36,507 nucleotides of DNA, taken from the NCBI GenBank assembly GCA_024639785.1, contig JAHEGI010000010.1:1-36507 (forward strand). Direction: 5' to 3'. Position numbers and translations under genes: made by a program. Source of the DNA: Cryomorphaceae bacterium. Its GTDB lineage: Bacteria; Bacteroidota; Bacteroidia; Flavobacteriales; Schleiferiaceae. Positions within the stretch are counted from its first letter, which is position 1; each line of letters opens with the position of its first letter. Under the pieces are notes generated by a model, which did not search any database, had not been told where the DNA came from, and worked only from the letters and a program-made list of their open reading frames with translations. Shown here one piece after another: positions 1 through 36,507 of the stretch.

Positions 1-60
1 TACACCATCCGCTTGAGCGGCGAGCAAGGCGAAAGCAACCTCCGCGTGGTGCTTCAGTAA
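1..60 (+). CDS. 3' end of a protein, possibly a type IX secretion C-terminal domain
   Basis: Frame 1 is open from the window edge to a TAA at 58-60 and encodes 19 residues ending NLRVVLQ. The pattern of YTIRL, a short glycine/polar turn and a final VVLQ strand resembles the last two beta-strands of type A sorting domains of Bacteroidota type IX secretion substrates. A strong terminator follows 30 bases later, which supports this being a real gene end. The rest of the protein lies outside the window, so the passenger function is unknown. The family call is inference from very few residues. Confidence 0.5.
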   Translation, partial: YTIRLSGEQGESNLRVVLQ

Positions 61-89
61 GTCGCCCCAATCGGAAACGATTATCCACA

Positions 90-121
90 AGCCCCCGGCC
101 AAGTGCCGGGGGCTTTTTTTT
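90..121 (+). terminator. Rho-independent terminator
   Basis: A perfect 10-bp stem (90-99 with 105-114) has a 5-nt loop and runs into an unbroken T tract. It closes the transcription unit of the gene ending at 60. Confidence 0.9.
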
Positions 122-127
122 GCCCCG

Positions 128-135
128 TACTTTTG
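128..135 (+). promoter_or_regulatory. -7 promoter box TACTTTTG of the Smr gene
   Basis: The sequence matches the Bacteroidota -7 consensus TAnnTTTG exactly. It ends only four bases before the ATG at 140, so the transcript would have almost no leader. No good -33 TTTG is seen at the usual distance, because the terminator stem occupies that space. Confidence 0.55.
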
Positions 136-139
136 ACGG

Positions 140-679
140 ATGCAAAATGCGTTTCAAATCGGAGACCTGGTGACTTTCCTCGATGAAGTCGGGGAGGGGT
201 GCGTGATTGCTGTGGATGGGAATCAAGTGCAAGTCCAGGTCGGTGATTTCTCTCGCTGGCATGACTTGGAGGAGCTCATACCACGCGACCGAGGCATGGA
301 TCACTTGTTGTCGAATGGCCCAGTCAAACAGAAAGACTTAGAGATTCAGGCGATAAATGAACCCGCACTGCCCTCCATGCAGGCGGCCAAGCTCGGAGCG
401 CGAGAGGTAGATCTTCATTTGCACGAGCTCCCCCCGTTGCATATCGGGGCTACGGATCACGAAAAGTTACTCCATCAACTACACTATGCCCGAACTGCGA
501 TCACCCAAGCCAGGTCCTCAGGTGAGCGCAAACTGGTTTTGATTCATGGGAAAGGCACAGGGCGCTTGCGCCATGAACTAGAGCAAATGCTGCGAAAGGA
601 CCAAGGTCTGCGCTATTATGACGCTTCCTATCAACTCTTTGGACAAGGGGCTTTGGAGGTGGAAATTTTACGCAGGTAG
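140..679 (+). CDS. DUF2027/Smr-domain protein
   Basis: This 179-residue protein has an N-terminal small barrel-like region (about 5-50) as in DUF2027 proteins of Bacteroidota. A low-complexity linker follows, and then a C-terminal Smr domain (about 88-179). The Smr signature is seen as VDLH at 90-93 and HGKGTG at 136-141, the loop typical of the MutS2 C-terminal nuclease fold. Smr domains bind and nick branched DNA or cleave RNA; the substrate here is not predictable. It stands alone between a terminator and rnpB. The start is set by the only upstream ATG and by the promoter box just before it. The family call is firm and the biological role unknown. Confidence 0.85.
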   Translation: MQNAFQIGDLVTFLDEVGEGCVIAVDGNQVQVQVGDFSRWHDLEELIPRDRGMDHLLSNGPVKQKDLEIQAINEPALPSMQAAKLGAREVDLHLHELPPLHIGATDHEKLLHQLHYARTAITQARSSGERKLVLIHGKGTGRLRHELEQMLRKDQGLRYYDASYQLFGQGALEVEILRR

Positions 680-687
680 AAATAGCC

Positions 688-695
688 TACCTTTG
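688..695 (+). promoter_or_regulatory. -7 promoter box TACCTTTG of rnpB
   Basis: An exact TAnnTTTG match ends 7 nt before the predicted 5' end of RNase P RNA at 703. This spacing is internally useful because it calibrates where transcription starts relative to this box in this genome. Confidence 0.7.
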
Positions 696-702
696 CACTT
701 GC

Positions 703-1084
703 GTACAGCCGGCCTTGTCGCCTTGATTTTCAAGGAGGAAAGTCCGGACAACACAGAGCACCGCGCTTCTTAACAGGAAGGCAGTTGACCCGCAAGGGGA
801 GGCTGACAGCTAGTGCCACAGAGAGGGAAACCGCCACGAGGCATCGATCGAGCACCGTGGTAAGGGTGAAAAGGTGGGGTAAGAGCCCACCAGCAGTTTG
901 GGCAACCGAGCTGGCTAGGTAAACCTCGCGGGTTGAAATGCCATGTAAACCGATGCTTGAGAGCGGCTCGCTCAATGTCGGAGGGTAGGCAGATGGAGCA
1001 AGTGGGTGACTGCTTGCCTAGATCAATGACAAGGACGTGCTTCGGCGCGGACAGAATCCGGCTTATACGGCTGTACGTTTTTTT
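703..1084 (+). ncRNA. rnpB: RNase P RNA, bacterial class A
   Basis: This is the catalytic RNA that removes 5' leaders from pre-tRNAs. The universal core is plainly present: GAGGAAAGTCC at 735-745, the GGTAAGGGTGAAA segment near 858, the GGGTAAGAGCCCACC segment near 878, and ACAGAATCCGGCTTA at 1051-1065. The terminal helix P1 forms between 703-711 and 1068-1076 (9 bp). A T tract at 1078-1084 follows and serves as terminator. Open reading frames across this segment on both strands are spurious. Confidence 0.96.
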
Positions 1085-1109
1085 ATCACTCCGGCTCAGA
1101 AAAGCCACC

Positions 1110-1117
1110 TACCTTTG
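1110..1117 (+). promoter_or_regulatory. -7 promoter box TACCTTTG of the helicase gene
   Basis: An exact TAnnTTTG match lies 17 bases before the ATG at 1135, predicting a leader of about 10 nt. No Shine-Dalgarno sequence is visible, as is common in Bacteroidota. The box and the following GCAC are identical to those in front of rnpB. Confidence 0.6.
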
Positions 1118-1134
1118 CACACTTAAATTTCCCT

Positions 1135-2940
1135 ATGACTTTATTCAACACCCTCGGGCTCAACCAGCCTTTGCTTGACGCGATAGACGCTTTGGGCTTT
1201 ACCGAAGCAACCCCGATTCAAGCGGAGACCATCCCTGCCTTATTGGCAGACGAGGGAAAGCGCGATATGATCGCTTTGGCCCAAACCGGTACCGGCAAGA
1301 CGGCCGCCTTTGGACTTCCTATTTTACAAATTCTTGATAGCCAGCGCGGCGCGGAGCCTAAAAAGCCCAGCGTCCTCATTTTATCTCCAACTCGTGAACT
1401 CTGTGTTCAAATCGCGGGAGAGATGGAAAAGTATGCCGCAAATATGCGCCATATCCGCCTTCTCGCGGTCTACGGTGGCTCCAGCATTCGGACGCAGCAA
1501 ACCGCCATGCGCAAGGGAATTGACATCCTTGTGGCTACGCCTGGGCGTATGATGGACTTAGCTCGTCGTGGAGATGTGCAGTTTGATGCCTTGCAAACGC
1601 TGGTGTTGGATGAATCCGACGAAATGCTGAACATGGGTTTCTTGGACGATGTTCGCGAAGTATTGGAACAAGCGCCTGACGGCATGAACACGTGGTTGTT
1701 CAGCGCGACGTTGCCCAAGCCCATTGAGAAGATCACGAAAGAATTCATGGAGGATCCTTTGCGTGTCCAAATTGGACAGCGCAATATGGCTTCCACCCAG
1801 GTAGAGCATTTTGCTTTTTTGACTACCCGTGAGAATCGCTACAAAGGGTTGCGCCGATTGATTGATAGCTCACCAGGGATGTACGCGATGATTTTCTGTA
1901 CGACGAAAGTTGAAACCCAGGAGACCGCAGAATCGCTTATCGGAGATGGGTATACGGCGGCAGCCTTACACGGTGATCTTTCGCAGCAGCAACGTGATTT
2001 GGTCATGCATGCCTTCCGTACCAAGCAAGTGCGTCTATTGGTATGTACCGATGTGGCAGCGCGTGGTATTGATGTGAAGGAGATCAGCCACGTGATTCAC
2101 CACCGACTTCCGAATGACCTAGAGAGTTACAATCACCGTTCAGGTCGCACTGGCCGTGCGGGCAACACGGGAATTTCTTGGGCGATGGTGACCAATGCTG
2201 AAGCGCGTAAGTTGACTGCGCTAGAGCGTGAAATTAAACGTGAAATCAAGCGGGCACAGTTTCCTTCTCGTAACGATGTCGTACTAGGTCAGTTGCAGCA
2301 TTTTGCGCAGAAGGTTGCGGCACAATCCGAAGGAATGGAGCTCGTAGAAGAGCACGTGGCTTCACTTATGCCCCTTTTTGAAGGTCTTTCAACCAAGGAA
2401 TTGGTTTCAAAGTTTTTGGCTGCAGAGTTTGACGTTTTATTCCGTCACTACGCAGAGCATGTCGACTTGGACTTGAATCGCAGTGAACGCAAACGCAATG
2501 ATCGCCAGGATCGCTTTGAGCGTGATGGTGAAGATCGTGGGCCTCGCCACGCTGGCCGCGCGGATGAGCAGCGCTTCTGGATCAACCTGGGCGAGAAACA
2601 TGGATTTACATGGCCATTGCTCAAGGATTTTGTCCGTGAGGTGGGCCGTTTAGGTGACTTTGATGTTCAAGGAGTCAACGTGGGCCCTGCCCACGGGTAT
2701 TTCACGATTCCTTCGGGCCGTGCGGACGAAGTGCGTTCTGCCATGGAGAATTCTGAATTTAACGGAATCCGCGTGAAGCTAGATCCGGTAGAGCACCATG
2801 TGGGTCGCTATGATCGTCCTCGGGATGACAACGGAAGCCGTATGCGCGGCCGTGGAGGTCGTCCTGGCGGATTTAGTGGAGGGCGCCGAGATAACGCTCG
2901 GCCTCCAGGGCGGCCATACAACCGGTCCCCGCGGCGGTAA
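1135..2940 (+). CDS. deaD: DEAD-box RNA helicase, DeaD/CsdA type
   Basis: This ATP-dependent RNA helicase of 601 residues probably acts in ribosome assembly and RNA turnover. It has the Q motif (GFTEATPIQ, 21-29), motif I AQTGTGKT (49-56), motif Ia PTREL (85-89), motif III SAT (190-192), motif V ARGID and motif VI HRSGRTGRAG (334-343). Motif II reads DESD (159-162) rather than DEAD. Residues about 478-550 match the DbpA/CsdA-type RNA-binding domain, and 555-601 form a basic RGG-like tail. The last 22 codons overlap trxB on the opposite strand. It is monocistronic behind its own promoter box. The family call is firm; deaD is the closest name, not a proven orthologue. Confidence 0.93.
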   Translation: MTLFNTLGLNQPLLDAIDALGFTEATPIQAETIPALLADEGKRDMIALAQTGTGKTAAFGLPILQILDSQRGAEPKKPSVLILSPTRELCVQIAGEMEKYAANMRHIRLLAVYGGSSIRTQQTAMRKGIDILVATPGRMMDLARRGDVQFDALQTLVLDESDEMLNMGFLDDVREVLEQAPDGMNTWLFSATLPKPIEKITKEFMEDPLRVQIGQRNMASTQVEHFAFLTTRENRYKGLRRLIDSSPGMYAMIFCTTKVETQETAESLIGDGYTAAALHGDLSQQQRDLVMHAFRTKQVRLLVCTDVAARGIDVKEISHVIHHRLPNDLESYNHRSGRTGRAGNTGISWAMVTNAEARKLTALEREIKREIKRAQFPSRNDVVLGQLQHFAQKVAAQSEGMELVEEHVASLMPLFEGLSTKELVSKFLAAEFDVLFRHYAEHVDLDLNRSERKRNDRQDRFERDGEDRGPRHAGRADEQRFWINLGEKHGFTWPLLKDFVREVGRLGDFDVQGVNVGPAHGYFTIPSGRADEVRSAMENSEFNGIRVKLDPVEHHVGRYDRPRDDNGSRMRGRGGRPGGFSGGRRDNARPPGRPYNRSPRR

Positions 2941-3808
2941 TCGCCTGACGGTAGACCTTGTCTTGGACATCTCCCGCAGCAAACACGCCAGGTCGAACGG
3001 TTTCCGTTTTGCCTGGCGTTGTCTTTAAGTAGCCTGTTTCATCCATGACCAATTGGCCTTTGAATATATCCGTGTTGGGTTTGTGGCCAATGGCAACAAA
3101 AAATCCTTTGGCGGGAATGACCGACTCTTCGCCGCTAATGCGATCGCGGACTTTGACGCCTTCTACACTCTGACCGCCTTGGAGTTCTACGGTTTCAGTA
3201 TTCCAGCGCACTTCAATGTTTGGGGTAGAGAGTACGCGGTTCTGCATGGCTTTGGAGGCGCGCATTTCGTCGCGACGCACCAATAATGTGACTTTCGGAC
3301 AGAGTTTAGCCAAGTAGGTTGCCTCTTCGGCAGCGGTATCTCCACCGCCAACGATCACGACATCCATGCCTTTGTAGAAGAAGCCATCACACACGGCACA
3401 AGCACTCACGCCAAAGCCCATAAATTTCTCTTCGGACGGAAGTCCGAGGTATTGCGCTGAAGCGCCGGTACTGATGATCACGCTGCGCGCTTGGATTTCA
3501 GTGGTTTCGTCCACGGTTACATGATGCCAGCCGCCGACTTCTTCACTGAATTTTACCTGGGTAACCAAGCCCCACCGTACGTCGGTGCCGAAGCGCTCAG
3601 CCTGCTTTTTGAGGTCTTCCATCATCGCATTGCCGTCCACTCCGTCCGGATAGCCGGGGAAATTGTCTACTTCGGTGGTCGTAGTAAGCTGTCCGCCGGG
3701 CTGAAGGCCCACATACATGACGGGCTTGAGGTCAGCGCGTGAAGCGTAAATGGCGGCAGTGTATCCGGCGGGGCCAGAACCAATGATGAGGCATTCAATT
3801 TGTTCCAT
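2873..3808 (-). CDS. trxB: Thioredoxin reductase (NADPH)
   Basis: This cytosolic flavoenzyme transfers electrons from NADPH to thioredoxin. The 311 residues match the low-molecular-weight family: FAD-binding GSGPAG (10-15), the redox pair CAVC (137-140), the NADPH loop GGGDTAAEEA (from 154) and a C-terminal AAGDV FAD motif. The end, with the conserved AITAAGTGCMAALEAERYL segment, is strongly constrained in this family. It is encoded antisense to the helicase tail, a 68-bp tail-to-tail overlap. The start ATG at 3808 is set by the MEQIECLIIGSG N-terminus and a TAnnTTTG box 8 bases upstream. Confidence 0.96.
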   Translation of the reverse strand: MEQIECLIIGSGPAGYTAAIYASRADLKPVMYVGLQPGGQLTTTTEVDNFPGYPDGVDGNAMMEDLKKQAERFGTDVRWGLVTQVKFSEEVGGWHHVTVDETTEIQARSVIISTGASAQYLGLPSEEKFMGFGVSACAVCDGFFYKGMDVVIVGGGDTAAEEATYLAKLCPKVTLLVRRDEMRASKAMQNRVLSTPNIEVRWNTETVELQGGQSVEGVKVRDRISGEESVIPAKGFFVAIGHKPNTDIFKGQLVMDETGYLKTTPGKTETVRPGVFAAGDVQDKVYRQAITAAGTGCMAALEAERYLGALH

Positions 3809-3815
3809 AGTGTGG

Positions 3816-3823
3816 CAAAAATA
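3816..3823 (-). promoter_or_regulatory. -7 promoter box TATTTTTG of trxB
   Basis: Read on the minus strand this is an exact TAnnTTTG. It ends 8 bases before the trxB start codon. With the rnpB spacing as guide, transcription would start at or next to the ATG, so the mRNA may be leaderless. Confidence 0.6.
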
Positions 3824-3881
3824 GGGCTTGGATCGGCTAGAAATGTGACTTTGAATGGACCTAAACTTTCTGGCTTTTGCA

Positions 3882-3889
3882 TATCTTTG
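3882..3889 (+). promoter_or_regulatory. -7 promoter box TATCTTTG of tRNA-Pro
   Basis: An exact TAnnTTTG ends 11 bases before the mature tRNA 5' end, giving a leader of about 4 nt. No good -33 element is seen at 17-20 nt. Confidence 0.6.
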
Positions 3890-3899
3890 CCGCCCTCCT

Positions 3900-3975
3900 C
3901 GGGATGTAGCTCAGGTGGTAGAGTACACGTCTGGGGGGCGTGTGGTCGCACGTTCGAATCGTGTCATCCCGACCA
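3900..3975 (+). tRNA. tRNA-Pro (anticodon GGG)
   Basis: The acceptor stem CGGGATG/CATCCCG (3900-3906 with 3965-3971) is perfect. The D arm, the anticodon arm with loop CTGGGGG (anticodon 3933-3935), and the T arm with loop TTCGAAT all fold. Discriminator A is at 3972 and CCA (3973-3975) is encoded. The CGGGATG start is typical of bacterial tRNA-Pro. Confidence 0.95.
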
Positions 3976-3986
3976 AAGGACCCCTA

Positions 3987-4014
3987 AACCCGCACTGAGA
4001 AGTGCGGGTTTTTT
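3987..4014 (+). terminator. Rho-independent terminator after tRNA-Pro
   Basis: A perfect 10-bp stem (3987-3996 with 4001-4010) has a GAGA loop and is followed by T residues. It ends the tRNA-Pro transcript. Confidence 0.9.
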
Positions 4015-4303
4015 ATTGTTAATAGGCTTGCAGTAAGGCATTTGGCTATTTCGAGGCGGGTATATTGACCTTGAGTTTTTGATTCAAAGGACCTGGTTTA
4101 GCATGGTTTTCAAAGGGTTTTTTTCGCTGCTTTTTTGAGGGCTCGATAGAAAATGATTGATTTCCAACCGCGAGGAGTGATCGTCTGCCCATGGGCTCAA
4201 GATGCTCGTTGTTTAAACATTTACTTTATTCGATAATTAAATAATTGAAAATGAGCATTATAGATCAAAAATAGAATTTGTGAACATAGTTTTTAACAAG
4301 CCC
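4015..4303. other. Intergenic, AT-rich, no feature recognised
   Basis: No open reading frame with a plausible start and no RNA fold was recognised between the tRNA terminator and the promoter of the structured RNA. The composition becomes markedly AT-rich from about 4200. Confidence 0.5.
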
Positions 4304-4333
4304 TTGATTTATTCTATTCTATAAGTACTTTCA
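4304..4333 (+). promoter_or_regulatory. Promoter of the large structured RNA
   Basis: TTG at 4304-4306 is separated by exactly 19 bases from TACTTTCA at 4326-4333. This is a -33/-7 pair of Bacteroidota type with one mismatch in the -7 box (TTTC for TTTG). It lies in AT-rich DNA and predicts a start near 4339-4341, where the structured purine-rich sequence begins. Confidence 0.55.
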
Positions 4334-4339
4334 TAAAGC

Positions 4340-4996
4340 GCAACAGCAGAACGGCAACGGCCACTGTTGGTCCGAGGGTGCGAAAGGGCCCGAGGATGTG
4401 TCTCAAAACCAGCAGACTAACTAGAGGTTAATGTACCAAAAGATCGCGAGCTGAACGAAAGTTAGACCTAGAAATAGGAATGTTTTGAGGGCTGAATGGA
4501 AGAGTCTCTGACTTGGCAACAGGAAAGAGAGGACGTAAGGGAGACCGCAAGGCGACCCCAGGACTTCGAAAGAAGGCCTGCTGAGAGCCCCGCAAGGGAG
4601 AATCAGAAGTAAAACCAGACAGCAAGTCCGAAGCGAAGCGAAAGTGAGGCTGAGGACAACCAAGTGTGGATTTCGGTCTATACTTGCCTGCAAAGGAAGC
4701 CTTAGCGACCGCAAGGAAGCCGAGGGGACCCCTGGATCGCCAGGCTAGCTGTGAACAACGGTTAGAGCGCAGAGCCACGAGGCAACTCGATTTTGGGATA
4801 GAAATCGGCTTCCTGAACCACCGCGGACAGGAGGTATGCCACGAGGCAAAAACCGGCTGAAACGGACGATGAAAGAGGCGTCACGAGTACAGAGTTAAAT
4901 CTGGAAATTTCGGCGGGAGACCATCCCACGGGATGTCATACGCCAGGCAACTGGAGCGTGAAAGGGCGATGTCTACGGATGTCGCCCTTGTCTTTT
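4340..4996 (+). ncRNA. Candidate large structured non-coding RNA, unassigned
   Basis: This stretch of about 650 bases has no plausible gene on either strand, yet the plus strand is purine-rich and full of short hairpins. Those closed by GNRA loops include 4467-4478 (GAAA), 4512-4523 (GCAA), 4564-4575 (GAAA), 4589-4598 (GCAA), 4778-4789 (GCAA) and 4943-4954 (GCAA). Other stems are 4341-4346/4364-4369, 4731-4735/4740-4744, 4811-4815/4828-4832, 4837-4840/4845-4848, 4865-4868/4879-4882 and 4912-4915/4941-4944. An 8-bp helix, 4402-4409 with 4482-4489, encloses a subdomain. A promoter precedes it and a terminator hairpin ends it. No group II domain V or group I core was recognised. Identity is unknown. 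Large RNAs such as GOLLD or ROOL, also often near tRNAs, are possible comparators but no sequence match is claimed. Confidence 0.65.
4962..4996 (+). terminator. Terminator of the structured RNA
   Basis: An 8-bp stem (4962-4969 with 4982-4989) with a 12-nt loop is followed by GTCTTTT. It ends the RNA just before the tail of the convergent oxidoreductase gene at 5010. Confidence 0.65.
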
Positions 4997-5009
4997 GCTC
5001 AAAATTGGT

Positions 5010-6149
5010 TTATTCGAGTAGGTCGGCCATTTGCTGTCCTAGAACGGGGGCTAGGGCGACCCCCATGCCGCCCATGCGCGCAGCGACATAGCACTGGTCA
5101 TTTTCTGCATGTACATAGGGCATTTTGCTGCCATTCGAAGAAAAAGCCATGATGCCGGCCCATCGCTCTTCGATATCGAAAGAGGAAGAAGGCAGCAAGA
5201 CTTCTCGGGCGTAGCGTTCGAGATAATCCTGGACTTCATTGCTTATCCTGGCTTGATGGCTTTGCTCTGCTTGACGGAAAGCATTTCGGCCACCGCCCAA
5301 AAGCAGTCGATCCCCAATGTTTCTAAAATAGAGATACCCTGCATCCGCATGGTAGGTGCCTCGAAATGGGAGGCCTGGAATCGGGGAGGTAAGCAAGACC
5401 TGACCTCGCCCGGGAAGTACATCTAGGTGGGGTAGAAGTTCCGAGGCCCAGGCATTAGCCGCTACCACGACTTGACGAGCTTCAATTTCTCCATGCACGC
5501 TGGGTATTTTCCAAGTTTCGCCAATTCGTACCCATTCGGTTTTGGGAGGGACGTGTAGACCCTGGCACCACTGAGCGCCGAGCGAATGCACTTTGGCGCT
5601 GAGGGCCTGATGGGCTTTACCTGGATGAAGTCCTGCTTCATGCAAGATCTGAATGGTATATGGGAGCTTCGGGCCGATAGAGGAAGCGATTTGATAGACT
5701 CTTCCTGGAATCTCAGCCGCATGAGCGAGGGAATTCAAGTGATCTAAAGATGCCAAAACCGCCTGGTAGCTTTCTTTTTCCTGGTCTGAAAATACCTCAT
5801 GTCCATGCTCCGGAGTCCAATCTATCGCCCGCGCATCAAAATGCGCCAACCAAGCTTGCAACCCTTGATATCTCCAGGAAAGGCGCTGTATGATTTCCGC
5901 TTCGCTTTCATGTTGTAAGTCATCCAACAGCTCGGTTGGGCTTCCAAAGCATGCGAAACCGGCATTTCGGGTGCTTGCTCCAGCCTGGCCATGTGGAAGC
6001 TGGTCGACCAACAGGACTTTTTTCCCGGGAGATTGCCGCAAATAATGGTAGGCAGTCCAAAGTCCAACCATGCCCGAACCGATGATCAAAACGTCAAAGG
6101 AGCCGAGGGTTCGATGACTTTCCCAGTGAGAAGGGCTGAACTTGAACAT
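5010..6149 (-). CDS. FAD-dependent oxidoreductase, DAO family
   Basis: This 379-residue flavoprotein belongs to the D-amino-acid oxidase/glycine oxidase superfamily. The dinucleotide-binding motif is GSGMVG (24-29). The following ASTRNAGFACFG segment is typical of DAO proteins. The C-terminal RMGGMGVALAPVLG segment forms the second FAD contact. Relatives oxidise secondary or primary amines, releasing imine and reducing FAD; the actual substrate cannot be read from sequence. It is monocistronic and convergent with the structured RNA. Upstream, TATTTTG is a near match to a -7 box but one base short. The family is firm and the substrate unknown. Confidence 0.88.
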   Translation of the reverse strand: MFKFSPSHWESHRTLGSFDVLIIGSGMVGLWTAYHYLRQSPGKKVLLVDQLPHGQAGASTRNAGFACFGSPTELLDDLQHESEAEIIQRLSWRYQGLQAWLAHFDARAIDWTPEHGHEVFSDQEKESYQAVLASLDHLNSLAHAAEIPGRVYQIASSIGPKLPYTIQILHEAGLHPGKAHQALSAKVHSLGAQWCQGLHVPPKTEWVRIGETWKIPSVHGEIEARQVVVAANAWASELLPHLDVLPGRGQVLLTSPIPGLPFRGTYHADAGYLYFRNIGDRLLLGGGRNAFRQAEQSHQARISNEVQDYLERYAREVLLPSSSFDIEERWAGIMAFSSNGSKMPYVHAENDQCYVAARMGGMGVALAPVLGQQMADLLE

Positions 6150-6247
6150 ACTAGAGTCTAAATGGTTAAAATCTGAAAAGGATGCAAAATAGGGGCACTC
6201 TTTTTGCTAATAATTGAGAACTTTGCAACACTAAACGGAACGACTAC

Positions 6248-6949
6248 ATGCGAATAGAATTTTCTCCTGATGAATTTAAGGTGGCTTTGGCTACTTCGGT
6301 AGTGGTTTTTGGTTTTGATGGAGAAAACTTGAAAACGCTCGTGGCCAAAAAAGTGGGCAGTCCATTTGAGGGTGCATGGATTATTCCTTCTTCAGTCGTT
6401 CGAGCGGAGGAAGATCCAGCCTTTGTGGCTAAAGAGTTGCTCGCTCGAATCACGGGCAAGGATAATTGGTTACTCGAAAAGCTCAATGGCTTTGCTGAAC
6501 CCTACCGAAATCCAGTAGGACGGGTTATCAATATTGCCTATTACTGTACAATTCGGTTGGATGATGCCTTAGAAAACAATCTCAAGAAAGAGGGGTATTC
6601 GTGGGTTTCAGTCAGCGATATTCCGCGAATGGCCTACGATCACAATGAAATCATGGAATATGCCAAGGAGCGATTAAAGCGCCGGGTGAAGCGTCGTCCG
6701 ATAGGTTTCAGCCTCTTGCCCGCTGAATTCACTTTGAACAATATTCAACGTTTGTATGAATGTGCGCTAGGTAAGGCCTTTGACAAGCGCAATTTTCGTC
6801 GCAAACTCCTCAAGAGTCAACTCTTGCTAGAGACGGAAAACTTCATCCGTTCCTCAGAGCGGGCAAAACGGCCCTCTCGACTTTATAAGTTTAATGAGAA
6901 AAAATATCGTACCCTGACCCTGAAGGGCTACGACTTTGTCTATCAATAA
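6248..6949 (+). CDS. NrtR-like regulator with degenerate Nudix domain
   Basis: This 233-residue protein has a Nudix-fold N-terminal half (about 10-135) joined to a C-terminal winged-helix region (about 150-233) ending in LKGYDFVY. This is the layout of the NrtR/AraR group of transcription factors, which use a Nudix domain to sense ADP-ribose, sugars or related ligands. The Nudix box at 48-70 keeps Glu54 but has KELLAR where active enzymes have REUxEE. It should therefore bind a ligand rather than hydrolyse one. No NAD or sugar-use genes lie beside it, so the regulon is unknown. The start ATG is the first in frame. Confidence 0.8.
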   Translation: MRIEFSPDEFKVALATSVVVFGFDGENLKTLVAKKVGSPFEGAWIIPSSVVRAEEDPAFVAKELLARITGKDNWLLEKLNGFAEPYRNPVGRVINIAYYCTIRLDDALENNLKKEGYSWVSVSDIPRMAYDHNEIMEYAKERLKRRVKRRPIGFSLLPAEFTLNNIQRLYECALGKAFDKRNFRRKLLKSQLLLETENFIRSSERAKRPSRLYKFNEKKYRTLTLKGYDFVYQ

Positions 6950-6967
6950 GCGCCGTCGGCGCAAGAA

Positions 6968-6996
6968 AAAAGGGGCGCCCAACGGGCGCCCCTTTT
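6968..6996. terminator. Bidirectional terminator
   Basis: A perfect 13-bp GC-rich stem (6968-6980 with 6984-6996) has A residues on the left and T residues on the right. It serves both the regulator gene (plus) and the convergent transporter gene (minus). A second small hairpin, 6950-6954 with 6958-6962, lies just upstream. Confidence 0.85.
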
Positions 6997-7015
6997 GTTT
7001 TAGCAAACAAAATGC

Positions 7016-8503
7016 TTAGTGAATTCCCTTCATCAATTTGCGCAACAATGGAGTCAACGCAAACATGAGCAAAGCACCAGCCGCGGCGGTAATGGTCAAG
7101 AAGACGAAGAGGTTCATTCCTGGGAAAATCTTCTCGAGTAAAGACTCCATGATGCCCGCCATGTAGTTGGCCAAGGCCATAGAGGCAAACCAAAGACCCA
7201 TCATGACGGAGACAATTTTAGGCGGAGCCAATTTGGTGATCATCGACAACCCAATAGGAGAGAGGCAAAGCTCACCGAAAGTGTGAAGAACGTAGACGCC
7301 AACCAACCACATGGGGCTAACCAAAGCGTCGCCTTCTGCAGCAAAGCTGGCCAAGGACATGACGACGAAGCCCAAAGAGAGCAAGGCGAGGCCTAAGCCA
7401 AATTTGGCGGGCGTAGATGGATTGCGGTTGCGCGTGGCCAAGGTGACCCAAAATGAGGCAAACACAGGTGCAAAGATGAAGATGGCCAGTGCGTTGATCG
7501 ACTGAAATAGGGATGCTGCGACTTCGTAACCGAAGATGTTGCGATTCGTTTCTTCAGCGGCAAAGAGGTTGAAGGTGCCACCCGCTTGCTCAAAGCCACT
7601 CCAAAAGAAGATATTCGCTACCGCAAAAATCATGATGGCGCCCACGCGAGACCATTGCTCTGATCCACTTGTGCCATTGTAAATGACATACCCTAAGCCT
7701 AGCAGGCCGAGGACTCCCACGACTTGAATGATCGTGGTCATGGCGCTTTCATTAATCGCGGATTGAAGGGTCAAAAACCCATAGACTACAGCGAAGCTCG
7801 CGATAATGTACCCAGCGATGACGCCAAAATCTTTGCCCAGCAATCGGGCTTCACCCGTACGTCCAGGGGGCATGCCTTGTCCTTCGAGTTTGGATTCTTC
7901 GAAATAGAACCATACACAAGCGAGAAGCATGCCGATGCCTGCTGCACCAAAGCCATACTTCCAGCCCACTTGCTCACCCAAAGTGCCACAAATGATCGGA
8001 GCGAGGAATGCACCTAAGTTGATGCCCATATAGAAAATGGTAAACGCAGAATCCTTACGAGGATCATTGTCCTCATACAAGGTGCCGACAATCGTTGAAA
8101 TATTTGGCTTGAAGAAGCCGTTGCCCACCATAAGCAAGCCTAAGCCCATATAAAATAAGAACTCACGCTGCGTAGGATCTTCCATGTATATATGGGAGGC
8201 AGCCAAGCCAAATTGCCCCAAAGCCATCAAAATACCTCCAGCGTAGATGGCGCGGCGTTGACCCAAAATTTTGTCTGCCAGCATACCGCCCACAATGGGT
8301 GTCAGGTAGACTAGGCCCGTGAAGATGCCGTAGATCTCAAGCGCTGAAGCTCGCTCAAGGCCAAAGCCGCCGTTGGCGTATTCAGTTGTTAGGTATAATA
8401 CGAGCAGAGCGCGCATGCCATAATAGCTGAAGCGTTCCCACATCTCCGTAAAGAAGAGGGAATACAAGCCCCGTGGGTGCGTCATTTTTTCGGTCGTTGC
8501 CAT
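7016..8503 (-). CDS. POT/PTR2 family peptide:H+ symporter
   Basis: This 495-residue inner-membrane protein of the major facilitator superfamily imports di- and tripeptides with protons. The ExxERF proton-coupling motif is at 20-25 (ETMWERF region) and is followed by the usual SYYG. The PTR2 signature FYMGINLGAFLAPIICG lies in the fifth helix region, and a long run of hydrophobic segments spans the rest. Length and motifs match DtpT-like bacterial members. The gene is monocistronic and ends in the shared terminator. Together with the DPP-IV encoded next to it on the same strand, it fits use of external peptides, an inference from proximity. Confidence 0.93.
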   Translation of the reverse strand: MATTEKMTHPRGLYSLFFTEMWERFSYYGMRALLVLYLTTEYANGGFGLERASALEIYGIFTGLVYLTPIVGGMLADKILGQRRAIYAGGILMALGQFGLAASHIYMEDPTQREFLFYMGLGLLMVGNGFFKPNISTIVGTLYEDNDPRKDSAFTIFYMGINLGAFLAPIICGTLGEQVGWKYGFGAAGIGMLLACVWFYFEESKLEGQGMPPGRTGEARLLGKDFGVIAGYIIASFAVVYGFLTLQSAINESAMTTIIQVVGVLGLLGLGYVIYNGTSGSEQWSRVGAIMIFAVANIFFWSGFEQAGGTFNLFAAEETNRNIFGYEVAASLFQSINALAIFIFAPVFASFWVTLATRNRNPSTPAKFGLGLALLSLGFVVMSLASFAAEGDALVSPMWLVGVYVLHTFGELCLSPIGLSMITKLAPPKIVSVMMGLWFASMALANYMAGIMESLLEKIFPGMNLFVFLTITAAAGALLMFALTPLLRKLMKGIH

Positions 8504-8756
8504 GGTGAAAAAAGTAGTTGTAGTTGAACGTGTGTGTTTAGGTTCGGGAAGATAGTGGAAATTTGGTTTGGGAGGTAGGGAGCACGGGCTTCGCTCTTGC
8601 TTTGTTTGTTGGTTAGTTAGCTAGTTGGTTTGTTGGGCTGCGCTATGCACTGTAGCGATTCGCTTAAACGCTTAATCTCTTTTACCCTTTAACATGGTGG
8701 CGGACCTTCGCCGCGCGCCGGGACTTTCCGTTGTTTTGCCAACCTCTAGCTGTCAA
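8504..8756. other. Intergenic region with an imperfect inverted copy of the adjacent repeat
   Basis: No gene is supported. Positions about 8586-8638 are T/G-rich (GGGCTTCGCTC, then TTTGTTTGTTGG and TTGTTGGGC). They resemble, in inverted orientation and in the same order, the 52-bp unit repeated at 8757-8860. A transcript could pair the two arms. The upstream region of the POT gene contains TACTTTTT, a weak -7 candidate. Confidence 0.5.
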
Positions 8757-8860
8757 GCCAACAAACGAACATACCAACGCACAAGCAAACAGCGCGAAGC
8801 GCCCTCACGCCAACAAACGAACATACCAACGCACAAGCAAACAGCGCGAAGCGCCCTCAT
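8757..8860 (+). repeat. Tandem duplication of a 52-bp unit
   Basis: Units 8757-8808 and 8809-8860 differ only at the last base. Each contains a GCGC-GAA-GCGC hairpin. Read on the minus strand this is followed by TGTTT and may act as a weak terminator for the DPP-IV gene that ends at 8865. Confidence 0.9.
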
Positions 8861-8864
8861 GCCC

Positions 8865-11018
8865 TTAGAGGTTCTCCCTCCAAAACTTCGTCATCTTCGT
8901 GTAGAGGTGGATGCGGGTCATGCCTCCATAGATGCCGTGGTTTTTGTCGGGGTAGACCATGTATTCAAAGTCCTTGTTGTTTTGGATCAGCTCCTCCGCT
9001 AAGCGCATGCTGTTCTGAACGTGTACGTTGTCGTCACCCGTGCCGTGAATGAGCAGGTAGTTGCCTTTGAGCTTGCTGGCATGGCTTAACGGTGAATTTG
9101 CGTCATAGCCTTCGGCATTTTCGGCCGGAGTGCGCATGTAGCGTTCGGTGTAGATGTTGTCGTAGAAGCGCCAGTTGGTCACTGGAGCCACTGAGATGGC
9201 GGCTTTGAAGACGTCGGCGCCCTGCGTAATGCAATGGGCCGCCATGAAACCGCCATAACTCCAACCCCAAATGCCGATGCGGCTTCCGTCCACATTAGGG
9301 CGGAGGGCGAGGGCCTTGGCGGCGGCGATTTGGTCTTCCGTCTCGTATTTGCCCAATTGCAAGTAGGTGCACTTGGTGAAGTCGCGCCCTTGGCCGCCCG
9401 TTCCACGGTTGTCGACACAGACGATCCAGTACCCCTCGTTGGCGAGCATTTGGTACCAGAAGTAGTCACGGCCACCAAAGTTGTCGGTGACCTGCTGGCT
9501 GCCTGGGCCGCCGTAAAGGAACATAAGGATGGGGTACTTTTTGCTTGCGTCAAAGTTGGTGGGCTTCATCTCCCATGCGGGCAGGCGCTGGCCGTTGGTA
9601 GCCTCCAACGTAAAGAAGGTCTTGGGTGACAAGGTGTAGTCCTTCATGCGTTGCACCAGTTCGGCATTGTCCTCCAAGACCCGAATCTCCTTGCCCTTGC
9701 TGTCGTGCAGACTGATGCGCGCCGGAGTGTTGGCGTCCGAATGGTTGAGGATGTAGTTGGCGTAGGTGGTGCTAAAGGTGGCGCCGTTCCATCCGTCCGT
9801 AGCACTTAAAGCTTTGGCTTTCCCTCCCTTCAAGGAGCCGCGGTAGACCGTGCGGTTGGCGGGTGAAACGTCCGCAGCCTGGTAGTAGATGTGGCCGTTG
9901 GCTTCGTCGACGCCGTAGAGTTCGGTCACCTCAAAGGCGCCAGAGGTGAGTGCCGAAACCTTATTCTTGCTGGGGTTGACCAGGTAGACGTGGTTGTAGC
10001 CCGAGCGGTCGGACATCCAAACAAAGCGGCCGTCCTTCAAGAAGGTAAGGCTGTGATCCGCATCCGTGTAAGCGGGATCTGTTTCCAAGAAGACCTGTTG
10101 GGCCTTGGCGGTGCTGGGCACGTAAGCGACCAAGCGGAGGCTGTCCTGGTGGCGGTTGAGCAAGGATAGGTAGAGTTCGTTTTTGGGCGACCAATGGGTT
10201 CGGGGAACGTACTCGTAGGTTTGGCCTTGCGTGGCTTCAACGGTTTGTCCGGTTTGGGTGTCGTAGACCCAGATGGTCACGGCCGAATTGGCTTCACCTG
10301 CCTTGGGGTATTTGAAGACATAGGGCTCAGGGTAGAGCTCGGTGCCGTAAACATCCATGCTGAATTCGGTCACGCCGCGCTCGTCAAAGCGGTAGTAGGC
10401 TAGGTAGCGGCCGTCGGGAGACCAAGAAAGGGCCACGTGAAAGCCAAATTCCTCTTCGTACACCCAGTCGGGGGCGCCGTTGATGATGGCGTTCTTCACG
10501 CCGTCGGAGGTGACGCGCGTCTGGTTGCTGCCCGTCAAAGAGCGGTAGTAGACGTTGTTGTTGTGTACCCATGCAATGCGGTCGCCATCGGGGTTGAGTA
10601 CGGGATTTTGTATGGCCTCCGGGCTGACCAAGGTGGTGGCGTCGCTCGTCAAATCGTAGACGTAGACCTTCGCCGTGTAGGAATGGCGGTAGATGGGCTG
10701 CATATCGTCCTCGATAATGACCTTCTTTTCGCCCGAGGTCCAGGTGTAGTTGCCCAAGGGGAGGCTGGCGCCAGAGGCATCCTTCGCGGCGTCATTAGCA
10801 ACCAGTACGCCTTGGGATTCGCCCGTGGCAAAGTCAAATTTCTCAATGCCGTTCGACGTTTGGCGCGAGTAGTGCAAACCGTCCTCCATGGAGCGAAGGC
10901 CGTACACGCCCTTGGCCGAGAAGGCACGTGAGCGGAAGACATCATCAAATGTGACGGCTTGTTGGGCAGCCGCAGCAAAGCCCATAGAAAGAGCGAAAAG
11001 AAGGACAAACTTGCGCAT
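8865..11018 (-). CDS. Dipeptidyl peptidase IV, S9 family
   Basis: This 717-residue exported serine peptidase releases N-terminal dipeptides, usually Xaa-Pro. A signal peptide (MRKFVLLFALSMGFAAAAQ) is followed by a beta-propeller domain (about 30-460). The propeller contains DWVYEEE (184-190), whose glutamates bind the substrate amino terminus. The alpha/beta hydrolase domain has Ser587 in GWSYGG, Asp662 in HGTGDDNVH and His694 in DKNHG. Length matches bacterial DPP-IV. It lies divergently from the dehydrogenase gene with a 34-bp gap and next to a peptide transporter, consistent with periplasmic peptide use. The first Met gives a full signal peptide, which supports the start. Confidence 0.95.
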   Translation of the reverse strand: MRKFVLLFALSMGFAAAAQQAVTFDDVFRSRAFSAKGVYGLRSMEDGLHYSRQTSNGIEKFDFATGESQGVLVANDAAKDASGASLPLGNYTWTSGEKKVIIEDDMQPIYRHSYTAKVYVYDLTSDATTLVSPEAIQNPVLNPDGDRIAWVHNNNVYYRSLTGSNQTRVTSDGVKNAIINGAPDWVYEEEFGFHVALSWSPDGRYLAYYRFDERGVTEFSMDVYGTELYPEPYVFKYPKAGEANSAVTIWVYDTQTGQTVEATQGQTYEYVPRTHWSPKNELYLSLLNRHQDSLRLVAYVPSTAKAQQVFLETDPAYTDADHSLTFLKDGRFVWMSDRSGYNHVYLVNPSKNKVSALTSGAFEVTELYGVDEANGHIYYQAADVSPANRTVYRGSLKGGKAKALSATDGWNGATFSTTYANYILNHSDANTPARISLHDSKGKEIRVLEDNAELVQRMKDYTLSPKTFFTLEATNGQRLPAWEMKPTNFDASKKYPILMFLYGGPGSQQVTDNFGGRDYFWYQMLANEGYWIVCVDNRGTGGQGRDFTKCTYLQLGKYETEDQIAAAKALALRPNVDGSRIGIWGWSYGGFMAAHCITQGADVFKAAISVAPVTNWRFYDNIYTERYMRTPAENAEGYDANSPLSHASKLKGNYLLIHGTGDDNVHVQNSMRLAEELIQNNKDFEYMVYPDKNHGIYGGMTRIHLYTKMTKFWRENL

Positions 11019-11052
11019 AGGTAGGTTGTATTTTAGGAGGCAAATTTCAGAG

Positions 11053-12459
11053 ATGTCCGAAGATACTTCAAGATGGCTTCCGTTGCTGCAGCAGATTCTG
11101 CCTGCAGAGCGCTTGCGTGTGGACGTTGAGAGCTTGGACGCCTACGCCCACGATGAAACAGAAGACTTGCACGTGCGTCCTCAGGTCGTTTGCGTGCCGG
11201 AAAATACCGCCGAAGTATCCGCCATTTTGAAGGTGGCTTATGCTCATGGCATTCCTGTGACGCCTGCAGCGGCTCGCACGGGCCTTTCTGGGGGTGCGAT
11301 TCCCGTGCATGGGGGCATTTCCTTGAGCATGGAGCGCTTGAATAGAATCCTGGAGATCGATGCGGCCAACTTTCAAGCGGCCGTCGAGCCCGGCGTTATC
11401 AACCAAGTCTTTCACGAGGCCTGCAAGGAGCAGGGCTTGTTTTATCCGCCGGATCCGTCGAGCTGGGGTTCGAGTACGCTGGGTGGCAACGTGGCCTACA
11501 ATGCGGGCGGACCCAAAGCTGTGAAGTACGGAGTGACTTCCGCCTATGTGCTGAACTTAGAAGTGGTCCTCCCGAATGGAGAGGTGCTATGGACGGGTGC
11601 CAACACCTTGAAGAATTCCACGGGCTACAATTTGACCCAGCTCTTTGTGGGCTCAGAAGGAACGCTGGGGGTGATTACCAAGATCGTTTTACGACTGATT
11701 CCCTATCCCAAGGTGAGTTTTACCCTATTGGCGCCTTTTGCCTCTGCGGAGGCGGCGTGTGCGGCGGTGGCCAAGATTTTCCAGGCGGGCGTGACGCCTT
11801 CGGGCCTGGAGTTCATGGAGCGCGACGCCATTGATTGGACGCTGAAGTATGTGGATGGGGTGAGCATTCCAACCGGACCAAACATCGAAGCCCACCTCCT
11901 CATGGAAGTAGACGGCTTTGACGAGGACGCCGTTTTGAAAGAAGCGGAGACCATGGCCGTCGTCGTTGAAGAGGCGGGCGCCTTAGAAGTATTGTTCGCT
12001 CAGAGCGCGGCAGAACGCGATGCGATTTGGAAACTGCGCCGCCGCGTGGGCGAGGCGGTGAAGAGCCATAGCATCTATAAAGAGGAGGATACCGTCGTTC
12101 CCCGGGCCAAATTACCGGAGCTCCTCCGTGCCGTCAAGCGCATTGGGGCGGAATTTGGCTTTCAATCCGTCTGCTACGGCCACGCGGGGGACGGAAACTT
12201 GCACGTCAACATTGTCAAAGGCGACATGTCGGATGAAGATTGGCAGGGGCCCAAGTTGCAGGAGGGAATTCGGACCCTATTCCGAGAGGTAGTCGCGATG
12301 GGTGGAACCATCAGCGGGGAACACGGCATCGGTTTGGTCCAGAAGGGCTACCTAGACTTGGCCTTCAGTGCGCCCGCACTAGACTTGCAGAGGCAAATCA
12401 AGGCGGTCGTAGATCCCACGGGCATTATGAATCCGGGCAAATTTTTCCCAGAGGCTTAA
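11053..12459 (+). CDS. FAD-linked D-2-hydroxyacid dehydrogenase, GlcD family
   Basis: This 468-residue flavoenzyme is of the vanillyl-alcohol-oxidase fold and probably oxidises D-lactate or glycolate. The FAD-binding PCMH domain shows VTPAAARTGLSGGAIP, followed by GSSTLGGNVAYNAGG and FVGSEGTLGVIT. The C-terminal FAD-oxidase domain shows GHAGDGNLHVN and SGEHGIGLVQKGYL. The open frame extends upstream to 10888, but that part is antisense to the DPP-IV signal peptide and unlike the family. The ATG at 11053, with AGGAGG at 11035-11040, is preferred. Partner subunits (GlcE, GlcF) are not encoded nearby, so it may be a single-subunit enzyme. Confidence 0.92.
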   Translation: MSEDTSRWLPLLQQILPAERLRVDVESLDAYAHDETEDLHVRPQVVCVPENTAEVSAILKVAYAHGIPVTPAAARTGLSGGAIPVHGGISLSMERLNRILEIDAANFQAAVEPGVINQVFHEACKEQGLFYPPDPSSWGSSTLGGNVAYNAGGPKAVKYGVTSAYVLNLEVVLPNGEVLWTGANTLKNSTGYNLTQLFVGSEGTLGVITKIVLRLIPYPKVSFTLLAPFASAEAACAAVAKIFQAGVTPSGLEFMERDAIDWTLKYVDGVSIPTGPNIEAHLLMEVDGFDEDAVLKEAETMAVVVEEAGALEVLFAQSAAERDAIWKLRRRVGEAVKSHSIYKEEDTVVPRAKLPELLRAVKRIGAEFGFQSVCYGHAGDGNLHVNIVKGDMSDEDWQGPKLQEGIRTLFREVVAMGGTISGEHGIGLVQKGYLDLAFSAPALDLQRQIKAVVDPTGIMNPGKFFPEA

Positions 12460-12466
12460 GCAGGGC

Positions 12467-13045
12467 TTAGGGCCGTTCGATGGGGTAGGCGACCTCGTTG
12501 CGTCGAATCACCTCCCAAGGCGAGTTGTAGCCATATACTTCCACGGGGCCCGCAAGTGGGTAGCCACGCTGGTCACACCAGGTCTTTAATTTTTGTCCAG
12601 CTTCCAGACGTTTCTCTTCGGAGAGGATGCCGCCAAAGCGGTAGACGGCTAGGATTCGGCTGGGTTCCTCTACGAAGTGCACGCTGGGATCGTTCGGCGC
12701 GGGCAGGTCTTCGCGGCGGCTTTCGGCGGACATAAAGAAGCGCATCGTTGGAGCGCTGTCTTCCATGATGAGCGAAACGGGAGCGGTCATTTCCATCGAG
12801 GTGCCGCTTTGATTTCCGCCAAATATGTAGCGGGCCAACGGACGAAACCCCTGGCGCATGGCGTCGTAATTGGCGGAAGAAACGTTGACTTCGGCCCAGA
12901 GGCTGGGCACATATTCACGCAGCTCGAAGGCGCCTTCCTTTTCGAGGACGCGGTAGTCGGGCTGTTCTAAATTCTTAGAAGATTGGTACGTGTATCCAAA
13001 AAAACCCATGGCCAATACGCCGATAGTGATGAGAACCCATTGCAT
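12467..13045 (-). CDS. SOUL family heme-binding protein
   Basis: This 192-residue protein has an N-terminal membrane anchor or signal (about 1-20). A SOUL domain follows, recognisable from PDYRVLEKEGAFELREY, then MTAPVSL, and the C-terminal WEVIRRNEVAYPI. SOUL/HBP proteins bind heme or tetrapyrroles; the bacterial role is poorly known. It is the last gene of a minus-strand operon after the acetyltransferase (31-bp gap) and converges with the dehydrogenase gene 7 bp away. The family is firm; heme binding here is inferred. Confidence 0.88.
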   Translation of the reverse strand: MQWVLITIGVLAMGFFGYTYQSSKNLEQPDYRVLEKEGAFELREYVPSLWAEVNVSSANYDAMRQGFRPLARYIFGGNQSGTSMEMTAPVSLIMEDSAPTMRFFMSAESRREDLPAPNDPSVHFVEEPSRILAVYRFGGILSEEKRLEAGQKLKTWCDQRGYPLAGPVEVYGYNSPWEVIRRNEVAYPIERP

Positions 13046-13076
13046 TTTTTAAAAACAGCCAGAGCGCGCCAAATGT

Positions 13077-13619
13077 TTAAGACCGTGGATCTTGTGCGGG
13101 AGCAAACTTTGGCGCGGGCTGCTGCGGAAGTGGTTCGTTGAGCGCCTTGCGCATCCAATGCACGTCGTGCCACTGCCCAAATTTTTGACCTGCGGCGGCA
13201 TACGTGGCGAAACTCTCGTATCCACAGGCTGCGTGCAGGGCGATACTGGCGGGGTTGGGTTGGGTGATGACGCCATAGGCCCAAAGGAAGCCGCGTTCCG
13301 CCAGTTGGGGGAGGAGGGCGTCATAGAGTTTTCGGCCTAAGCCCTGTCCGGGTTCACGCACGTACACAGAGGTCTCCACGGCCCATTGGTAAGCGATGCG
13401 TTCGCGGTGGGTGGTGCCGTAGGCGTAGCCGGCTATGCTCCCGTCTGTGGCTTCGGCCACTAAAAAAGGAAAGCGCCCGGCGATGGCCGCCAGGCGCTTT
13501 TCAAAGACTTCGAGGCTGGGAACCTCGTATTCAAAGGTGGCGCTAGAGGTAGCCACAACCGGACCGTAGATGCTCAGGATGCCGGCAGCATCCTCTGAAC
13601 GGTAGGCCCGAAGAGTCAT
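13077..13619 (-). CDS. GNAT N-acetyltransferase, phosphinothricin acetyltransferase-like
   Basis: This 180-residue acetyl-CoA-dependent transferase starts MTLRAYRSEDAAGILSIY and carries the acetyl-CoA loop PGQGLGRKL. TQPNPASIALHAACGYESF and the final HDVHWMRKAL are also typical of the PAT/MnaT group that acetylates phosphinothricin or methionine sulfoximine-like amines. The frame is open 30 codons further upstream, but that part lies inside the protease gene. The ATG at 13619 overlaps the protease stop as TAATG and suits translational coupling. The substrate is inferred only at group level. Confidence 0.88.
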   Translation of the reverse strand: MTLRAYRSEDAAGILSIYGPVVATSSATFEYEVPSLEVFEKRLAAIAGRFPFLVAEATDGSIAGYAYGTTHRERIAYQWAVETSVYVREPGQGLGRKLYDALLPQLAERGFLWAYGVITQPNPASIALHAACGYESFATYAAAGQKFGQWHDVHWMRKALNEPLPQQPAPKFAPAQDPRS

Positions 13620-14305
13620 TAGTCCCGACGGCCTAAGTAGAGCATCACGTAGTAGAGCAACTGCGTCACTGCAGCGGCTGCCGCCACGAGGTAGGTGCGC
13701 GCGGCCCATTTCAATGCGTCTTCCGCCATACCGTGGTTGTGGGGGTTAGTGATGCCTGCTCCCTTGAGCCATACAAGCGCACGACGTGAAGCATCATACT
13801 CCACAGGCAGGGTGATCACCGCAAAACCGGCAATGACGGCTTGGGTTCCAATCAAGAGTAAAAGAATGCCATCATAGCCTAAGCCAAGTAGGCTCATTCC
13901 AAAGATGGAAGCGAAGAACACCACATTCATGATTTGGCTCGAGGCATTGACCACGGGAACCATTTTGCTGCGCATGGTCAACCAGGCATAACTGTTGGCA
14001 TGTTGCACGGCATGGCCACATTCATGTGCGGCAATGGCGGCGGCAGCCACAGAGCGTCCTTCATAGACCTCTGGAGACAGATTAACCGTTTTGGTCGCAG
14101 GATTGTAATGATCCGTCAACTTGCCGGGAACCCCCGTGATGCGGACACTGTTCAGCCCATAGTGGTCGAGCATGGCTTGAGCTACCTCAGCGCCGGACAT
14201 GCCGTTGTGCAGCATTTCCTGGCTGTACTTCTTGAAACGATTTTTGAGGCGAGCTTGAACAGCAAAGCCCAAAAGCATAAATGAGATGAGAATTACGAAA
14301 AACAT
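13619..14305 (-). CDS. YugP-type zinc metallopeptidase
   Basis: This 228-residue integral-membrane protein belongs to the Zn-peptidase family PF04298. An N-terminal helix (1-18) is followed by the zinc motif HECGH (94-98). Two or three hydrophobic helices come next, and the third ligand is probably Glu169 in LPVEYDASRRA. The open frame reaches 14389, but the added 28 residues are polar and unlike the family, so ATG 14305 is chosen. It is the first gene of an operon with the acetyltransferase and the SOUL protein. It is divergent from surE across 77 bp. TACTTTTC upstream on the minus strand is a one-mismatch -7 box. Confidence 0.9.
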   Translation of the reverse strand: MFFVILISFMLLGFAVQARLKNRFKKYSQEMLHNGMSGAEVAQAMLDHYGLNSVRITGVPGKLTDHYNPATKTVNLSPEVYEGRSVAAAAIAAHECGHAVQHANSYAWLTMRSKMVPVVNASSQIMNVVFFASIFGMSLLGLGYDGILLLLIGTQAVIAGFAVITLPVEYDASRRALVWLKGAGITNPHNHGMAEDALKWAARTYLVAAAAAVTQLLYYVMLYLGRRD

Positions 14306-14370
14306 AGGTCTGTTTGATTTGCTGTGGAAAAGTACAAATTCAATGCCGTAGAACATGCGCTGCCAAAATG

Positions 14371-14378
14371 TAGTTTTG
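14371..14378 (+). promoter_or_regulatory. -7 promoter box TAGTTTTG of the surE operon
   Basis: An exact TAnnTTTG match ends four bases before the surE ATG at 14383, the same geometry as at 128-140. A leaderless operon mRNA is the simplest reading. Confidence 0.6.
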
Positions 14379-14382
14379 GAAC

Positions 14383-15162
14383 ATGACAAAAGTGGCCAAA
14401 CCCTTGATTTTAGTGACCAATGATGACGGAGTGACCGCTCCGGGCATCCGGTGCCTTATTCGCATCATGAATTCCCTGGGGGATGTGGTGGTTGTTGCAC
14501 CCGATAGTCCGCAGAGTGGGATGGGTCATGCCATCACGATTCACGACACCCTGCGTTGCGAACCAAGTCAGCAGGATGCCGGTCCCCAGACCGAATACGC
14601 TTGCAGCGGAACGCCCGTAGATTGTGTAAAGTTGGCCGTCCATGAAATTTTGGACCGAACCCCGGATTTAATTGTTTCGGGGATCAATCATGGCAGTAAT
14701 GCGAGCGTGAATGTGATCTACAGTGGCACAATGTCTGCCGCGGTTGAAGGCGCCATGCAGAAGGTGCCGTCCATTGGATTTAGCCTCTTAGATTACAGTT
14801 GGGAGGCGGACTTTACTGCCGCGGAACCGTTCATCAAACAAATTGCCGAATCTGTTTTGGCTAAAGGCTTACCGGCCGGGGTGTGCCTCAATGTCAACAT
14901 TCCAAAAGCGAATGGAACGCCCTATGCTGGAGTAAAGGTCTGCCGTCAAACCATGGGCCATTGGGAAGAAGATTTCGATCGTCGCCTCGATCCGACGGGA
15001 AAACCATATTACTGGATGCGCGGGCACTTTGTTGATTCCGATGGTGGAGATGACAGTGATATTTGGGCGTTGAACCATCATTATCTGTCCGTCGTGCCTA
15101 TCCAATTTGATTTAACGGCTCACCACAGCTTAGCGGCAGTGCATGGCGTACTAGGGGTATGA
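14383..15162 (+). CDS. surE: 5'/3'-nucleotidase SurE
   Basis: This 259-residue survival protein is a metal-dependent nucleoside monophosphate phosphatase. The metal-binding NDDG is at 13-16, and the family signatures APDSPQSGMGHAIT and SGINHGSNASVNVIYSGTMSAAVEG are intact. It begins an operon with a small membrane protein, lpxB, a SpoIID-like gene and comEC. Its stop overlaps the next start as ATGA. surE next to lpxB is a familiar arrangement in Bacteroidota. Confidence 0.96.
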   Translation: MTKVAKPLILVTNDDGVTAPGIRCLIRIMNSLGDVVVVAPDSPQSGMGHAITIHDTLRCEPSQQDAGPQTEYACSGTPVDCVKLAVHEILDRTPDLIVSGINHGSNASVNVIYSGTMSAAVEGAMQKVPSIGFSLLDYSWEADFTAAEPFIKQIAESVLAKGLPAGVCLNVNIPKANGTPYAGVKVCRQTMGHWEEDFDRRLDPTGKPYYWMRGHFVDSDGGDDSDIWALNHHYLSVVPIQFDLTAHHSLAAVHGVLGV

Positions 15163-15464
15163 GTCCGGGACCACGCAGAAACCAATTAGAAGCATGGATG
15201 GGGGCCATCATTGCTGGGGGAACTCCCTGGTTCATCTGGGCGTATCTCCAAGCTACCTATCCGAATTTGCCACCCGTTGAGCAAATTGATCCAGACTTAT
15301 GGGCATATTTGCTTAACCGCGTGCTGATTTTCTCCATCCTAATCGAATTCTCCTACGTAATCGTCGGTGTCATGCTCCAGCGTTATCAATTGGTCAAGAT
15401 GATTTTGGTGATCTCAGCGTTGTATTCCCTCGTGGCATTGTATTATCGTTGGGAATGGCTGTGA
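15159..15464 (+). CDS. Small membrane protein between surE and lpxB
   Basis: This 101-residue protein has no family I recognise. Two or three hydrophobic segments are seen (about 12-30, 50-72 and 78-95). It is joined to surE by an ATGA overlap and overlaps lpxB by about 10 bases. This tight packing on both sides argues that it is translated. A role near lipid A synthesis or envelope upkeep is only inferred from position. Confidence 0.75.
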   Translation: MSPGPRRNQLEAWMGAIIAGGTPWFIWAYLQATYPNLPPVEQIDPDLWAYLLNRVLIFSILIEFSYVIVGVMLQRYQLVKMILVISALYSLVALYYRWEWL

Positions 15465-16552
15465 AGAAGGTTTTTGTGCTGGCTGGCGAGGCTTCAGGTG
15501 ATATCCTGGGGGCGGAATGGATTCGGGCAGCACAGGCACTTTCGCCGAATCTATCCTTCACCTACTGTGGTGGCCCGGCCATGCGCGAAGTGCTGGATGG
15601 TCAGCGCCCTGTGGTCCCCATGGAGTCCATGGCCTTTATGGGTTTCGCTGAAGTTCTACGACATCTCCCGGCCATTTGGCAAAATGATCAACACATCAAA
15701 GCGCATTTGAAGCGTGTATCCCCCGATATCATCTTATTTGTGGATTATCCGGGCTATAATTTGCGCCTTGCAGAGTGGATTCGGCGAGGGAATCTAGCCT
15801 CGAAGACTCCGCGGATGCTTCAGTTGGTCTGTCCTCAATTCTGGGCGTGGAAGGCAAAGCGGCTCCCACGCATTGTCCATGCCTACGATGCAGTCTATCC
15901 CTTGCTGCCCTTCGAATCGAATTTGCTTCAAATCGCTGGGGGAGTGGCGCCATATTTTGGGCATCCTGCGGCCCATCGAGTCGAGGCCGCTGTTCCAAAC
16001 CCACAAGGGCCACTGGCCTTATTGCCCGGTAGCCGTGAACAAGAATGGTCCCAACATGTCAGCCTGTTTGCCCAGGTGGCGAAGGAAATGAACCGAGCGG
16101 CCTGTTGGTATCGGCCCTTGCATGTCTCCGACGCGGACTATCGGCGTATGCTAAGTCGCTTTGGGGTGGATGGCGTCCAAGCCAACGTTTGCACGGATGT
16201 GCCTTCCATGGGAGGGGTGAGCGCGGCCCTCGTGGCGAGCGGAACAGCGACCCTAGAGGTGGCCTTGCGTGCGATTCCCATGGTGGTGGCCTACCGGACG
16301 TCCGGAATTTCCTATGCCATAGGAAAACGGGTGATACGAGTCCCCTATATTTCGTTAGTGAATTTAATCTTGGATCGGCCAGCCGTGAAGGAGTGCATTC
16401 AGGATGAAGCCAATACAGAAAATCTTCGTTTAGCCCTGATACATGCCGAGTCCGATGGACAAAGCCAATCGCTGATGCAGGACCTGCGCCAGGCGATTGA
16501 TCGTGGAAATCCAATGCCTCAAATGGCTGCACATGCACTGGCTTCGAACTAA
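15455..16552 (+). CDS. lpxB: Lipid-A-disaccharide synthase
   Basis: This 365-residue glycosyltransferase (GT19) condenses lipid X with UDP-2,3-diacylglucosamine on the inner face of the cytoplasmic membrane to form the lipid A disaccharide. It shows the LAGEASGD N-terminal loop, MGFAEVL, FVDYPGYNLRLA, CPQFWAWKAKR and LLPGSREQEW, all typical. A TTG two codons earlier (15449) is possible, but ATG 15455 fits family N-termini. Other lpx genes are not in the window. Confidence 0.95.
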   Translation: MAVKKVFVLAGEASGDILGAEWIRAAQALSPNLSFTYCGGPAMREVLDGQRPVVPMESMAFMGFAEVLRHLPAIWQNDQHIKAHLKRVSPDIILFVDYPGYNLRLAEWIRRGNLASKTPRMLQLVCPQFWAWKAKRLPRIVHAYDAVYPLLPFESNLLQIAGGVAPYFGHPAAHRVEAAVPNPQGPLALLPGSREQEWSQHVSLFAQVAKEMNRAACWYRPLHVSDADYRRMLSRFGVDGVQANVCTDVPSMGGVSAALVASGTATLEVALRAIPMVVAYRTSGISYAIGKRVIRVPYISLVNLILDRPAVKECIQDEANTENLRLALIHAESDGQSQSLMQDLRQAIDRGNPMPQMAAHALASN

Positions 16553-17690
16553 TTTTCCTCAACTTCTGCTGTGTCTTTGTCTGCTTCAAGGGGCGGCACA
16601 GGCTTCGGTGCCAGCAGTGCGAGTGCGCCTGTTTAGCCCGTACGCCATGCCCACGGCTTCTTTGGGCGGCGGCACGTTGGATCTCCAGATCTTTCGAGGT
16701 GCCGCGATCGATACGCTGGAAGTCAGTAATGTGAGTATCCGTTCCGAGTCCGGCCAAATTCAATTTAATGCGGAGGGACAATGGGAAACAGCAGACTCCT
16801 TGCGCGTGATCCCCAGAGAAACCATGTGGTTCACCGGTGCACGTGGCATCCGTCGGCGCATCCCGGGACTTGTGGTGCTTAGACCCAAAGGATCTGCCAT
16901 TCTTGCCGTTGCCGTTCTAGCCATGGATGATTATCTCGTTGGCGTTGTTCATGCCGAACTCGGCGGGTTGACGCATCCAGAGCTTTGGGCGGCGCAATCT
17001 GCGGTCGCCCGAACTTGGTTTGCCCGAAATGCCCGAAAATTCTTTGAAGAAGGGGAGTGTTATGCCGTCACCGATGATGTTCAGTCTCAAGTGTTTCACG
17101 GTTGGCCGGCGGATGAAGCCCGCCTCGCCAAGCTCCAAGATGCCGTCGCGAAGACGAGTGGTTTGGTTCTGGTAGATGCTGAAGGAAAGTGTATTGAGGC
17201 CCTGTTTCATGCCAATTCGGGTGGTCAAACGATGCCTTCGGCTTGGTATTTTTCGCCACGCGGCCACCTTCAGAGTCAAGTGGACAGTTTTAGTCTTCAC
17301 TGTCCTCAGACTTATTGGACCAAAAAGGTGGATAAAGAAGCCTACATCGCCCAGATGGCCAGATGGCTTAAGGCGTCATCAAGCGATAAGGCGTTTCGAA
17401 TATTCATCTGCACCTACCAGCAACCAGAACGAGCGGAATATCTGAGTTATGGCGGGCAAAAAGTGAGATTGCGGCACGTGCGTGAGCACTTTAAGTTGCG
17501 TTCTACTTGGTTTTCGGTAGAAGATGGAGCGGGTACCTTGACGCTCCATGGGCGCGGGTATGGCCACGGCATTGGGATGTCTCAAGAGGGGGCGTGGGAG
17601 ATGGCTAAACGCGGGTATCTCGCAGAAGAAATCACGGCTTTTTACTATCCAGGCACCCGACTGGTGCCCTGGGTCGAAGCGCGCTGGTAG
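16533..17690 (+). CDS. SpoIID/LytB-domain protein
   Basis: This 385-residue exported protein begins with a signal peptide (1-24, ending AAQA). The SpoIID domain covers roughly 105-380. Glu142 in VVHAELGG matches the catalytic glutamate of SpoIID lytic transglycosylases, followed by WAAQSAVARTW. HANSGGQT and the C-terminal GRGYGHGIGMSQEGAWEMA are also diagnostic. SpoIID cuts denuded peptidoglycan in spore formers. In a non-sporulating bacterium it more likely works in wall remodelling. The start ATG lies within lpxB (20-bp overlap) and gives a complete signal peptide. Confidence 0.9.
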   Translation: MHWLRTNFPQLLLCLCLLQGAAQASVPAVRVRLFSPYAMPTASLGGGTLDLQIFRGAAIDTLEVSNVSIRSESGQIQFNAEGQWETADSLRVIPRETMWFTGARGIRRRIPGLVVLRPKGSAILAVAVLAMDDYLVGVVHAELGGLTHPELWAAQSAVARTWFARNARKFFEEGECYAVTDDVQSQVFHGWPADEARLAKLQDAVAKTSGLVLVDAEGKCIEALFHANSGGQTMPSAWYFSPRGHLQSQVDSFSLHCPQTYWTKKVDKEAYIAQMARWLKASSSDKAFRIFICTYQQPERAEYLSYGGQKVRLRHVREHFKLRSTWFSVEDGAGTLTLHGRGYGHGIGMSQEGAWEMAKRGYLAEEITAFYYPGTRLVPWVEARW

Positions 17691-17747
17691 CCCCTTCTAA
17701 GTGCGCAATCGTTTCCTGACGAGTAGGTAGGTAGGGCGACTTTTCTT

Positions 17748-19412
17748 GTGGGGGTGGAAATCATCGTTTCAGCCCTGGTGGGTGCTTGGATACATTCGGC
17801 ATGGCCGCTTTCATGGACTTTTTCATTCTCGCACATCGCAGTGGGCGCTGTGCTCATTGCTTGGTGCGGGTGGCTGGGGCGCAGGTGTCTGCATCCAAGG
17901 ATAATTCGAACGGGGCTTTTGATGTTGGCGACGGGGATTGCCATGCTCAGTGCCCCCAGGGTGAGTCAGCTCAAGAGCCCAAAGCGCTATGAGGGCAGGA
18001 TGTGGACCGAAGATGGTCGCACGGCCGTGGATTCCACTGGGAAGACTTGGCGGTTAACGTCCAAGCAGGCACCCAATCGCATGATTCACGGTCTTTTCCG
18101 CTGTGAGCCCTGGCCGAAGCCTCTATTTGAAGGAGGATTTGACCCTCAAGAGGTTTGGAGACCTAAGGGATTCACGGGGCAAGCCCGGTATGTGCTCAAA
18201 TTCAATGAGCGTGAAATCGCACCAAGCTTCGCCATACGGCTCCGCAGGCACTGGCGCGCATACATTGGTCAATTGAAGTGGTCGGAGCGCAGTCAATCCT
18301 TGGTGCATGCCCTCTTTTTAGGCGATGGGAAGGGGCTGGATAAGGACTTAAAAAGAGGTTTTCAAGCTTTGGGCTTGGCCCATGTATTGGCGGTGTCGGG
18401 ATTTCATTTAGGTATGCTGTGGTTTGTAGGGCAGTGGTTCAACGCCTACGTTCCGTATAGATTCAAGAGGCTAGGGGACCTTACGCTCATCCTTGGGTTG
18501 TGGCTCTTTGTGGCATTCATTGGTTGGCCGACTTCCGCCATTCGAGCGGCCTGTATGCTGAGCCTCCTGTCCTTGCTGCGATGGCGCTCGGGCCGCCCAA
18601 AGCGCTTTTCTGCGTTAGCATGGACGGTCTGGCTCATGCTTATGTACCGGCCCGAATGGTGGCAGGATGTAGGTTTCCAGCTCTCTGTATTGGCTGTTGT
18701 CGGCATTCTTTGGGCGAGATTGCCTCAAGCCGATTGGCCCAAATACCTGCAGGGTCTGCCCTTATCCATTGTAGCTCAATGGGCGGTTCTGCCTTTTTGT
18801 TTGCTATATTTTCATCAATTCCCATGGTTCTTTCTGCCCGCAAATCTGCTTTGCGTCCCTGTTCTGCTGGCGCTCTATCCGTATACCATGCTGGCCATTG
18901 TACTTCGCGCTTTGGACGTAGGGATTCCCTTTCCCGAAGAAGTATTAGATGCCATGGCTTCCATCCCAGACGCGTGGCAATGGGGCCAGCGCTTTCCAGG
19001 TACGTGGGGTATGGTTGCGCTGATTTTGACGAGTGCCTTGGGAATTAATTCCTGGCGCCAACGGCATTGGCTGGGGGTCGTGGCAGCCGCAGCCGTGACG
19101 TTGGTTTTCATGGCGGAAAGTGGGCCAATGCAAGGACAAGGGGGCATATTGCTCACCCAAAATAGAGGCATGGCACTGCTTCAATGGCATGGAGATTCTG
19201 CTCGTGTTTTGGCCACGAAAGGGTTGGCCAAGCGTGACTATATCTGGAAGTTTTCTGTCAATAATTTACTCCAACAAAAAGGAGTTAAATACTTAATCGT
19301 AAAGGAGTTGAAGTACAAATCGTTTCCTGAGCATGTGCGAATTTGGGCCGATTCAAGTGCATCTCATTGGCCGGAACCTAAAAGCATCCGTTTCACATCT
19401 GAAAAACTCTGA
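17748..19412 (+). CDS. comEC: ComEC/Rec2 DNA-uptake channel
   Basis: This 554-residue polytopic membrane protein translocates single-stranded DNA across the inner membrane during competence. The competence domain shows LFLGDGKGLDKD, GLAHVLAVSGFHLGML and GWPTSAIRAACML, followed by many hydrophobic helices up to about residue 460. The N-terminal part (1-130) fits the DUF4131 region. The C-terminus holds only about 90 residues after the last helix, too short for the metallo-beta-lactamase domain of many homologues. Start is GTG at 17748. The last 49 bases overlap the convergent membrane gene. Confidence 0.9.
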   Translation: MGVEIIVSALVGAWIHSAWPLSWTFSFSHIAVGAVLIAWCGWLGRRCLHPRIIRTGLLMLATGIAMLSAPRVSQLKSPKRYEGRMWTEDGRTAVDSTGKTWRLTSKQAPNRMIHGLFRCEPWPKPLFEGGFDPQEVWRPKGFTGQARYVLKFNEREIAPSFAIRLRRHWRAYIGQLKWSERSQSLVHALFLGDGKGLDKDLKRGFQALGLAHVLAVSGFHLGMLWFVGQWFNAYVPYRFKRLGDLTLILGLWLFVAFIGWPTSAIRAACMLSLLSLLRWRSGRPKRFSALAWTVWLMLMYRPEWWQDVGFQLSVLAVVGILWARLPQADWPKYLQGLPLSIVAQWAVLPFCLLYFHQFPWFFLPANLLCVPVLLALYPYTMLAIVLRALDVGIPFPEEVLDAMASIPDAWQWGQRFPGTWGMVALILTSALGINSWRQRHWLGVVAAAAVTLVFMAESGPMQGQGGILLTQNRGMALLQWHGDSARVLATKGLAKRDYIWKFSVNNLLQQKGVKYLIVKELKYKSFPEHVRIWADSSASHWPEPKSIRFTSEKL

Positions 19413-19924
19413 ATTATCCACCACACGACACCCGCCAACACCACTGGGGTGATACCATCCAGCATTCGGGCATCCTCATTGATTTCCGAGTTAAAGAGAT
19501 CCGGCAACGCAGCGTCCGCATCGACATAAAACCATGTGCCCTCAAAGAAGAAGCCGTAGTGGCCAAAGAAGGGAAAGAAGAGCTGCTTTTGAAACCATCC
19601 GTCCGCCCCGTAGATCCAGTCACCGGCGATTACAAAAACCATCATCCCCATTAAAAGCTGCCAGAGCGCGATGCTTGCGGCGGACCAGCGCGTATAGGTG
19701 GACTGGCTCCATATGTAAACGAGCCCAAGGCTTAGAAATCCGACGCCCAAGCCCCCAAGCACGTAGCCATAGGCACTGCCAACAAAAAATAACAAGAAAT
19801 ATTCGAAGCCATGCGTCACATCCAATTCACCGTCGCAGGAAGCCACGGTCATGGGCAAGAATAGGAGGAGCGCCCAGGCGAACAGGCGGCGGGCTTCCCG
19901 TTTGCGTACTGGAGTCCATTCCAT
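19364..19924 (-). CDS. Hypothetical membrane protein
   Basis: This 186-residue protein has about five hydrophobic segments (roughly 15-30, 40-70, 83-105, 115-128 and 155-172) and no motif I recognise. It starts 2 bp after the folP stop on the same strand, so the two are co-transcribed. Its last 16 codons lie antisense to the comEC tail. A functional link to folate synthesis is not implied by the sequence. Confidence 0.75.
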   Translation of the reverse strand: MEWTPVRKREARRLFAWALLLFLPMTVASCDGELDVTHGFEYFLLFFVGSAYGYVLGGLGVGFLSLGLVYIWSQSTYTRWSAASIALWQLLMGMMVFVIAGDWIYGADGWFQKQLFFPFFGHYGFFFEGTWFYVDADAALPDLFNSEINEDARMLDGITPVVLAGVVWWIIQSFSDVKRMLLGSGQ

Positions 19925-19926
19925 GG

Positions 19927-20772
19927 TTAAGCGTTTAAGGTTTCCCAGAGTTTGACCACGTCCGCCGCTTCGTGCGCATCGTGGACGCGGAGAATTTGGG
20001 CGCCTCGCTCCAGCGCATAGAGGTGAAGGGCGCTGGTGGCCGATAAAACCGTGTCGGGACTTCGGTCCAAATGCTTCCAGAGCATGCTCTTGCGCGACAA
20101 TCCAATATAAAGCGGGGCGCCTATGTCATGTAAGGCTGGTAAGTCCCTCAAAACTCGGTAATTGGCCTCCAGAGTTTTGCCGAAACCTAAGCCGGGATCA
20201 AGAAGGACTTGCTCTACGCCCTGCTGGCGGAGCTCGTGCAAGTGCCTTTGAAAGTACTGCTGCATGTCAGCTATCACGTTTTCCTTTGTCAACGCAGATT
20301 CATGCATGGTACTTGGGCTCTGGCCCGCTGGGTAATGCGTGAGGATGTAAGGCGCTTTGGTTTGTGCAGCCACCGTCCAGATGCTCGGGTCTAGAGATCC
20401 TCCCGAGACATCATTAATTATGCTCGCTCCCTGCTGAAGCGCCCGAAAAGCAATTTCCCCCCGAAAGGTGTCAATGCTGACTGGGGTGTTGGGGAAGCGT
20501 TGGATGATGCGGTCTAAGGCGGGTTCTACGCGACGCCACTCTTCCTCCATACTCGGAATCTCCGCGCCAGGCCGCGTGCTGCAGCCGCCAAGGTCAAGCC
20601 ATTGGGCCCCTGAGGCCAGGAGGGATTCAGCATGCGCTTCGGCCGCATCTGCTGAGGCAACGCGGCTTCCCGCGTAGAAGGAATCCGGTGTGCTGTTCAG
20701 TATGCCCACAATCACGGGTCGATCTGCGGTCCATGTTTGGCCCGAAACGCGAAGAGAAAAAGAGCGGAACAT
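19927..20772 (-). CDS. folP: Dihydropteroate synthase
   Basis: This 281-residue enzyme joins p-aminobenzoate to pterin pyrophosphate in folate synthesis and is the sulfonamide target. It shows GILNSTPDSFYAG (from 23), LDLGGCSTRPGA, PVSIDTF, INDVSGG, LLDPGLGFGKT and GLSRKSML, the standard TIM-barrel motifs. A GTG four codons upstream (20784) is possible, but ATG 20772 is preceded by an AAAGG Shine-Dalgarno. It is divergent from the DUF1599 gene across only 27 bp. Confidence 0.95.
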   Translation of the reverse strand: MFRSFSLRVSGQTWTADRPVIVGILNSTPDSFYAGSRVASADAAEAHAESLLASGAQWLDLGGCSTRPGAEIPSMEEEWRRVEPALDRIIQRFPNTPVSIDTFRGEIAFRALQQGASIINDVSGGSLDPSIWTVAAQTKAPYILTHYPAGQSPSTMHESALTKENVIADMQQYFQRHLHELRQQGVEQVLLDPGLGFGKTLEANYRVLRDLPALHDIGAPLYIGLSRKSMLWKHLDRSPDTVLSATSALHLYALERGAQILRVHDAHEAADVVKLWETLNA

Positions 20773-20774
20773 CG

Positions 20775-20796
20775 TACCTTTCACAACCTAAAGGTA
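20775..20796. promoter_or_regulatory. Inverted repeat with opposed -7-like boxes between folP and DUF1599
   Basis: TACCTTT (20775-20781) and AAAGGTA (20790-20796) form a perfect 7-bp inverted repeat with 8 bases between. Read on each strand, they give TACCTTTC and TACCTTTA, each one mismatch from TAnnTTTG and 16-17 bases before the respective start codon. It may be overlapping divergent promoters, an operator, or both. Confidence 0.5.
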
Positions 20797-20799
20797 ATC

Positions 20800-21342
20800 A
20801 TGGCAAATACAGCACACGAGTACGCGACAGTAATAGATATCTGTCGCCAGTTATTTCAGAAAAAGGCCCAAGATTATGGCACAGCATGGCGCATTTTACG
20901 TCTGCCGTCGCTCACGGATCAGATCTTCATTAAGGCAAATCGCTTGCGCTCCATTCAAATGGCTGGAACGCAGAAAGTAGCGGACCCTATGGAAGGCGAG
21001 TTCATTGGCATCGTCAATTATAGTATCATGGCACTCATCCAGATGGAAAAAGGAGTGGCTGACGAGCCCGACATGAGCGCAGATGAAGCCCTAGAGGCGT
21101 ACAATCGGCACGCAGAAATCATCAAGAATCTGATGGAGGCCAAAAACCATGATTATGGCGAAGCTTGGCGCGACATGCGCATCGGCTCGTTGACGGACCT
21201 CATTCTTCAGAAGTTGCTTCGAGTGAAGCAAATTGAAGACAACCAGGGACATACCTTGGTAAGCGAGGGAATTGACGCCAACTACCAGGATATGGTCAAT
21301 TACGCGGCCTTTGCCCTGATTAAACTGCATTTTCCGGCATGA
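20800..21342 (+). CDS. DUF1599 protein with two repeats
   Basis: This 180-residue cytosolic protein has no known activity. It contains two copies of one module (about 10-50 and 100-143), each with K-x-x-DYG-x-AWR, then slSLTDxI and a K-x-x-R-x-x-xI helix. The matching DYGTAWR and DYGEAWR blocks show an internal duplication. DUF1599 next to DoxX, tpiA and folP is a recurring Bacteroidota neighbourhood from general knowledge. The open frame extends to 20737, but that part lies inside folP; ATG 20800 is chosen. The stop overlaps the next ATG as ATGA. Confidence 0.88.
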   Translation: MANTAHEYATVIDICRQLFQKKAQDYGTAWRILRLPSLTDQIFIKANRLRSIQMAGTQKVADPMEGEFIGIVNYSIMALIQMEKGVADEPDMSADEALEAYNRHAEIIKNLMEAKNHDYGEAWRDMRIGSLTDLILQKLLRVKQIEDNQGHTLVSEGIDANYQDMVNYAAFALIKLHFPA

Positions 21343-22490
21343 AGAATTTACTCACACAGATTTCCCGCGTTCTCGTTGGGGGCTTATTTATTTTCAGTGG
21401 GGTCATCAAGATGAACGATCCCGTAGGCTTCGCTTTCAAATTGGAAGAATACTTCGGAGAGGATGTCTTGAATTTGCCCTTTTTGCAGCCCTGGGCTTTG
21501 CACTTGGCGGTGTTCTTGGTGGTGCTCGAGGTGATGCTCGGCGTCTTCTTGCTGCTGGGCTGTTTTAAACGCTTCACCCTTTGGAGCTTAGCTGGCATGA
21601 TGGCCTTCTTTACTTTTTTGACTTTCTACAGCGCCTACTTCAACAAGGTAACCGACTGCGGTTGTTTTGGGGACGCCATTCCTTTGACGCCCTGGGAGAG
21701 TTTTAGCAAGGATGTGGTCCTGAGTGTCTTGATAGCGGTGCTCATTTGGGGCCAAACGCACATTCGTATTTGGCTTCCAATCCGAATTAACCAAGCTAAA
21801 ATGGCCGGCACCCTGCTGTTTTGTGCCCTGTTCACTAACCACGTCCTGAGTCACGGGCCGGTGTGGGATTTCCGCGCCTACAAGCCTGGAACGGACGTTT
21901 TGGTGGCTATGAAGTCAGCCGAAGAACTCGGTCTGGAGGCTCCCAAGTATGAAACCTATTTCACCCTCTCGGCACCTGACGGCAGCCGGGTAGAAGTGTC
22001 TGGAACCGCATACATCGAGGAGAAGTGGTACGAACGGAGCGATTACAGCATTGTGGAAGACGGCACCTACAGCAAGAAAATTGCCGAGGGCTATGAACCG
22101 CCCATTCACGATTTTGCCATCGTGATCAACGGCGAAGACCGCACGGAGGAGTTTGTCGCCGCCCCGCAGGTCCTTTGGTTGATTGCGTATGACTTTTCCA
22201 AAGCGAACATGAAGGAGTTAGAGCGCTTAGTGGGCGAACTGAACATTCACGTCCAAAAGTCAAGCGTCAAGGTGGTGGGCATGACCTCTTCGAGTGATGA
22301 GGAGATTGCGGCCTTGGTCGCCAAAACGGGATGCCGCTTTCCCTGGGCGGTGATGGACGGGACGGCTTTGAAGACCGTTCAGCGCTCTAATCCTGGGGTG
22401 ACCTTGCTCCAGGACGGCATCGTCCAAAAACACTGGCATTTTAACGATGCCATTTTCCTGAAAGACAGCAATTTAGTTTGGCCTGAATGA
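21339..22490 (+). CDS. DoxX/MauE-like membrane protein with C-terminal thioredoxin-like part
   Basis: This 383-residue protein has four predicted helices in the first 165 residues, with FSGVIKMNDPVGF in the first loop and a DCGCFG cysteine pair near 105-110. Both are typical of the BT_3928-like DoxX group of Bacteroidota. The rest is extracytoplasmic, and its last 130 residues resemble a thioredoxin fold without the CxxC. A redox or quinone-linked role is known only for distant relatives. It is joined to both neighbours by ATGA overlaps. Confidence 0.85.
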   Translation: MKNLLTQISRVLVGGLFIFSGVIKMNDPVGFAFKLEEYFGEDVLNLPFLQPWALHLAVFLVVLEVMLGVFLLLGCFKRFTLWSLAGMMAFFTFLTFYSAYFNKVTDCGCFGDAIPLTPWESFSKDVVLSVLIAVLIWGQTHIRIWLPIRINQAKMAGTLLFCALFTNHVLSHGPVWDFRAYKPGTDVLVAMKSAEELGLEAPKYETYFTLSAPDGSRVEVSGTAYIEEKWYERSDYSIVEDGTYSKKIAEGYEPPIHDFAIVINGEDRTEEFVAAPQVLWLIAYDFSKANMKELERLVGELNIHVQKSSVKVVGMTSSSDEEIAALVAKTGCRFPWAVMDGTALKTVQRSNPGVTLLQDGIVQKHWHFNDAIFLKDSNLVWPE

Positions 22491-23491
22491 CGCGTCGCTG
22501 GAAGTCCATCGCGCAATCCATTCTCGTCCTTTGGGGCGTTGCAACGCTCGTTTTTTTTCTTTTTCACGCGGTGGCCGGTGACCCCGCCCGCATGATGCTG
22601 GGCCAGGTGGAAGACCCTCAGGCGCTAGCCGCTTTGCGCGCCGAATATGGTCTAGACCAGCCACTCTTGGTTCAGTATGCTCAGTATCTCCAAGGGCTCG
22701 TTCCCTTGGGTGAAACAGAGCATGGGGGTTGGGGTTTACGATGGCCAGATTTACAAACCTCATATCAACAAAAAGGGCTCGCGGTCACCAGCATGCTCGC
22801 AGCGACGTTACCAAACACAGCGCTCTTGGCCTTTCTGGCCATGGGACTGGCCTTAGCGTTGGGCATTCCCCTCGGTCTATTCGCTGCGTTGCGTCAAGGT
22901 ACGTGGGTGGATCGCGCCGTCGTATTCCTGTCGACCACGGGCATGGCGATGCCTAGTTTCTTCAGTGCGGTATTGATTGGCTGGATCTTCGGATTTGTAT
23001 TGGCCCCTTGGACAGGATTGCCCATGACGGGGAATCTACTCGAGTTGGATGATTTTGGCGAATTCTACCGGATTCATTGGCAAAATGCCCTTCTGCCCGC
23101 AGTGACGCTAGGGGTTAGGCCCCTGGGCGTCATTGCCCAAATGATGCGCTCGTCCGCCTTGGAGGTGATGGCTCAGGATTATGTCCGGACCGCATATGCC
23201 AAAGGGCTCTCCCGCGCCCAAGTGATGCGCCGTCACGTCCTGCGAAACGCCCTTAATCCATTGGTGACCACGGTTTCAGGTTGGTTAGCAGGATTGTTTT
23301 CTGGAGCCGTTTTTGTAGAAGCCGTTTTCGGGTGGAATGGGACGGGCAAACTCATGGTAGATGCCTTGGAATCCCGAGACTTCCCTGTGGTCATGGGATG
23401 CGTTTTAGCACTCTCTGCGGTATTCGTTGTCATTCAATGGGCGGTTGAATGGGCCTATCGATGGATTGATCCACGGATGGTGAAGGAATAG
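22487..23491 (+). CDS. DppB-type ABC transporter permease (orphan)
   Basis: This 334-residue inner-membrane permease is of the oligopeptide/nickel family. An N-terminal helix carries the usual VAGDPARMMLGQ loop. The binding-protein-dependent transport domain follows, with the coupling-helix sequence DYVRTAYAKGLSRAQVMRRHVLRNALNP. The C-terminal FSGAVFVEAVFGWNGTGKLMVDAL is also typical. No DppC-like permease, ATPase or solute-binding gene lies in this window, so partners must be elsewhere. The start overlaps the DoxX stop as ATGA. Confidence 0.9.
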   Translation: MTRRWKSIAQSILVLWGVATLVFFLFHAVAGDPARMMLGQVEDPQALAALRAEYGLDQPLLVQYAQYLQGLVPLGETEHGGWGLRWPDLQTSYQQKGLAVTSMLAATLPNTALLAFLAMGLALALGIPLGLFAALRQGTWVDRAVVFLSTTGMAMPSFFSAVLIGWIFGFVLAPWTGLPMTGNLLELDDFGEFYRIHWQNALLPAVTLGVRPLGVIAQMMRSSALEVMAQDYVRTAYAKGLSRAQVMRRHVLRNALNPLVTTVSGWLAGLFSGAVFVEAVFGWNGTGKLMVDALESRDFPVVMGCVLALSAVFVVIQWAVEWAYRWIDPRMVKE

Positions 23492-23504
23492 CTCCCTCTT
23501 TGTA

Positions 23505-23535
23505 TTGCCCACCCCATGGAAAGTCCCGAACTTTG
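23505..23535 (+). promoter_or_regulatory. Possible tpiA promoter
   Basis: TTG at 23505-23507 is followed after 20 bases by GAACTTTG (23528-23535), one mismatch from TAnnTTTG. It would allow tpiA and prmA to be expressed independently of the upstream genes, leaving a leader of about 35 nt. The same GAACTTTGCA sequence occurs at 6218 before the NrtR-like gene. Confidence 0.4.
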
Positions 23536-23576
23536 CATGCAATCCTTCGCAGAATGAAATTCTTAATCAAAGCGCT

Positions 23577-24332
23577 ATGAAACTACTTGCCGGAAACTGG
23601 AAAATGAACAACACGCTCGAAGAAGGAGCTGATTTGATGGAAGCATTAATCGAGGGATTATCTGCCGAAGCGGTCGGGGATGTGCGAGTGGTTGTTTCTC
23701 CTCCGTATTTGCAGTTGCCACAGACCGTGCACGCTTTGTGGGAGAATGCACACATCGCAGTCGCAGCTCAAAATGGTCATGCGGCCGATGGTGGAGCCTT
23801 TACTGGGGAGGTATCCATGGCCATGTTGCGCGATGCGGAGGTGGATGCGGTGATTATTGGTCACTCAGAGCGTCGTCAATATTTTGGCGAGACGGACCAA
23901 GATGTATCGGACAAAGTGAAATCTGCACTGAAGCATCAACTTATCCCCATTGTCTGTGTGGGTGAGGTGCTAGAACAACGTAAGGCAGGAACCTACTTGG
24001 CAGAAACCTGGGCGCAACTACATGCCGCATTCGCATCGGTGAAGCCGGAAGATATCAGCGATTGCGTGATCGCTTATGAGCCCGTTTGGGCCATTGGCAC
24101 AGGAGAAGTGGCGAGTGCTGCCCAAGCGCAAGAGGTGCATGCGTACTTACGCGCTCAAATGGAAGCCACCTTTGGTGTTTCAGATATGCCTATCCTCTAC
24201 GGTGGCAGTTGTAAGCCGTCCAATGCCGAGGAGATTTTTGCTCAAAAAGATGTAGATGGTGGGCTGATCGGCGGGGCGTCCCTTGTCGCCGCAGATTTTA
24301 TCGAGCTCGTCCGCATCCTGAAGGCATCCTAA
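23577..24332 (+). CDS. tpiA: Triosephosphate isomerase
   Basis: This 251-residue glycolytic enzyme interconverts dihydroxyacetone phosphate and glyceraldehyde 3-phosphate. Catalytic residues are visible: Lys9 in GNWKM, His96 in GHSERR and Glu168 in AYEPVWAIGTG. The phosphate-binding GGSCKPSNAEE and GLIGGASL follow. The frame stays open upstream to a TTG at 23505, but MKLLAGNWKMNNT at 23577 is the conserved N-terminus. It is followed directly by prmA with no gap. Confidence 0.97.
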   Translation: MKLLAGNWKMNNTLEEGADLMEALIEGLSAEAVGDVRVVVSPPYLQLPQTVHALWENAHIAVAAQNGHAADGGAFTGEVSMAMLRDAEVDAVIIGHSERRQYFGETDQDVSDKVKSALKHQLIPIVCVGEVLEQRKAGTYLAETWAQLHAAFASVKPEDISDCVIAYEPVWAIGTGEVASAAQAQEVHAYLRAQMEATFGVSDMPILYGGSCKPSNAEEIFAQKDVDGGLIGGASLVAADFIELVRILKAS

Positions 24333-25211
24333 GTGAATTACGTAGAGCTCACCTTCACGTGCGACAGCCCGCTTACGGCGGAATTGTTGATGGCCGACCT
24401 AGACGCATTACCTATCGAGTCGGTCACTACGGAGGGGCAGGTACTTAAGGCGTATGTAGAAGAAAGCCGCTACGAAACCTATGGCCCTGAGGACTTTCCC
24501 TTGGCAAATGCGGTGGGCCAGGTTCAATGGACGGTGCGAGAAATTGCGCATCAAAATTGGAATGAAACGTGGGAGTCAAATTTCCCGCCCTTGGTTATTG
24601 GTCACGACGTCCTGATTCGTGCGCCCTTTCACACCGAACCCGACCCAGCGAACTTTCGCTATGTCATTCAAATGATCCCCAAGATGGCTTTCGGTACAGG
24701 CCACCATCCAACGACGTACCTGATGATGGAGGCGGTGCTGGAAGGCGAGAAAGCGGGTATTCTGGCTGGGGCCCGAATCCTGGACATGGGTTGTGGAACG
24801 GCCATTTTGGCGGTATTAGCCTTACAAGCTGGGGCCTCCACGGCGGTGGGCATTGAAATAGATCCTTTCGCCGCAGAAAATGCCCAAGAGATTTCTGAGC
24901 TTCATGGAATGCAAGAGCGTTTAGCCGTCTTCGCTGGGGATGCGCATCTACTTGCCAAGGACGCGCCGGCCGCTGGCCCCTACGATGTAGTGTATGCCAA
25001 CATCAACCGAAATATCTTGTTGGCAGACATGGAGCACTATGCTTCGGTCATGGCTCCGAAAGGAATTTTATACCTCAGTGGATTCTATGCCGCGGATGTG
25101 CCGATTCTCTTAGAATGTGCAAAACGTTGTGGATATCAAAGCAAGGGGGAGGCCTCTAAAGATGGGTGGATGCGCCTTACTTTGGAGTATCAAGCCCATG
25201 CCCAAAACTGA
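24333..25211 (+). CDS. prmA: Ribosomal protein L11 methyltransferase
   Basis: This 292-residue SAM-dependent enzyme trimethylates ribosomal protein L11. The N-terminal substrate-recognition domain (about 1-85) precedes FGTGHHPTTYLMM, the SAM motif LDMGCGTAILAVLA, GIEIDP and VYANINRNIL, which matches the expected NxN region. The GTG start immediately follows the tpiA stop. The end overlaps the next gene by 14 bases. Confidence 0.95.
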   Translation: MNYVELTFTCDSPLTAELLMADLDALPIESVTTEGQVLKAYVEESRYETYGPEDFPLANAVGQVQWTVREIAHQNWNETWESNFPPLVIGHDVLIRAPFHTEPDPANFRYVIQMIPKMAFGTGHHPTTYLMMEAVLEGEKAGILAGARILDMGCGTAILAVLALQAGASTAVGIEIDPFAAENAQEISELHGMQERLAVFAGDAHLLAKDAPAAGPYDVVYANINRNILLADMEHYASVMAPKGILYLSGFYAADVPILLECAKRCGYQSKGEASKDGWMRLTLEYQAHAQN

Positions 25212-28200
25212 TCTATCCTCCCGCCTTTTCGGAAGCATCCGGACCTCTTTTTTTGTCACGCTCGTGTTGTTTTTTACGGGCGCTACGATGCTTCAGGCGC
25301 AATCCGTTCGTGACTTCGGAAAAGAGCCAGAGGAGTTTCACAAGGATTTCAGCAAACACCTGAACGAATTAGTCGGAAAAAAAGATGCAGAAGCCATTCT
25401 GCTGTCATTTAGCCCATATTTCTTGGACCCTACATGGGATGGCGATGCGTCGCAGCGAGATGCGTTCATGCGGGTGGCGCGGGAAATGTTGCGTCGCCGC
25501 GTGGTGAACTCGGAACCCTGGGTAGAGCTTATCCAGTTATTTCAATCGTGGTCTTGGCCGAGTGGCCGCTTTGAGCAGGGGCAGAGCGATCGCTTCTTTG
25601 TGGAGATGGAGCGCGAATTCAAGCGGGCCTCGCGCAAGGAAATGGAAACGTTTCTACATACCTATCATGGATTGACAGATGAGGCTAATCCGCTCGCATT
25701 GCGCCTTTACGACGACCGTCAACTCACCTGGTGGTATATGGACGGGCTCATGGAGGTTTCCCCAGCCAAAGCGGGTGACACGGCCGTATTTCGTCTGCTG
25801 GATGGTCGATTGCTGGGACGAATGAAACAAGACAGTGTCGAAATACAAGAAGTTGAACTCCTCTATAACCCTATAACTGGGAATATCAAGGCCTTAGGCG
25901 GTCGAGTCGAATGGTTGCGGGCAGGCTTTGGTCCGGGCGAACTCTATGCCGAATTCCCCCAATGGCAGGCGTCCTTGCGCAGTCCTGGCTTTGAAGTCGA
26001 TTCGGTAACCCTCTTTACCTCCTCATTCATGAAGGAAGGGTCTATCGGCGAAGCGGTTCCGATTTTGTCTTTGGGTCATTTTGAAGACCGCTTGACCGGC
26101 AGAAATACAGCTGAAAACGCCATATATCCCCGCTTTGAAGCCTATGATACAGACATTGAAATCGATGATTTCTTTGAAGGAGTCGATTATCGCGGAGGGT
26201 TTTCCATCATCGGCCAACGCTTTTTTGCTTCCGGTACAGCCGAAGAAAAAGCACAGTTCACCTTTAGCTATGATAGTAGTCAGGTCGTTACGCTAAAGTC
26301 AGAACGGTTTGTAATCCGATCAGATGAGCTTCTGAGTCCCACGTCTGAGGTCACTATTAAATTGGGGGATTCGGATAGTATTTACCACCTTAAAAGTGAA
26401 GTTAAATATGATCCTATCGGGCAACTACTGCGAATAAATCGGCCCGATGAAGGGTTGGCGATGACCCCCTACGTGGATAGTTATCACAATCTGGTGATGA
26501 CCTTAGACCAGATCCAATGGAAGGTGACGGAGCCGAGTATGTATCTCGGCGGTTTGAATATGGGGGCAGGCTCTCCGATGATATTGGAATCAGATCAATA
26601 CTTCCGAAGTGCTCGCTATGCAGCCCTGCAAGGTTTGAGTTTAGAAAATCCCTTGGTCAAAGTGGATCAGGTCGGTATTTCCTACGGCAACAAGGACATC
26701 ACACTTTATGATATGGCCGTGGGACTTGGAATGCCTTTGGAGCCATGTGGACGCTTCATGATGGAATTAGCCGTGCAAGGATTTGTCCACTATGATATAG
26801 AGAAGCAGCGCATTGATGTGCTGCCCAAAACCAGTGAGTATATCCTCAATCACGACAATCGCAGAGACTACGATGTGATTCGTTTTGTCTCAGATGTGGC
26901 GCAAGGGATGAATGCGCGCCTCTCCTTGCTCAGCTTTGATATGGAAGTTGTGGGTGTTCAGACCATAGCCCTGTCAGATAGCCAAAAGGTAGCCTTGTAT
27001 CCCACTCAGCAAAAAGTGTTGATTCACCAAGGCTTAAATTTTGATTTTGATGGTCGAGTAGAAGCGGGGCGTTTCACTTTTTTTAGTCGGGAAAATAAGT
27101 TTAACTACGACTTGTTTCAGTTCAATATGCCGAGCATTGATTCCATGCGGTTCAAAGTTCCAAGTTTTGACCTAGCGCCAGATGGGACCAGGCCTTTAGT
27201 GCGTGTCCGAAATACCATCCAAGACATTTCAGGTGAGCTATGGATTGACTATCCGACCAACAAGTCGAGTTACTTGAGGTATCCCGAGTATCCAATTTTC
27301 AAATCAGCAGCCCCCGCCAAAATCTATTATGACAAGGCCTATGGGGGCGTATACAAGCGAAGCAACTTCTTTGTGAATATTGATCCGTTCACTATTGATT
27401 CCTTGGACAACACGTCGACTGAAGGTTTAGTCTTTGGAGGGAGTTTTACTTCCGCTGGAATTTTCCCAGTTAAGCGACAAGACATACGCGTTCAGCGAGA
27501 CTATTCCCTTGGCTTCACCGAAGAAACTGAGCCCGAGGGTTGGCGAGCCTACCAAGGTGCAGGCAGTGTTCAAGGTACCGTGCAGCTTTCGATGGCTGGC
27601 TTGCGAGTTCAAGGGGATTTGCGCTATCAACAGTCCTCAGGGCATTCGGATGAATTTGTACTATTCCCTGATTCTGCTCGGGGTCGCGGACAGTACAACT
27701 TAACCGCGGTGGTAGGGGCTCCCAAAGGTTCGGGTCACCCTTCGGCCGTTGGTTCAGATGCCTCAATGCACTGGCTGCCCTACCAAAACACCTGGTGGTC
27801 CCAGAGCCTAAGTCAGTCTTTCGATACTTACCCAGAACGTCCGATGACGGCTGCGGGTAGACTTACCTATCAACCTGGGCGACTCGAAGCGAATGGTCTC
27901 TTGTCATTTGATGATGCCGAATTAGAGGGGAAGGTCCTTCGCATGCATGCACAATGGCTTGAATCCGGCAAGGCAGATTTCCGGGTTCGGTCAGCTCCCG
28001 ATCAAGCCTGGGGCTTCGAGATGCATCAGGCTACGGCCATGGTGGACTTTCAACGCAATATCGGACACTTTGAGCTTCTGGGAGGCGATGCCACGCTGGG
28101 CTTCCCTCGCAATGAGTACGAAGCGGACATGAATCAGGCCGATTGGGACATTCGGAAAAAACTAATTTCTATCCAAAAGGGCAGTGGGGTAGAAGCACGG

Positions 28201-29721
28201 ATGACCAGCACACGAGCGAGTCAAGAAGGTCTTAATTTCCTGGCTCAGCGCGCAGAATTCTTTTTAAGTCCAAGTATTCTCGAGGCCTACGGAGTGCCAA
28301 ATATAGATGTTGCGGACAGTCGGGTTTTTCCTGACAGCGGTCGGGTCACGATCGAGGAGGCCGCGTACATGCGCCCACTTAATAATGCACAGCTTTTGGC
28401 ATCTCGGATAGGGGGGTATCACCGTATCGAAAAAGCGGAATTCAAAATCCGAGGTAGAAATGATCTCTATGGATCAGGGGAATACCAATACAGTGACGAG
28501 CTAGGCAAGGTGTGGCCGATCCCGATGGGGCGTATTGATGTAGACAGTCTAGATCATGTTGTAGCCCAAGGCGAACTGCTGCCCGAGGCAGGCTTTCATT
28601 TGAGTCCATATTTCCAATACTATGGTATCGTGAATATGGAGTCCATTGATCCCATGCTGACGGTACGGGGTCGCATACACATTGTTACCTCTTGTCCAGC
28701 CTTAGAGACGGACTGGATCATGACGACGACTCAAATTGACCCGCTCGATATTGTGATTGATCTACCGGATCCAGATACTGCACGCCCAGCACACAAGGTA
28801 TACAGCGGAATTTATCTAATGCAAGATTCTGCGAGTCCCTATACCGCCTTCATACGGCGAAACAATCCGTCTATTTCTGTGGAGCTTATCAGCGCTCGGG
28901 GAATTTTGTTTTATGATGCAGAGGCAGATGCCTATGTAGTGACTACACGACGTCGCCTCATGGATCCCAATGCGCCAGACAATCATCTCATATTTGATAC
29001 AAAGCAGTGCACTGTTACCGGCAAGGGCCAGCTTTCTCTTGGGGCCAAGATGGGAAGAGTTAGTTTGGGTGCATATGGTCACATTGAACATGATCTGTAC
29101 CGAAACAAACTAAGCGCTACTGCCGCGGTACTCCTGGACTTTGTGTTTCAGGATGACATTCTAAAAGCATTACCTCAGGAAATGGGGCCAGGTATGGGCG
29201 GATTGAGCACAGATTGGGCCAATGATTATCTCGCAGAGGGCCTGCATCGCCTAATGAATCAGCGCGAACAAGATCGCTTTTATGTGGCGTCTACAGACGA
29301 AAAGCTCCCTAAGGAATTGCGTCAAAGCATCTATTTTGATGAAGTGGATTTGCTTTGGGATAAAAACCTTCGCGCATTCAGAAGTCAAGGGGCTCTAGGG
29401 GTTGGCGGGGTTGCTGGAACGCCTGTGCACCGTTTTGTTGAAGGCGTTTTAGAGTTGCGAAAACGTCGTGGTGGAGATGAGTTTTCCTTGTACTTAAACC
29501 CGAACCTCGAGCATTACGTGTTTTATAAGCGTAATGTGCTCCGCTTCTACAGTACCGAGAAGTCGTACATGGATGCCATTCTATCTACAGATACCAAAAA
29601 AAGGAGTCTGCCAGCGAAAGAAGGGCTCCCATATTATACGTATATCACAACCACGCGCGGCAACATGAAGCGCTTCCTCGATGGGCTCGAAGAGGTTGTA
29701 GAAGAGGAGGATAGCAAATAG
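25198..29721 (+). CDS. Large exported protein of unknown function
   Basis: This 1507-residue protein has a clear N-terminal signal peptide (to about LQA-QS, residue 36) and no domain I recognise. After an alpha-rich first 200 residues, the sequence is dominated by short alternating strands rich in Gly, Asp, Tyr and Phe, such as GRFTFFSRENKFNYDLFQFN, pointing to a long beta-rich envelope protein. No lipobox, clear transmembrane helix or type IX C-terminal signal is seen; the C-terminus is acidic (VVEEEDSK). It is the last gene of the tpiA-prmA run. The frame extends 27 codons upstream inside prmA; ATG 25198 gives the signal peptide. Confidence 0.9.
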   Translation: MPKTDLSSRLFGSIRTSFFVTLVLFFTGATMLQAQSVRDFGKEPEEFHKDFSKHLNELVGKKDAEAILLSFSPYFLDPTWDGDASQRDAFMRVAREMLRRRVVNSEPWVELIQLFQSWSWPSGRFEQGQSDRFFVEMEREFKRASRKEMETFLHTYHGLTDEANPLALRLYDDRQLTWWYMDGLMEVSPAKAGDTAVFRLLDGRLLGRMKQDSVEIQEVELLYNPITGNIKALGGRVEWLRAGFGPGELYAEFPQWQASLRSPGFEVDSVTLFTSSFMKEGSIGEAVPILSLGHFEDRLTGRNTAENAIYPRFEAYDTDIEIDDFFEGVDYRGGFSIIGQRFFASGTAEEKAQFTFSYDSSQVVTLKSERFVIRSDELLSPTSEVTIKLGDSDSIYHLKSEVKYDPIGQLLRINRPDEGLAMTPYVDSYHNLVMTLDQIQWKVTEPSMYLGGLNMGAGSPMILESDQYFRSARYAALQGLSLENPLVKVDQVGISYGNKDITLYDMAVGLGMPLEPCGRFMMELAVQGFVHYDIEKQRIDVLPKTSEYILNHDNRRDYDVIRFVSDVAQGMNARLSLLSFDMEVVGVQTIALSDSQKVALYPTQQKVLIHQGLNFDFDGRVEAGRFTFFSRENKFNYDLFQFNMPSIDSMRFKVPSFDLAPDGTRPLVRVRNTIQDISGELWIDYPTNKSSYLRYPEYPIFKSAAPAKIYYDKAYGGVYKRSNFFVNIDPFTIDSLDNTSTEGLVFGGSFTSAGIFPVKRQDIRVQRDYSLGFTEETEPEGWRAYQGAGSVQGTVQLSMAGLRVQGDLRYQQSSGHSDEFVLFPDSARGRGQYNLTAVVGAPKGSGHPSAVGSDASMHWLPYQNTWWSQSLSQSFDTYPERPMTAAGRLTYQPGRLEANGLLSFDDAELEGKVLRMHAQWLESGKADFRVRSAPDQAWGFEMHQATAMVDFQRNIGHFELLGGDATLGFPRNEYEADMNQADWDIRKKLISIQKGSGVEARMTSTRASQEGLNFLAQRAEFFLSPSILEAYGVPNIDVADSRVFPDSGRVTIEEAAYMRPLNNAQLLASRIGGYHRIEKAEFKIRGRNDLYGSGEYQYSDELGKVWPIPMGRIDVDSLDHVVAQGELLPEAGFHLSPYFQYYGIVNMESIDPMLTVRGRIHIVTSCPALETDWIMTTTQIDPLDIVIDLPDPDTARPAHKVYSGIYLMQDSASPYTAFIRRNNPSISVELISARGILFYDAEADAYVVTTRRRLMDPNAPDNHLIFDTKQCTVTGKGQLSLGAKMGRVSLGAYGHIEHDLYRNKLSATAAVLLDFVFQDDILKALPQEMGPGMGGLSTDWANDYLAEGLHRLMNQREQDRFYVASTDEKLPKELRQSIYFDEVDLLWDKNLRAFRSQGALGVGGVAGTPVHRFVEGVLELRKRRGGDEFSLYLNPNLEHYVFYKRNVLRFYSTEKSYMDAILSTDTKKRSLPAKEGLPYYTYITTTRGNMKRFLDGLEEVVEEEDSK

Positions 29722-29813
29722 GTCAAATGCATATCCAAGGTCCAATCCGATAGCCTCAGGCAGCCGGGGTCTATTCCATGGTGCTCCTCGCACAAATAAA
29801 TTGATTTAGCCTC

Positions 29814-29843
29814 TTTGCAAATGCTTTCGGAAGTGTATATTTG
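29814..29843 (+). promoter_or_regulatory. Promoter of tRNA-Arg
   Basis: TTTG (29814-29817), an 18-base spacer and TATATTTG (29836-29843) form the most complete Bacteroidota -33/-7 promoter in this window. It predicts a start near 29850, about 30 nt before the tRNA. Confidence 0.75.
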
Positions 29844-29880
29844 CAGCCTCATTCAACGAAGGCAGGCCCTTCTGCGAGAT

Positions 29881-29954
29881 GGCCCCGTAGCTCAACTGAA
29901 TAGAGCATCTGACTACGGATCAGAAGGTTTCAGGTTTGAATCCTGACGGGGTCA
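29881..29954 (+). tRNA. tRNA-Arg (anticodon ACG) with altered elbow pairs
   Basis: The cloverleaf folds fully. Acceptor is 29881-29887 with 29947-29953 (one G-T pair), the D stem is GCTC/GAGC, the anticodon stem is TCTGA/TCAGA with ACG at 29915-29917, and the T stem is TCAGG/CCTGA. CCA is not encoded, unlike in the tRNA-Pro gene. Position 19 is A (29899) and position 56 is T (29937), replacing the nearly universal G19-C56 by A19-U56. Position 15 is A with T48 (29929). Confidence 0.93.
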
Positions 29955-29966
29955 CACTGAAAATCA

Positions 29967-29999
29967 AGCACTTACATCGAAAGACGTAGGTGCTTTTTT
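29967..29999 (+). terminator. Terminator after tRNA-Arg
   Basis: A 12-bp stem with one mismatch (29967-29978 with 29983-29994) has a GAAA loop and ends in six T residues. Confidence 0.85.
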
Positions 30000-30004
30000 C
30001 ATTA

Positions 30005-30026
30005 TTTGCATACAATTTGCATACAA
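30005..30026 (+). repeat. Two tandem 11-bp repeats TTTGCATACAA
   Basis: Two perfect copies, 30005-30015 and 30016-30026, stand directly behind the tRNA terminator. With the element genes following, they may be recombinase or excisionase arm sites; this is inference. Confidence 0.6.
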
Positions 30027-30486
30027 AATCGGACCAAAACGTTGAAATGAGTCCGCAAATGACGGCAAACAAACGGGTCTTTGGCCAGTGCAGCTGAGCC
30101 GTGATTTTGGTTTTGTTATGGTCGTTTGGGTGGTCGTCCTGGTCTCTTTTGGGGACTCCTCGGCTGATTGAGATTGTTCGCTTTTCGACACTTGCTGCGC
30201 CAAAATCTGCCGTTTGTCCCGTGAACTGCCTGTACCGTTCCGTACCAAATTGTACCAAAACACTCATTTTTAGGGTGTTGAAAACTAAAACTTATCAACA
30301 TTTTCCACTTTTCACTGCGCAATATGCTGCACTTCGACGCAGGTAGTGAGAAGGCATCGCGCCTCATTTTGACCTTAACTTTTTGATTGCCTGCGACTTA
30401 ATGGCATTGCACCATTGTTAATAGGGATTTGCTGTCCCATTTCGTACCTCATTCTTGGTGGTTTTTTGCTGTTACTTGTCCCCACT
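30027..30486. other. Left flank of the mobile element, no gene recognised
   Basis: Open frames here lack family features, and one minus-strand frame simply reads through the antisense of the tRNA. The stretch holds GTACC repeats (annotated separately) and TTATCAACA at 30292-30300, one mismatch from a DnaA box. No integrase fragment was recognised on either strand. Confidence 0.5.
30232..30261 (+). repeat. Three GTACC repeats with exact 10-bp period
   Basis: GTACC occurs at 30232, 30242 and 30252, the last two extended as GTACCAAA. The spacing of one helical turn suggests a protein-binding array on one DNA face, such as iterons. Confidence 0.6.
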
Positions 30487-31419
30487 ATGAATGCGATTAC
30501 TTTACTCTCTTTGGACCAAGAAGTCCCTTGCCAAGACCTGTATGATAAATTGGATGAGTTGACCCGATTTCAGCCATCCCGACGATTTCAAGCGTTTGAT
30601 TTCGGACACTTCAATGTGATCCCCGAATACTTTTTTCCCCATTGTGCTGAATTTGCCAAGCCACTGCTCATGGATGTTCTTCGCAAACGCTACGTCCACT
30701 TTCAGGAAGAGGCGGGTGAATTTGACTGTCAAGGATTGCAGCGGTGTATCGGCATGCTCTACGACGGCGACCCGGCCTGGCTCAGTGAATGGATTGTCGT
30801 GGCACGCGAGTTTTTCCATGACCGTGCGGATGACTTTGAGTTTACTGATCCTGAAGGTGCGACGGCCCCTGTGCCGGTGATTTGCCGCCGTGCTAGCTAT
30901 AGTGAGATGGCATTTATTTACAAGGCCATGCTCGCTACTAAAATGGCGTGGACCATCCTCGCTCAAGAGCAGCCCTCCATCAACGCCCTTCTCACCACAA
31001 CCCAGCGGACTTTAATGGAATTGGTCGAGGTACCCGAGAAATTACTGAGGGAGCTCAAGGACAGCATGCCTGAGTTGATGGAAGAAATTATGGAATCCCA
31101 GTTAGATGAAGATGATGAGCAGGGCGAGGAGTGCAACGACTCAAAAACTCTTGAAAACGCCGAGATGGCTATGGTCATGCACTTTCTGCTTCGCGAGGCA
31201 AATGTCAACCGATGTGACATGACCGCCGTCACTCGGCTCGCGATGGCCCTAAGCGGAAGGGGATACGACAACCTCTACAAGAAAATCCGCGATCCGTTTC
31301 AGGGTAAAAAGCGCTTGGTGCTGCAGCGCATGACGCGGATAAAGCCCTTATTGGAAGATCTCCAAAGTGATTCTATCATGCTGAGATTCAACAAAAAAAT
31401 GCAAGAATTGAAAATATAG
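30487..31419 (+). CDS. Hypothetical protein of the mobile element
   Basis: This 310-residue soluble protein is of no family I recognise. It is mostly alpha-helical in appearance, with an acidic stretch (DEDDEQGEE) near residue 220 and a basic C-terminus. A TTG start at 30415 would add a hydrophobic 24-residue stretch, but the ATG at 30487 is preferred. It is first in a plus-strand run with the HTH protein, a small protein and a RepA-like ATPase, so it probably belongs to the element's maintenance or mobilisation functions. No nuclease, relaxase or recombinase motif was found. Confidence 0.75.
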   Translation: MNAITLLSLDQEVPCQDLYDKLDELTRFQPSRRFQAFDFGHFNVIPEYFFPHCAEFAKPLLMDVLRKRYVHFQEEAGEFDCQGLQRCIGMLYDGDPAWLSEWIVVAREFFHDRADDFEFTDPEGATAPVPVICRRASYSEMAFIYKAMLATKMAWTILAQEQPSINALLTTTQRTLMELVEVPEKLLRELKDSMPELMEEIMESQLDEDDEQGEECNDSKTLENAEMAMVMHFLLREANVNRCDMTAVTRLAMALSGRGYDNLYKKIRDPFQGKKRLVLQRMTRIKPLLEDLQSDSIMLRFNKKMQELKI

Positions 31420-31460
31420 GGTGACCCATAGGGTACTCTGTGGGGTGACCCTTAGGGACA
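31419..31460 (+). repeat. Direct repeat pair GGGTGACCC...TAGGG, possible operator
   Basis: GGGTGACCCATAGGGTA (31419-31435) and GGGTGACCCTTAGGGAC (31443-31459) lie 24 bp apart. Each contains a GGGT-G-ACCC dyad. They sit just upstream of AACCTTTG (31470-31477, a one-mismatch -7 box) and the HTH gene, a likely place for autoregulation. Confidence 0.6.
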
Positions 31461-31504
31461 GGCACCCAAAACCTTTGCGCAGTAATCATAAAAACAACTG
31501 CCAA

Positions 31505-31795
31505 ATGGACCCCATCATTCTCACCAGCAAAGAAGAACTTCAAGCGTTAATCCGCGAATCCTACCGGGCACTTCGCGAGGGCGAAGAGGCCGTGCCCACA
31601 ATCATCACCATTGACCCGCAGCCGCTGCTGACCGTCGATGAAGCCGTCGAATACCTACGCATCTCAAAGAATACCCTCTACGGCTATACCTCCAAAGGGT
31701 GCATTCCCCACATCAAGCAGGGTAAGCGTGTGCTGTTTCGCAAGAGCCAACTCGACGCCTGGTTGGATGCCAAGCAACGCGGCACCGCGCAATGA
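31505..31795 (+). CDS. Excisionase-type helix-turn-helix protein
   Basis: This 96-residue DNA-binding protein carries a C-terminal MerR-like helix-turn-helix of the excisionase (HTH_17) family: LLTVDEAVEYLRISKNTLYGYT, then GCIPHIKQGKRVLFRKSQLDAWL. Such proteins next to RepA-like ATPases are standard in mobilizable elements of Bacteroidota, where they control excision or transcription. The frame is open to 31421, but that part covers the repeats upstream; ATG 31505 is chosen. The stop overlaps the next start as ATGA. Confidence 0.88.
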   Translation: MDPIILTSKEELQALIRESYRALREGEEAVPTIITIDPQPLLTVDEAVEYLRISKNTLYGYTSKGCIPHIKQGKRVLFRKSQLDAWLDAKQRGTAQ

Positions 31796-32109
31796 CCCGC
31801 ACTCAACGCTCAGAGCTGCAGCATCTCATTTGCGCCATCGACACCGCGCTCGCTGCAGAATCATCACCAGAGGGCGGCGTCACACTTTCGAAGGAATCCC
31901 TGGTACGGCATCTAGACGTTTTGAAACGGATTCTGGAAGGCTCCAATGAGAAATCCCTAGGGGAGACGCCGCTTCGCCGTACCTTGCGGCACATTCTCAA
32001 GCACCACCCCGAGGTGAACACCGTCTTGGCGGTGTATCGATTTCGGGACGACCGTCCCGCGGGCTGTCCCTACTACCTGTCCCTTAACGCCTTGTACCAC
32101 GGAACATGA
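31792..32109 (+). CDS. Small hypothetical protein of the mobile element
   Basis: This 105-residue protein has no recognised family and is mostly charged and helical. It is translationally coupled at both ends by ATGA overlaps (with the HTH gene before and the RepA-like gene after), which supports it as a true gene of the same operon. Confidence 0.75.
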   Translation: MTRTQRSELQHLICAIDTALAAESSPEGGVTLSKESLVRHLDVLKRILEGSNEKSLGETPLRRTLRHILKHHPEVNTVLAVYRFRDDRPAGCPYYLSLNALYHGT

Positions 32110-33071
32110 AATCGCCCATCTTCACCGTGCGCACCGCCAACCGATGCATCGAAGACGCCAAGCAGGTACCCACGCCCATGATGCTCTTCGACGAACTTTG
32201 GTTTGAGCAGGAACTGTGCATCTTGTTTGCCGACACCAACGTGGGGAAGTCTCTGCTGGCCGTACAGGTCGCCCAGTCCATAGCCAGCGGGACGGTCATC
32301 CCCGGGTTTCAACTCGGCGTCCCGGGACAGGGGGTGCTGTACTATGACTTTGAATTCAACGACAAGCAGTTTGAGCAGCGCTACACCAATCCCCCTGGGA
32401 TTTCCTTCACCTTCTCATCCAATTTGTACCGAATCGGCTACAATCCCGACTGCAAAGCACCACGAATACGAAGCCAAGACGTCTTTGCCGAAATCCGCAG
32501 CCACATTGAAAGCTACCGCTCCCGTGTGCTGATCATCGATAATCTATCCTACTTCGCGGGGAATTCGCTTGAAACCGCTCAGGAGGCCATTGACTTTATG
32601 CGCGAGATGAAATCCCTTAAAGAGGAATTTCGCCTATCAATCATGCTCTTAGCCCATACCCCCAAGCGCAACAAGAGTTTATCGATCAGCGAAGCAGACC
32701 TCGCCGGATCTGCCGGCTTGTCGCGCTTGGCCGACAGCCTTGTCGCCATCGGTAAAGGCTGCGAGTCCACCGACCAGCGCTACATCAAGCAGATCAAGGT
32801 GCGCTCGGCAATGCTCAACTATGGCGCCGAAAATGTTATTAAATGCCGGCTTGCCCCAAGAAATGGATTACTCGGCTTTGTGTTTGAAGGTTATTGCGAG
32901 GAGTCCGACTTACTGCGTGCCGCCGACCGTACCGACATCAACGAACAAGTCATGGGTCTGCACGCACAATACCCCGATCTCTCTCAAGCAGAAATTGCAC
33001 GACAAGTTGGGGTCAATAAGATGCGCGTAAGCCGAATACTCGCACGAGAAGGCTCCAGTGATAACGCGTAA
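32106..33071 (+). CDS. RepA-like AAA ATPase
   Basis: This 321-residue RecA-fold ATPase is of the hexameric RepA/AAA_25 type found in plasmids and integrative elements. The P-loop is FADTNVGKS (41-49), where the first glycine of GxxxxGKS is replaced by Ala-Asp. Walker B is VLIIDNL (141-147). A sensor-like LLAHTPKR and GSAGLSRLADS follow. Residues 292-313 form a helix-turn-helix (LSQAEIARQVGVNKMRVSRILAR). It is probably a replicative helicase or initiator for the element. Its stop lies inside the first of several palindromes downstream. Confidence 0.87.
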   Translation: MKSPIFTVRTANRCIEDAKQVPTPMMLFDELWFEQELCILFADTNVGKSLLAVQVAQSIASGTVIPGFQLGVPGQGVLYYDFEFNDKQFEQRYTNPPGISFTFSSNLYRIGYNPDCKAPRIRSQDVFAEIRSHIESYRSRVLIIDNLSYFAGNSLETAQEAIDFMREMKSLKEEFRLSIMLLAHTPKRNKSLSISEADLAGSAGLSRLADSLVAIGKGCESTDQRYIKQIKVRSAMLNYGAENVIKCRLAPRNGLLGFVFEGYCEESDLLRAADRTDINEQVMGLHAQYPDLSQAEIARQVGVNKMRVSRILAREGSSDNA

Positions 33072-33083
33072 CATGATGTTACG
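33067..33083 (+). repeat. Palindrome 1, CGTAACA-TGA-TGTTACG
   Basis: Perfect 8-bp arms lie around a central G. The palindrome spans the TAA stop of the RepA-like gene. Confidence 0.85.
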
Positions 33084-33095
33084 TTTTGGCCCGAT

Positions 33096-33112
33096 CGTAA
33101 CACGGTGTTACG
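33096..33112 (+). repeat. Palindrome 2, CGTAACA-CGG-TGTTACG
   Basis: It has perfect 8-bp arms around a central G, the same half-sites as palindrome 1, 29 bp further on. A CGTAA half-site recurs at 33126, 30 bp on. Confidence 0.85.
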
Positions 33113-33190
33113 CTCTGATGAGGCCCGTAATATTCTGATTATATGGCCACTACAGATTACAAGTAGTGCAAAATAATCTGAAATAGGGCG

Positions 33191-33210
33191 TAACGTAACA
33201 TGTTACGTTA
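33191..33210 (+). repeat. Palindrome 3, 20 bp perfect, centre ACA/TGT
   Basis: The perfect 20-bp palindrome contains CGTAACA and TGTTACG back to back with no spacer. A further half-site CGTAAC is at 33245. Confidence 0.85.
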
Positions 33211-33448
33211 TGTCTTGCAGCCCAAGTCCCTTTTGGCCGAACCCCGTAACCCATGATCGACTTGCAGGCCTCCCGTCATTCCAAAACGTGGTTCAGGAAT
33301 TACTGAACAAATATGAAGCTTGCGGATAATGCTCCATGCGAAGCTAAAAGCCAGCTTGGGGGGGTAATTGATACCCAATTCTTACTACTATGGCTCAAGA
33401 ATATCGTTTCTTAACACCTCAGGTCCCCAGAAAAATGCCATGCCCCAT
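33211..33448. other. Non-coding stretch up to the transposase junction
   Basis: No gene is supported. It holds an inverted repeat GTTCAG/CTGAAC (33291-33296 with 33303-33308) and a GGGTA/TACCC dyad near 33365. The plus-strand frame beginning at 33390 runs antisense into the transposase and is not trusted. Homology to the insertion sequence starts at about 33449. Confidence 0.45.
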
Positions 33449-33826
33449 GACATGGAATCGATCCGTTACCTGGACCGCGTTTGGGAAGGCTACTTGGCAG
33501 GCTTTTCGCATGTTAGAGGCCATGTCCATCGTGACTTCCTTTACTAATTCGCGATCGTGTTTGGCAATGAGGTGCAGGACTTCAGCAATCTTTTCTGATC
33601 GCGTGTTAGCGACCATGACCACTAGCTTGCCCTTGCGCCCTTCGGTGTCCCTAGAGCTGATAAACGTGTACAATTCGCCTTGTGACAGACTAGATTCATC
33701 AATGGCGAGGTGTGGAGAAATGTTTTCAGGAAATACCATATACTCCTGTGCATGAGTCGATTGCTTCCAGCTCCCAAAGCCATCCTTCTGACGCAGGTAG
33801 CATTTCCTTGCTTTCTTGGGTTTCAC
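33449..33826 (-). pseudogene. ISAon1-like transposase, 3'-truncated
   Basis: This is the catalytic-domain fragment of a DDE transposase. Recognisable parts are LAIDESSLSQGELYTFI with the first catalytic Asp, and VTMDMASNMRKACQVAFPNAVQVTDRFHV with the second. After DRFHV the frame runs nine unrelated residues to a stop at 33419, and the region with the final Glu is lost, so it cannot be active. The frame is open further upstream to about 33890 (with DNRLDPIATVAYYYK), overlapping the N-terminal protein gene in a +1-shifted frame, but has no ATG. Confidence 0.82.
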
Positions 33827-33866
33827 CTTGTAGTAGTACGCTACCGTAGCAATTGGATCTAAGCGA

Positions 33867-34235
33867 TTATCGACCTCTCTGTTTTAAAAAATCTGCCAAT
33901 TCAGCGGTAAACGTGGTGCCTTCAGCAAGAAAGGTGAAGTCCCTAGTGATCTGTTCTCCAGTTACTTTATGGCGCCAGCGACGGCGGCGCAGCTCCAAGA
34001 ACACGGGACGTCCACGAAGCGGAAAGTCTTGGATTCGCTTTGTAAAGAAACCTTTGCTTTCGTAGTCATCTCTGGAATAGCCCTGTGGCAATTCATTCTT
34101 CTCCTCGAAGACCACTTCGAGGTAGTCCTCGCCAGTTGGCTTATCGGTCTTGATTCCCGATTCAACAATTGAAAAGTACCTCAACAACTCCGCCGGAAAG
34201 ACGTACTGTAGTGCGCTCGTGTCAACCTCAGACAT
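33867..34235 (-). CDS. ISAon1-type transposase N-terminal region protein
   Basis: This 122-residue protein is complete (MSEVDTSALQYVFPAELL to FLKQRGR). It matches the small first gene of ISAon1-type elements, with FPLRGRPVFLELRRRRW and FTFLAEGTTF typical of the DNA-binding region. It ends at a T6A4 tract 40 bases before the visible part of the transposase, which is in the +1 frame. It probably is not useful here, since the transposase is truncated. Confidence 0.8.
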   Translation of the reverse strand: MSEVDTSALQYVFPAELLRYFSIVESGIKTDKPTGEDYLEVVFEEKNELPQGYSRDDYESKGFFTKRIQDFPLRGRPVFLELRRRRWRHKVTGEQITRDFTFLAEGTTFTAELADFLKQRGR

Positions 34236-34290
34236 TTTTCTTTTGAAGGTACCTCATTTACCCTCGCTCCCCATAAAAAGGACTTGACCC

Positions 34291-34482
34291 AAAGAAACCT
34301 TTGCTTTCGTAGTCATCTCTCGAATAGCCGTCCGGCAAATCATTCTTCTCCTCGAAGACCACTTCGAGGTAGTCCTCGCCAGTCGGCTTATCGGTCTTGA
34401 TGCCCGATTGAACTATTGAAAAGTACTTCAGCAACTCCGCCGGAAAGACGTACTGTAATGCGCTCGTGTCAACCTCAGACAT
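34291..34482 (-). pseudogene. Truncated ISAon1-type N-terminal protein (copy B)
   Basis: The first 64 codons are nearly identical to the gene at 33867-34235 up to ESKGFF. They then read into the end of copy A and stop at 34258. Confidence 0.8.
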
Positions 34483-34537
34483 TTTTCCTTTGAAGGTACC
34501 TTAAACTCGGCTGCTCCCCACAAAAAGGACTTGACCC
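34291..34537 (-). mobile_element. ISAon1-like insertion sequence, copy B, fragment
   Basis: This 247-bp piece is the first end of a second, slightly diverged copy. It runs from the inverted repeat end at 34537 (GGGTCAAGTCC on the minus strand) to about codon 64 of the N-terminal gene, where copy A takes over. The right edge at 34537/34538 abuts a fragment of the rhs core. Confidence 0.8.
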
Positions 34538-34562
34538 TTCTTCACGCCCGTGAGCTGCTGCG
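34538..34562 (-). repeat. 25-bp rhs-core fragment, repeated at the window edge
   Basis: The sequence is identical to 36483-36507, where it encodes QQLTGVKN of the Rhs protein. Here it lies downstream of the immunity gene and is cut by the insertion sequence. Because the other copy touches the window end, the full repeat length is unknown. Confidence 0.85.
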
Positions 34563-34578
34563 TGCCAAATTTTGCTTA

Positions 34579-35082
34579 TTACTCACAACGGCCAATATTA
34601 ATAATTTGGCAAATCTCCTTATATACTTCACAATCATTCTGAACCACAATATATCTAACTCCCTCCCAATCAAGACTGTAACAAATCTCACTATGCCGCC
34701 ATTCATTTTTAGGAAACAACCTTGGGGGAGTTTCTATATAATCGAGCTTATTGCGATCTATTTCCATTTGATGAAATAGTAGCTCAATCATTGACACCAA
34801 TTGCGCCTTTGAAACAACGATACTGTCTACCACGAAACTTTCACCATTCCGAACTTTATTATACAAAAATATATTTGTGTTATTTTTAGCATCTAGCCCA
34901 CCATAATATGCGAATTCTTTTTCTAGACCGATGGGATCACGTAGAACGGAAATTCGAAAATTAATATCACATAAAAATTGATCACTGAAAAAAGTATTTT
35001 CATTCTGAGAACAAGATAACATGACTGAGATAGTAGTTAATACAATTAGTATATTGATTAATCTATAATACTTCATATTCAT
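34579..35082 (-). CDS. Probable immunity lipoprotein for the Rhs toxin
   Basis: This 167-residue protein has a signal peptide ending in a lipobox (TISVMLSC), so it should be a lipoprotein in the periplasm or on a membrane. No family was recognised. It overlaps the rhs stop codon by 20 bases (an alternative ATG at 35076 also overlaps) and shares the same very AT-rich composition. It is placed exactly where Rhs immunity genes lie. The immunity role is inferred from position. Periplasmic exposure would suit a toxin that acts in the envelope or must be caught on entry. Confidence 0.7.
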   Translation of the reverse strand: MNMKYYRLINILIVLTTISVMLSCSQNENTFFSDQFLCDINFRISVLRDPIGLEKEFAYYGGLDAKNNTNIFLYNKVRNGESFVVDSIVVSKAQLVSMIELLFHQMEIDRNKLDYIETPPRLFPKNEWRHSEICYSLDWEGVRYIVVQNDCEVYKEICQIINIGRCE

Positions 35083-36507
35083 AATTATTATATTTTACAA
35101 TCATATTCGTACTAGGTATAAAAATGTACATGTAATTAGGTGATTGTGTAGGGAATTTTGTGTGAAAAAACATGAAATTAGCACGATCACCTTTATTGTC
35201 CTCATTTGGAATTCCATATTGATCAAATCCAGATGGATATGCCGGCCAGCCGGAGTATTTATCATACGGACCTGGATGTGTATGCCAACTTTCACTTAAG
35301 TAGGTATTGGGAAGGAACGTTAAAACGTAAATTTCAATTTCTGAACTAATTGATATTGAGTTATTACTTTGATTTGTTGACACAACACAGAATGAAGTTT
35401 TTGTTTTATAATTATTAAATTTACTAAAACCATATTCAACATCGGAATTAGCAGCAAATTTGAAAAATTTCATGGCATTCATTGAATTGGTTGAGACAAT
35501 ATTTTGTCGTTTGCCATCATTCTTGTCTGTAATTAGGGTATTCTCTTGTACAAAACTTCCATTTGTGCCATAATAATAGCTACTCAAAGTTTTACCATTA
35601 TCAGATAGTCTTACAATATCATCACCTGGTGCTTTTGTTATTGTGATTTTGCCAGTATTTTTTTCTACATCAATAATGTCATCGGATAAGCCACTTTTAT
35701 CAACTCTATGAATTGGATTATTTGATGAAAATTGATATGGTATGAAAAAGATATTATGCCCTTCCATCGCTAAAGGATCCACACTCAACCACACTCCGAT
35801 TTTATTTTGGTAGTACCTGGCGCCGTAATAGGCTAGTCCGGTTTCAGGGTCGAGTTCTTTGCCGTTAAAGCGGTAGGGGGAGCTGAAATTGAACGTATTG
35901 GCGTTCCATTGGTGCATTTCTTCTCCCCAGGGGGTGTAGACGAAGAATTCGTAGGCATAGCCGTCTTTTTCGGTTACTAGGTCCACATTGCCCAGGTAGT
36001 CCGGGTGGTACCAGAACAGAATTCGGTTGGTGATGTTCTCGGTGAGAGCGGTGCTGGTGGTGGAGGATGGCTGGAGTTCCGGATAAACGGATTCCATACG
36101 CGGTAAGGTTAGTGCCGTGGTATCCAATTCGGGTTGTTCCAGCGCGCGCAACACCTTCAATAGGTCCACAAGCGCTAGGTTTTGTGCGTTTGCCCGTGGG
36201 GAAGCCCCTTGAGCCTCCGCGCCACCATTCCCGTTGGGGTCGTAGTTAATGGAAATGTCCGTGGCCACGCGCTGCTGGTTCATGTAGTAGTGCTTTGACA
36301 CGCGGTCACCCCCCATGAACCCCGTGACCACATAGAAGGGATTCACATAGACGGTATAGGGATCTAGGTTATTCACATCATCGATGACCTGGTCGTTGAG
36401 GTAGACCGTCGAAGTGATCAGCGAGGACTTCATTATGCGCTCCCCCTGGTGGTCGTAGATGTAGTGGTGCACCCCCTGTTGGTTCTTCACGCCCGTGAGC
36501 TGCTGCG
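35063..36507 (-). CDS. Rhs protein C-terminal part with JAMM-like toxin tip (5' end outside window)
   Basis: The frame is open to the window edge, giving 481 or more residues. Counting from the Met-like codon at 36490, the conserved Rhs core is at about 206-267 (PYRFNGKELDPETGLAYYGARYY, then SVDPLAMEGHN and NPIHRVDKSG). The remaining 205 residues are the variable tip. The tip contains SWHTHP (401-406), followed by S-G-F-D (420-423) and acidic residues upstream (Glu383/Glu385), a JAMM-like HxHP...SxxD metal site as in JAB toxins. The DNA turns sharply AT-rich from about 35780, at the core/tip border, pointing to a swapped tip. The peptidase activity is inferred. Confidence 0.87.
   Translation of the reverse strand, partial: QQLTGVKNQQGVHHYIYDHQGERIMKSSLITSTVYLNDQVIDDVNNLDPYTVYVNPFYVVTGFMGGDRVSKHYYMNQQRVATDISINYDPNGNGGAEAQGASPRANAQNLALVDLLKVLRALEQPELDTTALTLPRMESVYPELQPSSTTSTALTENITNRILFWYHPDYLGNVDLVTEKDGYAYEFFVYTPWGEEMHQWNANTFNFSSPYRFNGKELDPETGLAYYGARYYQNKIGVWLSVDPLAMEGHNIFFIPYQFSSNNPIHRVDKSGLSDDIIDVEKNTGKITITKAPGDDIVRLSDNGKTLSSYYYGTNGSFVQENTLITDKNDGKRQNIVSTNSMNAMKFFKFAANSDVEYGFSKFNNYKTKTSFCVVSTNQSNNSISISSEIEIYVLTFLPNTYLSESWHTHPGPYDKYSGWPAYPSGFDQYGIPNEDNKGDRANFMFFHTKFPTQSPNYMYIFIPSTNMIVKYNNYEYEVL

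Follow-up and report, generated by a model that had tools for sequence, protein, structure and literature searches.

A conserved, putatively transcribed large structured RNA that fits no known family, encoded at a single chromosomal locus in a genus of Flavobacteriales

Only a few classes of bacterial RNA that are both very large and of unknown function have been described. Three large RNAs examined by cryo-EM all formed homo-oligomeric complexes, and in the same work the profiles of ROOL, GOLLD and OLE were taken from Rfam (PMC12286853). ROOL, of which a 659-nt example was studied there (PMC12286853), has an elaborate covarying fold, is often near tRNA genes and is carried by phages or prophages near tRNA islands. 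Many GOLLD RNAs exceed 800 nt; in the marine example env-38 the RNA follows a tRNA. OLE is a dimer-forming RNA with protein partners (PMC12286853). A further structured bacterial RNA, the raiA motif or ModT, has a trans role in growth transitions and is found in Bacillota and Actinomycetota (PMC11706538). No description of the RNA considered here was found in the open-licence PubMed Central literature searched.

This RNA occupies about 659 nt (4338..4996, + strand) of a 36,507-nt stretch of Cryomorphaceae bacterium DNA (contig JAHEGI010000010.1; the whole stretch analysed is termed the window). NCBI taxonomy places the Cryomorphaceae within the Flavobacteriales. Sequence comparison shows one homologous RNA, with conserved promoter and terminator sequences and a fold kept by compensatory change, at one chromosomal locus in one genus. 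Its homologues, about 570-830 nt long, are present in 21 of the 22 genomes of the genus and fall into three diverged groups: A (the window type), B (shorter and GNRA-poor) and C (A+T-rich). The reading favoured here, at a probability of roughly 0.62, is that 4338-4996 is a stand-alone gene of a new lineage-restricted family of large structured non-coding RNA, which would act in trans as a scaffold, ribonucleoprotein or RNA-only particle; both its expression and its function are inferred. A preliminary description, made without database searches, had already proposed a large ornate RNA of no recognised family, and the fold, the covariation and the absence of any Rfam match support that proposal.

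A similar length, an elaborate covarying fold and proximity to a tRNA gene are shared with ROOL. However, the new RNA has no Rfam match and no phage homologue that could be found, was found in one genus only and lacks a constant tRNA neighbour; the ROOL trait of phage or prophage carriage near tRNA islands is not seen, a single tRNA gene lying beside it, and that in groups A and B only. GOLLD is likewise large, and the position of env-38 behind a tRNA is comparable, but the new RNA is shorter (570-830 nt), chromosomal and vertically inherited, with no phage link found and again no Rfam match. OLE shares the quality of being a large structured bacterial RNA and differs in that its Rfam model does not match. 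With the raiA motif the likeness is that of a structured bacterial RNA, though ModT belongs to other phyla. The preliminary description had compared the stretch with large ornate RNAs such as GOLLD and ROOL; that likeness is one of style, with neither homology to them nor a phage context nor a constant link to a tRNA having come to light. The new RNA is of the loose kind 'large ornate bacterial RNA', and is a member of none of the families tested.

A cmscan search with 4227 Rfam families at gathering scores gave no match in the RNA stretch; its recovery of RNase P and two tRNAs from the window shows that the method works. Relaxed to E values up to 10, it returned for the window only matches far below gathering scores, and at E up to 5 no match lay inside the RNA of seven related loci (two of group A, three of B and two of C). 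Membership of a known Rfam family is rejected on these grounds; a significant match, which the preliminary description had named as the result that would make the RNA a known one, was not obtained. No Rfam covariance-model match to ROOL, GOLLD or OLE was found in the RNA, nor any Rfam 15 match for the raiA motif or ModT (the presence of a raiA model in that release is unverified). The reported absence of group I, group II and tmRNA features is upheld as well. Rfam holds intron models, and neither group I nor group II introns matched in the RNA. ARAGORN finds no tmRNA in the window, the genome's tmRNA being at C6:89-483, and RNase P is rejected likewise, the genome's own (class A model) being at window 702-1081. 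That the RNA might be a diverged version of a known housekeeping RNA (tmRNA, RNase P, 6S or SRP) could be entertained from its single copy in this genome and its retention across the genus. With tmRNA and RNase P encoded elsewhere in the genome, and no Rfam match in the RNA, this is very improbable, although 6S and SRP RNAs were not searched genome-wide.

In the window the RNA has tRNA-Pro(GGG) (tRNA at 3900-3975, + strand) on its left and a convergent gene for an FAD-dependent oxidase (5010-6149, − strand) on its right; between the terminator of the former and the 3′ end of the latter are approximately 1000 bases without a conserved open reading frame. On neither strand of the window RNA does a frame of 30 codons or more (counting the stop) stay in register and free of internal stops in all five other complete group A sequences, and a 116-aa antisense frame has no Pfam or NCBIfam match. 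A protein-coding reading of either strand is rejected on this evidence, and the description of the stretch as gene-free held. So did the promoter with exact 19-nt spacing that had been read there (4303..4333, + strand), with CTTG at 4303-4306 followed, after the spacer, by TACTTTCA at 4326-4333. The consensus for Bacteroidota promoters is TTTG-N19-TAnnTTTG. Groups A, B and C all retain the −7 box and the bases that follow it, and the start of transcription is inferred to be near 4338. The last base of TACTTTCA differs from the G of the consensus; that final G, missing here, is seen in this genome in the putative promoters of tmRNA, RNase P and tRNA-Pro. Upstream, at 4290..4298 (+ strand), is the 9-mer TTTTTAACA (consensus about TTWTNAACA), a possible activator site whose function is inferred. 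A 9-mer of this type is at −35/−36 from the −7 box in 15 of 17 sequences from groups A, B and C; the count is restricted to sequences with a correctly located −7 box (the rows of G007 and G005 were left out), and its chance level was not computed. The conserved 9-mer, together with a −7 box without its final G, suggests, but does not show, that the promoter may be regulated and activator-dependent. [A similar 9-mer is often present 12 bp further upstream, and the 9-mer of G002 and G019 is TTATTCACA, which fits the DnaA-box consensus.]

The terminal hairpin with T tract noted in the preliminary description also held. At 4962..4996 (+ strand) a 12-bp stem (4962-4973/4978-4989) with a UACG loop is followed by GTCTTTT. 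Such a terminator hairpin is at the end of the RNA in all three groups; over 20 sequences all of its cells pair, and 7 of the 12 pairs change on both sides.

By blastn, the RNA is found in 7 of 100 related genomes (its own included), all of them in one genus and with the same neighbours as far as the contigs reach. Six of these group A copies are complete; the seventh, in G021, is cut and shows only as 53 matching bases (E 4.5e-4) where a contig ends, next to the oxidase gene. Group B, of about 570 nt, came to light when this slot was read in other genomes of the genus; seven have it behind tRNA-Pro, and an eighth copy (G001) is cut by a contig end. A group B copy with 100% identity to that of G019 is also in Cryomorphaceae bacterium UBA9924 (DMDX01000169.1). 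A covariance model (R1) for which only the 3′ domain of group B was used scores the window RNA at 44.9 bits (E 1.4e-11) and recovers the remaining five complete group A sequences with E values of 2e-10 to 3e-17. A model of A and B together (R2) finds group C at 2e-11 to 1e-14 in six genomes that had formerly seemed to be without the RNA. The exception in the genus, G008, gave no R2 match and is also without the TrxB and oxidase genes of the RNA locus.

The gene order around group A is TrxB (−), tRNA-Pro (+), the RNA (+), oxidase (−), NrtR-like (+) and peptide transporter (−). Each group C copy likewise has this convergent oxidase gene next to it and, G018 apart and as far as the contig extends, the NrtR-like gene; other genes lie between tRNA-Pro and the RNA, the gap being 10.8 kb in G010 and 5.4 kb in G018, the two in which it was measured. 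A constant linkage to tRNA-Pro is rejected given these distances, so that 'beside tRNA-Pro' is true in the window and not a property of the RNA. In none of the eight group B genomes did the oxidase gene have a match; there the RNA is followed by a co-directional NrtR-like gene in G001 (the cut copy) and five of the seven complete loci, and by a convergent transporter in G005 and G007. The sharing of neighbours across the groups implies that the RNA has been inherited vertically at one locus, and that adjacency to tRNA-Pro is not essential. [In five group B loci (L049, L050, L051, L052 and L053) a palindrome, GTGTA-N6-TACAC, is between the RNA terminator and the NrtR-like gene; read by eye, it is likely to be an operator.]

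The group B arrangement invites the alternative that the RNA is a cis-acting leader, a riboswitch or attenuator of the neighbouring gene. In its favour are the co-directional NrtR-like regulator just described and the pairing of the U-tract with an upstream sequence, on account of which two structures of the terminator region are conceivable. Against it, the gene that follows is convergent both in groups A and C (the FAD oxidase), where this rules out a leader, and in G005 and G007 (the transporter); the terminator hairpin ends the RNA in all groups; and usual leaders are far shorter than 570-830 nt. A leader is considered very unlikely.

Folding favours one strand. As a plus-strand RNA, 4330-4996 has a predicted energy of −243.6 kcal/mol, with z of −6.69 against 20 shuffles; for the minus strand, also with 20 shuffles, z is −0.82. 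The better-than-shuffled folding of the stretch is, therefore, specific to the plus strand. Within the minimum-energy fold of 4320-5004, GNRA loops cap 11 of 24 hairpins on the plus strand and none of 15 on the minus, with a mean of 0.27 and a maximum of 2 in 30 shuffles of that interval. Purines make up 61.6% of the RNA, and the purine maximum among all 659-nt stretches of the window starts at 4321. The earlier observations of a purine-rich plus strand and of GNRA loops on that strand only are both borne out for the window sequence of the RNA. In the 10 of 19 sequences taken into the comparison, four of group A have 7-11 GNRA loops each, three of group C have 4-9, and three of group B have 0, 1 and 2. 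In the sequences tested, GNRA richness is a trait of groups A and C and is not universal.

That this is a conserved structured RNA is shown by compensatory changes well above three kinds of control. For group A (six sequences aligned with MAFFT as A2, with a structure from RNAalifold) both partners change while pairing is maintained in 76 of 188 pairs, against 32.7 (sd 4.3) in shuffled alignments and 13-19 when the structure is slid. For group B (seven sequences, alignment A3) the count is 84 of 174, against 43.0 (sd 4.1) shuffled and 12-23 slid; the cut copies in G001 and G021 were left out of A2 and A3. Over the 3′ domain, in an alignment of 20 sequences of A, B and C fitted to R2 (A7), 54 of 70 pairs are compensatory (shuffled 39.1, sd 2.5; slid 16-26), with a covariation score of 0.614 compared with at most 0.113 in slid structures. 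Because the A and B structures come from the very alignments on which the pairs were counted, they have an advantage in the slid control. Random re-pairing of the stem columns, a control that keeps the phylogenetic pattern of every column, gives z values of 17.3 (A7), 19.5 (A3) and 22.7 (A2). The all-pairs covariation test was not passed. Proposed in the preliminary description as an R-scape analysis, and carried out as an R-scape-like imitation with a phylogenetic null, it yielded one significant pair in A7 and none in A2 or A3, though with 6-20 sequences its power is low to almost absent.

Three domains can be distinguished. In the 5′ domain (4338..4401, + strand) a helix, P1 (4338-4341/4398-4401), closes two branches with loops AACG and an invariant GAAA. 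The 12 pairs of P2, P2b and P3b form in 131 of 132 cells across the 11 sequences of groups A and C counted, and 8 of these pairs change on both sides (the count was scripted on hand-anchored positions, with G018 left out). The central domain (4402..4761, + strand), which has GNRA-rich hairpins and is supported in group A by covariation, is the most divergent part among the three groups; it is rebuilt in C and B, and no reliable alignment between groups could be made. An 8-bp helix, 4402-4409/4482-4489, had been predicted there; it is present in the window sequence and is moderately supported by group A, over which 80.9% of its cells pair. Three of its eight pairs change on both sides, and four depart only by unpaired cells.

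The 3′ domain (4778..4992, + strand) is the part recognised by the covariance models. Near its beginning is a conserved hairpin (4788..4807, + strand) common to all groups, with the loop region UUGRRAHARA; 5 of its 7 pairs change on both sides over 20 sequences, and loop positions G, A and A are invariant in all 20. At the other end a three-hairpin unit (4914..4997, + strand) finishes in the terminator and is closed by a helix between the U-tract and a run of purines upstream. Three pairs of this closing helix (4914-4921/4990-4997) are common to all groups and form in 20 of 20 sequences, two of them changing on both sides. In the domain as a whole, 19 of 198 columns are invariant over the 20 sequences, 5 of them unpaired.

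These figures bear on the possibility that the RNA is a ribozyme, i.e. a large catalytic RNA, conceivably a remnant or relative of an intron or of an RNase P type RNA. Its size, its GNRA-capped helices and the strongly conserved unpaired stretches in groups A and C would be in keeping with this. On the other side are the absence of an Rfam match, introns and ribozymes included, in a search that finds RNase P and tRNAs, and the scarcity of invariant columns in the 3′ domain combined with a central domain that differs between groups, which is unlike a catalytic core. A ribozyme is thus regarded as unlikely.

Searches of genomes, phages, plasmids and viral contigs outside the genus gave no convincing homologue. 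With R1, none of 66 genomes from other genera of the family had a match at E 0.1 or better, a weak negative as the strict filters missed all of group C and some of group A. With R2, weak matches (E 5.6e-4 to 0.32) turned up at nine places, spread over six of 33 genomes from other genera of the family; seven of these are terminator-like hairpins just behind, at the end of or inside open frames, and the other two are opposite-strand readings of two of those seven. In 36 genomes from other families of the order R2 had no match at E 0.1, the positive controls (G000, G003 and G009) being recovered, and in 40 genomes of the class (its own included) it had two weak places (E 0.005-0.006), again hairpins behind or inside open frames. 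A loose pattern applied to 395 genomes of the order was met in 11 of 19 from the genus and 2 of 376 others (its reversed control in 6 genomes), and the two from outside the genus have no R2 match at E up to 1. Four sequence profiles found nothing better than E 0.2 in the NrtR neighbourhoods of 9 other-genus genomes. The proposed search of Bacteroidota genomes has, then, delivered homologues with covarying stems, in one genus only. The true range may nevertheless be larger, since only some of the first-look candidates of the genome search are scored, the models cover the 3′ domain and not the 5′ or central domains, and metagenomes lay outside the search.

One further alternative is that the RNA is a domesticated mobile element, prophage-borne in the style of ROOL or GOLLD. 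The large ornate form and the tRNA gene that lies ahead of the RNA in groups A and B speak for it, as does the occupation of the slot by a protein gene in another genus of the family. In the genome concerned (G032) no RNA was found in the tRNA-Pro/NrtR slot, which instead has a 552-aa open frame with a T9SS sorting domain (L206:609-2264), from which it follows that the slot varies between genera. The counter-evidence is that the neighbours are the same in three diverged groups, that the copy is single in this genome, and that there is no phage, plasmid or viral-contig homologue: blastn with one A, one B and one C sequence had no match in 50,697 phage records or in 72,556 plasmids, three specific patterns had 0 matches in viral contigs, and none of the 114 viral-contig stretches found with the loose pattern matches R2 at E up to 1. 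Mobile origin is very unlikely.

Under the favoured reading, that of a stand-alone trans-acting RNA, it would be transcribed independently, for which there is no transcript evidence, and its GNRA-capped branches, in groups A and C, are predicted to pack into a compact tertiary structure. It may serve as a scaffold in trans, either with proteins, as does OLE and perhaps raiA/ModT, or as an RNA-only particle in the manner of ROOL and GOLLD, and its role may be a housekeeping or growth-state one. Nothing in the data shows a partner protein, a multimer or a phenotype. The lack of a conserved self-complementary loop in group A or B means that a simple kissing-loop dimer is not suggested. Taken as a further, unrelated family of large bacterial RNA, the three diverged groups in one genus provide a ready comparative set for tests of structure and function, and they show how far helices and loops can be rebuilt (GNRA-rich A and C versus GNRA-poor B) while the neighbourhood, the 5′ start and the 3′ domain are kept. 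A bolder reading would see here the first example of a hitherto unknown class of large RNA machines in bacteria: a chromosomally encoded, GNRA-locked particle of about 660 nt with a defined three-dimensional shape (whether by itself, as a homo-oligomer, joined to proteins or acting as a catalyst), whose task in small-genome Flavobacteriales would be essential or tied to the growth state, the GNRA-poor group B being a re-engineered solution; the balance tips slightly against this.

Some features of individual loci may be added. A few kb upstream of the RNA in the window are the RNase P RNA gene (702-1081) and a gene for a DEAD-box helicase with a DbpA RNA-binding domain (1135-2940). In group B (L051:2745-3314) two invariant loops, in CCUUGCUUGG and (G/U)UCAGGCU, could pair with each other over about 6 bp, wobbles included; because both are invariant, covariation has nothing to test there. 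The G018 copy (L177:3753-4595), at about 830 nt, is some 200 nt longer than its group C relatives; 9 of its 24 predicted hairpin loops are GNRA, and the extra helices appear to have been inserted.
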